Assembly: GCF_949628265.1 (NCBI RefSeq)
Contig: NC_088787.1
Coordinates: 4,144,501-4,208,500, forward strand
DNA from: Cloeon dipterum
Lineage: Eukaryota; Arthropoda; Insecta; Ephemeroptera; Baetidae
Reading direction: 5' to 3'
Length of the DNA stretch: 64,000 bases
Shown: one piece after another, positions 1 through 64,000 of the stretch
Position numbering within the stretch: the first letter of the stretch is position 1
Layout of the letters: each line of letters opens with the position of its first letter
Position numbers and translations under genes: made by a program
Notes under the pieces: model-generated
Databases searched by the model: none
Told to the model about the DNA's origin: nothing
Seen by the model: only the letters and a program-made list of their open reading frames with translations

Positions 1-1020
1 ATCTATACCGGCTATGATGGGAAATCTATCTATTTTTATAGATAAAAAAGATTTATTCAAAAGGAATGTAATATTAATTATTTACACCAAATAAATTTGA
101 ACTTAAGCTGCTTTTTGGCTTAGAAATATTTTATTCAGATCTGAATATCGATAGGCAAAGATACGCACGACATTGACCTCAAAAGCCAGGGCTATCAGAA
201 ACAGCTTTTTTTGTTTTTATTTCTCGCAGTCGCTCTATACATTCTCTATAAAAAATCAGCTGATAAAATTTACTAAAAGAATTGATTTATATCAGCGTAA
301 TTATGCTTCTATGAAATTGTCTAATTGTAAGGGGGAAATTTATAATAAAAGACATTTGTTTATTTCAAAAGGAAAATTTAATTATTGAAACTAATAATTT
401 TTTTGGGGTTCCTAGTTGGGCAGCTGGCAGATGAAGCAGCGGTAGGGAAAGTCGCAGTTGTAGTCGAGCAGCTTTGGTCCGCGGTTGGTGTGGAAGTAGG
501 TGCACACCTCGTGGCCTTTGCCAAAGCTGTTCGGCTCCTTGTTGTCCTCGTTCCACAGCGCGCTGTCGCGGGGCAGAGAAGAGTTGTCGTGCCATTTGAA
601 CTCGCCCGCCGCCTGGCCCACGTCAGACGCAGATAACAGCCAGAAATCTTCGCAAATAATTCATTAATCTCTTAGTCACCGTCAATTTTGGAAGAGCTCA
701 TATTTTAATAATAAAAATTGTGCATTTATAGGTCTCCTGCTCGAAAAAATCGCTTTTTAATTAAAATGTTTTCAGTTTGAAGTTAAATTAAATAACGCGG
801 GCAGCACGGATAAAATTGAAATATATGGTGCTATTCAAGGCAGAGTCGTTTTTTTTATAAATGTTGTGAACAACGCACACTCAAATTTTTGTTTTATATC
901 TTACACAGCTTAAGCCTTTGGTGCTCGAATTAAATTCTAAATTTCAATAGAAAACTGTCCTTAATTCCCAAGCTCGTAGTTAAAATTTTCCGTTCGCTTG
1001 TACGCACGGTCAGGACTGAA
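1..1020. repeat. Segmental tandem duplication, unit A (3' lectin flank to lectin upstream region)
   Basis: The first ~1 kb is repeated, diverged, from about 4603 to 6100. Both copies begin with the same ~90 bp (a CTATACCGGCTATGATGGGAA-type start), run through a lectin terminal exon and continue into the lectin upstream region. Unit A lacks the stretch that corresponds to 5380-5868, which carries the other lectin exons. The unit probably starts before the window. A related start motif recurs near 14645, at the edge of the third RCC1-BTB copy, so the whole lectin/RCC1-BTB block expanded by tandem duplication. Confidence 0.8.
412..647 (-). pseudogene. C-type lectin copy 1, terminal exon only (truncated pseudogene)
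   Basis: This exon reads D-FWLLSASDVGQ, then GEFKWHD and ends in CFICQLPN and a stop, the C-terminal half of a C-type lectin domain with its terminal cysteines. It is nearly identical to the last exon of the complete lectin at 5014-5845. The splice acceptor AG is at 649-648. Upstream, where signal-peptide, mini, core and loop exons should be, the sequence jumps directly to the homologue of the 5'UTR/promoter (about 795-915 matches 5868-6000), so about 0.5 kb holding exons 1-4 has been deleted. The initiator TCAGT seen in copy 2 is also lost. The exon is still open, suggesting recent decay. It could only be expressed by splicing to a foreign upstream exon. Confidence 0.8.
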
Positions 1021-1819
1021 ATTTTAATAAATTTTGCAAGGCTGTATTCTACAAATCAGAAAAACCCTATTTATTCAATGATGTATAAAACGTGTATATT
1101 AGTTCCTAGCTTTTCCGTTCATGTATCTAAAAAGTGACCAAATCCGATATTTCACTCGAAATATTTCTTGGCACTTGAATAAAATCTAACTAACCTTAAG
1201 TATAACTGTTTAAGAACTTTGAAGATCATTTTGTATGGAATTTAATTTTAAAATATCATTGTTATAACATGGCTTTACCTGAAAGTACAGAATAGGTCAA
1301 GAAAATATAATTTTAGAACAGGAAAACAGGACAGGACGATTTCCTGGATATATCACATAATCAATTGAGAAACTATGGTTTATGGTATTGCAAATTGGCA
1401 TATCATAGAATCGTAAGCAAACCTATATGGCTATTGAAAAATAAGCATTTACAATGACGTGGAAATATTATATAATTTTCTTTTAACAATATAACGTCAA
1501 AAATTTGTAAAAATGTTTTGAAGCAAGCCAGCCCTAATTTTGAATCCGCAGGTAACATAATAACATATGATATTTCTTTCACTCAGAATACGATGCATCC
1601 TAGGTTATAGCTTTGTGATAATTAACCAAGTCTTACAATAATTCACAAACGCAATTACAATGCCTTTGTATTGATACGCAATAGAAAAAGCTTTAATTAC
1701 TTATAAAAGCTATTAATTACAGTCATAAAATGCGGAATATTTGTCCAACTTTAGTTGGCTTTAGTTTGAATTTATTAGTGATAAATTTTAAATAGGAGAA
1801 ACATATATTAAGCATTGAA
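648..1819. other. Intergenic AT-rich spacer
   Basis: It contains the relic lectin promoter region (about 780-920) and then AT-rich sequence with no coding region I can support. A stretch near 1750-1800 on the minus strand (AATAAATTC) could serve polyadenylation of the RCC1-BTB gene ending at 1820. Confidence 0.5.
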
Positions 1820-3883
1820 TCAAATCGCTTCGCACTTCTCCATGAGAAAGGTCACCTGATAGAAGTAGGCCAATGCGTAAACATCTGCAAAATGAACCAT
1901 ATCAAAATTTATTCCAATTGCGAGATTAATTTTCTATACCAAGAGCAAGTTCAGGCAGGAAAAACACTTCATCCGTGTAGAAGTGATTGAGGAACGTGTA
2001 GAAAGCGCTGTAACTGTGATCCTCGACAATCATCTCCCTAAAGAATATCAAAAAGAGCAATGAACATGATTCAATTATACATTCAATTTGTACTTTTTGG
2101 AACTGTCCTGCCAATCGCCGCCAAGGAACAAATTCTGAAACACGCCGCTGCCGATTGTCAAAAGATTCTTGTGCACGTGGATTGTCTTCCCCTCGACAAT
2201 GAATGCAAAGTCAGCAGTTGCCTGAAACAAGAAAATATTAAGGAATTTTTTAGGAGTGTTAACAGAAATCTCACGGGATTGTTAAATGCTAATCGCAAAT
2301 GCTGAAGAATGCTGGTAGAGTCATTCTTTTCATCAATTTCAACATCATTTGAAATTTCCAACTGAATACGTTGGTAGGTCACAGAAGGAGAAGCAAGAGC
2401 GAACACTTCGTCGAATGACGAGAAGGATGTGAGCATTGGTTCCACGATAAATTGGCCTGTAATTAATTTTAAATGGTATATGTGGCAGTTTCAAGCATTT
2501 TAAATTGATTTCATACCATAGCAACAGCCCCAAATGTAAACCTGGTTCTTCTCAGTGATGGCAGCGCACGGGTGGCTCTCGTACAGAGTGGCAGCAATGT
2601 CTTTAACCCTGCGCGAAAAGATTTAAGTTACGTTAAGACAGCAAATATATCCCGGCTTTGAGTCTCGCACCTTCCGATCTCTGTTGAAATTGTGTTTGTA
2701 GGTTTCACGACAAAACTGGTAGTCCCATTTCCCAACTGGCCCTTCTTGTTTTCTCCCCATGCGAAAACTTTCCCGTCGTTAGATAAAGCGAGATAGAAAT
2801 CAGGTCCGCACACAAACTCGGAAATCACGACTCCTTCCAGTCCGAGCACCTTGCAGGGACTACATTCCTTGTCTGAAGTTGAGGATGAGCACAGCCTGCC
2901 ATTAGAATTGTTGCCCCAAACGCAAATCTGGAACGAGAGAGAATGATATTAATAAAATAATATTAGAAAATTAATAAATAAATGGTTAACGGAAATTAGT
3001 ACCTCTCCAGAATGAAGGAGCGCCGCAGATGATGATTTTTGGCACGCAACTGAGGACGCAATTGTCCCGTCCAGCAGTCCGCAAACAATCTGTGGAAGCC
3101 AGTGGTCGACTGTGGTTCCCAAACCTAACTGACCATCACCGTTTCGACCAAAAGCGAAAACCTAATTTACGAAAATAAAATAAAATGAATCATTTACTCA
3201 CAGTAAAATATTATCTAGGATGTCACCTTTCCCTCTGACGTCAAAGCTAGGGTATGATCACCGCCACAGGCCACTTGGACAACCCTTGTCTGCTCTAGAG
3301 GGCCTGAAATTTTGGTAGGCACTTTGGCGAGTTCTTTTGTTCCCAAGCCAAGCTGCCCAAAGCTATTTTCTCCCCAAGAGTACACGGTACCATATTCAGT
3401 AATGGCGAAGATGCAGAATTTTCCATCAACGTCAGCACTTTCAAACCCTAATAGAGGTTTATTGCATAACTAAATAATCGACAGATATTTTTGACGTGTA
3501 AATTTCTTACCTTGGATCCTTCGATCACACAAATTCTCGACGCGCTTGAGCGAATTCACTTCGCCTTGGACGCCAGCTCCAAGACACCAATTCTGATTTT
3601 TGCCAATGGCACGTACCTCGTCATCTTCAAAGACAATAATTACATTTTCTCCGTGTTTACCTGAAAATTTATGCGTTTGAAAAACTAAAATATGTCTATG
3701 TATTCCCAAAGGTTTGATAAGAAAAATCATGCAAAAGATACGCAGCTATGCTATAGATCAATTTCTGCTTGATTGAAAAAGTAACAAAATGCGATGAATT
3801 ATGTAGTTACCAAATACAAGTGCAGTACGAATTTCACGCCTCTGATAACCAAAATTGGCCCATTTTTCCAATACTTTGGACAT
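1820..3883 (-). CDS. RCC1-BTB protein copy 1, C-terminally truncated (RCBTB1/2-like)
   Basis: Ten exons: 3811-3883, 3511-3660, 3227-3447, 3003-3161, 2671-2927, 2517-2608, 2275-2456, 2094-2221, 1940-2037, 1820-1884 (1425 nt, 474 aa). The protein starts MSKVLEKWANFG and has RCC1 blades with repeated WGENxxGQLGLG-type motifs over about residues 25-350, then a BTB/POZ domain (ADFAFIVEGKTIHVHKNLL, residues ~370-460). Vertebrate RCBTB1/2 have the same order and act as cullin-3 adaptors; that role here is inference. Compared with copies 2 and 3 it stops early, reading KCEAI then TGA where the others read CERILKSS and CEKIMKST and continue for about 75 residues. It is therefore either a short isoform-type gene lacking the post-BTB helices or an incipient pseudogene. 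All splice sites are canonical and phases agree with the other copies. Confidence 0.8.
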
Positions 3884-4217
3884 GTTGCTCAACGATGATC
3901 CGAGATTTTGATCAAGTCAAGAATTTTGACGAAAAAGTGCTGCGAATCCTGCGATTCCTGCGAATTCTCTGTTTTCAACTTGAGCTTCACCTACCTTCCC
4001 CTCTCCATCTGATGGCAGCACAGTACGACCAGCAGAATACGGCAGCAGTAGCGCCAGTGGCAGCAATCAGCAATAATGGTCCTTATTAGGCTTATTAGTC
4101 TTGGTCGCTGTAAAATTCCGCATCGTTCATCGTTCAACAATCACCCAAATATTATTCGTCGTCGAATTGATTCTTACCCCTTTCTTGCAACAATTTAATA
4201 AGAGAAGGAAGGATAAT

Positions 4218-4366
4218 TTACTTTGCGTGACTGTCCTCCCAATCACCGGCCGAGAGGAACATTCTTGAACACGTCTGAACACGTCGCTGCTGTTTTTCCA
4301 GCACGCCGATTTTCTTTACCTCGACAACGAACGCAAAATCAGCATTTTTTCCTCTGTTCCGAGAAA
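4218..4366 (-). pseudogene. Degenerate BTB exon relic upstream of RCC1-BTB copy 1
   Basis: On the minus strand this stretch begins with NADFAFVVE and then runs out of frame, but at nucleotide level it matches the BTB exon of copy 3 (12139-12263), including the terminal GGTGATT..GAGGACAGT..GCAAAGTAA donor region. No neighbouring exons are present. It is the remains of a further RCC1-BTB copy lost between the existing ones. Confidence 0.75.
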
Positions 4367-5013
4367 AAATTCAACTGATTGCGAGTCATAGTTTCCGCCT
4401 CTCTTGTACTGGCAGTGATCTGATACTTAAACCCCTTAAATCGGTTATTTTACGGAATTGCAAACTAGAAAATTTAAAATTTTAATTTAAATTGCTTTTT
4501 AGGCTTTTTAAAACACTGCAACGGAATTACAGAAATTCATATTTTAAAGAAAAACTTAAATGAAAAAATCTGTTGAAAAAGTTGAAATCAATAATTTAAA
4601 TCTATACCGGCTATGATGGGAAATCCATCTATTTTTATAGATAAAAAAGATTTATTCAAAAGGAATGTAATATTAATTATTTAAACCAAATAAAATTGAA
4701 ATTATATGCTGCTCTTTGGCTGAGAAATATTTTGTTCAGATCTGAATATCGATAGGCAAAGATACGCACGACACTGACCTCAAAAGCCAGGGCTATCATA
4801 AACAGATTTTGTTTCTATTTCTCGCGGACGGTTTAAATTCTCTATAAAAAATCAGCTGATAAAATTTACTAAAAGATTTGATTTATATCTGCGTAATTAA
4901 TTATTCTTCTATGAAATTGCCTAATTCGAAGGGGAAAATTTATAATAAAAGACATTTGTTTATTTCAAATGAAAAATTTATTTATTCAAAGTAACAATTT
5001 TTTGCGGTTTATT

Positions 5014-5845
5014 CTAGTTGGGCAGCTGGCAGATGAAGCAGCGGTAGGGAAAGTCGCAGTTGTAGTCGAGCAGCTTTGGTCCGCGGTTGGTGTGGAAGTA
5101 GGCGCACACCTCGTGGCCTTTGCCAAAGTTGTTCGGCTCCTTGTCGTCCTCGTTCCACAGCGCGCTGTCGCGGGGCAGAGACGAGTTGTCGTGCCATTTG
5201 AACTCGCCCGCCGCCTGGCCCACGTCAGACGCAGATAACAGCCAGAAATCTTTAAAAATAATTCAAAAATTTCATAACAATCATCGTCAATTTTGGGAAA
5301 AATCTATTTTTTAATTGTGTTATTATAGGTTTCAACTCTGCTATTTATTTAATTAAAATTTATTTAGTTTAAAGTTAAATTTAGAAGAAAAACACCATCT
5401 CTGACGCTGTCGGCCGCAGGGTAGAGCAGGTCAAGTTCTTCCTGCGTCTTTGGAGAGGCCAAGTGCATGCTGTGCGCCTCGCAGAATTCCTTCGCTTGGT
5501 ACCAAGTTTTCTAAAAAAAACGACTTGATAAACAACAGCAGCGAAAGAAGAATAAAATCGTACTTTATTCTCCAGGCTTGCGTAAAAGTAGTACTTTTTG
5601 CCATTTGCCAGGGTTACCAAGTCGAGGCCTAGTGCGTAAATTAATATAATTTATCTCATCATTCAGAAACATTATTTACTCACTGGATTGCTGTTGCTGG
5701 AAAATAAATTTTTTTTAGAAAGAAAAAGCGTGTAGGTAAATAAAGGTGACACACTTACGTTTCGCGTGCCCTCGTCGGGAGACGCAGCAGCGTTCCACGC
5801 GATGAAGGCGAAGAGAAATAGGGCAGCATGAAGGGCCAGCCGCAT
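5014..5845 (-). CDS. Secreted C-type lectin, complete copy
   Basis: Five exons: 5759-5845, 5684-5696 (13-nt micro-exon), 5564-5628, 5396-5510 and 5014-5249, giving 171 aa. The N-terminus MRLALHAALFLFAFIAWNAA is a clear signal peptide. The lectin fold follows: LVTLANGKKYYFYASLENK, then KTWYQAKEFCEAHSMHLAS (first conserved cysteine and the WxxAxxxC helix), DFWLLSASDVGQ and GEFKWHD. There is no EPN or QPD triplet in an obvious calcium-site position (EPNSFGKG or EPNNFGKG is present but displaced), so sugar specificity is uncertain. The length fits a single-domain insect lectin, secreted to haemolymph or gut. Phases are consistent throughout. Confidence 0.85.
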
Positions 5846-5950
5846 TTTCGCAGAGATGAGCGATACTGCCGGCAGCACGGGTGAAATTGAAATATATTGT
5901 GGTGTTATTCAAGCAGTCAGTCGAAATATAGATGTCGTGAAAAAAGACGC

Positions 5951-5985
5951 ACTGACCTCGTAGGTTATCAAATTTTTGTTTTATC
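5951..5985 (-). promoter_or_regulatory. Core promoter of C-type lectin copy 2
   Basis: On the minus strand a TATA-like GATAAAAC (5985-5978) lies 25-32 bases upstream of an arthropod initiator TCAGT (5955-5951, A+1 at 5953), about 110 bases before the ATG. The pseudogene copy keeps the TATA-like part (near 890-900) but has a small deletion across the initiator. Confidence 0.55.
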
Positions 5986-6374
5986 TCGCACAGCTTTTGG
6001 TGCTTAAAAAATCTCAATTGATTAATTGAAATAAATCATTTTCAAAATTGGCAACCCGAGGTTGAAAATTTCCATTTGTTTGCATGGTACGTCAGGTCAA
6101 CAATTATAAAATAAGAAGGCATTCACCTATAGAATGTGGCAGAGATTTATAAATAAAATTCCTATTTTGGCTAATCCCGAGCCTCGTCAGCAATCTTGGC
6201 TATTGAAAAACAAACAATTATTTTGCAATATTAATTAACTTTCTGGGTTAACTTTGCGGTTAGGATAATTTAACGAGTATTAACGACAGTAATCAAATTT
6301 TATTGCGTTTGAATTTGCTGGACAAAAACTTTTCATGCATATTATTAAGACACGTATGAGCGTTGTCAATCACT

Positions 6375-9300
6375 TCACTTTTGATTAGCCACCCAAGTGA
6401 AAACTTCCAAGAAGACCTTTCTCTTCAAGTCAGCAGTTCCAAAATTGTTCAAGACATCAACCAAATTGTCCTTGCAAAATTCAGAGCAGAGCTCACACAG
6501 GTCCTATATTAAAATATTATAATTAAGATATTATTATTAACATTAAAATTACCTTAGCTCCAAGCAAAATTGCCTTCTCGTAAACAGCAGCAGCGTTTTG
6601 CACGGTCAGAGAGGATTTGAGAATCCTTTCGCACTCGTACATCAGATCAGTCACCAGATAGAAGTGGGCTACGGCGTAAACATCTGCAAAAATGATTTAA
6701 AACAATATTCCTTCTGATAAAATGTGATATTTTATTAATACCCAACGCAAGTTCAGGCGAGAAATCAACTTCATCCGTGTAGAAGTATTTGAGGAACGCG
6801 AAAAAAGTATTGTAGCTGTGATCCTCGACAACATGCTCACTGAAAGAAAATCAAAAAGGGTATTAAAATATGATAATAAAATGCACTGGCCCAATTAATA
6901 CTTTTTGCAACTGTCCTTCCAATCGCCAAGGAACAAATTCTTGAACACTTCGCTGCCGATAGTCAAAAGATTCTTGTGCACGTGGATTTTCTTCCCCTCG
7001 ACAATGAAAGCAATGTCAGCAGTTTCCTGAAATGACAAAGATTTAAAGGAAATATTCTAGGAGAGTGAATGGAATACTCACAGGATTGTTGAACGCAGTA
7101 TTTAAACGCTCAATTACTGAGCCTTTCCTCTTGCAATCATCTTTCATAGTTTTCAATCGAAAACGTTGGTAGGTCACTGGAGGAGAAGCAACTGCGTAAA
7201 CTTCGTCAAATGAAGAGTAGGAAGTGAGCATTGGTTCTGAAACGTAATGACCTACAAATAAATTCAAGTGAAAAGTGGTAATTAAAGCTTTTTATCAAAT
7301 TAAAGTTATACCATTGCATTTGCCCCAAATGTAAACCTGGTTCTTTTCCGTGATTGCAGCGCACGGGTGGCTCTTGTACAGAGTGGCAGCAATTTCTCTA
7401 ATCCTATGTGAAAAGATTAGGTTCATTATAGTTGCTCTAAAAAATATCCCAGCTTTGTGTCTTACCTTCCCATCTCTTCCGTCAAGGTGAAGGTAGAAGG
7501 CTTGAAAACGCAACTCAGCCTATTTCCCGAGTGACCATAGTAGTTTAAGTTTACTTTCACTGAGTAAATTTTGCCCTCGTTTGATAAGGCGAGCGTGAAA
7601 TCAGCTCCACAAACAATTTGGGAAAACATGACTCCTTTCAGGCTGCTGATTACCTTGTGGGGACTAATACATTCCGGGCGTGAAGTGTCACTTGATGAGC
7701 GAAACCCGATGCTGTAATTTGGCTTAGCACCCCAAACGTAAACCTTTTGAACAATGAAGAGATGAAATAAACAACCTTTAAAGCAAATACTAAACGTACA
7801 TTTAATTTTTGAAATACAAGAAAACTATGAATGTCAACGGCAGCAAATAATGGAAATGCGAGCGATTTTATTCATATTAAGTCCTAATAAATAGCATTTT
7901 ATTCTTAGAACATATAAAATTTCCAATTAATTAAACAATATTTCAGTTACCTATCCTGCAGTTGTGAGTTTACGAATATAAATACCTCTCCTGAATGTGA
8001 GAGCGCTGCAGAAGAGTAATTTCGACATGCAACTGAGGTTACAACTGTCCCGTCCAACAGTCCGCCAACTCTGTGAGAATCTGAATTGTGGTTGCTGAAG
8101 AAAACATCAAAGGTGTCGATACCCAATTCACCACCATCATTTCGACCGTATGCGTAGACCTGATTTTTGGACAAAGAATAAAATGGAAAAAAGCGAATAA
8201 TTTTATTTTACCTTTCCTTCCGAAGTCAAAGCCAGTGTATGATAGCCACTACAGGCCACTTGGACAACCCTCTTCTGCTCTAAACGTGTAATTTTGTTGG
8301 GCACTTTGGTGTATTGACTGGTTCTCAATCCAAGCTGTCCAAAGCCATTTTCTCCCCAAGAGAATACGGAACCAGTTTCAGATATGGCAAAAACGCAGAA
8401 TTTATCATCTCCGTTGTCGCTGATAGACACAGCACATTCAAACCCTAGACCATAGAGTTTTACATATATGGAATTAAAAATCATATATTACGACAAAAAC
8501 TTATGTAATTTAAAAATACCTTTAATTCTTCGCTCACATAAAGTCTCAACGCGCTCGAGCACTTTCAATTCACCCTCGACGCCAACTCCAACCCGCACAG
8601 AAAATTATATTCCAAAAATATCCGGAATAATCTTGGGCTATTCGATTTTTATCCGAAAAGATTAATCCGAAAAATTAATCCAAGATTATTCCACGATTAT
8701 TCCAGGTTAGCCACAGATTATTTAAAGTTCACCCTAAAAATTAATCATCAGGAATATCCCTAGAATATTCCTGGCGGTGAAAATTGTATTAACCATGCAT
8801 AAATATTCCAGGAATATTCTTTTGGATCATTCAAGGGTTAACCTAAAAAATTAACCAAATGAATATTCCAGGAATATTTCTTCAAGATGCCCACTAGAAT
8901 AATTAACTACTTCCCCAGATTTTTCGAGCGGTTCTTAATTATTAAAAATTAAATACACGCATTCCACGTTTTTATAGATTTATCAAACTTGTACGCGCAA
9001 AAAATACTCTCGCAAATATATATTTATAATTTTTTGATGTTGTATTTAATTAAAATATTACGACCAAACAATTTTTTGATTATTTAACTAAAATTTATGA
9101 AGCCCCAGAGTCAAAAGTTGAAACTTTGCTTTAAATTCATTTAAATAAACTTATTTACTATCACTAAAGCCAAATAAATTTTCCTAATTAAATATAACGA
9201 CAAACGGGCAAATCTTTAAATACAGATCTGGTCATGACGAAGGACAAAAAAGGGTTAAAAGGACGATTTTATTCTGCGCGCGGTAGCGGCGGCTGCACAA

Positions 9301-10641
9301 GCATGCACGCGCTTGCATGGAATGCCTTCTGCCTGCCTGTGTTATGGAGCGGGGGAGGGGGCGACGGGCAGCAGGACAGACAGGCAAGAACAAGCAGGCG
9401 ACTTCCACTTCCATAATTCCTGCTTCACTCTTCACTCTAACGAAAGAGTCAAGCGAGTCGTCAACGGCCGTTCAAAGTTTAAGTTCAAAGTGTTTTAACG
9501 GACATCGGACATCGCTAGACGCCAAAAGTGATAGTGAAGGACAATCGGACAGCCGGCGGTTCGGACGGATTGCCTGGATCGGCTGGACAAGGACGCGTCG
9601 GACGCTTATTTGCCAACGGCTGCCGCGATCCTCAGTTTTGAGTTAGGCCTCAAGATAAACGATACCGGCGTGTTAGAAAATTTTGTACATGGAAAAATTT
9701 CAGTTTTTGCCGGACTTCATTGTCACATCTCGCCAGTTCTTATGAGAATCCAACATAAAAGTATAATGGGAGTCTTGCAGGAACTGGCGAGTTGTGTAGC
9801 CCGGCGGAAACTGTAATTTTTCCATATTTTTCGTAATATGTATGTAATTGTTTGGATAAAAATAAATTATGCTATATTTTAAGTAATAAAGAATAAAGTT
9901 TTTGCTATTTAAATCAACAATCCTAAATAAAAGCAAAAAAATAAAAATAAAATAAATAATATTCCAGGGTTATTCTCTAGGAACAATCTAGGGTTAACTT
10001 TAAAAAATAATCAAGGGATAACTTATGTCACGCTTAAAGTTGTTCAAAGAATAATCGAAAGGTTAACCAAAATATTGTTCCAAGAATAACACAGGGTTAA
10101 TCCAAGAGGCAAAAAATAATTCTTCTCCAAGGATATTCCTGGGTTATTCCAGGAATATTTTTTCTGATTAACCAAAAAGGTTAACCTTGAACAAGAAAAA
10201 GCGTGACATTAGTTAACTTTCGGACATAAAAAAGTCATTCCTGGCGGTTAATCTTTGGTGAAGATGGTATAGCCCAGGGTTAACTTTGGAACATATTTTT
10301 CTGTGCGGGAAGACACTCATTTTGATTTTTTCCAATGGCAAACACGTTGTCATTTTGTAGAACAATAATTACATTTTCTCCGTTTTTGCCTGAAAATATA
10401 AGCAGCATTAAAAGGCACAAAATCTCTGTGCATACAAGCAATACTGCAATATACCAATAAAAGTTTAAGATAATGAGATACCCATGCACAAGACACACAC
10501 GAGAAGCCGCGTGTATTGATTACTTTTTTTGATTTGTAAAAAGAAAAAGATTTGATTGATTGAATTACCAAATACAAGTGCAGTACGAATTTCAGCCCTC
10601 TGATAACCATAATTGGCCCATTTTTCCAATACTGTAGACAT
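6375..10641 (-). CDS. RCC1-BTB protein copy 2, coding exon 2 interrupted by a transposable element
   Basis: Exons: 10569-10641, exon 2 split as 10312-10389 plus 8520-8591, then 8212-8444, 7986-8159, 7466-7743, 7312-7403, 7082-7251, 6902-7026, 6742-6839, 6553-6683, 6375-6503. Without the insertion the two halves of exon 2 add to 150 nt, the same length as in the other copies, and the whole frame is open for 550 aa, close to vertebrate RCBTB2. The order is RCC1 repeats (ATGSVFSWGENGFGQLG type), a BTB domain (ETADIAFIVEGKKIHVHKN), and a full post-BTB part ending KVFLEVFTWVANQK. One RCC1 blade (exon 5) has diverged. No frameshift or stop outside the insertion suggests the insertion is young. No obvious splice sites sit at the element ends, so the present allele probably makes a truncated product. 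Confidence 0.75.
8592..10309. mobile_element. Terminal-inverted-repeat element (about 1.7 kb) inserted in RCC1-BTB copy 2
   Basis: The ends are perfect inverted CCCGCACAG / CTGTGCGGG, extending imperfectly for 25-30 bp. The flanks show a 2-bp AA target duplication (8590-8591 and 10310-10311); removal of the element plus one AA restores the exon length of the paralogs. Both subterminal regions (about 8600-8920 and 9950-10300) are packed with variants of GGTTAACC and GGAATATTCC. The middle (about 9230-9660) is GC-rich with no long reading frame, and a hairpin follows at 9691-9828. No transposase is visible, so it is non-autonomous. Confidence 0.85.
9691..9828. repeat. Imperfect long hairpin inside the inserted element
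   Basis: The left arm (TGGAAAAATTTCAGTTTTTG, then CTCGCCAGTTCTT) pairs with the right arm (GAACTGGCGAG, then CGGAAACTGTAATTTTTCCA) over about 55 bp with mismatches and a ~35-base loop. It could be a nested palindromic element or a structured transcript. Coding is not supported. Confidence 0.65.
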
Positions 10642-10719
10642 GTTGCACAAGGATGATCCAAGATTTTGATCAAGACTAAAAAATAGACGCTCACAATGGG
10701 CGACTTCAGCTTCCAACAA

Positions 10720-11600
10720 TTATCGCCCCTGCTTCATTGCCAGCTGTTTCATTATCTCGTTTATTCTCCGTATGGCAGCACTGTAGCAGAATATACTATG
10801 GCAACTGGCAGTAGCATAATAGTCTGGCAACGATGACGTCAACGAATAATGATCAGATACTTAAACCATAAACCGGTATTATTTTACAAACTGAAAGAGC
10901 TAAATTAAGGAAAAAATGTGTGTCAGCTAAAGGGGCGTGGCAACAGTGTCTTCATTTTTTGGATTTTTTGTTCTTTGTTTAAATTAGAACCAGAACCTTT
11001 TGCAGAATACACCTTGCACCGCTTTTGACGTGTGAATGAAAATTGTCTATCAAAACAGATCTCTATTTTTCCCGCATGCCAGAGAAATCAAAAGTCATAA
11101 TAAAAGGCACACTTGCACAAAGAAAAAAATGACAACTACCCAGTTGGGTATTAGGTAAGGCCTTTTAGTGTTCGAAGTAAACACCAAAAGGGCTTACCCA
11201 ACTAGTGAATTGATTTATATATTTATAGGAAAGCATTTAAAGATATTTTGGAAATTTTTAAACTATCAATCCTATAGTATAGGCGGGATTTGCTACTGCA
11301 AGAAAATCATTTTATTTTAAAAAGTGGCACTGCAGCGTTCCACAAAATAAAAGCAGGAAAAAGCTAAAGCCACATTTTACGGGAGAAGTACCATATAATA
11401 GTGCAGTTACAGGATTTTAAAATTGGAAAATAAAGTGATTAATTTTTAGCTGTATCAAAAATACGAATGACTTATTTAATAATACATTTTTCTATATTTA
11501 GTAAAATCTTAAAGTATTACAGTCTAATTTTGATTAGTTCGCTTTGTAAAATAAATTTGCTTATTGTCATCTTTAAGCAATAGGCAATCAATTAACCATT
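10720..11600. other. Intergenic spacer between RCC1-BTB copies 2 and 3
   Basis: No gene is visible. About 10850-10910 matches 4410-4470 and 14485-14530 (the GATACTTAAACC block), marking the repeated unit boundary. A short hairpin is listed separately at 11140-11204. Confidence 0.5.
11140..11204. repeat. Short perfect-looking hairpin
   Basis: AGTTGGGTA, AGG and CCTTTTAGTGTT pair with AACACCAAAAGG, GCTTACCCAACT around a loop of about 7 bases, with one small bulge, giving a stem of roughly 25-28 bp. The size would suit a small structured RNA or a very small foldback element. Confidence 0.5.
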
Positions 11601-14285
11601 CTATTCTACATTATTCTGTTGGCCAGCCGCACGACGGTAAACACCCAGGATGACTTCCTCCTTGCACCCGTCCAAATCAATACTGTTCACAACCTCAACC
11701 AAATGCTCCATGCAGTAGTTGAAACAGAACCCACAGAGATCCTAAACCAGTTTAAAATTTTAATTTACAAACATTTGTACATTATTTCTCCTACCTCAGC
11801 TTCAAATAAAATTGCCTTATCGTAAATGGCAGCAGCATTTTGCACAGAGATAGTAGATTTCATGATCTTTTCGCACTCCTCCATCAAACTAGTCACCTGA
11901 TAGAGGTGGGCTACAGCGTAAACTTCTGCAAATGAAAAAGATTGCACTCTTAAGTAAGTACATGAATGTGTAATTATTATTTCGTACCGAGAGCCAGTTC
12001 AGACGTGAAATCTACCTCATCTGTGTACAAATATTTGAGGAATGCGTAGAAACTGTTGTAGCTGATATGATCGATGATTTTCTCCCTGGAAAAATTTTGC
12101 TGAGATTAAATAGTGCTGAATCCCAACTTTCAATTTACTTTGCGGTACTGTCCTCAAAATCACCGAGGAACATTCTCTTGAAGACGTCGCTGCTGATTGC
12201 CAGCAGCATCTTGTGCACGTGAATTTTCTTTCCCTCGACAATGAAGGAAAAATCAGCAGTTTCCTGTTCCGAAAATAGGATTTATTATTCATGCACGATT
12301 CAAATGAGTGAAAAAAATATTACAGTGTTATCAAACGCATTTCGAAAGCGCTCATACATTGAGTTCTTGCTCTTGCTCGAGACTTCCTTCTTATTTTTCA
12401 GTTGAAAGCGATGGTAGGACACTTGAGGAGAGGCAACAGCGAAAACTTCCTCCAGGGACGAGAAGGAGGTGAGGATTGGTTTCAAAACTTTTTGTCCTGA
12501 AATGAGGCAACAGAATAATTTTAATTCCTGATGGATGAATAAAGGGTTAAGCAGTTTAAACTTCGACACGAAAATCGACGGAACCGTGGATACCGTTGCT
12601 TGACCCAAAAAGAACGCTGGCAACCAATCAGGGGGGCGCTTCTCTGATTGGCTCATAGCAAGATTGGTACAGAAGAGTCAGTTTGTGCTGTGCAGTCGAC
12701 AGTAGAGACATCTGATATCTGCTAATACCAAGCAAGAACAGAGAAGCACGCGCAGTTCAAGGTTCAAGCAGTCACGTGACTCAATCCCGCCACCTCATTG
12801 GCCATGAGCAGGCACGCACTTTACTGCGAGACACACGGCTTGGAGAGAGTGGAGGGGAGAAGCAAGAGAGATTCGTGTTTGCTTTTTGCCACTGAGATGG
12901 CGGGATATAGAGTCACGTGACTGTTCAAACTGCGTGTTTTACGTCAGTTTCAACGTTTCTGCCGATTTTCGGCACGTTATGTTGAATTTTTAACACTGTT
13001 AAAACTAAAATTCAACCCTCAGGAATCGATTGTTATTGTAAAAGTGGATGAAATTACCATTGCAGTTTCCCCAAATGTAAACCTGGTTATTGTCAGTGAT
13101 TGCTGCACAAGGGTGGTTCGGGTAGCAAGTAGCAGCAATGTCTTTCACTCTGCTTGCATAAAATAACTGTCCATTTTATCATGTAATTGCATAACGTATC
13201 TCACCTCTCAGCCATTGAAATCACTTCTGGAAAACTGTTCCAACTAGTAGTTCCATTTCCAGACTGGCCTTTGTCGTTGTCTCCCCACGCATAGACTTTT
13301 CCTTTGTCGGTTAAGGCGAGAGTGAAATAGGCTCCAGAAACGATACGGGTAATCACGACGTTATCTAATGTAGTCAGCTTTACGGGACTCGCTTGGTTGT
13401 TCATCGATGGGCCCAAGCCCGACCTGCTATTCCAGCACGATCCCCAACCGCAAAGCTTAAAAATGAAAATATCGAAGTAAATTTTAATACGATTTTTGTA
13501 TAATAATACAATACCCCTCCTGAATGAAGAAGCGCAAAGGAAGATGCAGCGTGGCATGCAATCCAAGTTACGATTTCCCCATCAGGGAATCCGCCAACCA
13601 GCCTCGGAACCGATTCATTGGCTCTTCCGGTTCTGGATCCTAAACCTAACTGTTCGTCAACATTTTGACCAAAAGCGTACACCTATTATACATGAATTGA
13701 TAAAAATGAATGAATTTCAAGCTTAAATTTAATACCTGTCCTTCTGACGTCAAAACCAGGGTATGGTTACCACCGCATGCAACTTGGACAACCATTTTTT
13801 GAGCCAATTTCCCCATTATTTTGGTGGGAATTTTGGTGTATTCAGTCGTTCCTAATCCAAGCTGTCCATCTTCATTGTTGCCCCAAGAGAACACGGCGCC
13901 AGAACTCGAAATAGCAAAAATGCTGCATTTATCGCCTGAAATACCGCATTCAAAACCTGTAGAGGTAGAGTTATATAGTAATATTGTAACTGACAATGAG
14001 CTTCGGAGGATTTTACCTTCTATTTCTTCGTCACACAATTCCTCAATGCGTACGGGCACTTTCAATTCATCGTCATCGCCCGTTCCTAGACACCCGTCTT
14101 CATTCTTTCCAAAGGCACACACCTGATATTTTCCATCCACAAAAATTACATTTTCACCTTTACTTCCTGAAAAATGCACTGCAATTGACGAATTAAAATA
14201 AAAATTGCACGCAAGGTTTACCAAACACGATAGCAGTGCGAATCTCTCGTCCGAAATTGGCCCATTTTCCCAATATTTTGGACAT
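11601..14285 (-). CDS. RCC1-BTB protein copy 3, intact (RCBTB1/2-like)
   Basis: Eleven exons: 14222-14285, 14017-14166, 13736-13956, 13515-13682, 13205-13455, 13058-13149, 12324-12496, 12139-12263, 11988-12085, 11795-11925, 11601-11741 (1614 nt, 537 aa). It starts MSKILGKWANFGREIRTA. RCC1 blades carry FSWGNNEDGQLGLG and YAWGDNDKGQSGNG (residues ~40-350), the BTB domain begins ETADFSFIVEGKKIHVHK (~375), and a BACK-like helical end follows (DLCGFCFNYCMEHLVEVV). This is the best-preserved member and the reference for the others. Probable role, by family: substrate adaptor of a cullin-3 ubiquitin ligase, with the propeller as recognition surface. Intron 6 is enlarged by a foldback element. Confidence 0.85.
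12747..12936. repeat. Foldback element in intron 6 of RCC1-BTB copy 3
   Basis: Arms near 12747-12803 and 12890-12936 are inverted copies: CACGCGCAGTTCAAGG, AGTCACGTGACT, CCCGCCA on the left, matched on the right by TGGCGGGA, AGTCACGTGACT, GTTCAAACTGCGTG. The corresponding introns in copies 1 and 2 are short (about 60 bp), so this is an insertion. It contains two palindromic CACGTG E-boxes. Confidence 0.7.
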
Positions 14286-14704
14286 GTTGCAACGACGCTG
14301 AGGTCTCAAAATCGAGCGAGAAAAGGAAAAATGCAAAAGCGACTAAAAGCACAGACTACGCCTAAAGCACAGCAGCTTCCGCACTTCCGCAGCTTCTGTG
14401 ATTATCAGCTGCTTTTTCCGCGTTTCGCTTCTCCGGTTATCACCGTCTATCTCTTTTTAACCGGCAGCGTTGTCCACGAGCAGGGACCCGATACTTAAAC
14501 CGGTTATTTTTATGAAATAAAAATCTAGATCCTTTCGATATTTAAATTTAAATTGCTTTGAAAAACTGCACAGGAATTAGATGAAATTATTTTTGAAAAG
14601 AATAACTTTAAAAATCTGTTAAAAATTCCAAATCAATAATTTAAAACTACCGGTTATGATAGGAAACCGGTTAACAGGTGGCTCTCAGTGACGTACATAA
14701 CATA

Positions 14705-14714
14705 GTCACGTGAC
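14705..14714. promoter_or_regulatory. Palindromic GTCACGTGAC upstream of spartin
   Basis: A perfect GTCACGTGAC lies about 150 bases before the spartin ATG. This is the full CLEAR-type E-box recognised by MiT/TFE (Mitf/TFEB) factors that control lysosome and autophagy genes. The motif is visible; its use is inference. Similar CACGTG cores also occur in nearby repeats, which lowers its weight. Confidence 0.35.
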
Positions 14715-14862
14715 CAGCGTGTTTACTATCGAGTGAGTCAGCTGTCTGTGTTTGTCGCAAAGCACAATCGCCGGCGATGACGAGTCGCATTAAATCGGCC
14801 GCAAAAACTTCCTCGTTTTCCCTGTTTTACCTTCAGACCGTGTGATTTTCAGGCAGGGCAGC

Positions 14863-17800
14863 ATGGAGGGCGATTTGCGCGAGAGGTACAACCGGTTCAA
14901 GCAGCTGCACGACGAGGCCTTCAAGCTGCTCGACGACGGCCTCAAACTCGAGCAACGAAACCAATTCGAAGAGGTTGTTTTTCTTATGCAATATCATTAT
15001 GGCATTGCGCCCTCGACAATGAGTTACGTAGAAAACTAATTGGATCGGCTTGCAGGCGGTGGTGTTGTACGAGAGGGGCGTGGTCACCGTGGACAGGGCC
15101 CTGCGGATCTACATCGAGAGCGACTCGGACCCGGAGCTCTGGGACAAGTACTTCGAGCAGGTCGTCAAGATGAAAAATGCCAGGTATGAATGGCCGAGAT
15201 ATGTATTTTAAGCATTTCTCTGCGGTTACAGTGTTTTTCGATGAGGAAAGGTGTCATAAGTGGGCATGGTTCGTAATGTTTCTATTTTAGCGTGAGATTT
15301 CTGTGGCATATGTGTTGCTACAGGCTGGCGGCATTTGTAATTGTACCATTTTGCGTTACTATTTGAATGATATTGTCATGTTTATGACTTTTTAAATGAT
15401 TATTTTTGTATTAGACTGAAAATTTGATGAGTTTTCAGTTTTTATTAACGTCGTTAACATATTAAATAAGTGGTCAGGATCTCTAACACTACGAAATTTT
15501 TGCTTTTCTGTGAAAATATAAATCAACTGCAACTAATTCTAGTGGCTACTATTTGTAATGATGCCTTTTAAACAATATTTTCACTCCCATCAGACAAAAA
15601 CAAGTGGCCACCTACTGTACTTTATCCGAATTTTCTGTCATCAAGCCAAAATTAACCAGAAATTTAACCATTTTATTAATGTAACTATTTTCAGGAAAGA
15701 AGTGGAGAGTCGTCTGGCGAGTCTGCGTGCTGGGCCGCCGCCTGCAGGCGCAGCACCTCCGAATGGCGCGTCGGTGATGATGCCGAGCAACCCTCCGTCG
15801 TACGAGGAGGCAACGAGCCCTTACGCCAGCCTCACTGGCGCCCTGGAGCAGCTGCGGGCCGACACGGTGGCGTCTGCGGCCGACTCTGAGGTTGTTTTCA
15901 GGCAGGAGGGCGTGCACATGTACTTCATCGCGCCCGACGGACAGGTCAGCTCGCTCTCGCAGCCGCTCACACTCACCATCGCAAGAGCACAAGGTGAAAA
16001 ATGTATCGATATCTATTTTCTTTAATCCGCTTTGCTGTTTTAGAGGCTAAGAGTGATTTTTTTCCTTTAGAAAAATTAAATCCAATTGCAGCAGTTCAAT
16101 ATTTTTTTATTAAATAAATAAATTTATTATAAAAAACGAACGACAAAAAATTCAATATATGATCTGCTGTGCGGATTTTTTTTCTTTTAAATTGCCTAAA
16201 TTTCTCCAAACATTTCTCTGACTTTTTTTTTAAGTTGAGGTCAAGCAAAACAATATTTTAGGTGCAAGAAACTGGCAAAAATGCGCATTTTTTGCCTTTT
16301 TTGCAATCATGTCCGCCGCCTTGACCTCTAAACAAATGAATTTAGGAAAAAAAATTAATGCAAAGATTTTTTCTAATTTTATTTGCTTTTCCAGGTGAAA
16401 ATGAGCTTGCTCCGACGTTCTACCTGCAGCTGGGAAGCTGGGTGTACCCGCTGGTGCCAGGAATCTCGCCCGTTCTGCGTGCCGAGTCGGGCACTTTCAT
16501 CATCCCAGACCTCCAGGCAACGGTTCCTGGTGAGATTCGCTATTTCAGCCACGTCAAGGCCTGTTAAACAAAAGATATGAATTAATTAACAAAAATTAAG
16601 TTTTATCTGGCTCTCCGTTTAATTTCACTGCCCTCGGAAGGGTTTGAAAAATTGATTAGAATTTTTTAAATGATAATTTTATGGCACTTGTTAATTGCTG
16701 CCAGGTGTTAAGCCTGAGAAAGGACGCGTCCTTATTTTTTTAACTCAAAATACTCAAAAAATTAAATTTTGAAATTCAAAATTGGACTAACTCATGACCG
16801 CATTGAGATATCATCTTGAAATTTTCATTTTCATGCCTTGTTTCCAATCCTGAACAACTAAAAACAAATAAAAAATTGTCAGGTCAAAGGTTAAGGTCAC
16901 ATTTCGTGATTTTATGACAAAAACCAGCTCCGAGCCAAACTGCCAACTTGCCGAGCATGATCAATAATCTGAAAATTAAGAATTTCGTCAGGAAATAAAT
17001 TTTTTTTCGGCTCCAGTTCACTTCAGCTCACTGAGGGGAATTAGATCTGACCTTGAAAGGTTAATTCTGTCCTTCAGGGTCTGATCCTGAGCACCTAATA
17101 TCCCGATATTTTCCATTTTGGTGTTTAATCACAGGTTTTCAGCCTGTCCAAGTTCAAATTTCGTGTCAAAAATTGTTAAGAACAGACTAAAAGACTGAAT
17201 TTTATCGCATAAAGGTTAAAAAAGTATAATGATAGTGTTTTTTTCAATATTAAAAATTATAATTGCTTGAAAAGTTAAACCTAACAGAACAATTTGTTGA
17301 ATTTTACCGGTTACGCCCTCTTTATTCACAAAGGAAATCAATGAATTGCTTCCGGGGTGAGAAAAATTGTGAAAATTTAATAGTAAAAAGATAAAAAATG
17401 GCTCGTTTGAGTCTTAATTTTTTTCATATATTCAAAAATTGCATATTTTTTGAAAGGGGTGTGTATTTGGCCTCATTAAAATTCACCAGCTCAATGTAGT
17501 GTCAAAAACTGCCTGTATTCAGAAAGCTGATTTTTTTCTATTTAGCAAAGTTTTCTCAAATTCGCAAATAGCACAAAACTCGTCTGAAAATGTAAACTTT
17601 TGGCTTTTTAAATAGCCAAAATGAAGTAAATTTATTCGGGCCTTGCCTGGAATATTTTGTATTTATTTATTTATTGAAATAAGTTTTTTCAGAAAAAAAT
17701 AATTTCTCAGGTTCTGCGGTGGGTCTGGTGGTGGCTGATGGCGAGGACAGCGGCGTGTTGGACGTGCTGTCGGACATCCTGCGCGGCATCCAGCCCGCGG

Positions 17801-20114
17801 CGCCTGCCGGAGAAGAGCAGGAGCGCCTCAGCCAGCGAATCTCGCACGGCCTGGTGTCCGGCGCGCAGTTCGTCTCCGCCGGAGTGGTGCGCGGTGCCGA
17901 GTGGGCGGGCAGTTTGCTCAACCGCGGCACCCCCGCCCTCATAGAGCGAATGCAGCCGGCCGCCGAGCAGACACCGGTGCCGCCGCGCCTCAGCAAGGGC
18001 CTCCGCGTCGCCAGGGACGTCACCAGCGTTGCCGTCACCTTCACCACGTTTGTCGGTAATTTTAAAAATAGCGTTGATTTTAATTTATACTGTTGAGTTC
18101 AAGGATAAAGGCGTCCTTCTCAGGGAGGTTCGCGGCTACTGACGTATTCTTAGAGCCAAAAAATTCGAAAATCCGGACCATAAGACAATAGAGGCTCTGC
18201 AGGTGCCCCTCGACCGAACCCGTCCCCATCCTCCCATGTAAAAAAAATCGCAAAAGTTGTGAATTTTACCACAACAACCAAGCAATCAACGTGTGGCAAC
18301 GTGGAAAGGCGTGTCAAAGAGTCAGAATCAAAATCCAGCCCATAGGCGAATTTAAAAAAAATATATAATACCAAAATTTTAATTTTAACGCTGATTTTAG
18401 GGCTCTGGCGGCATATGAAGACGAGCAACGGCGAAAAGAGGGCTTAAAATATGCAAAATATCACGACGAGTCTGATGAAATCTTTTTTCCGTGATACAAC
18501 CGATACGAGCAGAGATATTAATTTTTAAAATAAAAAATACGCGATTTGTGACAAGTGCTAACTATGGTTTTTGGGGCCCAAGCGGGGCCCTATGGGCCGA
18601 ACGGCGTCAATTTTAGTATCAATCGATTCCCCTCGGTAAGGCGCGTCTGCCCGTATATGGTTTTTCAAAATCGAACCATTTTTCGAATTAATACGAATTT
18701 TTTTCGTCAACATTTTCGAAAAAATCAAAATTTACAAATTTTTGTCCCCATGAGCTGGACTTTTCCCGGATATATTATGCCACCTACCTATCTCAGCTAA
18801 GCATTACTTAAGTGAAAGTTTTTTCAACCTTATAGTCTCAGTTTATTTTTTGCAGAAGCGGAAATTTGCGTTTTTTGATAACTTTCTACTTTTATTTGCC
18901 GTATCTCGCGATTGGAAAAACAAACCCAAGGGTTAATCGACTCAAAATTTATCTGGGAACATTTTGAGACTAAATTAGAGCAGATCCGATCAAAATTCTG
19001 GGACCAGATGAATTTTAAAGTTCGAAAAACGTGATTTTTGCATTGTCTCTGTTAGGATACCGTGGGAATTTGAAAATTCGAGATTTTTTCCGATTGGCGG
19101 CCCATATTAGGTTCCCACCGTCTCCATCCCATGCCAAGGTCCGCTGCCAGTCTGGAAACCGATTTTGAGATTTTTCGCGCCCATAGAAAAATTAAAACTA
19201 ATTTTTTTCGCTTTTTTCTGTTGGCCCGGCGCAATGTTCAAAGGCGAAAATTGTTTTAATTTTGTTAAAATTCGGCTGTTAGTCCGATCAACGACCACGA
19301 CCCATCATTGGACAGGTATTGAACGGGGCTTGGACCTGAGGTACCCTAACGACCTTTTTCAGGGTACCCTGACCTGAGATCCACTCCAAGGCTGGTTTTT
19401 TATGCTTTTCCTAGTGGTTTTGCCAGCGCCTTTACTTATATTTGAGTCTTTTGGTCAATTTCGCCATGCAATAAAATGATTATAATTAAAAATACATAAA
19501 TTAATTTTTTCAGCGAATAAGGTGGGCACAGCGACGATGTCCTTGGGTCGATTCTTGGCGCCGCACGTGCAGGCGCAGGGCACGCGGCTGCTGACGAGCG
19601 TTTCCGGCCTGTCGGAGAACGAGGCGAGCACCAAGGTGGAAGGCGCCCTGGAGGTGACCGCCGGCGCCGTGACAAGCTTCACCACCGTCTACGCCGCCCT
19701 CGAGGACGCTGCCGCCATCCTTGGACGCAATCTCGCCAACAACACTGTCCAAATCGTCCAGCACAAGTACAAAAATACTTTAAATATTGAAAAAAAAATC
19801 CCAAATGAACTCAAATTCACACTTTACCCCCTACAATTTCTCTACGCACTCACTAGATACGCGTTGGGATGCATTTCAGGTACGGCCAGCAGGCAGGCGT
19901 GGTGACGGAAGACACTTTGGCGGCGGTCGGCAACGCAGTCGTGGTCGGACACACGGCCAGGGGGCTGACCGTCAAGGGCATCGCCAAGCGGACGGCCAAG
20001 AACGCTGGCAAGGCCCTCGTCGAGGACTACCAACCGAAACAAGGTCCTGACGGTGAGAAGAGCGACCCTGGTGATAAAGAACTTCCAGGGCCGTCGAAAG
20101 AGCCCTCGAACTGA
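14863..20114 (+). CDS. spartin: Spartin (SPART/SPG20 orthologue), MIT and senescence domains
   Basis: Seven exons: 14863-14973, 15056-15183, 15695-15993, 16395-16529, 17711-18055, 19514-19766, 19880-20114 (1506 nt, 501 aa). The N-terminal MIT domain (residues ~1-80, MEGDLRERYNRFKQLHDEAF) should bind ESCRT-III tails. A PPSY motif at 113-116 matches the spartin WW-ligase binding site. The region around 160-225 (GVHMYFIAPDGQVSSLSQPL, FYLQLGSWVYPLVPG) is the lipid-droplet-associated part, and the C-terminal senescence domain (~225-470) contains VVRGAEWAGSLLNRGTPALI and TARGLTVKGIAKRTAKNAGK. Spartin works at endosomes, lipid droplets and synaptic terminals. Exons are GC-rich compared with the neighbouring families, consistent with a conserved, constrained gene. 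It is shorter than human spartin (666 aa), mainly in the linkers. Confidence 0.95.
18540..19440. repeat. Dispersed repeat (CCTGAAAAAGGTC family) in spartin intron 5
   Basis: About 0.9 kb related in inverted orientation to 40420-42060. Shared signatures include the TTCCCACC..CCATGCC block, TGGAAACCGATTTTGAGA, TTTTTCGCG and an ACCTGAGGTACCC / GGGTACCCTGACCTGAG foldback at the end. The terminal portion recurs as short units at 45100, 45940-46560 and 49260-49800. No coding capacity is visible. Confidence 0.65.
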
Positions 20115-20275
20115 CTCGCTGTGATTTTCGTGAATGTTATATACTCGTCTGAGATTGCATAAATATATTATATAATTATTCAACCGCCGGGGCGCTGTGA
20201 ATGAAGGATTACCTGATTGGAATAATGCTTGCCACAAAATATAATATAGGTTCCTATATCTGTTTGTTATGGCAC

Positions 20276-20292
20276 TAATAAATAAATAATGA
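20276..20292 (+). terminator. Candidate polyadenylation signals of spartin
   Basis: Overlapping AATAAATAAATAAT about 165 bases after the stop codon, the first strong AATAAA cluster 3' of the gene. Confidence 0.5.
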
Positions 20293-20299
20293 TAGCCAA

Positions 20300-21827
20300 C
20301 ACTTCTTACACTTAATTTATTGACCTTTTTAATTATTTTGGGCTACTAGAATGTTTTTTTTAAATACAGCGTTGAAGGAGGACTTTATTTCTGGGTTTTG
20401 GACCCCCAGAACGCATGTCTCTTCCAGAACGAGAATTTTGGGCCTTCATATCAAGGTTATTAGACATTTAAACTGGAAAATTAAGGTGATACGCCCCCTC
20501 TCAGACCCTTTTTTAAATTTCCTGCTGGTCCGTCACCTGGTACGCCCCCTTTTCCAGGTAGCAGGTACCCATCGCCACTGGAGAAACACCGTTTAAAGCT
20601 GCCAATTGATGGTGACACCGCGTGTGTTTCCGATTTTGACAGTCTCAGCAAGTATTCACTTTCCATCAGCTGAATCAATTTTTTTTTAATTAAGGAGTTG
20701 CTAGGAATAGAATATTCATCAAATTTGGGAGTTAAATTTAATAAAAAATTAAAAATCAAAACAAGGGTTCACCTATTTTTTTATGAATGTTCATTTTTTA
20801 CAAAATTATCAGCCTTTTTATGCTATCCAATTTAAGAATTAGAGATTTCAGCCGCGAAATTCAAGGCCGTGTGGCTGGGGATCCTCTTACTTAGCCAATT
20901 CATCCAATTTATTTGCCTAGTGCTGGCGGCTGGCCGCATTTTCTCTGGCGGTTGGCAGCTTCTGCCCACGTGACCCAAAATTGGCCGACTGGCGGGGCGC
21001 GCTGGGTTGAAACCTCTACTCTTGCGTCACACGGTGAAACTCCGCATGTTGAGTGCCGCATCTCGCTGCCGCACGCGCCGACACACGCCGACACAGAGCA
21101 ACGAGAAAAAGTGTGCCAAGCAGTGGCCGCCCGTGCTTTTTTTTATCTCCCTTTCTGCCTATTAAGAATTTGATTTGATTCCTCGCACTCCTCACTGTAA
21201 TAACTCGGAGCCAAATAGCTAAATCAGCCAAAATGGAATCTCCTGAATAGCAATCAGTAAAATTAATTAAAATAGTTTCGGTTTATTTTCTTTATCAAAG
21301 TATTTTCTAAAATTGCAAAAGGTTTACTTTAAAAAATCAGCTAAAAAATTGAAAGCTGATGCGAGTCAAATGTCTTATCGCATGACTAACAGTAGCAAGT
21401 TGCCTTTTCTCTCTTTCGCCTTTCATAAAAATTAAAGCAAAAGAAAATTAAAATTTTTAAAGTTAGTGTTCTACTTGATTTCGCGTTTTCAACGTTTTAT
21501 TTTAAATTTTTGCTTCTATTTTTTCTTAAGTAAATGTTTAATCTGTTTATTTATTTACGAGAAACTCAAGGGAAAGGTTTAACAAAAAAATTATTTAAAA
21601 ATTAACAATAAAGATTTCAACTATTTTATTTGTTCCTAAAAATATAAAGTTACATATATTATTACGTTTCAGTAGGATATGCGTCTGTATAACGAACCAC
21701 AAAATAGGTTTAATTATTTAAATTTAATTTTGAAATTAAGATTTGGTTGTGCAAATGGCAGGACTTTCAGGCAGTGCGCACTGACTCGGAAGAATAAGTG
21801 TCTTCACAATGTTGGTGACCTGGAAGT
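20300..21827. other. Intergenic spacer with a repeated fragment
   Basis: No gene is supported. 20870-21240 holds a fragment (GGCGGCTGGCCGC, then GCCCACGTGACCCAAAATT) that recurs at about 61110-61180. The ORFs here are short and unlike any family I know. Confidence 0.45.
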
Positions 21828-24302
21828 TTACGGTGCAACGTCATCGTACAGGTGTTCTGGTTGAGCAGGGCCGACGTCGTCGTACTCGACTGGGGCATGA
21901 GGCGCCGCTCCAAATTTCTCGAAACTCGTCGGCCTCGGAGGCAAGGGAGGCAACACTCTCACTCTCCTCGCCGATCGCGAGCTGAGACAGATCTGTTGCT
22001 CAAAGAGACCAGGAGAAGGAGGCGTGGCAGCGACCTGATCGTAAATGAATTCCTTGCACTGCTCTTCATCAGGGCCGACGTCCGGAACTGATAAGGGTGC
22101 AGCGGCACTTCTCGAATCCTCATCTTGGACTTCAGCTTGCTCGTCACGGTAAACGGACAATTGTTGAGCCTCGTTGGTGTTTTGCGTAAGGGGATGATTG
22201 TTCCTCTTCTGTCTCAGGATGAGCCATAAAATGATGAGACTCAACAAGACGACGCAGAACACGATGGAGCAGATCAGAATAATCAGCCTGTATTGGTGAA
22301 ACAAGCTCGGTAGCTCTGTAAATAAAATATAAGAGGCATATTTTATTGGTTTCATTTTTTGGGAAATGGTAGTGATGATTGGAATGGCTAGCCTACGATA
22401 CGATATGCGTCATTTACTCTAGCATGAAAGATATCGCCCTTAAAATTCGTAGAAAAATATGCTTTTTCTTTCTGTTTGGCATTAAAAATTAAGGTGTCAA
22501 TGTCAAGTGAGCTGTGTGTTCAGAGGAAACTTACCTGGGGAGGCCTTGAAGGATTTTGCATCGACTGCAGCCTTCACAAGCCTGTATCTTGACTTATTAG
22601 TATCGTCATCAAACATCGTCATCCAAAGATTTTCACTTTCGTCCAAGGCAAAAGTAAAAGGCCAAACAGGTTTCTGCCCAGCAACCTACAACCAAAATAT
22701 TCACCGACTCCATGATTAAGAATTATTACCTCAATTAAATGAAAACGGGGAAATTCTTTTTATTGATATAGCGGTGAGTTAAATTCTTGAAACCACAAGG
22801 CGGCCATAGTTAAAAATACAATAATAAACCTCTCTATACCTCATAAAAACGTTGCTCCTCAAATGGCTGGGAAGTGTTCCACGAGGAAGTGTAATTCTGA
22901 TACAAAAAGGCTGCATACATGGTCCCGTGGTTGTCCATCAGCATTTTGTATGGTCTGGCATTCCATTTTCCGATTAATATCGGATTTGCAGTTCGAGTTC
23001 CTTTGCGGAGTGCGGCAACGGAAACTGAATAAAGTTCATTGGAGTCGACATTGCTGAGGTAGAGCTTTCTCGCTTCCTCCTTAGGGGTCAGGGCAATGGA
23101 ATAGGTCACTATTCCTGGCGTTTCTACCACCCAAGATTGATTTTTTTCCAAACTAAACACTGCAATGTGCTGTCCACCCAACATAGTGATGTAGGAAAAG
23201 GTTCCATTGGGTGTTTCGTCAATCACCAAATCGTTCATAAATTTTTGGAAAGGAAAACGGTGAATTAGTTTGGTGTGGTTGTTTTTGTTCAAGTCAATGG
23301 TCCAGAGCTTGTAACTGCAATTTTTGCTACCGCTGTCCAGCACCCATAGCTTTCCAACGGAGTCCACTTCTAACGCTTTTGCTTTTTCAATTTTGTTACA
23401 GTCTCCTTTTCCCTGCAAATAGAGGAATTGATTGGCTCTTTTAAAACAGAGTCAAACTCAAAATTTTGCCAAAATATTTAAAACTCGCGGCCACCACAAT
23501 AAAATTAGGTGCAATGACTCAAAAGAAGTATACTCATAATTGTATTTTTGACGCGCGTTTCCTAATCTCAAAGATTTAAAGGAGCTCGCAGCAGACCAGC
23601 GTTCAGTTTTCGAACTTTCAGTGCGGCAGTTTATGCAAAATTTATAAAAAAATTCGGCTAATCGACACTTTGATAGCAAGTCTCGCAGTTTTTTACAATT
23701 AAACTTCTTGCAACTCTTAAAAGAATTCAAGCGTTTTTCTGGTGTCACGCACAACAAAAAGGGGAAAAATAGAGGTCCTGACTAGAAAGTGGGTCAAAAA
23801 TACCTGCATATGCAGCGAAAGAGCAAAAAAAAAACGCCTCGCTGCGTCTCCTTCATACGTGCTGCAATTAATCCCTAATTTCTTTTTTTCGATTTTATTG
23901 AAATCAAATTTCCAGCACAGCTCGAGCTTCTCTATATGCAGATTAAAAAAAACTAATAATGCACACAAACGAAGTGCTACTTACGTGAATGTCCCACGAA
24001 GGGAATGGAGTGAGCTTCGGGGACGCACAGGTCGCTCTGCGTGTCGGCAGAGACACCAGACTGACAGGAATGCCATCAGAGTATTTATCAAGGCTGACGA
24101 AGATCCTTGTCCCGTAGACAGCCATGTAACGAGGCTCGATATCCTCTGGTTTGAAAGTTCCAGCTTCCAAGGCCTGTTTCCTGCTCGCCTCCGACGGCCA
24201 CTTGAAATCGAATTGATTCCACTCGTAGAATTGAGTGAAGTTGGCGGCAATGGCCAGAGATGAAAGGCAGAGCAAGAAAATGACACACAAGAACGGATTC
24301 AT
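21828..24302 (-). CDS. Membrane-anchored Yellow/MRJP-family protein with ITAM-like cytoplasmic tail
   Basis: Four exons: 23985-24302, 22840-23412, 22535-22685, 21828-22315 (1530 nt, 509 aa). MNPFLCVIFLLCLSSLAIAA is a signal peptide. Residues ~21-345 form a Yellow/major-royal-jelly propeller (FKPEDIEPRYMAVYGTRIFV, SVGKLWVLDSG, YSIALTPKEEARKLYLSNVD, FALDESENLWMTMFDDDTN). Unlike ordinary secreted Yellow proteins it continues through a transmembrane helix (358-381, RLIILICSIVFCVVLLSLII) and a basic stop-transfer RQKR into a ~125-residue tail. The tail has FIYDQV, a PPLPPRP stretch and, at the end, EYDDV and LYDDV with Tyr492 and Tyr504 spaced 12 apart, the ITAM spacing, using Val for Leu/Ile. The start choice gives the signal peptide directly. 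Receptor function is inference; the family's known members act in cuticle pigmentation or as secreted food or carrier proteins. An ectodomain-less paralog lies at 33268-34225. Confidence 0.85.
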
Positions 24303-26557
24303 GCTTCCAGCCTTTTTATGCAATAACACGGTCCACAACGAAAACCAAAATGGTAACCATGCATTTTGAGAAAATTCGGAGCAGAGTGACGAACGAGAAG
24401 ACGAAAAATAGAGGAATGGCGGTGGATCGAACGCACACCCGGCTTTTGTACGCAAGACAACCCGGAACTTTTTTAATGAGATAAAAATCAGTAGATTGCT
24501 ATTAAAAAAAGAACAGTCGGTGACACACGCTCACCGGCTTGTCGTGCAAAACCGCAGCTAAATATAGTTTTTTTAAAGCGCGGAAACGTGTGCACATTTC
24601 TTAACCAAATCGCGATCACTCGCTAAATGAAAGAAAAAATATTTAGGCTGATTATTTCAAAAATAATAATAATAAGTCATATTTATCATATCCATTTATC
24701 GTCGTCTTTATTTCAAGGAGAAACTTGTAGTGAAATAATGACGCGATCTTATCCAATTGAATACTTTGGGTCAAGACCTCAGTTTGGACTTCAAAAAGCG
24801 ACCCTTGAGTTTTTTCCTCTTCTGCTTTTCAAAATCAACTGCAGTCTGATCCTTGACCCGGCGTGGTTCGACGCGTTGGCTCGAGGTCACCTGGAGACAT
24901 GACTGCTGGCTTCTCGCGGTAAATGCGCAAATCACTTATCAGTCATCCACTGGAAACTGCCAGTAGCGCCAGTCCATTTCGTCCCATTGCAGCTCGGAAA
25001 TTGGAGCACAAAAACTCGCGCTGAGCTTGAAGGTGGCGTGAAATGAAGAGAAGATAAATTTAAATTAATGAAATCAAACGAATTGACTCTTAGTAAATTT
25101 GTCAAAATTTTATGAAAAGATCATCTAGTAAAAAAATTAATTAGTAATTATTTTAATAATTAATTCTTGCAATCATATAATGTAAAATTTTATTTTTGAA
25201 CAGATAAAAGTTTTAAAATACATTTTCCGTTTTTGTTGTTTGTTGTGCGTCAGAAATTCGATAAGAAAACCAAAGCCGGCTAAACCGCAGAAATAATTGA
25301 CGATAAATTTAACTGCGCTCACTCGGCTCGATTGGATCGGAACTCGTTGTTATCTCGCAAATACTTGGAAATTTGCGGTTTTAGCGAGTGACTCAAGCTG
25401 ACCGATTTGAAAACGCTATTCAACACGAGTCGCCGAGCCACACCCTAAGTAACCATCGAATCGAAATTAAAAAAGGACTCAATGAAATTGTCAGATAATT
25501 CTCAACGTCTTTGGTCTTTTTTTATTAAATGTATTTTTTTGGTGGTCTCCAAGAGAACTTGTCGTCCCTGACTTCCTTTTATGGCTCCAAAAGATCATGA
25601 AAATTTTATCAAAAAAATTATCTATGCTAAATTTTCTCCATGATTATAGAGTTTAAAATCCACCTGTGGAGGACAATTAACTGGAGGTGAAAACTTCTCA
25701 TTGTTTTTTCATGTGGCGAAAGAGGGTATTTATTATATGCGCGAGATGCACGAGACGGCTAATTGTGAGCGGCTCTTGCTCTCGTCGGTTCGGCGATTGC
25801 CGCTCCGCACAGTTTATTGTGCGGTTCCATGTTTCATATCCACCGCAATCACGTAATCATGCCAAGTGAGGGGTGTTTTAAGAGACCAAAAAGAGTGATT
25901 TCCAAAAATTCTACCTGCGGGAGTCCATGCAAGTTTTACTCATCGTAAAAGAACAAATCGATTTTCAGTATTTGTGAAGAAACACGTGGCCGCACGTGGT
26001 GGAAATTGGACGTGTTATTATTTCTATTAGCTTTCTTCTGATTGGGAGCTATTAAAATTGAATTGAAATTTACACCTGAAATGAATTTAGCTTCTTTATT
26101 TCTTATAGAAATGGCAGGAGAATTTAAATTGTGCGGCAAAGTTATTGAAATTTATTAAAGCAACGCCATCTATAGATTTATCAGGAAGAAATTGTGTAGC
26201 AAAAGGAGAGCAGGCAGAGCAATACAGCAGCAGTCGTCAGTCGTCAGTCAAAGAGCAGTATCTCGTCAGAACGTCACCGCGCAGGAAGGCAAACATTCTC
26301 ATTCCTGCCTAAAGCAGTATTTATTTTTAGCTCGAAGAGTTTTCATATTTCCTTTATTGAGGGATATTGATCAACGCAACAGGCAAGTATAACTGCATCG
26401 AAATTAAGTAAATTTGTGATTTTTCTAACGGAGAACTCTAGTTTTTCCGATTAGTCAGATTAATTCGTAAATTCCAGAATTCCACACGAGATTCTTATAT
26501 CGGAATTCCAAATATTTTAGTTATTCTTCCGAATTCCTAAAAATAAATACCAGAGAG
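24303..26557. other. Divergent intergenic region between Yellow-TM and LRR gene A
   Basis: About 2.2 kb shared as upstream region by two divergent genes. No repeats with clear arms and no supported coding exons. Reading frames of 60-90 codons (for example near 24627-24902) show no family signature. Confidence 0.45.
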
Positions 26558-29333
26558 ATGGACGATGATACGAAACTGGCTTTGGCCAAAGAGAGGATGA
26601 ATAGCCTACTGGCACATGCAAAAGATCGTGAGGAATCCGTATACAATAAAATCCTTGAAAACATCGCCGACGAAACGCAAAGAAATCAGCTCGCCTACCT
26701 TGGTATGCGAGACTTTATTTTTTGTTAAAATTTTTTAATGCTATGAAAATTTCTCAGATCCTCGTCTCCAGGAATATTTACTTTATCAACTAACCACGCA
26801 AGAAGGATACCAAGACGAAGAAACGTTCCAATTCCGGTTTGAAGCTTTGGAATTGTTGCTCACACCGCAGACAAAAAGCATTGAGCTGTCCGGTTTCATG
26901 TCCTTTTGTCCAGAAGATTTGAGGGATGACATATTCATCGAGGTGAGATTTATTAAATTCCAATTTTTTCTTTAACTATTTGACATTTTCATAGGTGCTG
27001 CGGTTAATTTCGAATAAAGCTCCAAATCTGAATTATCTTAAAATTCGAATGCACTCATCAACCGTGGAAGAATCATCAATGCTGGAGCAGCTAATTCAAC
27101 TGAAAAATCTGCATACTCTGATTCTGTTCTGCTGTCCGATCCATTTTTCCCGTGTAATGGAGCTGTGCAGCAATTTGAAATGTCTGCAAGAAGTCAATGT
27201 GCAAATCTTGTACGAGCGTGAATCGATTGCTAGCGTCGATTTGGATGCCTTCAAGGATAGTTTTTCCAATCTGAAGGTTTTCCTTTTCACCGTCAGCCTA
27301 GGAAAAGAATCACCCGAAGACATAAAGAGACTCGAAGAGCACCTCTGGCGGCTTTGCGTCAGGGAACTGCCAAATCTTCAAGTGGCTCATAGGTACGCAG
27401 AACGCTACTCTTTCCAGAATGAGGAAAATTTGCGCATGATAGATTTTCCCTCGGATATTTCTGATTTGAGACAACTGTGCACTCGCCCCAACACCCTCGG
27501 AATGCATTTGATGTTTCCCAACGTCACCCACATCGACGTACGTAATAGTTTCTTTTCTCTCTAAATCTTGACCTAAATGGTTTATATTTAAATTAACGAA
27601 TTTCACCCGGAACTTTTGCATTACTTCTTTTTTCAAGATCATTAAAGACCGTCTTTGCTAACGAAGTTTCTGAGCACACCAATCGATTCTTGAGGATCGA
27701 ATTAGGTAGAGTGGATATTTTATCCGACCAAAAAGTGCAGAGCGACGTAAGAACTTTTTCCCGCCAAAACAATACGAACGTATATGCGAGAATTACGCGT
27801 GCGTGAGAGCTTGCTGTATGTGACAAAGAAGTTATTCGTAGAGCCGGTCTCTCTGCAAAAGCTCAAACCAGCTCTCACCCATGCGCACTTCTCGCAAATA
27901 CGTTCATATTTTTTGGCGGGAAAAAAGTTCGCACGTCGCACTGCACTTTTTGGTTGGAAAAAATATATTTTACCTAATTCGATCCTAAAGGGTCGATTGG
28001 TATGTGCTTCAGACACTTCTTCAGGCATCGTATTATATATTATTTTGATTATTTTAAACTTGAACTTTGGAATTCCAAAATTTCCAGATCGAATTCACGG
28101 AAAACAGTGAGATTAGAGAGATAAATTCCATGCTGAAGTTTTCCAATATTGAAAGCTTGGTTTTACACCATCCGCCTTCAAAGGAGATCGTGGAATTGTT
28201 CCTGACCACTTATGGGCCCAATTTGTACCTTCTCGTGGTCGACGCCAAACCCAGTCCAATGACCTATAAATTCAAGACGATTTTCTCTCTCTGCCCAAAA
28301 CTGAGGCAACTCGGGTTGTTTAACGTGGGAATGAAAGACGACTGGCTGAAGATCCAATTTTTCGCTGAATTAGAGTATTTCGATTGGCAGCCTCCAGAAA
28401 ATGAAAGGTAATAACAATTTATCATTTTATTTCTTTATTTCATTTTTTATTGTTTTATCCAGATATTAAATGATCAAATAAGTTTAAATTCCCTCCAATG
28501 CGAATTCCCAGCAGTGGTGAGTTTTATGCGCTTTCAAAAAGCGATCTATTTTCGCGCGGCGGAGGAATACGGACGTTCTGATTGATCTGCGGCGTTACTC
28601 GTCATTTTGGGCCAATCAGAACGTCTGCGTCGTCCTCTGCTGGGTCAAAATAGATCCGTTTTCTAGTGAAGGAACGAAACTCTTTTAATGGTTGAAAGAA
28701 AGCATATTTTTACGTTCCGAACACTAAAATCGGTTAAGCCAATCGCTGTTGCGACAAATGCAAAGATTTTTTACGTCAAAAATTGTGTTTTAAAGCTTCA
28801 CCAAAAACTTGAATTTCTTGGATAAAATTCACAGTATAATTTTCCAAAGACTAATGGCTCATTTCAAAATTTTGATTTTTAGCCACGAAACCGCATTCCT
28901 TTCGAACATCCTTTCGGCGCCAAAACTGCAAACTTTTACCATGCGAAACGAGTATTTCAACGTAGACGACCTGAGAAAGGTGTCAACCTTGATTGCTGAG
29001 AAGAAGATCCTCGGCAATCTCGACCAGCTTCACTTTGTTCACTCGTCGGCCTTGGAAATCGATGCAGACTACAAATCGGATCCTCAATTCTCTCAATTCG
29101 CTCTGTTTTTTCCAGCTTTTTGTGCAATGATGAAGAATGCGATCGCGTTTTGTGCCAATTTGAACGACGTCCATGTCTACATCCACTTTCATGACGAGGA
29201 TTTATTGGAGTACATCGAGGAAAAATACGGAACGAGGGATGTAACTCATGAAATTATAAATTTGGAGGTCTTCCGTACGCTTGAGGAGAAAAACCTTAAC
29301 AAATTTCTCAAAGTTTGCAACGCTTACAAATAA
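26558..29333 (+). CDS. Leucine-rich-repeat (RNI-like) protein A
   Basis: Five exons: 26558-26702, 26758-26942, 26995-27537, 28088-28407, 28883-29333 (1644 nt, 547 aa). It starts MDDDTKLALAKERMNSLLAH and has an N-terminal helical part, then irregular leucine-rich repeats (LIQLKNLHTLILFCCPIHF, LCPKLRQLGLFNVGM, APKLQTFTMRNEYF). No F-box, signal peptide or membrane segment is clear; LxxLxLxx spacing resembles ribonuclease-inhibitor-like or F-box-partner LRRs. It is paralogous to the gene at 30089-32367, with the same exon pattern and identical exon-4 length (320 nt). Introns 3 and 4 each carry a foldback insertion. Probably cytosolic; function unknown. Fast divergence from its neighbour suggests a binding role under diversification. 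Confidence 0.75.
27663..28019. repeat. Foldback (MITE-like) element in LRR-A intron 3
   Basis: Arms of about 160 bp are inverted copies: the left begins GAAGTTTCTGAGCACACCAA, the right ends GTATGTGCTTCAGACACTTC; internal matches include CCAAAAAGTGCAG and TTTTCCCGCCAAAA. The loop is about 40 bp. The homologous intron of LRR-B lacks it. Confidence 0.8.
28535..28663. repeat. Small foldback element in LRR-A intron 4
   Basis: AAAAGCGATCTATTTT, CGGAGGA, GACGTTCTGATTG on the left are mirrored by CCAATCAGAACGTC, TCCTCTG, AAAATAGATCCGTTTT on the right. The homologous intron of LRR-B is only 66 bp, so this is an insertion. Confidence 0.75.
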
Positions 29334-30088
29334 ATTTATGAATTGATTCATTGTCACGTATCGAAAAAATAACTTATCGAAAGTAAAATTTGTTTTTCAG
29401 GAATAGTTCAGTTTCTGACCAAAATTATAATATTTTTTCGTATACACAACACGCTTCTATGCAATTGTTATCAGATCTTCCTCAAGCGCAATAAAAAATA
29501 AAGTGACAATTTTTAAATGCAGCTTCAAACACCGGTAGTTTTTGTTTCAAAAATATTTATTTGTCCCTTTTCTGCTAGTCAATAATTGTGGAAAGAGATT
29601 CTTCATGGGGCGGATTACGGCAACGCAACCTTGAGAGAAAATGGCAACGCTGGGCAAAAGGATAGCATTGTACAATGTTTCAAGGTAAAGTTGCCGTGAT
29701 CCCCCCATTTTTGAATATCGATATTATCGCCTTAAATAAATATCGTTCAGAAATTTTGTCCTAGGGGGTCAAATTAAAGGCCAATAACCAGTGTGGACTA
29801 ATCTTCACTTTAAATACAATGCTGCTTCGCGCAAAAATAAAGTCCGAAACGATTAATTTTATGACGTTGAAGTGTTGCAAATAATTTTAAAATGATTCTA
29901 CTGCCAATTAGATAGCAAATAAATTTGTGTTGCACTATTCATAATATTAAAAGGGAATGAATCTCTCAATCAGAGCCACAATTAATTTATTTATTACACA
30001 ATTCCAAACTGGAGAGCAAAAGTATTTAAAAATAAAGACAAAAATTAATTTCAAATTCAGACATTTATTTTTCTGGAATTTTCATGCG
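29334..30088. other. Centre of the inverted gene duplication
   Basis: The 3' ends of LRR-A and LRR-B face each other across this 0.75 kb. It holds a foldback element (29607-29706) and AT-rich 3'-flank sequence. No coding exon is seen. Confidence 0.5.
29607..29706. repeat. Foldback element (GGCGGATTACGGC family), copy 1
   Basis: A 100-bp palindromic unit starting GGGGCGGATTACGGCAACGC and ending GTTGCCGTGATCCCCCC. It shares AGAAAATGGCAACGCTGGG and GGATAGCATTGTACA with the elements at 59233-59535. Confidence 0.75.
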
Positions 30089-32367
30089 CTATTTTAAAGT
30101 ATCCATATAATCGGTGAGGGTTTCATCTTGTGTAACAAAGAAGAGCAACGCTTCATTAGGCCGACGGTTCCTTCTATTAGCTAATAATTCCTTGGAAAGT
30201 AAGGAGGCACTGTTTTTAATGGTAAAGCGAATATCGCTATTTTTAAGTTTGGGAAGGAATGCAATCGCGTTTTTTAGCAGCTCACAAAGGATTGGGATGA
30301 ATGAGACCAATTGAGCAAAAACTGGTTTCTTCCTGAAATCCATGGGGATCTTTGAGTTGGAATCACCAATAAAGGAGAACGAAACAAGGCTCTGTAAAAC
30401 CTGTTTCTCCACGATCAGGGAAGACAGGGTGCGCAGGTCTTCAAGATCGCACCATTCGCTAATCAACGTAAAGTGCTGGAGATTTGGAGCTGCAGTAAGG
30501 ATATTGCACAGTTTGGCGAAACTTTTCCTAAAATATTTTAAAACCAAATTCAGTTATAAAAAAATAAATCAAAGTCTTTAACGACGTCGTTACCTGGGAG
30601 GAAAAAGGGAGAACTTCGTCAGTGCGTCACAGTTTTTTTGGTTTTTGAATTCTGGTCCATCATCGGTCATTTCCAGCAAGTACAGGGTGAGACGTTCCAG
30701 TCTCGGGCATTTGGAAAAAATTCTTTCGTAAGAGTAGGTCATTTTCTCCCTGGCTTCAATCATGAGAGAGGTACAGTTCGGCCCATACTTTTCCAAGAAA
30801 CTGTCCACCACTTTGGGTGACGAAACCCACCTCAATTTTAAGCTTTGAACCGACTTAGGAAATAGCAACATATTTTTAATGGCATCCTCGATGTCGAAGA
30901 CGCTAAAATAAATCTGGATCAAAGTATAAATACCAGGAAAATTAATTTATAAAACTTAACAGCACTGAAATTTCATTTTTAACTTTTTAAATCGTTTCCT
31001 TGAGATTAAATTAGCCGATTTACGTGTCTAAAATACGCACAAAAGCGTATAAACTGTTCTTTGGTCTTTTTAGGTGCATGCGACCAATCAGAGATGCGCT
31101 AACCAATTGCTGGTCTAAGATCGAGACTGCAGCGCCACAGCGGCAGCCTGGGTCGATGTGGCGTTGCCTTCTTCCATCTTATAATAAAACTCATCTGATT
31201 GGTCGCTTGCGTTCTCGTGGAGCTTTCTTATTGGCTCAGACCTACAAAAATTAACGGTTTGAACGTTTCGCTAAAATTTTGCTAATCAAGGAATGTTTTC
31301 AACCACATATATACCGTCAAAAATGAAATTTCAGTTTATATTTAAAGTAATTACCTCCAAATCGTTAACTTTGGTAAAGAACAAATGTAATTCGAGCGTG
31401 TTTGGCATGCACTTGAAGGTTTCTAAATTACTTTCACCAGGCATGATGGCATCAAAGCTCTGAGTAAAAGTCATCAATTTATTGGCGTACTTTGGCGAAC
31501 GAATATCGAGTCCTTTGAGATTTAGAAGGTTCTCCATGCAACGACGCCAAAAAAGGTGCGCAATTTGTTCGTATTTGTCCAGCACGCCAAAATCAAAAGA
31601 GAGGCTGCAAGTGAGGTATTCCAAGTTCGTAAAGCTCTTCTGGAAGACCTTGACATCATCGATGAATTCAGTCTCGAAAAATATCTGAATTTTGACGCTT
31701 TTGAGGCTTGGAAGGCTGGTGCAGAGCTTCAGAAGGTCCCGATACTTCATCGAGCACTGCTGGAAATCCAGATTGGTCAGACTTTTCAAGTTGACGATTG
31801 CGTCCACGATTTCCTGGTCGATGACGAATTCGTCGGAAACTTTCAAAGTCAAAACGCACGGTGCTTTCGCCTTAATCAAATGCATCGCCTGCTTCAAATC
31901 CTATTATAATTAAATTAAAATTGTTATAAGTCTAACGCGTGCCTTGGTGTAGTATTGTTCTTTGAGATAGTCGGGACAGAAGGACATTACGTCAGTCAGA
32001 TCGATTTCCTCAACCGTCGGACTTAGCAAAACTTCAAGGGCATTAAAGATTTTGATCAATGTCCCCCAGCATCCGTTTCTTCCCGGACACTTTTGTTTCA
32101 TCAGTTTTTGTAATGCATTATATCTCTGAGATTCATCTAAAAAAGTTAATTGTTTAGTGAATAGAAAACAATTTGAGGAATTTTTAATGAATTCCTAAAG
32201 AATCTTACACGCGTACCTTGCATTCCAACGTCAAGCACTATCTGCTCCGAGTTTATCATGCTTTCGGAGAGAATGGACGAGATTACTTCATCCAAGGGAT
32301 CACCTTGGTTGTTCTGTATTGGTAATGATCTCGACTTGGCGATAGAAAGTCTCTCCTCGTCATTCAT
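30089..32367 (-). CDS. Leucine-rich-repeat (RNI-like) protein B
   Basis: Five exons: 32217-32367, 31943-32136, 31355-31900, 30594-30913, 30089-30527 (1650 nt, 549 aa). It starts MNDEERLSIAKSRSLPIQNN. LRR-type segments include IVNLKSLTNLDFQQCSMKY, LPSLKSVKIQIFFETEFID and CPRLERLTLYLLEM. Exon number, phases and lengths match LRR-A almost exactly and the second exons share SFCP plus a following DL/YL segment, so the two are paralogs in opposite orientation. Exon 2 ends AAG with a GC dinucleotide (GCACGC) at the donor, a GC-AG intron whose position is fixed by phase and by the LRR-A counterpart. No domain allows a firm function. Confidence 0.75.
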
Positions 32368-33134
32368 GACTGGTTTCTCAGCTAGGCTTTTTTTTCTTTT
32401 GTGATATATGTAAAAAAGTGAATTAAATTACTCATGCGGAGATTTACCTGACAATGAGTGAGGCTAACGATGGTGGGGAGACGTCTCAAGGAGTTGATCA
32501 CAGCTGTGTGTCTCCTCTAACAATGAAAGCTTGATTTTAAAGTGTAGGTAGGAAGGTAGGACTTTTACGCCACCTGCAGTGACATTAGCGAGCGAGAACC
32601 CCAGCTGGGAATACCCTGGCGGGAAACACACGCGGTCGCTGTTTCTCGTCCTTGAAATGAAGATGACACATACATCGATCATAAATTTGACCTCTCTAAT
32701 TGTTGAAAACATGAGCCAAACAATTATTTTTTCATTTGTTTAGCGAGTGAGTTGCTCACAATCAGGAAATGTGTGCACCACGCAGCGATAAAAACTATTT
32801 CGAGCTATGATTAATACGCGATAAGGCGGTAAATGTGCGTGTCGCATGTTTAAAAATATACTCTAGCTTTATCGACTATTTCGATTAATTTTATATAAAA
32901 ATAAATAAATATAAATGTGACTAAAGAGTGAATTAATTGACTGTTTTGGCTTGATAGGCTTCAAAAATTGTAATATGTTGAATATGCAAATACATACCGC
33001 GTGAATTTCCAAAAAGTCAATATATGAGATCCCCACTTTGTATATATGTACAGCACTGCCTGACTGTTATTTTTCTCCAATCGCAATCTACTTTGATTTT
33101 TTATCAAATTAAAAAGGTTCCGGGTTGTTTGACG
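32368..33134. other. Divergent intergenic region between LRR-B and the tail gene
   Basis: AT-rich. Apart from the core promoter listed next, I see no gene. It corresponds in position to 24303-26557 in the other arm of the inverted duplication. Confidence 0.45.
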
Positions 33135-33162
33135 TATATAAGAGTCGGGTGTGTGCTCAGTC
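33135..33162 (+). promoter_or_regulatory. TATA plus initiator core promoter of the ectodomain-less tail gene
   Basis: TATATAAG at 33135-33142 and TCAGTC at 33157-33162 (A+1 at 33159) with 24-base spacing, the arthropod optimum. The ATG follows about 109 bases later. One of the cleanest core promoters in the window. Confidence 0.7.
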
Positions 33163-33267
33163 CAACGCCATTATTTGACTCTCTGGTTGCGCGTCTCTCC
33201 TTCCGAACTTACACAAAACAACGGTTGCATTTTTTTGTTTTCGTGCCTTTTGGGAAAGGCTGGAAGC

Positions 33268-34225
33268 ATGTCTTCGGTCCTCGACCTCCTGGACTCGCCA
33301 GGTAAGTTTAATCTGGACACTGTTCCCTTGGAAAAATGCCAAAAGAAATGGGGGAAATTCATGTTTCTTCGTAATTAAAACCTACCAAAGAGCACATTTT
33401 AATTATTATGTTGCTAAAAATGACGAATACTAAAGGGTTCGCTATGCAGCCAACCGCAGCCTGGGCCGGCATTTTATTTTGTATTATTTCTAGACGCCAA
33501 TTTCCAGTTTCACCTTTGTGAAATTTCTCAATATGGTTGTTAATCTTAATTAAATTATTATCAGTATAATATGGCTGGTCATGTCAATTTATTCAAATTA
33601 CGCCAAGTTATATTCCATTTCCCTTGAGACCAAACCAATCTCATGCGCCTGTTACACCTTTCCAGAACAAATCAGCGGGAATAGTACTGCAATAGCCGAG
33701 GTGCAGGAGAGCAGCATCCTGACGGAAAAATTGCACCAATATCGGCTATTGATCCTCATTCTGATCTGCTCCAACATGTGCACCGTGATCCTGTCGAGTT
33801 TGATCATTCTTTTGCTCGTCCTGAGAAAGAAGAGGAACAAGTCCATTCTGCAAAACACCAACGAGGCCCAGGAAATGTCCGTTATCGCCGACAACCACGG
33901 TGACGTCGGCCCCGCGGAAGTGCCGCTGTACGAGGAAGTAAAATACGACCAGGCCGCTGCCAGGCCCCTTTCTGCTGGTCTCTACGAGAAGCCAATACGT
34001 CTCAGCCCGCGATCGGCGAAGAAAGTAAAAGCGATGCCTGAGAGGCAGAGGACTTTCGAGAAATTCGGAGAGGCACCTCGTGCTCCAGTTCAGTTCGAGT
34101 ACGACTACGTCCGCACTGTTGAACCGGAACATCTGTACGATGACGTTGCACCGGAAACTTCCACGACACCACGTTGCAAAGACGCTGCTTCCGAGTCTGC
34201 GCAATACCTGAAACTCTTGCCTTGA
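33268..34225 (+). CDS. Short transmembrane protein with ITAM-like tail, paralog of the Yellow-TM tail
   Basis: Two exons, 33268-33301 and 33666-34225 (594 nt, 197 aa), joined in phase (CCA G|AA). The short N-terminus MSSVLDLLDSPE replaces the propeller. The transmembrane helix (39-64) follows KLHQYRLLILIL, matching HQYRLIIL of the Yellow-TM protein. The tail shares the NTNEAQ, Y-DQ-A-A-P-S-GL, SARKV-type, TFEKFG-AP-APV and EPEHLYDDVAP blocks with it, and Tyr157/Tyr169 keep the 12-residue ITAM spacing (YDYV, YDDV). It also has an upstream LYEEVKYDQ motif and a final QYLKLL. There is no signal peptide; insertion by the helix as signal anchor is expected. The own promoter argues for a real gene and not a fragment, but a decaying copy cannot be excluded. 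Confidence 0.7.
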
Positions 34226-34742
34226 GCACAATTATATTGGATCTCTTTTGTAAAGCATAATATAAATAATTGAATTTATTTTGTGCTTCATAGACGCATG
34301 TACCATTAACATGTATCGTAATAATTTTTTGGAAAAATTAAAAATTATTCCTTGATTTTATGTTTGCAATCAATCCGTATTTTTCAAATTTAATAGATGT
34401 AAAATAAAATCATAAATTCAAAAAATCAATTTCTTCGTTTCTCTCTCCAGCAGTCCGTCATATTTAAATCAAAAGCTATAGAAAAGGCCTAAAGACGGTA
34501 GCCTCCTTGGCTTTTCCTGCGTTTCCACCACTTCCCCTCCGTGACTACTTTTCTCCTGCTGCGCTGATCAAGGTCGCGTGCCCGCCATCCGCCATCGCGT
34601 CTCCACCTCCCTCGATGTTGCTTCAATTAAAAGAATCTACTATAAGGAAGAAAGGGCGAACAATACTGACGAAAAATGTTTAAACGAGATCCATCATAAA
34701 GTAATTTCACGCCGCACTGAGCCGCAAAAGATATTATACTAA
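34226..34742. other. Intergenic spacer after the tail gene
   Basis: Contains AATAAA-like and TATAAATAAT stretches near 34255-34410 suitable for polyadenylation of the tail gene; otherwise nothing recognised. Confidence 0.4.
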
Positions 34743-34985
34743 TTAATCACTGAACTTACTTGCCGCAAGTGCTTTTTGCAGAGAGAAGGGAAAATCAGCT
34801 AGGGTGCAGTCCTTGAGCTCTGGTGGCAGGACTGCCTTAAAACCGTAATCTTGAAGCGAACTTAGCCTATACGCAGACCAGATTTTCTTCAAAAGGTTCG
34901 AAAACCATGAGGCGGCAGCTGCGAGGCGACGCGAACCAGCGTCTGCAGTGCTTTTTCCTTTGGAGTGATACAATTGTGGAACGAT
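34743..34985 (-). repeat. Duplicated segment, inverted relative to 51060-51350
   Basis: On the minus strand this stretch (GGTTCGCGTCGCCTCGCAGC, then GCTAAGTTCGCTTCAAG) matches the plus strand at about 51190-51340. The flanking 34990-36160 sequence is in the same orientation as 51360-52440, so this piece alone has inverted. The open frame here has no recognised family and is not conserved in the other copy. Confidence 0.65.
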
Positions 34986-34989
34986 CTCA

Positions 34990-36160
34990 AATCATAGCAT
35001 TATTAGAGACTCTTTTCTCGTTAAGGAAACAAATTAGTTTGATTCTGTGATTGGTAGTGGTCGGATTAAATATTACACAATCAAGATCGAATTAAACTGG
35101 CACTTTAAAGACGAAACTATAGAGTTAATAGTTAAAGTTCATTTTAGATCAAAATTTAACATGAAAGCAGGAGAGACAGGGATTTTTGGCCTGCTTGCAT
35201 AGTGCAAAATTAAAAAAAAAGTATAGAAAAGATTTCGCGTCCAAAAATTCCTCACCGCGGAAGTGCTTTCTGGTTTGTTTTGCTGTCTACCAATCAACAA
35301 AAGCTGCCAATGAACTCGACTTGAAAGTTGAGAGTTAATCAGCGTCTCAAACTCGCAGCGTATATAAATTCAGTTCTAAACATGCGAATAATTCGAATTT
35401 AGGAACATGCTCTTTAAAAATTGAAAACCTTGCCAATGGCTGTAAAATAATCTTAAATATTAAAATTGGTTAAAAATAAAACAATTAATAGTTGCAATTA
35501 ACAATTTTAATAATGAAACAATCCAACGTGCTTATTTTCATATGCATCGGAAAAATGATTTATAAAGTAAAATAAAGATTATCTAATCCGCTTTACTCTT
35601 TTTTATGCATTACAAATTTTGGTTTAATTTGGTGTCATTCCACAGACTCTAAATTATGATAATATAATATATACGACATCGCTATATACATAAAATATAG
35701 AATGCATCACTCGATTTCATTTGTGCGGCCGTGAACAAATTCTAGTATTTATTTCCATATATCTAATATATAAATTGTAGGGACAGAAAAATTACATTTA
35801 CATTTCTACAGTTATTTATTTGTTAAACAATATTTTGTGTAAAAAAATGTCAAAATTCAACTTTATGTATACTTATGAAATAAATACAAATAATAATTTT
35901 TATGAGCTTAATGATGTCGAAGGCAAGATGATGGGCACAAGTAAGAAAAAAGCATATGTTTCGATTTATGAGTTGATGTATATTCTCGTTTCGTGTGAAA
36001 TTATTGAACCCTGAGTTGAGAAATCTGGAAAATTGGTCATAAGGCAGAGTCGACAATGACAAACGCGAGAAAGGGAACACAAATAAATTTGCGAAACAAT
36101 AGAAACGTATCTCGTCAAACGCATGCGAAAACCAAGCACGCCAGCAACGGTGTTGGGGCG
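34990..36160. repeat. 3' flank of caspase-NACHT-ankyrin gene 1, duplicated at 51360-52440
   Basis: Colinear diverged match, including the ATCAAGATCGAATTAAACT and AAAATGTCAAAATTCAACTT blocks, showing that the duplication unit extends past the gene. The 64-codon frame at 35820-36014 is broken by an early stop in the other copy and is not considered a gene. Confidence 0.7.
35003..35090 (-). pseudogene. Relic of a caspase p20 exon beyond the 3' end of gene 1
   Basis: The plus-strand text GACTCTTTTCTCGTTAAGGA, then GATTCTGTGATTGGTAGTGG, TCGG matches the caspase exon interior at 42690-42770 (CTCTTTTGTCGTAAAGGA, GATTCTGTGCTCTTGTAGTG). In the gene it encodes the TDHYKST..FVSFTTKEI segment. A second relic of the same exon stands at 51358-51440. 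Confidence 0.7.
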
Positions 36161-39100
36161 CTACGCAAGCTCCTTTAGCTTTTGGACCAAATCTAAATCA
36201 GGGGTTTCCACATTTTCAGCGTAGTCTAGCGCACATTTTCCCTCTCGGTCTTTCGCGTGGACATCAACGTGTTTTCTCAGCAGTTGTTTAGAAACGTCCC
36301 ACCTTTTTAATTTGCAAGCGAGAATCACCGCTGTTTCACCCGAGTTGTTTTTTGCGTTTAAATCCACAAATCCTTGATCCACGAACCACTGATATTTAAT
36401 GTGAGCATTTTTGGATCTAATTGCAAAATGCAGAGACGTATCTCCGTTTGGCAGACGCTGTTTCACTAAATCAATATTTTTCTCAGCAATGAACTGAAAC
36501 ATGGAAAATTGGTTTATCGCGTGGTGCGCAGCATTTTTCCCTTCAAAATCTGTCAAAGTCAAATCCCCACCAAATTCTAGGAGTTTATCTACTACATCTG
36601 TGCTTCCTCTTTGTGCGGCGTAATGCAAGGGGACGCACCCTTCAAAATCAGCTTTATTTACGTCTGCTCCATTTTTGAGCAAAAATTCGAGGGGTCTTAA
36701 GTTAGAATCATGAAAAACTGCAAAATGAAGTGGGGACCGTCTAAAATTATCTAATGAGTTCACATCGACGCCTGACAACAAAAGCTCATTCACGAAATCC
36801 AAATGATCGTAACAAACCGCAAAATGAAGAGCTGTCCAACCGTCATGGGCTTGTTGGCTCAAATCTCCACCAAGGGTAATCCACGTTCGCAAAGCTTCCA
36901 AATCCCCCATTTTCGCGGCCACATGCAAACACGATTGTCCTTTTTTATTCCTAAAATCAAGGTCGACATCTTTCGTCATTAAATAGTCGACACAATCTAA
37001 GTTTCTTTCCAAAGCAATATCCAATGCTCTTTGGCCTGTGTTATCCTTGATTTTTAAAGTGTCGATTCCGATCATATCCAGAAAATCCATAGTCCGATAG
37101 TCCAGAAAACTTTTGTTCAAATCTTCGTCAAAACTCTCTATAAAAATATGCAATCCAGTTTGGCCATATTCCGTTGTTTCCTTAGCCAACAGACAATCTT
37201 TGCTGTGCAACAATTGAATCAATTCTGATCCAGGTTCGGAGATTAATCTATAGCAAGCGAAATGAAAAGCGTTCCATCCGTTTTTGTCTTTTGCTCGAAT
37301 ATTAACACCGGACTCAATCAATTTGTGAACTAATGTCACATAACCGTGTTCGACTGCACACATCAATGCAGTTCTTCCTCTTTCATCAACTTTGTGAATA
37401 TTCCTTTGAAGCATTAAGAAATAGTCCAAGAAAAGATTGTAAGTATCTGAACGACAATTCCCCGGATGTCCGCTTGGAAGCAAACCATTTAAGTCAACGC
37501 CCACTTCGTCTACAAGCCAAAGGCACGCGTCCAAATTATTGCGCATTACTGCTAAATGTAACGGACTTTCACCTTCAGCTGTGGCCAGGAATTTAATGTT
37601 TGGGCTTTTTTCCAACAAGTACTTCGCAATTTCTATGTGGCGATGAAATATTGAGTAGTGGAAAGCATTCCATCCTTCTTTAAACTCATCAATTTCAAAA
37701 GAAATGGCGTCACGTTGCAATCCACTGATTTTTTCTTCCAAAAGAAATTTTACCAGGTTTAGGTGAGCGTTTTGAACAGCGACTATTAATGGATCGCGGT
37801 ATATATTCGCTTTTGTTTTCGTTCCTTTAGCGCCCTGTTCTAAAAGGATTTTTACGTTGTACACATTTCCTTTGCAGCAAGAAGTGTAAAGAGCCTCTTC
37901 AAGATTTGAAATCACAACTCCCATTTGCACAAGTAAATCGAGAAGTTTATCGTGCTTCTTGCAAAGCAACTTATTGACTGCGTATATTTCATACCCTTTC
38001 GACTTGACCAACTCTGGCAATGAACTAAACTTCTGTCTCAGCATCTCAAGAAAGGAAATGGCGTTGTATGTTTCCGCATAAGATAATAAATGAGGCAGAT
38101 ATTTTACCAACTGAGCCTCACTTTCAAGAAAATCCATTTCAACAAACTGAGCGGCAATTTCGTCGGCATGTTCAATCGATAAGGTCAAGAGCTCAATGTC
38201 ATTTGCCAGGTAAATGTAATCTTCTCCTCTTTCACTAAATGATAGATAAGGTTTCAAAATCCCGAATGTGTATTTTAAGTTACTCAAAATAACTAATTTC
38301 ATAAAGTTTGCTGGACTTGATTTCGCTGCTGCGAGAACAGTTTCTCTGTGTAAATTCATCAATTTTTCATTATTGAGAATTGTGGAATAGAATAGATCCA
38401 GAAACCTGAAACACTGACGAAACTTCTCAATGTGATGACGAATTCCTACCGTATTCTTCCCGTTCAAGTCAAACAATGGTACGTTGGAAGTAGTATCTAC
38501 CGTAATATCTCTTATGAATTTTTCGGTTGTGAGAAATTCAGCAAATGTCTGATGTAAGAAAATGATTCTTTCGTTTTCAAAAGAGGCAACCCCCAAGCCA
38601 TTGATTTGCTCAAAATTTGCGTGTCTCTCACAAAAACCATCGTTATCAATGTAACGAAATGCTACATTTTGAAGAAGATTGAGTGATTCTTCAACTCTTT
38701 CTTGAAACTTCGCATTATCCTGCCCGTATCCTTCTCGATGTATTAAACACTCTTCAACTTTATGCCTGATAACTTTGTCATAAATTTTGTACAAGTTACC
38801 TTCATTCCCGCACTGAGCAACTAAAGAGAGGTGCAAAGGATTTTTCAAGATGTCTATCAGAGGAAAATTTTTGATAAATATTTTGCAATCATTTTCACTC
38901 TCGCCAGTTTCCATCTGATATAATTCGACTTGTTTTTCTTTGTTCAGAGGTTCGATTTCCACTAAAACAGCTTCTGAAACTACTCTCTTGATCGCTTCTA
39001 CCCCATGAGGTCTTGTTCCAATCCAAACTGAAATTTTTTCCTGTTTTAAAACCTCGATTAATTTCAGCATTTTTTCTCGGAATTCTAGACAGATTTCATC

Positions 39101-42100
39101 AAATCCATCAAGAATGACGATACATATATTTTTTTTGACAATCTCAGTAACCTCGTCAGACGAATGATGTGTGAATTTTGCTAAGAATTCGAATTCCTTC
39201 AATGTGCGCGTGTTTATATCAAACGATATTTGTGAGAGAGCAATACGGAATATTTTAAATCCTGGGTTGGTTTTCTTGAGTTGGAACGCCATTTCCCTAA
39301 GAACAGTCGATTTTCCTGCCCCCGCGTCTGAGCTTAACAGCCAAATTTTGCTTACCTCTGATGGATTTGCCTTTTTTAACAACTCATCATAGAGTATTGT
39401 CTCACGTGGAAATTGTACTCCGTCCTTTATAAAACTGAAGTCAAGTTTTACAAATGAGCTCGGAATATCAGGAAAGTCAAGTTTAAACTGAAGCGTTGTG
39501 TTGAGCAAATCTTGGTTTTCCTTCGAGACGAGAAGAGATGCGAGCAATTCTTGCAGACATCTTCCTCGTTTCAGCTCTTGGCCCTTCAAGATGTCAATCA
39601 GCTTTTGTTGTTTCTCTGAGGATTAAAATAAAACGATGTTACTATTGAAGAAAGCAGTGATGTTAGTTGTTACCTTTATCGTGCAAAACAAGGACAAGCC
39701 ATCCACTGTGGTTCGTAGCAGATATGTTGTAATTGGGTGTTCTAAGGATCTGAAATAAAAAATTTAATACATTCTAAAATTTTTCAAGAGGTGCTACTTA
39801 CGCATTCACCTTGCATAGGTGCTACTGTTTGATTTAGAACGAAAAATATTTTAGGCTTTCCGATCCACTTGTCGTTTTTTGGGCCAATGAATCCGTGAAG
39901 GAATTCGGAGATTTTCTTTTTCTCATTGTCCACAAGAACGCAAATTTCGTTTGAGTTGCTTGTTTCACTCACTTGTGCAAACAAACACGTGATAATGCAG
40001 CCAACGTTTGGTGGAAGACTAGAAGCTGTGCAAAAGTAAAAATACCCTTAATAAATAAGAAAAAACTCTAAAAGATTATTTGTACCTTCTCCGACAAAGA
40101 GCTCCAAGTTATTTGCATTGAGAGTTCTTTCGCTGACCTCGAAATCTAGGTTCATAAGTCCATCTCTCATTGTATTCACCATGCGATCAGGTTCAGTGAA
40201 CAAAATAAATGCTTGGCGATGTCGCATTTTTTCTCCCGAGGGTGACGCCCAAGGGTAAAATTCTCCTACTGAATCCACAGCAGGCTCCTCCGGTCTAACT
40301 CCCTTACCGTCAGAGGTTGAGCCAGAAGAGATCGGTGCATTCAAACTCCTGGAATAAACATTTAATTTCAATATAACATATATATAACCATTACATATCA
40401 CTCATTATTGAAAAAACACAAGGCGCCTTGGCCCTGCGGGCAACCGATGGGCGTTCCGCGCCTGCCCTTTGGGCACTGGTACTTGTACGTTGAGGTAACC
40501 AAAAGAATCGTTATAAGCGACAGCACCGGCAAAACCGAAACCTGAGGAAGGTCGGTGAAGGGCAATGGTCACAAATTCTTGACCGGGTATACTGCCATAA
40601 ATGTGTTCAAAATCGCTGCAAACCCTTGAAAAACTGACCTCATAGAGAATCTCAGGTCGTGAAACCCTGAAAAAGGTCACACCAGATTGAAGCAAAGACC
40701 GTGACCTGTCCGACGAGGAGTCGAGGTCGACAATCGGACGACCCGGCCGAATTTTAAACAAAAATAAAACCACTCTTGCATATGTGACCAATACACAATT
40801 CGCCTTGCCGAAAAAACTTCTTTTCTTTTTCCCATGGGAACGAAAATGCCCTGTATCAGGTATTTCAGGCCGAAAACAAAACGGCTGGCCGTAAGAATGC
40901 GTGTCACTGGCTGGCTGCGGGGACCAAAAATGATGTGCTTGCGAGCCAGCCGTAAGAACGCCCGTGTGCACGTTTCAGCTCTCCGCGAGTGCAAAACTCC
41001 GTTTTAATTAGCAACGAGAAACTCGGAGGAACAAAAAGAAAAAGAAGCAACGACATCGGAAAAACTGCAATAAATAACCCTCAGGTTACGCAACCTGAGG
41101 GTACAGGGACATGCGAGGGTTAGAAAAACATCATAAGAGTACCACACCTAATGTGCACGAAATCTCTGAAATAGTATTAAAAACGGAACGCATAGAAAAC
41201 CTCAGGTTAGTTGGGGGTACCCTGAAAAAGGCCATTAGGGAATCCCAGTTGAAAGTCCAATCAAAAACCTGTCCCATTAGGGGTCGTGGTCAACAATTGC
41301 TAAAACGGCCGAATTTTCATAAAAAATAAGACCATTTTCTTATGCGCACTTCTCATATGACGCGTTGCGCCAAGATTAAAATAGGAAAAACATAAGTTAC
41401 AATTTTTCTACTCGCGCGAAAATTCTCAAAATCAGTTTCCAAGTCGGCAATTAACCTACGCATGCGATGGAACAGGTGGGAACCCGGTATGAGTCCTTTT
41501 GTTTTGTAAAAAAAGTGAATTTAAATTCACTTTTCAATTTGCCATGACTTTCTTAAAGAAAATGCAAAAAATAGGGTTTTCAAATTTCAAAACCTCTCTT
41601 CTCCTTGAATTTTGATCGTATATCGGCTTTATATTGTTCTTAAAATGATCCCAGATACAATAACCGGGTCATATGGTGCTAAAATGTTTGTAAATTTTTA
41701 TTTTTTCTAAAATTCAGCCGAAAAAATCGAAATTATTCGAAAAATGGTCCGATTATGAAAAATCGCAAATGGATAAATGTTCCTTACCAAGGGGAATCAA
41801 CTCTGTTGCCGGAATGGGTGCCGTCTGGCCCACAGGGCCTGGCTTGGGTGCCAAAAATAAAAGTTTGAAATGTCACAAATCACGTTTTTTTCTTTAAATG
41901 TTAATAACTCGGTTGCTATGAGTTAAAGAGTAAAAAAATCAAACTTTTTCAATTACCGTACATTTCTGCATCTTTTAGGTTCAATTGCAACACCCACCGC
42001 GACCTATAGTGACCCCCAAAATCTGCGCAGTTTTTTTTTAGGTGAAATCATATGGAGGCGCACAACCTTCACTGGGTGGCCACCCTTAGTGAAAAAAATC

Positions 42101-43316
42101 GGCACAGTCGCTGTATCGCATGTCATGTGTAGGAAAGTAAAAAATAGAAAAATAGAACTTACCTGCACAGTGTGAAATTTCTTCTGTGAGTGAAAAGTTT
42201 GACTTCTGGGGTTTGACCAAGGTATTTGCTCTCTTTAAAGTCGTAATCGATCTTTAAGTTTTGATGGACTCTTAACTGTACAGAGGTCAGGACATTGATC
42301 ACAGGTTCGTCCTTCTCCAACGAGTCAAGCACTTGGCACGACAGGTAAGCAAACGTCGATCCAGATTCATTTCGTCTTGCTCGAGTGGCTGCGCAATTTA
42401 ATAATATAAACAAAGTATACTTTTAAGATTCAGGACCTTACTCTCAACTGTCGAGTAAAAGACCACCAAGTTTCGCATCCCAGGGCTGAATGTAATTTGA
42501 GTCGAGTTTTCGTTTTTCATCGAGGTAGGTTTTTGGTTCGCATTAAAAACCACATCATCGATTTCCCCTCGACAGGGCTGTAAATTTTGTAACATATAAA
42601 ATTGAATACGCTGCAGAAAAATTTTCGAGACTTACACCAAAGTTCACGATTTTAAAGCATTCCTCAAAGCCTGATAGCTGTTTGAGAGATTCAAAAATCT
42701 CTTTTGTCGTAAAGGAAACGAAATCGTCTGATTCTGTGCTCTTGTAGTGGTCGGTAAATATCACACCTTCTCTGTTACCGTGAGACAAAATGTAAAGCAC
42801 GAAAACCGAAGGGATGACATCTAAAAATAAACTTCAATTCAAACTTTCCAGGTTTACATCACACTAAAAGGACCTTTGGAGCCGAAAAAACGCAAGAGGC
42901 GCTCTTGGTCTCTGAAAAGTTGCAGGAGGACCTCCTTTTTCGGTGACAAAAGACTGCGGAAGTTACATTTCCTGTTCTGCTTGAAGGTTCTCTCTAGATT
43001 TATTACGTCTTCCTTGTCTCCATGTCGAACTATCTTTGGGTCTCTGGCATTTTTGAATTCGTAATGGACAACCAGGACGCACACACTTGCGAGAAAGTAA
43101 ATTAATCGAAGATGATATAAAATTATGCAAATAAAATACTTGTCTGCGTTTTCTTTGATTGTTTCTCCATTAAATTCTCTCTCAAAATACCCAAGATTTG
43201 CTGGAGCGTCAGGTCGACCCTTTTTTTCACCTGAGATATTATAACAATTAATTTCACGAAATTTTCAAAAGGTCAGTCTTACCCTCCTCTACAATTTTTT
43301 CAGTGTCTGCCTCCAT
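36161..43316 (-). CDS. Caspase / pseudocaspase / NACHT / ankyrin protein, gene 1
   Basis: Ten exons: 43283-43316, 43140-43230, 42874-43085, 42636-42820, 42442-42577, 42163-42388, 40086-40348, 39802-40025, 39674-39749, 36161-39615 (4902 nt, 1633 aa). Caspase domain (~42-294): VCVLVVHYEF, LYILSHG with His126, PCRGE with Cys176, and NLVVFYSTVE plus ESGSTFAYLSCQVLD in the small subunit, so the catalytic dyad is present. A second caspase-like domain (~295-482) has RQAFILFTEP and GKPKIFFVLNQT, with both His and Cys positions replaced (CLFAQ, LNQT). NACHT: Walker A DAGAGKST (~581-586), Walker B IVILDGFDE (~648), GTRP (~682). About 16 ankyrin repeats fill the last ~570 residues. The start ATG is the only one in its exon, and the same site is kept in gene 2. 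The order suggests an NLR-like sensor that activates its own protease. Intron 6 holds a ~1.7 kb repeat. Confidence 0.88.
40420..42110. repeat. Repeat insertion in intron 6 of gene 1
   Basis: The matching intron in gene 2 is 132 bp (56655-56786), here about 1.8 kb. The insert includes TCTCAGGTCGTGAAACCCTG, AAAAAGGTCA, a perfect foldback CCCTCAGGTT / AACCTGAGGG at 41082-41102, and 41340-42000 sequence homologous (inverted) to 18540-19200. Gene 2 keeps only a short TTGGCCCTGCGGGCA stretch at this position. Confidence 0.7.
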
Positions 43317-43429
43317 TGTATCCAAATCAGAAATCTGCGAAAAGGGCATGCAGCTGGTAATTCGTAAATTATTTCGAAAATAATATGGTTTTTAATGTGT
43401 TGATAACTTTAAAAATTATCCATGACGAG

Positions 43430-43715
43430 CCAGAGACGGCGAGGCAATTTTGTCTCGCTTCCACAACTGCCACCTATGTGACCTCACCGACGGAGACTCT
43501 CAGCCAATGAGCCAAAGAAGTGAAATCCTTATTTGTATTGGCCAGCTGGGTGTCGGAACTGGCATTCATTTGGCAGCAATCTAAAGCTACACGCTTGCTC
43601 GACGATATTATGAAACAATAACAACGAATACTAGAGTACGGCATTCCTGTTCTCGTTCGAGAACTGCACACAGCGAGCAAAACGACGTGTCACGCGCGCT
43701 CTTGTTGATTTTTTT
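43430..43715. repeat. Inverted repeat arm L around gene 1 upstream region
   Basis: The minus strand of this arm (CAAGAGCGCGCGTGACACGT, then AGATTGCTGCCAAATGAATG, TTCCGACACCCAG) matches the plus strand at 47193-47470. It is the 5' flank of caspase gene 1. The two arms enclose about 3.5 kb of repeats. Confidence 0.7.
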
Positions 43716-43822
43716 GTGATTTACGGCGGAATTTGATCTGTATGCCCACGTGTCATGCTTATTATTTTCTTGCAAAACTAAGTGCCTTCCAGAAGTGTGC
43801 TTAAAATTTTTTTAAAGTAATA

Positions 43823-44208
43823 CTCTCTAAATTATTAGCTGCCGCTAAAAGCGAGAAAACAGGAAATTTTCAGATATCGCCATTTTTGCAACTCCAAATC
43901 TCGGGTTCGAACAATCAAAATTGCAAAAAACTACTCACCATTAGACTCGCCTTAACCTGCTCTGACGAGCTGAAAAGGCGCTTACCCTCCATCCCTAAGT
44001 TGCTATAAGTCAACTCCAAAAAAAGTAAAAAAAAGTGTGGCATCTTAGGGGTTCGGAGGTTAAACACTCTTTTAGCTCGTCAGGGGGAACGTTGAGACGA
44101 GCAGTTTTTGCAATGCTGATGATTAGGACCCAAGATTTAGAGTTGCAAAAATAGCGATATTAGAAAAATTCCAATTTTACTGCGCGCAGCTACTAATTAT
44201 TTAGAAAG
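43823..44208. repeat. Foldback (MITE-like) element
   Basis: Arms of about 170-180 bp: the left starts CTCTCTAAATTATTAGCTGC, the right ends GCAGCTACTAATTATTTAGA. Internal matches: ATATCGCCATTTTTGCAACT / AGTTGCAAAAATAGCGATAT and GACGAGCTGAAAAG / TTTTAGCTCGTC. Confidence 0.8.
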
Positions 44209-45099
44209 TTTGGCAAAAAAAAACTATAAGCACATTTAGCACACCACTGGAAAGTTTGTTTATTTTGAAAGAAAATCATATGCATAACATTGTGGGCTCA
44301 AGTCCAGACTCGCGCAAAATGTTCCACCGGGGCATTATTGATTTAAGCTGCACACCCGAAAACCACGGACGGATCACCCCCCCCCCCCCCCTAAAAAAAT
44401 CAGACCATTATTTTTTTTACAAAATTTACTTTCAACTGATGATCGAATAGGAAAAATTGCTCACATATAGAACTGAATTAATTATACATGTGTATATACG
44501 ATTTTGCTTTGATTTAGAGAGCGGTAATTTTGTTGAGCAAATTATTCGATTGCATTAATGCCCGTTCATATCAGCAAAGCGTTTGGTTTAGGCAACTTAT
44601 GGTAGTTCTGCAACAATTTTTGTCTCAGTATAGCTGCTTTTATAGTTTTAAATGAAACAAATTACTTTTATTATAATTATTTATTTACTGCGGAAGCGTT
44701 CTTTATTTCTATTCAAAAATAAAATAAAAACTTATACTCTACATTCATAACGAATTTTCATTCTCAATTAAATAATTTCCTGATTAAGATTCAAGACATA
44801 AAAAGCATGGTGTTATTTTCCCACGCACAAAAGTTTAAGACTGATTTCATTTGAACTTATATTTTATTTTTTATTTTTCTTGAAGTTTAAAGTACCAGAA
44901 AAGCATTAAGAGTATCACATATTATCTATCTTTGCTGGGATTTTTAACCCATAAAATTTCCGTAATGACCAAGTAGAAATTTGTCGAGCTGAGTATGGAT
45001 CGAAGTCTAAAAACTTTAAATAGTATAGCCCTAAATTAGTTTGCATATGAATAACCAGTATCCTTAACAATCTAATCAGACGTAGAAATTAGAAATGAA
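44209..45099. other. Intergenic AT-rich spacer
   Basis: Contains a run of about 15 C at 44376-44392 and otherwise nothing I can assign. Confidence 0.4.
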
Positions 45100-45330
45100 G
45101 ACATTTATTGAAAAATTATATAGTTTGACCAGCGCTTTGCGCTTGCGTGCCAAGTCGGGGACAGGTTCGACTTTGAACAAGCCGCGCGTGGCCCGGCGGA
45201 GTCCTGAAAAATCGCCAAACTCTCCCCTAGGACCGATCTCAGGGTTGCGCCACCCTGAAAAAGGTCACCAAGGTCGGGCGGGTGGTAGGGCTTGGCGAGA
45301 CCTTTCGAAGGAGGGGTCGTGACCCATGAT
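45100..45330. repeat. Satellite-like unit (CCTGAAAAAGGTC family)
   Basis: Contains CTCAGGGTTGCGCCACCCTG, AAAAAGGTCACC and GAGGGGTCGTG, the signature of the repeat family also at 40420, 45940-46560 and 49260-49800. Confidence 0.65.
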
Positions 45331-45939
45331 TCCCCGTCCTGTTGAATTATTAGACAATAAAAACCAAGTTGCCCCGTTAGACGATAGGTAAATTGCTTAA
45401 ATATAAAAAATTAAAATTGTGCCGCCGTGCCTCACAGTGCCACAAAGCACTTTGCCGCTCCGCGTGTCACTAAACTGTGCTTCGCTGCATAGCGCAGCGC
45501 CAGCGGGGGCCAGATTCGTGCGACGCGCAGATAATGGCGTCCGGTGGAGTATGGCGCGAAAAAAGGTCACGTGAAAATGCGCGAAACGAACCAAGTTTTC
45601 GTCAATATTGTGACACGATTTGCATTACTCTTAACTAATTGTGTCTTTTGGATGGTAAAAACAAACTCTTGACACTCGTACGGCAATCCAAAGAAAGCTT
45701 TTTGTTTCCCACATTTAGACGCGCCATCTTGGGTCTGCGCAGTCCGAACTAATTTTACTGCACATCTGGAGCCCGCTAATGCAGTGTGGCAAAGCTATCC
45801 ACGAAAAGTGCTCCGCCAAAAAATACTTCTCCGCCCCGTGCGCCGCTACATAATGCTCCGCCGCACAGCGAAAATTAGAAAAAGTGTTGGTGTCCGCTCT
45901 CAGCACGTGTGCGCGGTGCAGCACGGTGAAGCAAAGCCA

Positions 45940-46560
45940 CGTAAAAAAACGTCAGGTGGCGCGACCTGAGGAAGGCCGGGGACAAGCGAGGCTGAAAATT
46001 CATCGCTGTGTATCGTCATCCTTGCCAGAAATCGCGAAAAAGCATACTAATTCGGCCTGGGAAAGGGTTTCAGGTCGGATTACCCTGAAAAAGGTCTTTA
46101 GAGTATGCCACATGAAAGCCTTTCCCAAGACGCGTCGGATGAGGGGTCGTGTGAAGAACGCACGAATTTAAACAAAAAATTAACCAAAAGTGGATGCGAG
46201 CCGGCCGAAAGCAATAGCATGTCCCTGTGCACGCTGCACAACTCCGCGTAAGATGAGCACTAATAAGCAAGAAGGAATCTAACAAAAGCGCCGGCGCTGG
46301 CAAAACCGCATAAGAACAATTAATAGGTGGTGCGACCTGAGGAAGGGTAAATAACGCAACCGTCTACCGTCAAATAATGCTTAAAAACATGAAAACGCTG
46401 AAAAAGCGTTAAAAACCGGTCTGGGCAAGGATCTCAGGTCGGGAAACCCTGAGAAAGGTCATTTGGGCATTCCACGTCCAAGCCCTCCCCGAAACCTGTC
46501 GAATGAGGGGTCGTGGTTGACTCTCTGATGAACATTCGAATTTAAAAAAAAAAATCAAAG
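45940..46560. repeat. Two tandem satellite-like units
   Basis: Two head-to-tail monomers of about 300-370 bp. Each begins (C)AGGTGG.GCGACCTGAGGAAG, passes TCAGGTCGG..ACCCTGA, AAAGGTC, then GATGAGGGGTCGTG and a CGAATTTAAA stretch. The GGTNNNNCGACCTGAGG ends form short foldbacks. No coding potential is conserved between monomers. Confidence 0.7.
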
Positions 46561-47192
46561 CACTTTCATCGATGCCGGCGAGCAGTGTTCCGTTTTCTGT
46601 GAACCAGACACGCGCACGCGTGTGTAAACCACCAAAACCCGCTTAAAAATCTAAACCAAATATGAAAATGTAGCTCTTTCATGTAAGAGTAAGCGGCGCG
46701 TCGGCGGACCCGTTGGGCTCGCGAGCGGCCCCCGCGAAAAAAAAATTATTACCCAAATTGCGTTTTTCGACATTAAAACTTTGAGATCTCGGCTCCTATG
46801 GGACGCACAGCCAAAAGCACGCAAAAAGGCCCACTTTTGCATTATTTTTTTTAACTCTCCAACAGGCTTAATCGGGTTTTCCGCCGCCTGGCAGACCTTG
46901 CCGCGCGTCGACCACCCGGGTTTGGATAATTTCTACACGATTTGGGTGATTTTTTAACCCAGAATGATAGAGAAGCGTTTTACTCGCGAGCCCCAAAGAA
47001 AAATCCACCGGGGGCCGGACTTACTTTGGCCCCCGTGTACCGATCCTGTAATATATTATATGTGTACGTATATTTGGAGCAAAATATATTGAAAAAAAAA
47101 ACACTCTGAACGTGAAAAATTAGCTTATCGGGCCGACATCAGGGTATTGCCCGATTCGTCAGATGGCCAGTCCGGGCCTGTGTGGGTTACAT

Positions 47193-47470
47193 ATCAAATT
47201 CCATCGAAAAAAAGAACCAAGAGCGCGCGCAACACGTGGTTTTACTCTCTGTGCGCGGCTCCCAAACGAAAATAGAATAGCATACAGTATTCGTTTTTGT
47301 TTCATTTGGTCGAGGTAGAGTGAAGCTTTTGATTGCTGCCAAATTCATGCAAGTTCCGACTTCCGACACCCAGCCGATCAATAATAAAAAGGATTCAACA
47401 TATTTGGCTTATTTGCTTGAGTCACCCTCGGTGACATCACTGGCGGCACGAAAAGTGCCTAGCCCATTTC
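47193..47470. repeat. Inverted repeat arm R (copy of gene 1 upstream region)
   Basis: Plus-strand copy of the minus-strand arm at 43430-43715. The open frames across it are not kept in both arms. Confidence 0.65.
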
Positions 47471-47509
47471 ACCGTATCTGGCCCGCCTTGATTTTATCAA
47501 AATCAAATA

Positions 47510-48900
47510 AAGGAGTGAATGTCACAGCATTGATCAGTCTAAAATCCCAAGCCTCGTCAGCAAACATGGCTTATTACAACAACACCCAGCAGTTTCCTGT
47601 GCCCAGGAAATGCTCAACACAGACTGAATGAGAATATTTTCATATTTTCAACAGGCGCGAGCGTGGCTCATTCACACCTCCTACCGATTGAATTTGTTTT
47701 TGTACCCCTTGCAGCAGTTTAAAATATTTTTCTTTTCAAAAGACAGTTAAAAAATAAGCTCGCCTAAAAAGTAGAAATGTTAGCATTCATCTGGTGATCT
47801 TTTCCAATTTATAATTAATGCAGCACGTGCTAAAAAGTTAGCTGCATTGAATGCGAAGCAGGTAAACCGCTGGGAGTATGCTATATAATGTAGCCCTTTG
47901 ATCCGGATGCCAAACAAAGATAAAAAAAATACTGATATGAATGCACGCACAGCTGCGCTAATAAATGATAAGACCGATAAGACTTTCACCTTGGACTTTT
48001 TTGCGAGACAAAATTAAAAAAATAAGTAATTAATTAACTAGAGTAGTTTTCAAAGAAAATGTTTATTAATATTAGTTTAACATCGGATATATATATTTAG
48101 CAAACAAGAAAAATATTATGAAACGATTTAATGGATATTTATATCAAAAGATATCTCATAACATTTAATTTACATATTGTCCCCAATGGAAGGATGGAAT
48201 TTTGCTCTAAACATATGATTTTTCACTGCTCAAGGCTCAAGCAACGAAAGGAGAATTTAAGTTATTATTTTACTAGTTCAATCCATTTTCAAAATAGTAA
48301 AAACAAAAGAGCTACATTTTTGAGCTGCTTGTAATACATATTTGAACTTTATTTTTCTGAAATTTACGAATATAAAACTGCTCCTGCCTACCTGGGTCCG
48401 CAAACGGCCCTGAAGACATCGCCACAAACACACACAGGTCCACACACAACTGCAACACAACGGTAAATGCCTAAGATGCTCAACTGCTCGCGCTCGACTC
48501 AACCGCTATCACTTTTATGGCACGCAGGTGCAAACTAATCTTATCAGACGAGACCGTCCCAACTGACTAGACAACAAGCGCACCCCTTTGTCACATAAAA
48601 CCGTGTATATATCTATTTCCGTTCATTGGATTAATCCCGAAAATATGGTCGGATAATTTAGACAAATCTGTCATTCTTTAATCATGAAAAGAATAATAAA
48701 CTAATCAATAGTAGAAGGTGCCAGCTGCGAGATTAAAGGCGGCGGCTGGCGGGACACCGGCTTATTGTTAGCAAAATTGTTTGCTCGGCGGCGGCTGACA
48801 ATATTTTAAACGTGAATATAGTGCACAATAGCACAAATAGCCGGAATATTTTTTTAATCATGCTTCGCTTCGTTTGTGTGAAAAAAGAGGAATTTTCTCG
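47510..48900. repeat. Duplicated 5' block of unit 1 (matches 58680-60010 and 60960-61080)
   Basis: Colinear with unit 2 through TCTAAAATCCCAAGCCTC, the GGCGCGA.CGTGGCT stretch, the MSSGPFADP exon and AATATTTTAAA at the far end. Unit 2 carries about 0.9 kb extra (roughly 60040-60950). Confidence 0.7.
48392..48419 (-). CDS. Putative first coding exon (MSSGPFADP), unit 1
   Basis: ATGTCTTCAGGGCCGTTTGC..CCAG followed by GTAGGC donor; 28 nt, phase 1. A TATA-like CATAAAAG lies at 48519-48512. The same exon, donor and TATA-like box are conserved at 59761-59788. It lies upstream of caspase gene 1 on the same strand, but its phase does not fit the first caspase exon (joining gives a stop after two codons), so its partner exon is unknown. 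The pattern resembles the first exon of the tail gene (MSSVLDLLDSP). Confidence 0.35.
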
Positions 48901-49259
48901 AGTGGATGATAATTAAAAATTAATTTACAATTCTTTTAGTTCTGCATGGAAATGATATTCACGAATTCTTTAAAAATTACCTCCATGTCCTCCATAAATA
49001 TTAAAGAAAGTTCAGTACAAAAATAGCCAATCGTGTATATTATTAGATATATTATATATTAAAAGCGCTTGCTGTGCTGACGGGCCGCTCCGCCGGCGGC
49101 TCTCCGCGCCAGATTGTGAGCTGCTTCGGGCGCCTGTTCGTCGAGATAATCGCGCCGCACGCGTTTCCGCTTGGCTACAATGCTATTTTGCGTGAAATAA
49201 GTTTAGAAAATCCGAAAAAACGACAGTGCATGTTCACACAATGTATCAAAATGGTCGGC

Positions 49260-49800
49260 GACGCGTTGGAAAAATCGCAAAAGTGGCTCTTTGACCGATC
49301 TCTGGGTGGGTTAACCTGAAAAAGGTCGTCAGGATAGGTCAGGTGGTAGCACTCGTCGAGACTTTTCATTTGAGACCTTTTGTTACTTTCAATCTATTAA
49401 CCCGAATAATTAGACGAATAATTCGTTAAGGTGCCGCCCCGGTGTGCAATTTGCAGCTCTGCGCGAGTGCAATATCCGAATGAGAAACTCGAAGGAGTCA
49501 ATAATAAGCGTCGACGCGTGCAAATCCGCGTAAAACATTCCTCAGGTGACACGACCTGAGGAAGGTGAGTGACAGGCGAAGGTGAAAAATCTTCAAATGT
49601 GCTCGAAACTACAGAAAAAGCATCAAAAACGCACCGCGGACAGAATATCAGGTCGTGGTTTCCTGAAAAAGGTCGCTTTGGTATTGCTATGCCAGGTAAG
49701 AGTCGAAAAAAGATCTATTTAATGGGGTGTCGTTGTGGACAATGTATTAACGGTCGAATTTTAACAAAACTCAAGCAAGAGTGACGTGCTTGCAAGCCTC
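49260..49800. repeat. Satellite-like units (CCTGAAAAAGGTC family)
   Basis: Two diverged units: GGGTTAACCTGAAAAAGGTC at 49308, then CTCAGGTGACACGACCTGAG at 49541 and ATCAGGTCGTGGTTTCCTGA at 49648, ending with CGGTCGAATTTTAACAAAA. Confidence 0.65.
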
Positions 49801-51059
49801 GGCCGCGTGCTCGCCGCACATCTCGGCGTGTGCAAAATTAAAAAACCGAATAAAATTAATTGTAGCAAAGTTCTAATGATATAACTCGAGATCAGAGATT
49901 CTGTCAACTCCCCCAGTGTGATTCAATCGCAAAAATGGACAGAAATTAGCCAAGAGGTTGGTGGCGCCCATGTGCCCATTGTCGCTGCTCGCTTGTGCCG
50001 AGAATGTAAAAACAAATTTTTGAAAAAAATCGCCCTAATTCGCTTATGGGCCGGATGAATCTCAAACTCGGTTTCCCATTATTGTTCGTCAATTAGAAGA
50101 GGATAGGGTTATAATCGTGGCCGAATTAAAATCAGAACTAAAAAAATACCATACTCATAATTTTCCATCTTATCTTATGTCAAAACTGTTAAATATACTT
50201 TGATTTGGATTTGAATAAACCCTGACACTATTTTCCAATTATTTCAACTGAAGCATAACGCCGACTTTTATACCGAAGACTCCATTTTGGCCTCAACGAC
50301 GTACATGGCCTGATTTAGTTTTTTGATCCAATTTTTTAGAGACGAGAGTGTGAGAAATCAATCGAATTCGAACTCGGCACAAAGGGAGATTTAAAATCGC
50401 GAGGCAACCACTGCTTAAATTAGCACAATTTTTCTCGTGCCTCTGGGTCGGCGAGTGCGGCAGCGAGAGAAGCGATAAGGAATACTGCGGAGAGCCGCCG
50501 CGTGGTGCGCGAGCTCATTTTTATCACGAAGAAGCGAACCAGAGGGAAAACCAGCTCGGCTTTTTCCGCGTCGATCGATTTATTTATCGATTTATTAAAA
50601 TTATATTTGTCGCATCTAGACGAGATATAGAGCTTTCAATAGGTTTGTAATGAATTAAGTTATTACAGCGCCAGTTATTTTTATTTGTCGAAGTTTTTTT
50701 ATTGTCTAGCACAGAAACAGCCTGGACGATAATAGGGATGCAAAGCTTACAGGATTGGGTTTAAAATTGAACTTTAAAAAATCTAAGTTTCAGGTTTTTT
50801 ATGCAATGTTTTGCCTCAAGTTAATAAGCTTTTAACATAATATGATTTAAAATTGTCTTGGTTGAAATTAAATTTAGCAGTATTGATCGGCTTCTCTCTA
50901 TGCAGAAAGTAACTGTTAACATTTTTGACACAATTCTTCTTTATTTTGAGATAACTGCATATAATTTGCTGCAGAAACAAAACCAATTAAATTTTTTTCA
51001 AACATTTCGTATTATATTTTATTGATATACTGGGAACAAAAAATCCTGAGATATCTTAA
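49801..51059. other. Intergenic spacer between the two caspase-NACHT units
   Basis: No gene, RNA or structured repeat recognised. Confidence 0.4.
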
Positions 51060-51350
51060 CGCATTATGCAGTCCTTCGAGCTCTGGTGGCAGGTCGTCGT
51101 TCCACGCTTTTACCACTCCAATAAGGATCCAAGGAAAAAGCACGCGGGCCGAAAACACTTCGCACTGGTGGCGGCTGCAGTCGCTGCGGTGCCGGTCGTT
51201 CGCGTCGCGTCACAGCTGCCGACTCACGGTTTGTTGAAGTCGATGTTGATGGCACCTCCCTCGCACCTTTTGAAGGAAATCAAGTCTGTGCGTAGGCTAA
51301 GTTCGCTTCAAGTTTACGGTTTTATGGCAGTCCTCAAAACCAGAGGTAGA
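51060..51350 (+). repeat. Duplicated segment, inverted counterpart of 34743-34985
   Basis: Shares GGCTAAGTTCGCTTCAAG and the GTTCGCGTCGC stretch with the minus strand at 34743-34985. A 119-codon frame crosses it, but it is not colinear with the frame of the other copy. Confidence 0.6.
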
Positions 51351-51357
51351 TTTTTAG

Positions 51358-51440
51358 AGACTCTAAAATCTCTTTTGTCGTTAAGAAAACGAATTTGTTT
51401 GATTCTGTGCTCTAGTAGTGTTTGATTAAATATCGCACCA
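51358..51440 (-). pseudogene. Relic of a caspase p20 exon beyond the 3' end of gene 2
   Basis: CTCTAAAATCTCTTTTGTCG, then GATTCTGTGCTCTAGTAGTG matches 42688-42765 and 57320-57385 in the p20 exon. Frame is lost. Paired with the relic at 35003-35090. Confidence 0.75.
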
Positions 51441-52378
51441 TCAAGATCGAATTAAACTAACTCTTTAAAGACGAAACTAGACGATCAAAATTCATTAGAC
51501 CAAAATTTAACAATAGGAGAGAAAGAGATCCTCGCAAACTGCAAAATTAAAAAATAATATAGAACAGATTACGCGGCCAGTTAAAAATTACTCACTGCGG
51601 ACGTGCTTCATGGTTTTATGCGGTCTGCCAGTCAACCAGCTGCAAATACCATATGTTCTCTCAAGACTTGAGGGCAAATACAAGTATCTTAAACTCGCCG
51701 CGTATATAATTTCAATCCTAAACATGCGTTTATTTCGAATTTAGTAGTATAGGCTCTTTCTAAAAATTAATAACCTCACCGATGACTGTAAAATAAAAGT
51801 TATCTTTAAAAATCGGTTAAAAATAAATCAAGTAACAACTTAAATATTAACACAAATCAATAACTTGTTTATTTTCACATCTATCGGAAAATTACATATA
51901 AAATGAAATTAAGATTATCTATCGCTTTAATCTTTACATCAACAATTTTACTAGACTCTAAATTATGATAATACACCATCGCTATCTATAAAAAGAATGC
52001 ATAACTCGATTTTTTTTGTGCGTGAACAAAACGAGTGTTTATTTTCATGTATCTATATGCATTAATAGTGGAACAGAAAAAATGTATTTACATTTCTACA
52101 ATTATTTATTGGTAAAACAATTTTTTATGTAACAAAATGTCAAAATTCAACTTTATGTACTCCTGAAGTAAAAACCATTTATACTTCATGAGCTAAAGGA
52201 TGCCGAAGGCAAGGTGATGACCACAGGACAGAGAAAAGCAATGATTTCGTTATGAATTGTTGCATATTGACGCTTCATTCGTGTAGTGAAATTAGAACCC
52301 TGAGTTGAGGGTTCTGGAAAATTGGTCATGAAGTGGGGTCGACAGTGTCAAACGCGAAACAGGGAACATAAAAAACAA

Positions 52379-55300
52379 TTACGAACCAAATGATGAGTAT
52401 AGTTTCTCAAACGCGTGCGATAGCCGAGCGCGCCACCGGGTGCGGGACGCTACAAGCTCTTTTAGTTTTTGGACCAAATCTAAATCAGGGGTTTCCTCCT
52501 TTTCAGCGTAGTCTAGCGCACATTTTCCTTCTTGGTCTTTTGCGTGGACATCAACGTGTTTACTCAGCAGGTGTTTAGAAAAGTCCCACCTTTTTAATTT
52601 GCAAGCGAGAAGCAACGCTGTTTCGCCCGAGTTGTTTTTTGCGTTTAAATCCACGACTCCTTGATCCACGAGCCAACAAAAATTCGTGTAAGAACCTTGA
52701 AATAATTGAGATCGTATCGCCAAATGGATAGACGTATCTCCGTTATGCAGACGCTGTTTCACTAAATCAATGTTTTTCCTAGCAATATGCTTCAACATGG
52801 AAAATTGGTATACCGCGTGGTGCGCAGCGTTTTTCCCTTCAAAATCTGTCAAAGTCAAATCCCCACCAAATTCTAGGAGTTTATCTACTGCATCTGTGTG
52901 TCCCCCTTGTGCGGCGAAATGCAAGGGGACTATCCCTTTAAAATCCGCTTTATTTGCGTCAGCTCCGTTTTTTAGCAAAAAATCTAGGGCTCTTTCAAAA
53001 TTATGCGAAGCTGCAACGTGAAGTGCGGTCCGTCCAAATTTATTTGACGAATTCACATCGACGCCCGAGACCAAAAGTTCATTCACGAAATCCAAATGAT
53101 CGTGCAAAACCGCAAAATGAAGAGCCGTCCAACCGTAACGGTGGTCTTGGTGGCTCAAATCTCCACCCAGGGTAATCCACGTTCGCAGTACTTCCAAATC
53201 CCCCCATTTCGCGGACACATGCAGACACGATTCTCCTAGTTTATTCCTAAAATCAAGTTCGACATCTTTCATCATTAGATAGTCAACACCATAATAGTTT
53301 TTTTCCGATGCCAAATCCAATGGTTTCCGGCCTGTGTTATCCTTGATTTTTAAACCGTCGATTCCGATTATATCGATAAGATAGTTTACGGATACGGACT
53401 CGTTTACATATCCGTCACAAGTGTCGAAACTTTCTATAAAAATATGCAGTCCAGTTTGCCCTTTTTCCGTAGTTTCCTTAGCCAACTGACAATCTTTGCT
53501 TTGCAACAATTGAATTATAGTTTTGTACTTTAATCTACAAGCGAAGTGAAAAGCGTTCCATCCGTTTATATCTTTTGCTCGAATATTGACACCAGACTCT
53601 ATCAATTTGTGAACTAATGTCACATAACCGTGTTCGACTGCGCACATCAGTACAGTTTTTCCTCTTTCATCGACCTTGTAAATGTTCCTTTGAAGCATTA
53701 AGAAATAGTCCATGAAAAGATTTTTATGATTTTCTGAACAATCCTTTGGATGTCCACTAGGAAGCAAAGCATTTAAATCAGCGCCCACTTTGTCTACAAG
53801 CCAAATGCACGTGTCCAAATTTTGTTGCAATACTGCTAAATGTAACGGACTTTCATCTTTAGCAGTGGCCTGGAATTTAATATTTGGGCTTTTTTCCAAC
53901 AAGTACTTCGCAATTTCTATGCGGCCATGAATTATTGAGCAGTGGAAAGCATTAAAAATCTCTTTAAACTCATCAATTTCAAAAGAAACCGCATCACGTT
54001 TCCAACCACTGATTTTTTCTTCCAAAAGAAATTTTACCAAGTTTAGGTGATCGAATTGTACAGCGACCATTAGTGGATCATGGCGGAATTCATTCATTGA
54101 GTTTGCTTTCGCTCCTTTAGCCCCCTGTTCTAATAACAAAATTAATTTTACGTTATTCACATTTCCAATACAGCAAGAAATTGAAAGAGCTTCTTTGAGA
54201 TCTGAAATCACAACTCCCATTTGCACAAGTAAATCAATAATTTTATCGTTCCCAATTTGAAACGCCCTTGATCCTGCACATATTTCAGATTCTTTAGACT
54301 TGATCAACTCTGGCAATGAACCAAACTTCTGTCCCAGCACCTTAAGAAAGGAAATCGCGTTGTAAATTTCAGCACGAGATAACAAACGAGGCAGATATTC
54401 TACCAACTGAGCCTCACTTTCAAGAAAATCCATTTCAACAAACTGAGCGGCAATTTCGTCGGCATTTTCAATCGATAAGGTCAAGAGCTTGATGTCATTT
54501 TCCAGGAAAATGTAGTCTTCTCCTCTTTCACGAAATGATATATAAGGTTTCACAATTCCGAATATGCATTTTAAGTAACACATAATAACTAATTTCATAA
54601 AGTTTGCTGGATTTGATTTCGCTGCTGCGAGAAGAGCTTCTCTGTGCATCTTCATCGATTTTTCATTATTGAGAACAGTGGAATAGAATTGATCCAGAAA
54701 CCTGAGGCACTGACCAAACTTCTCACAGTGATATCGAATTTCTATCGTTTCCATCCCCTTCAAGACAAACAACGGTACGTCGGATGAACCATTTTCCGTA
54801 ATGTCTCTAATAAATTTTTGGGCTGTGAGAAATTCGTTAATTGTCGTATGTAAGAATATGATTCCTCCAAGTGCAAAAGAGACAACCCCAAAGCCATTAA
54901 TTTGTTCAAAATCCGCGTCTCTCTCAACATGACCACCTTGATCGATGTTAAGTAATGCCATATTTTGAAGAAGAGAGAGTGATTCTTCAACTTTTTCTTC
55001 AAACTTTGGACTATTCTTCCCGAAACCTTCTCGATGTATTAAACACTCTTCAACTTTATGCCTAATAACTTTGTCATAAATTCTGTACAAGTTATCTTCA
55101 TCCCCGCACTGAGCAACTAACGAGAGCTGCAAAGGATTTTCAAAGATGTCCTTCAGAGGGAAATTTTCTATGAATGTTTTGCAATCATTTTCGCTCTTGC
55201 CAGTTTCCATCTGATATAATTCGACCTGATTTTTTTTGTTAAGATGCTCAATTTTTACTAAAACAGCATCTGAAACCACTGTCTTGATCGCTCCTACCGC

Positions 55301-57950
55301 ATGAGGTCTTGTTCCAATCCAAACTGAAATTTGTTCTTGTTTTAAAACCTCGATTAATTTCAGAATTTTTACTTGGAATGAGTGAGAGATTTCATCAAAT
55401 CCATCGAGGAAGACGATGCATTTTTTACTTTTGACAAATTCAGTGACCTCGTCAAGCGAATGATGTGTGACTTTTGCCAAGAACTCAAACTCCTTCAATG
55501 TGCGCGTTTTAGTGTTAAACGATATTTCCGAGAGGACAATACGGAATATTTTAAATCCTGGGTTTGTTTTCTTGAGTTGGTACGCCATTTCCCTAAGTAC
55601 TGTCGTTTTTCCTGCACCTGCGTCTGACAATGAGCTTAACAGCCAAATTTTGCTCACCTTTGATGGATTCGACTTTTTCAACAACTCATCATAGCATATT
55701 GTATCATAAAAAACATATTCGTCCTTCATAACACGGAAGTCAAGTTTTACAAACGATCTCGGAAAATCAGGAAATTCAAGTTTAAACTGAAGCGTTGTGT
55801 TGAGCAAATCTTGGTTTTCCTTCGAGACGAGAAGAGATGCGAGCAATTCTTGCAGACATCTTCCTCGTTTCAGCTCCTGGCCCTTCAAGATGTTAATCAG
55901 CTTTTGTTGTTTCTCTGGCAATAAAAGTAAAAGTTCAAGTAAATAAGCAAGAAAACAGGGTCGTTAGATGTTACCTTTATCGTGCAAAACTAGGACAAGC
56001 CATCCACTGTGGTTCGTAGCTGATATGCTGTAACTTGGTGTTTTTAATATCTAAAATAAATAAATATAATACAACCTATAACTGTTCAAAATGAGCTAAC
56101 TTACGCATTCACTGTGCATGGCTGTTGCTGTCTGATTTAGAATGAAAAATATTTTAGGCTTTCCTATCCACTTGTCGTTTTTTGGGCCAATGAATCCGTG
56201 GAGAAATTCGGAAATTTTCTTTTCCTCGCTATCCACAAGAACACAGACTTCATTTGTATCGCTTGTTTCACTCACTTGTGCAAACAAACACGTGATAATG
56301 CAGCCGACGTTTGGTGGAAGAATAGAAGCTATGCAAAAGTAAAAATACCCTTTATAAATAATAAAACAAAACATTAAAAGATTTTCTGCACCTTCTTCGA
56401 CAAAGAGCTCCAAGTTATTTGCATTGAGAGTTCTTTCGCTGACCTCGAAATCTAGGTTCATAAGTCCTTCTCTCATTGCATCCACCATGTGATCAGGTTC
56501 AGTGAATAAAATAAATGCTCGGCGATGTCGCATGTTTTCTCCTGAGGGTGACGCCCAAGGGAAAAATTCTCCTATTGAATCCACAGTAGGCTTTTCCGGT
56601 CTAACTCCCTTGCCGTCAGAGGTTGAGCCGGAAGAGAACGGTGTATTGAAACTCCTGGAATAAACATTTAATTTCATTCTTACATAGCCTAACACTCTCA
56701 TTATTGAAAAAACGAATGACACCTACCTCCTTGGCCCTGCGGGCACGGGTCCATCGAGAATATATAAAATAGACTATAAAACTTACTTGCACACTATAAA
56801 ATTTCTGCTGTGAGTGAAAAGTTTGACTTCTGGGGTCTGACCAAGGTATTTGTTCTCTTTAAAGTCGTAATCGCTCTTTAAATTGCGGTGGACTCTAAAC
56901 TGTACAGACGTCAGGACATTGATGACAGGTTCGTCCTTCTCCAACGAGTCAAGCACTTGGCACGACAGGTAAGCAAACGTCGATCCATATGCATTTCGTC
57001 TTGCTCGAGTGGCTGCGCAATTTAATATTATAAACAAAGAACTTTTAAGATTACTCCGGATCTTACTCTCGACTGTCGAGTAAAAGACCACCAAGTTTCG
57101 CATTCGAGGGCTGAATGTAATTTGAGTCGAGTTTTCGTTGTTCATCGAAGTAGGTTTTTGGTTCGCGTTAAAAACCACATCATCGATTTCCCCTCGACAG
57201 GGCTGTAAATTTTGTAACACATAAAATTAAATACGCTGCTAGAAAAATTTTCGAAACTTACACCAAAGTTCACGATTTTAAAGCATTCCTCAAAGCCTGA
57301 TAGCTGTTTGAGAGATTCAAAAATCTCTTTAGTCGTAAAGGAAACGAAATCATTTGGTTCTGTGCTCTGGTAGTGGTCGGTGTATATCACACCTTCTCTG
57401 TCTCCGTGTGACAAAATGTAAAGCACGAAAACCGAAGGGATGACATCTAGAAATAAACTTCAATGCATACTTTACAGGTTTTAAATAAAATTAAGGACCT
57501 TTGGAGCCGAAAAAACGCAAGAGGCTGTCTTGGTCTCTGAGCAGTTGCATGAGGACCTCCTTTTTCGGCGACAAAAGACTGCGGAAGTTGCACTTCCGGT
57601 TCTGTTTGAAGGTTCTCTCAAGATTTATTACGTCTTCCTTGTCTCCATGTCGAACTATCTTTGGGTCTCTGGCATCTTTAAAGTCGTAATGGACAACCAG
57701 GACGCAGACACTTGCGAGACAGTAAATTAATCGGAGATAAATTAAAGTTATACAAAAGAAATACTTGTCTGCGTTTTTTTTTACTCTTTCTCCATTAACT
57801 TCTCTCTCAAAATACCCAAGGTTTGCTGGAGCGTCAGGTCGACCCTTTCTCTCCCCTGAGATATGATAACAATTAATTTCACGAAATTACCCACGATGTA
57901 AAAAGATCGGTCTTACCCTCTAATACAATTTTTACAATGTCTGCCTCCAT
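52379..57950 (-). CDS. Caspase / pseudocaspase / NACHT / ankyrin protein, gene 2
   Basis: Ten exons: 57917-57950, 57765-57855, 57499-57710, 57262-57446, 57067-57202, 56787-57012, 56392-56654, 56105-56328, 55975-56050, 52379-55914 (4983 nt, 1660 aa). All nine 5' exons have exactly the lengths of gene 1. Catalytic LYILSHG and PCRGE are conserved; the second caspase-like domain again lacks both residues (GKPKIFFILNQT). NACHT has DAGAGKTTVLREM and CIVFLDGFDE. The ankyrin region keeps about 16 repeats. Its C-terminus runs about 23 residues past the end of gene 1 (VASRTRWRARLSHAFEKLYS). No stop or frameshift in 5 kb of coding sequence shows selection. The 5' flank is broken by a retrotransposon fragment at 58035. 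Likely role as for gene 1. Confidence 0.88.
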
Positions 57951-58034
57951 TGCATCCAAATCATTAATCTGAAAGGAGCATTCAGCAGTGATTCGTAAAT
58001 TAAATTTTAAAAATTGTAATTTTAAACGTGTGTT

Positions 58035-58636
58035 CTCGCAATCGCGCCTATCGCGAGCTATGGTGTGCAGGTGATCTGGCCGCACCTGACACTGAGTGAT
58101 TTTGCCAAGCTAGAATCAGTAAAGTCGAGATTTCTAAAGAGAGCACTTGGCTTATCAAAGTATATGAAATCGAGATTGTCTTACAAGCTGGCTGACACTA
58201 GTTTCTTTGTAGATGACTTAGCTGATAGATTTGCTCTTCCTCACACCACAAATTATAATAAATTTATTCAAAACCAGTGGTTTAAGATTTTCCGGATTGA
58301 GCCGGGGTTTTTCGACACGCCCGCGATGGTTGACCAGAGTTGGAAGGCCGTGTGCTACACAAGCAGGCACACGCTAACACGGCATGCTTGTCACGGCTTT
58401 CACTATCTGCTGTGTAAAATTAAAGAATTTCATAGTGAAGCTCTTCCAGGCTGTGTTTGTAAACTTTGTGATAAGAGCATGGATTTCTATCACTTTTTAA
58501 GCTGTGACAAGAACCAGATGAGTCTGACCCAGGCAGCAAAATTACCTGCCAAATGACTGACCTGACAATTATCTGTTATATAATATAATCTGTTGTACAC
58601 AAATAGGTGTTTAATAAAACGAAATTAAAACGAAAT
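58035..58636 (+). mobile_element. 5'-truncated non-LTR retrotransposon fragment
   Basis: A frame of about 170 codons (PIASYGVQVIWPHL, SRFLKRALGLSKYMKSR) with a terminal zinc knuckle CKLCDKSMDFYHFLSC is the end of a non-LTR ORF2, downstream of the reverse transcriptase core. It stops at 58554-58556, is followed by AATAAAACGAAATTAAAACG and is flanked by a perfect 12-bp target duplication TAAACGTGTGTT (58023-58034 and 58637-58648). Gene 1 keeps the corresponding unoccupied site near 43390-43410. It is dead on arrival: promoter, endonuclease and catalytic core are missing. Confidence 0.9.
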
Positions 58637-59232
58637 TAAACGTGTGTTGAAAATTTTACATCATAACATAGGATGAGCGAAAGTCATAGCATCGATCAGC
58701 AGTCTAAAATCCCAAGCCTCTTCAGCAAACATGACACCATAAATAGTTGCCTGGTACATGTTCACACAGACTGACCGCGAGAATATTATTTCTAATTGTA
58801 AAGGGGCGCGAACGTGGCTGCCGTGGCTCATACACCCCGCCTCCGATTGACTTGGTTTTTGCGTATCCCTTGAAGTAGTTTATAATAATTATGTTTTCAA
58901 TAGTTAAAGTTGGCATACGCTCATCGCCTCAAAGAACATATCCTGTGAATTTTTCCAATTTAAAATGAACGTAGCACAAGCTTAAAAATGTGTCACATTG
59001 AACGTGAAGCCGGTACACCACTGGGATGATAAGATAATAGTTCAGCTCTTTGGACCGAATGCCAAACCAGTGTCAATCACAGATAAAAATTACTGATTGA
59101 CAACAGCACAGAGCTGCGCAATTAAAGATAATACTTTCTCCTTGGACTTTTTTGAGAGGCACAAAAATTACAAGTTATTAAATATAGCATTGTACAGTGT
59201 TACAAGGTCAAGCTGCCGCGATCAGCTTCCAT

Positions 59233-59535
59233 GGGGCGGGTTACGGAACTGTTTTTTAGCTTGACCTTGAAACACTGTTCAATGCTCTCCTTATGCCCAG
59301 CGATGCCATTTTCTTTCAAGATTAAGTTAAAAAACAGTGCCGTAATCGAGATTTTGAAAATTGTCGGTCGATATTGGCGATATATCGATATTGTGCCATG
59401 TTTAAGGATAGGAGGCGGATTACGGCACCGTTTTTTAGCTCGACTTTGAAAGAAAATGGCAACGCTGGGTATACGGATAGCATTGTACAGTATTTCAAGG
59501 TCAAGCTAAAAAAAACAGTGTCGTAATCCGCCCCT
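59233..59535. repeat. Two foldback elements (GGCGGATTACGGC family)
   Basis: 59233-59347 runs GGGGCGGGTTACGGAACTGT to AACAGTGCCGTAATC; 59413-59535 runs AGGCGGATTACGGCACCGTT to AACAGTGTCGTAATCCGCC. Both share the ATGGCAACGCTGGG core of the element at 29607. Confidence 0.75.
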
Positions 59536-59760
59536 TAACATATGTATCCATTCTCCCCATTGAACGATGACGCTAACATAAGATTTTTTACTGCTCAAGC
59601 AACGGGAAAAGAATTGCAGCCATATTTTACTAAATTAATCGCATTTCACAGTAACAAATAACAAAAAAAGAGAAAATTTTGAGCTGCTACTTAATGTATA
59701 ATTTAACTGTATTTTCTGAAAATTTGATTTACCTACGAGTATAAAACTGCTCTTGCCTAC

Positions 59761-59788
59761 CTGGGTCTGCAAACGGCCCTGAAGACAT
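59761..59788 (-). CDS. Putative first coding exon (MSSGPFADP), unit 2
   Basis: ATGTCTTCAGGGCCGTTTGC..CCAG with donor GTAGGC, same 28-nt length and phase as 48392-48419. The conserved TATA-like CATAAAAGTGATAGCG lies just upstream on the minus strand. No matching downstream exon identified. Confidence 0.35.
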
Positions 59789-61109
59789 CACCAGAAGCAA
59801 AAACGTCCCACTCACAACTCCAACACAACGATTAATGTTTAAGATGATGCTCACCTAAATCGCTATCACTTTTATGACGCGCTCTTGCAAATTGATAATC
59901 TTATCAGACGAGAATTCGTCCCAAATGACATTGACAAAAGCACCGTTTTGCCAACCTTAAAAAACGATTTTTATCTTTATATATTTTTACGTGACATACA
60001 TTATATACCTGTCAATATTTAATCACGAAAAGATGCTTACGCAAGCGGTTAATCCTTTTATTTCATACACAGTACATATATGCACACCCTTGATGGCGCG
60101 CCCCTTAAATATGTGGAATCGCAGCGGCCGCTAAGCGTGCACCTCCGTTGGCGTGTGCACACGGACATTTAGCGGGCGAAAACTGCGCAGCGGCTCAGTT
60201 TTGCGGCGCGTAATTTTCGAGGGTGCACGCCACACGTGAAAATAATCGTGCATATCTGACCATTGCTAAACCTTTGGCCTTCCCGCGAGGCACTCGACGA
60301 CGCTGGGAAACATCAACAAATTAAGCAGGGTGTAAAACAGAGCCATACATTTTGTTTATGGGAAAATCCTCCGGAGCCGAGGTTGCAAAATCTTCCAAAG
60401 CAGCCAAAGCGACCAGACAGACTTCGAGGCAAGAGCAAGAATCGATAATCAATCAGGGGCGACAGGGGCGTGGCCTGCGAGGTGCGAGTGGAAAATCCCC
60501 GTCTCCAGCGCCCCCCCCCCCCCCCCCCCGCGAAAACTGCTTTCGACCGAATCGCCTTTTCATACAGGGTCTGCAAACCCTGGAACGACCTGCCACCGAT
60601 TTTGAAGGGCAGCGACGCATAAAAACTCCCCTTCTTTGTGCGAGCAGTTTTTGTGGTACAATTTTTAAAGTGCTGTGAGCGTTTAATTTATTAATGAACT
60701 GCGTGAAGACGACGAATCAATTTTAATTTTTGGAATTTGTGCTGGTACTGCTTGTCATTTTTTGCTATTTTTCATAAATTTCAAATAAAATACGCAAATA
60801 GTTAACACGAGTAATAAACAGGAATATCGCGAGTTTTATTAAAATGATAAGATATATATCCTGCTGCAAGAAACTAACAAATAGAAAAGTTAGGCAACCT
60901 GCTCTGCTTTTGCGCAAAGCCGGTTGCATAACTTCAAACAAAGCCGCACGCATGGAATACGACCTAGAGGTCTCACAGCCGCGAGAATTAAGGCGGCTTG
61001 CGGGACCGGCATTTAGCCGAATTTTTTCCCGACGGCAGCTGATAATATTTTAAATACGAAGTCGGATAGTGCTAATCGGAATAGGACATTTTTTCTCCTC
61101 CACTAGCGC

Positions 61110-61418
61110 AGCTCAGCCAGATTCACTGCGGCTGGCGGCTGCCCACGTGACCCAAAATTTTCGCGGCTATGCCTGACAATGAGACCTCTAGATTCAAATT
61201 GTTTGGACTTACTTTACGCACGTGACGCTGATTTTCCGATCGGAAAAGTCGGCCACCCAACCTAATTGAAACTTAGGAATCGATTAGTGTACACGACTAT
61301 TTTGTCAAATACAGATTTCAACAAAAAGTCAAAAAACTGCTCGATCAGAATTCAGCCAGAAACCTTAAAATAAAGAGTCGTCAATAAAATAGAAAACAAA
61401 AAAACCGCAGCAGCTCAC
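61110..61418. other. Spacer with a repeat fragment
   Basis: 61120-61170 (GGCTGGCGGCTGCCCACGTG, ACCCAAAATTT) repeats part of 20925-20985. No gene seen. Confidence 0.45.
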
Positions 61419-61600
61419 TCAGCGTGCCAGATGCAGAAATAGCAAATCAGATCCTCATCCTCGATTTCCTCTGCAAATTCGCAGCCACAGACGTTCAAAA
61501 ACCAAGACTGCAGCTTCTCCTTTTCCAATTGGACAGCCTGGACAGCGCCGTCCGCCGTCGGACGCTCGCAAACGCGGCAGAGCGGCTTCACCAGCGGCAT
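61419..61600 (-). CDS. ZAD-like zinc-binding exon (orphan)
   Basis: ATG at 61600 opens MPLVKPLCRVCERPTADG, and the frame continues with WFLNVCGC and EEIEDEDLICYFCIWHA: CxxC near the start, an acidic IxxxDxxxxxxC segment and CxxC at the end, as in the ZAD dimerisation domain of insect zinc-finger proteins. A good donor GTGAGC follows at 61418-61413 (182 nt, phase 2). I found no C2H2 exons downstream on the minus strand, so this is either the first exon of a gene with a distant 3' part, a ZAD-only gene that reads into TGA, or a fragment. Confidence 0.5.
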
Positions 61601-61757
61601 CACGGCAACTCGAAATGGCGCGAATGAGATATCGAAACAGCTGCAGTTCGTCAGGGTCGTCAGGTGGAATAGGGTAAACCAGAAGGAGAAGGTGTTTCTG
61701 GTCTAGAACTTCAGCAAGGAAGTCGATTTGAAAGGGTGAAATAAAATATTGAAGCAA

Positions 61758-62860
61758 TTTTTAATATTTTTTTATAACAAAAAGTTCACATTTGTATCCC
61801 TAAAGTTTTAATTTTGAGTTTTATTTATTTCAGCTCAAGGTCAATCTTTTATATAAAAATAGAGCGGCAAGTTTAAAAAGCAATGGTACTCTCCCTTCTC
61901 TCCATTTGAAAATTTGAAACTCGGTGACGCGTCGGAGGACTGAATTATCACGACGGTTGCCATTGGTTATATTTCTCCCAAGTCACAGATCTCAATCAAA
62001 TGACCTTGATTGGAATTTCTGATCGATGCAAACTATATCCGTGGCTGTTGACATTCACAAGTATTAAAACCATGGAACAAGCAAATGAGGTTAAATTTTG
62101 ATTTTTTAAAATAAATGCATCAGTCATTATAAGAAAAGATAGATTTCTACTGCTATACATATTTAGCAAAATATTAAATAACCAACTGTGCATTTAAAAT
62201 TACGATCGCCGCTTCCTCGTTTAACGGTTCACGATTTTTTTTCGTTCAAAACCTTTTACAGCCAAATTTTCGATAACTGCAGTCTCTCATCTAGTTCCAG
62301 AGTGAAAATTTCTTTAATCCTTTACTGCGCTCTTGATAAAAATTTACTAAATGATCCTTGAAATCGGAAGAGAGTGAAAAGAAAAAGGCAACCCATTCAT
62401 TGCATAATTACGTAACTCTATTTGCGTGCCACTTTTGTTGCAGGTTGCATAAGCTGCTCAATCTGAAGGCGGCAAAAGACGAAAGACAAAATTCAGGACA
62501 TAGTTGGACTAAAAATTATATTATTATAGGTGCCGCTACTTATGATTAAATATTCAATTGTTTGTGAAGAAGTAAAAATAACTTAATTCATAGCATTTTA
62601 CAAAATTTATTTGATAATCAAATTACAAACATTGCAGAAAGTGCACTTATAGTCATCGAAATTAGACAGTACGGAAAATTACAAATCGTTGCACAAAAAT
62701 TTGATTCAACATATTACTTTTAGTTAAAGTTTCAAGCAAAAGAATTTTCTTGATACAACATATAAAATAACACAATATTATCAATTATGGACTGCTAATG
62801 CCATGGACAGTTAATAAATGGGGTTTCAACGAAATATCCCACGTTGAATTTCCACACACC
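61758..62860. other. Intergenic AT-rich spacer
   Basis: Lies between the zinc-finger gene and the ZAD exon. No coding exon, repeat arm or RNA gene recognised. Confidence 0.45.
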
Positions 62861-62870
62861 ATTCATGATT

Positions 62871-63095
62871 TCAAATTTTGTTCTGCAAATGTGCATTTCT
62901 TTTGTGCAAAGACAGAAATTGTGAAGAAACAAACTTCTTCTGGCACTCACCGCATTCAAATTTGCGTTCAATCAAATTGTGTTTCTCAGCCAAATGGTTT
63001 TTCAATTTTGCAAAATCAGTGAAGCTTTTTTGACAGTGCGCGCAGTGCTTCGAATTAAGTCTCTTGTGAACGTGATTCAAGTGGATTTTCCACAC
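62871..63095 (-). pseudogene. Duplicated two-finger C2H2 block, out of frame
   Basis: Encodes HLNHVHKR, CAHCQKSFTDFAKLKNHLAE and CGECQKKFVSSQFLSLHKRN, a close copy of the last fingers of the gene ending at 63077 (CAHCSKSFTRIADLKNHLAV, CGECQKKFVCSRFLASHRKK). The junction is shifted in frame relative to the upstream gene, whose own reading ends at 63077. It could be reached only by splicing or frameshift; more likely it is the 3' half of a tandem duplication disabled at birth. Confidence 0.7.
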
Positions 63096-64000
63096 ACCTT
63101 ACAAGATTTCAGTTTTTTGCTCAGCAAATGTGTTTTTTTTCTGTGTGAAGCCAAAAAACGTGAACAAACGAACTTCTTCTGGCACTCACCGCATTCGAAT
63201 TTGCGTTCGATCAAATTGTGTTCAACAGCCAAATGGTTTTTCAAGTCTGCAATACGAGTGAAGCTTTTGGAACAGTGAGCGCAGTGCTTCAAATTCAGTT
63301 TCTTGTGAATGTGATTCAGATGGATTTTCAAGAGTTTTTCACTTTTGTAGAACCTTTTGCACGGCTCGCACTTATATCCAAGATTTTTGTACTGCAAACC
63401 GCGCCAGGAATCATTTCTGTGTTTCATTTTCAAGTGGTATTTCAGTTGAAAGGGAAATTTAAATGCCTTCAGGCACTTGTCACATTTCAAAAGAGTTTGT
63501 TTGCACGTTTTCAAATGCAATTTGTACAAACCTGAGCATTCAAATTCATTCTTGCAGCGCCTGCAGTTCATTCCTTTCGAATGGCGACTCATCTCTCTTA
63601 GAATAACATCCGAATTGCAAATTGAGCACACCCAAGACTTGTGATTCTGTGTTACATGTTTTGCTAGATGCTGCTTCGTAGAAAACAATTTGTGGCATTT
63701 GTCGCACTTGATCATTTTTGGCCAATGCAGACGAGAAACGTGAAACGACAAATCCCCTTTCAATTTTGATTTGTACTGGCAATGGTGGCAATTGAAGACT
63801 TTTGCTTTGTCTTCTTCCTTGTGAACAGCATCAAAGTGGACAATCATTTCTGGTTCAGATTTGAAATAACAGAGGCAACCAAAGAAATTGCATTTCACAG
63901 GAAACTCGGCATGGACTCGAAGAATATGCCTTCTGATGACACTTACCATCTGAAAATCTTTCTCGCAAAAACTGCACTTGAAAAATTTCTTTGCTTTGGA
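63077..64000 (-). CDS. C2H2 zinc-finger protein, 5' end outside window
   Basis: Open from the window edge to a TGA at 63077-63079 (at least 307 codons). About ten fingers: CSFCEKDFQMVSVIRRHILRVH-type spacing at the start, then CHHCQYKS, CDKCHKLF, a degenerate CSICNSDV, a C2HC finger (CRRCKNEF..HLKTC), CDKCLKAF, CEPCKRFY, CAHCSKSF and CGECQKKF. Linkers are irregular and not TGEKP, as in many insect DNA-binding C2H2 proteins. The protein ends abruptly as CKVCGKST, two cysteines into an eleventh finger, at the boundary of the duplicated block. Probable nuclear transcription factor; target unknown. Confidence 0.85.
   Translation of the reverse strand, partial: SKAKKFFKCSFCEKDFQMVSVIRRHILRVHAEFPVKCNFFGCLCYFKSEPEMIVHFDAVHKEEDKAKVFNCHHCQYKSKLKGDLSFHVSRLHWPKMIKCDKCHKLFSTKQHLAKHVTQNHKSWVCSICNSDVILREMSRHSKGMNCRRCKNEFECSGLYKLHLKTCKQTLLKCDKCLKAFKFPFQLKYHLKMKHRNDSWRGLQYKNLGYKCEPCKRFYKSEKLLKIHLNHIHKKLNLKHCAHCSKSFTRIADLKNHLAVEHNLIERKFECGECQKKFVCSRFLASHRKKTHLLSKKLKSCKVCGKST

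Follow-up and report, generated by a model that had tools for sequence, protein, structure and literature searches.

Known NLR and caspase systems

In NLRs, the repeats bind a ligand, upon which the NACHT domain exchanges its nucleotide and oligomerises, and initiator caspases that are brought together become active. The vertebrate NLR inflammasome receptors recruit a separate caspase via PYD or CARD, whereas in the Cloeon dipterum gene described here a caspase unit is part of the same chain. The combination of an active caspase with a dead homologue is found in caspase-8 and c-FLIP(L), but these are two separate proteins with DEDs, while the two caspase-like units of the mayfly gene (N1 and N2) stand in cis. 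c-FLIP itself is presented as an inactive caspase in the available part of PMC8195603.

Precedents for the fusion of a receptor with a protease exist in fungi and in a sponge. The accessible portions of the fungal literature describe NLRs with a caspase-related CHAT protease as pathways that have been contracted, the caspase having become part of the receptor (PMC10197012; also PMC12881547, PMC9815663), and ANK, TPR or WD repeats are named there as NLR partners. However, CHAT represents another branch of the caspase fold, and these portions mention no dead second caspase unit. CHAT (PF12770) is absent from the Pfam matches of the mayfly protein at E-values up to 10, Peptidase_C14 being present instead. 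The same texts also report gasdermin genes next to the fungal receptors, whereas a search of the C. dipterum genome gave no gasdermin match and hence no obvious pyroptotic target. In the sponge Dysidea avara, a caspase-family peptidase and a NACHT are predicted in one animal transcript (NACHT plus PF00656, assigned to NLRC4 by BLAST); this is a single transcript, and ankyrins, a pseudocaspase or a gene family are not mentioned in the available part of the report (PMC11229196).

A lineage-specific tandem expansion, with ankyrins among the partner domains, has been described for the NACHT/NB-ARC proteins of Acropora, but according to the accessible part of that study they combine several repeat types with an N-terminal CARD, DED or Death domain and not with a caspase pair as seen here (PMC4083563). 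According to PMC7308585, as far as its text is available, bona fide NLRs are missing from various arthropods. NACHT proteins have been annotated in this group, namely 'LRR and NACHT' proteins of Ixodes listed in a tick review (PMC4141456) and NLR and NACHT-WD40 transcripts in a termite transcriptome (PMC3712931); in contrast to the mayfly genes these are few and carry other repeats, and a caspase unit on the same protein goes unmentioned in the portions at hand. The main text of the mayfly genome paper (PMC7250882) mentions no NACHT, ankyrin or caspase. The original prediction regarded the order of four modules as new, and this stands for the order itself, since no description of a caspase, a dead caspase, a NACHT and ankyrins on one chain was found in the open-access literature. 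It does not extend to the joining of receptor and protease as such, for which the fungal and sponge proteins are precedents (PMC10197012, PMC11229196, in their accessible parts).

Structure of the gene

The window, i.e., the whole 64-kb stretch of C. dipterum DNA that was analysed, carries on its minus strand a single gene (36161-43316) whose 10 exons form a phase-consistent chain of 1633 codons with one stop, an open chain of just this length having been predicted. Its modules follow each other in the order of an active-site-intact caspase (N1), a dead caspase-like unit (N2), an NLR-type NACHT and ankyrin repeats. The proposal that modules for recognition, oligomerisation and proteolysis are united on one chain is supported by this exon chain and by the short N1-N2 introns of the paralogues.

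The putative start codon, a choice among possible starts, lies at 43316 in exon 1 (43283..43316; all coordinates are on the minus strand), which is followed in the chain by exon 2 (43140..43230). The first part of N1, with an Arg of the S1-pocket type (VRHGDKED), is encoded by exon 3 (42874..43085). The predicted catalytic dyad is divided between exon 4 (42636..42820), with the His of LYILSHG, and exon 5 (42442..42577), with the Cys of NFG/PCRGE, and these residues indeed fall at the anticipated positions 126 (His of SHG) and 176 (Cys of PCRG). A small-subunit-like part of N1 (GQTPEVK) comes from exon 6 (42163..42388). N2 begins in exon 7 (40086..40348); exon 8 (39802..40025) contains its dead catalytic positions, which read CLFAQ and LNQT exactly as had been stated, along with the motif GKPKIFF, and exon 9 (39674..39749) contributes the motif TNHSGWLV. 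The large exon 10 (36161..39615) encodes the end of N2, the NACHT (match at 38921..39328, including TRPH), the ankyrin repeat region (36164..37882, limits approximate) and the stop codon.

The introns measure 52-60 nt, save intron 6 (40349..42162), which reaches 1814 nt. The donor of intron 3 (AAAG/GTCCTT) is weak; a same-phase intron occupies that place in 19 of 20 paralogue models. For intron 4, a 25-nt version that adds 11 residues was rejected in favour of a 58-nt intron with GTAAGT and the junction NFG/PCRGE, which yields the 1633 codons. The window also contains a yellow/MRJP-type gene (7.4e-22), of a family that is indicative of arthropods.

A large family in the mayfly genome

A second complete copy with the same 10-exon structure (WIN2, 52379..57950, minus strand) is present in the window and is 91% identical to the 36161-43316 gene in N1 and 74-75% identical in the NACHT and ankyrins. 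The genome assembly amounts to 190 Mb and has 10 contigs, of which five measure 33-43 Mb; the TTAGG telomere pattern gave 0 matches in a search, and one for COX1 gave a single fragment below the cut-off. The genome gave 101 NACHT matches, of which 75 are held by two clusters, C2 at 0.79-4.70 Mb (30) and C4 at 29.2-36.1 Mb (45). Among the matches listed, N1 is found on the same strand and at most 5 kb upstream at 82 of these 101 places and N2 at 84; both units are present at 78, one alone at 10 and neither at 13. In the control comparison, a same-strand N1 was seen downstream of the NACHT at only one of the 101. This count drew on the best 150 of 214 N1 matches and on 98 N2 rows picked among the listed ones of 186, those covering just the NACHT-adjoining stretch being mostly dropped; one N1 or N2 row could serve two neighbouring genes, and there is undercounting, as two loci scored as N1-only (L037, L038) have a modelled N2. 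With a second complete copy in the window and dozens elsewhere in the genome, the predicted caspase-NACHT arrangement is beyond chance, and the gene is, as judged from these matches, a member of a large lineage-specific family that the original prediction had overlooked. NB-ARC has two matches in the genome, both of which coincide with NACHT rows. The CARD family has a single one in the whole genome, so that no expanded set of CARD adaptors is seen.

Twenty NACHT loci were read over 10 kb each, in a non-random choice of nine with a caspase match nearby and 11 high-scoring NACHT rows. Family models were obtained for 19 of them and for WIN2, and the table of 21 genes used below comprises these 19 and both copies from the window; L040 is unlike the family and was kept out, and L034, L037 and L038 are divergent, their models being less certain. 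Seven partial loci were read in addition, and five were counted (L017, L020, L021, L025, L028), L010 and L012 being left out as repeats of counted loci (L010 moreover falls short of N1). The N1 queries of the Pfam and genome searches carried the 11 extra residues of the provisional intron 4 splice, of which odd residues before PCRG in some paralogue rows are a trace.

When the 19 paralogues and WIN2 were aligned in a splice-aware manner with a protein query that has no knowledge of introns, eight of the nine introns recurred at the same place and in the same phase in 18-20 of the 20 genes. Intron 4 is shared by just four of the 20 models, because the query contained seven residues of the provisional splice at this point, and intron 1 is long, and probably wrong, in many of the models. 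The length of intron 6 could suggest that a caspase gene and a NACHT-ankyrin gene have been wrongly joined across it, and two genes split at 40.3-42.2 kb had been envisaged in the original prediction as the case against it. However, in 19 of 20 paralogue models the same-place, same-phase intron at the N1-N2 junction is only 50-173 nt long (132 nt in both WIN2 and L039), and among the matches listed both units lie upstream of the NACHT at 78 of 101 loci, as opposed to the one locus with N1 downstream. These data contradict a split, which was rejected; a wrong junction is highly improbable, and because the corresponding intron is so short in the paralogues, the predicted intron 6 is a local enlargement and no gene boundary.

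The three N-terminal modules appear to have mostly been duplicated as one unit, since the pairwise distances among 20 genes correlate between N1, N2 and NACHT, with r values of 0.93-0.95. Among the 36161-43316 gene, WIN2 and L039, dN/dS amounts to 0.15-0.23 in N1, 0.34-0.70 in N2 (0.70 in one pair), 0.49-0.55 in the NACHT and 0.46-0.54 in the ankyrins, values that support a constrained putative effector, N1, beside a faster-changing receptor part. L039 may have a frame change in exon 10, where a 53-nt intron absent from both window copies was placed.

An intact caspase unit beside a dead one

N1 of the 36161-43316 gene matches PF00656 (Peptidase_C14) at 3.8e-11 over residues 43-278, as numbered with the 11 extra residues of the provisional splice, and a profile of eight N1 members matches caspase-3 at 6.8e-10. 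The His of the predicted dyad (S/A-H-G) is kept in 21/21 modelled copies and the Cys (P/S-CRG) in 26/26, i.e., the 21 full copies and the five partial loci. The equivalent of Arg64, the first Arg of the S1 pocket, is conserved in 19 of 21 copies. Alignments read by eye place a Gly at the Gln of QACRG and, at the position equivalent to Arg207, an R in this copy and T, S or G in roughly one copy out of two. Because of this replacement and of the variation at the Arg207 equivalent, the Asp specificity of N1 appears doubtful.

The second unit had been called caspase-like, and this is corroborated at the profile level. When a profile of 13 N2 members was compared to PDB sequences, the best 60 of the 134 matches (E up to 10) were all caspases, headed by a reconstructed effector caspase at 4.5e-7 and including caspase-8 at 8.5e-5, the enzyme whose dead homologue is c-FLIP(L). 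The matches cover the large-subunit part of caspases; in two of the three alignments displayed the match stops just before the catalytic Cys, and in the third a residue other than Cys stands opposite it. Four of the 13 members also match PF00656 singly (best 8.6e-6). Taken by itself, N2 of the 36161-43316 gene is not matched by any Pfam caspase family, and hhalign found no match between the N1 and N2 profiles; a DED was likewise absent from the Pfam matches of N1 and N2. In view of the profile's PDB matches and of the four members recognised by PF00656, N2 is, on this evidence from sequence comparison, a caspase homologue for its large-subunit part.

Structure prediction was uninformative on this point. 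The AlphaFold input for N2 consisted of the large-subunit half from WIN2, with 21 intron-7 codons inside and the small-subunit part left out, and the resulting poor model (pLDDT 53) had no Foldseek match at E<=0.001; other folds came first (best E 0.036) and caspase-3 appeared at rank 44 with an E of 0.51. N2 is without the catalytic His and without the Cys in 26/26 copies (21 modelled plus five partial loci), and of the 21 modelled copies, 18 retain its GKPK and 19 its TNHSGWL.

The NACHT and the ankyrin repeats

Pfam recognises in exon 10 both a NACHT (PF05729, 9e-11) and ankyrin repeats (Ank_2, 6.5e-71). The Walker A (DAGAGKST) and Walker B (ILDGFDE) motifs were expected to be intact and are so in this gene; the Walker A signature GK[ST] is found in 21/21 copies and that of Walker B, DG[FY]DE, in 20/21. 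A NACHT model built from the 21-member alignment (pLDDT 75) gave 138 Foldseek matches at E<=0.001, with a best E of 2e-8, and NLRC4, NLRP9, NLRP3, NLRP7 and NOD2 are on top among the best 50 of them, at a TM of only ~0.3 and an rmsd of mostly 11-20 A. The modelled, NLR-like structure thus supports the assignment of this NACHT to the NLR type.

The resemblance to vertebrate NLRC4, NLRP3 and NOD2 consists in a NACHT with Walker A and B motifs, in C-terminal repeats of the sensor kind and in the structural matches just cited. The vertebrate proteins have LRR, however, while the 36161-43316 gene has ankyrin repeats in place of the C-terminal LRR by which NLRs are strictly defined. About 16 ankyrin repeats had been predicted. 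The repeats are present, and this number is plausible at best, as 13 stretches were counted with a crude profile made from the protein's own repeats and 10 with Pfam Ank.

A candidate single-chain receptor-protease

The gene probably encodes a single-chain NLR-type receptor-protease. In such a protein, the ankyrin repeats would respond to a ligand or to a host protein that has been disturbed, whereupon the nucleotide-bound NACHT would switch and then oligomerise. Oligomerisation would gather the N1 caspase domains, which would become active by proximity in the manner of initiator caspases, with N2 serving N1 as an internal partner or regulator, much as c-FLIP serves caspase-8. Active N1 could then cleave itself, host substrates or other caspases, with the result that the cell is killed or alarmed. 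Since N1 is located on the receptor chain, an adaptor would be unnecessary. The wider proposal that sensor, oligomeriser, initiator caspase and cis pseudocaspase have been collapsed into one polypeptide, in about 78 or more genes of one animal lineage, is put forward more tentatively, and we rate its chances at slightly below even.

By analogy with c-FLIP, the preferred reading of N2 is that of an internal partner of N1. It might alternatively be a cis-inhibitor, i.e., a dominant-negative pseudocaspase that holds N1 inactive until it is removed through oligomerisation of the NACHT or through cleavage. Such a role would agree with the death of N2 in 26/26 copies that nevertheless keep its core motifs, and with the joint presence of N1 and N2 at 78 of 101 NACHT loci, against 10 with one alone and 13 with neither, among the matches listed. 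However, the linkers between the two units, which read AVDS in the 36161-43316 gene (WIN1), TVDS in WIN2, AVES in L039 and TSTSEF in several others, show no shared Asp for release among those compared. Inhibitor and activator versions of N2 look alike by sequence, and we consider the inhibitor role rather improbable.

Doubts about N1 itself lead to another reading, in which it possesses the dyad and an altered S1 pocket and is no Asp-specific caspase, having another specificity or serving mainly as a scaffold. The paracaspase MALT1, which acts partly as a scaffold, is a parallel. This reading is favoured by the Gly that replaces the Gln of QACRG and by the variable Arg207 equivalent (R, T, S or G), both read by eye. 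Against it, the dyad is conserved in the copies read, N1 is under the strongest constraint of the four modules and the Arg64 equivalent is kept in 19 of 21 copies; we regard a non-Asp enzyme or scaffold as rather unlikely. The large and clustered arrays might also suggest that the family is not directed at pathogens and has a selfish, reproductive or self-recognition role in its tandem arrays, in the manner of fungal incompatibility NLRs. Nothing specific speaks against such a role, which we regard as fairly improbable; the dN/dS values below 1 in all modules of the three copies compared are indecisive here. The single-chain receptor-protease with N2 as its built-in partner is the interpretation that we prefer.

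Significance

If this receptor-protease operates as proposed, a receptor of an animal can be equipped with a caspase and with a dead partner for it, free of adaptors and in dozens of copies, and the family would allow the regulation of caspases by pseudocaspases in cis to be tested directly. The finding bears on intracellular threat sensing among arthropods, some of which, in the accessible text of PMC7308585, are said to be without bona fide NLRs. If true, C. dipterum would possess a large family of self-contained receptor-proteases, with a possible role in immunity, in a group some of whose members are credited with no bona fide NLRs.

Related copies and neighbouring genes

The window holds a second complete caspase-pseudocaspase-NACHT-ankyrin gene, WIN2 (52379-57950, minus strand), whose 10 exons correspond to those of the studied gene. 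The reading frame stays open throughout its intron 7, so that an intron-retained form would be readable. A third close copy, L039 (C2:4108000-4117900 in the C. dipterum genome), lies about 64 kb from the studied gene; its exon 10 appears to be interrupted near locus position 6088-6141, by either a frame change or an additional short intron.

Intron 6 of the studied gene (40349-42162) is enlarged and contains stretches 63-75 % identical to three other places in the window (18.5-19.4, 46.1-46.6 and 49.4-49.8 kb), a sequence likeness suggesting an old repeat insertion.

The window also includes an exon of the Yellow/major royal jelly protein family (22834-23451, minus strand; PF03022, 7.4e-22) and two related open frames resembling single-span membrane proteins (33554-34225, plus strand; 21828-22409, minus strand), whose tails are alike (..EHLYDDVAP..) and whose resemblance to TMEM154 is weak, below the cut-off.

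Caspase matches with no listed NACHT nearby

Two tandem clusters of caspase matches in the same genome (C5:27147932-27160033 and C4:1033374-1039141), with no adjoining NACHT among the matches listed, are probably ordinary caspases. Matches of the type of N1, the caspase unit with an intact dyad, at C4:29991825, C4:29996944, C4:30569480 and C1:20967490, each without a NACHT within 8 kb among the matches listed, are possible stand-alone or broken members of the family.
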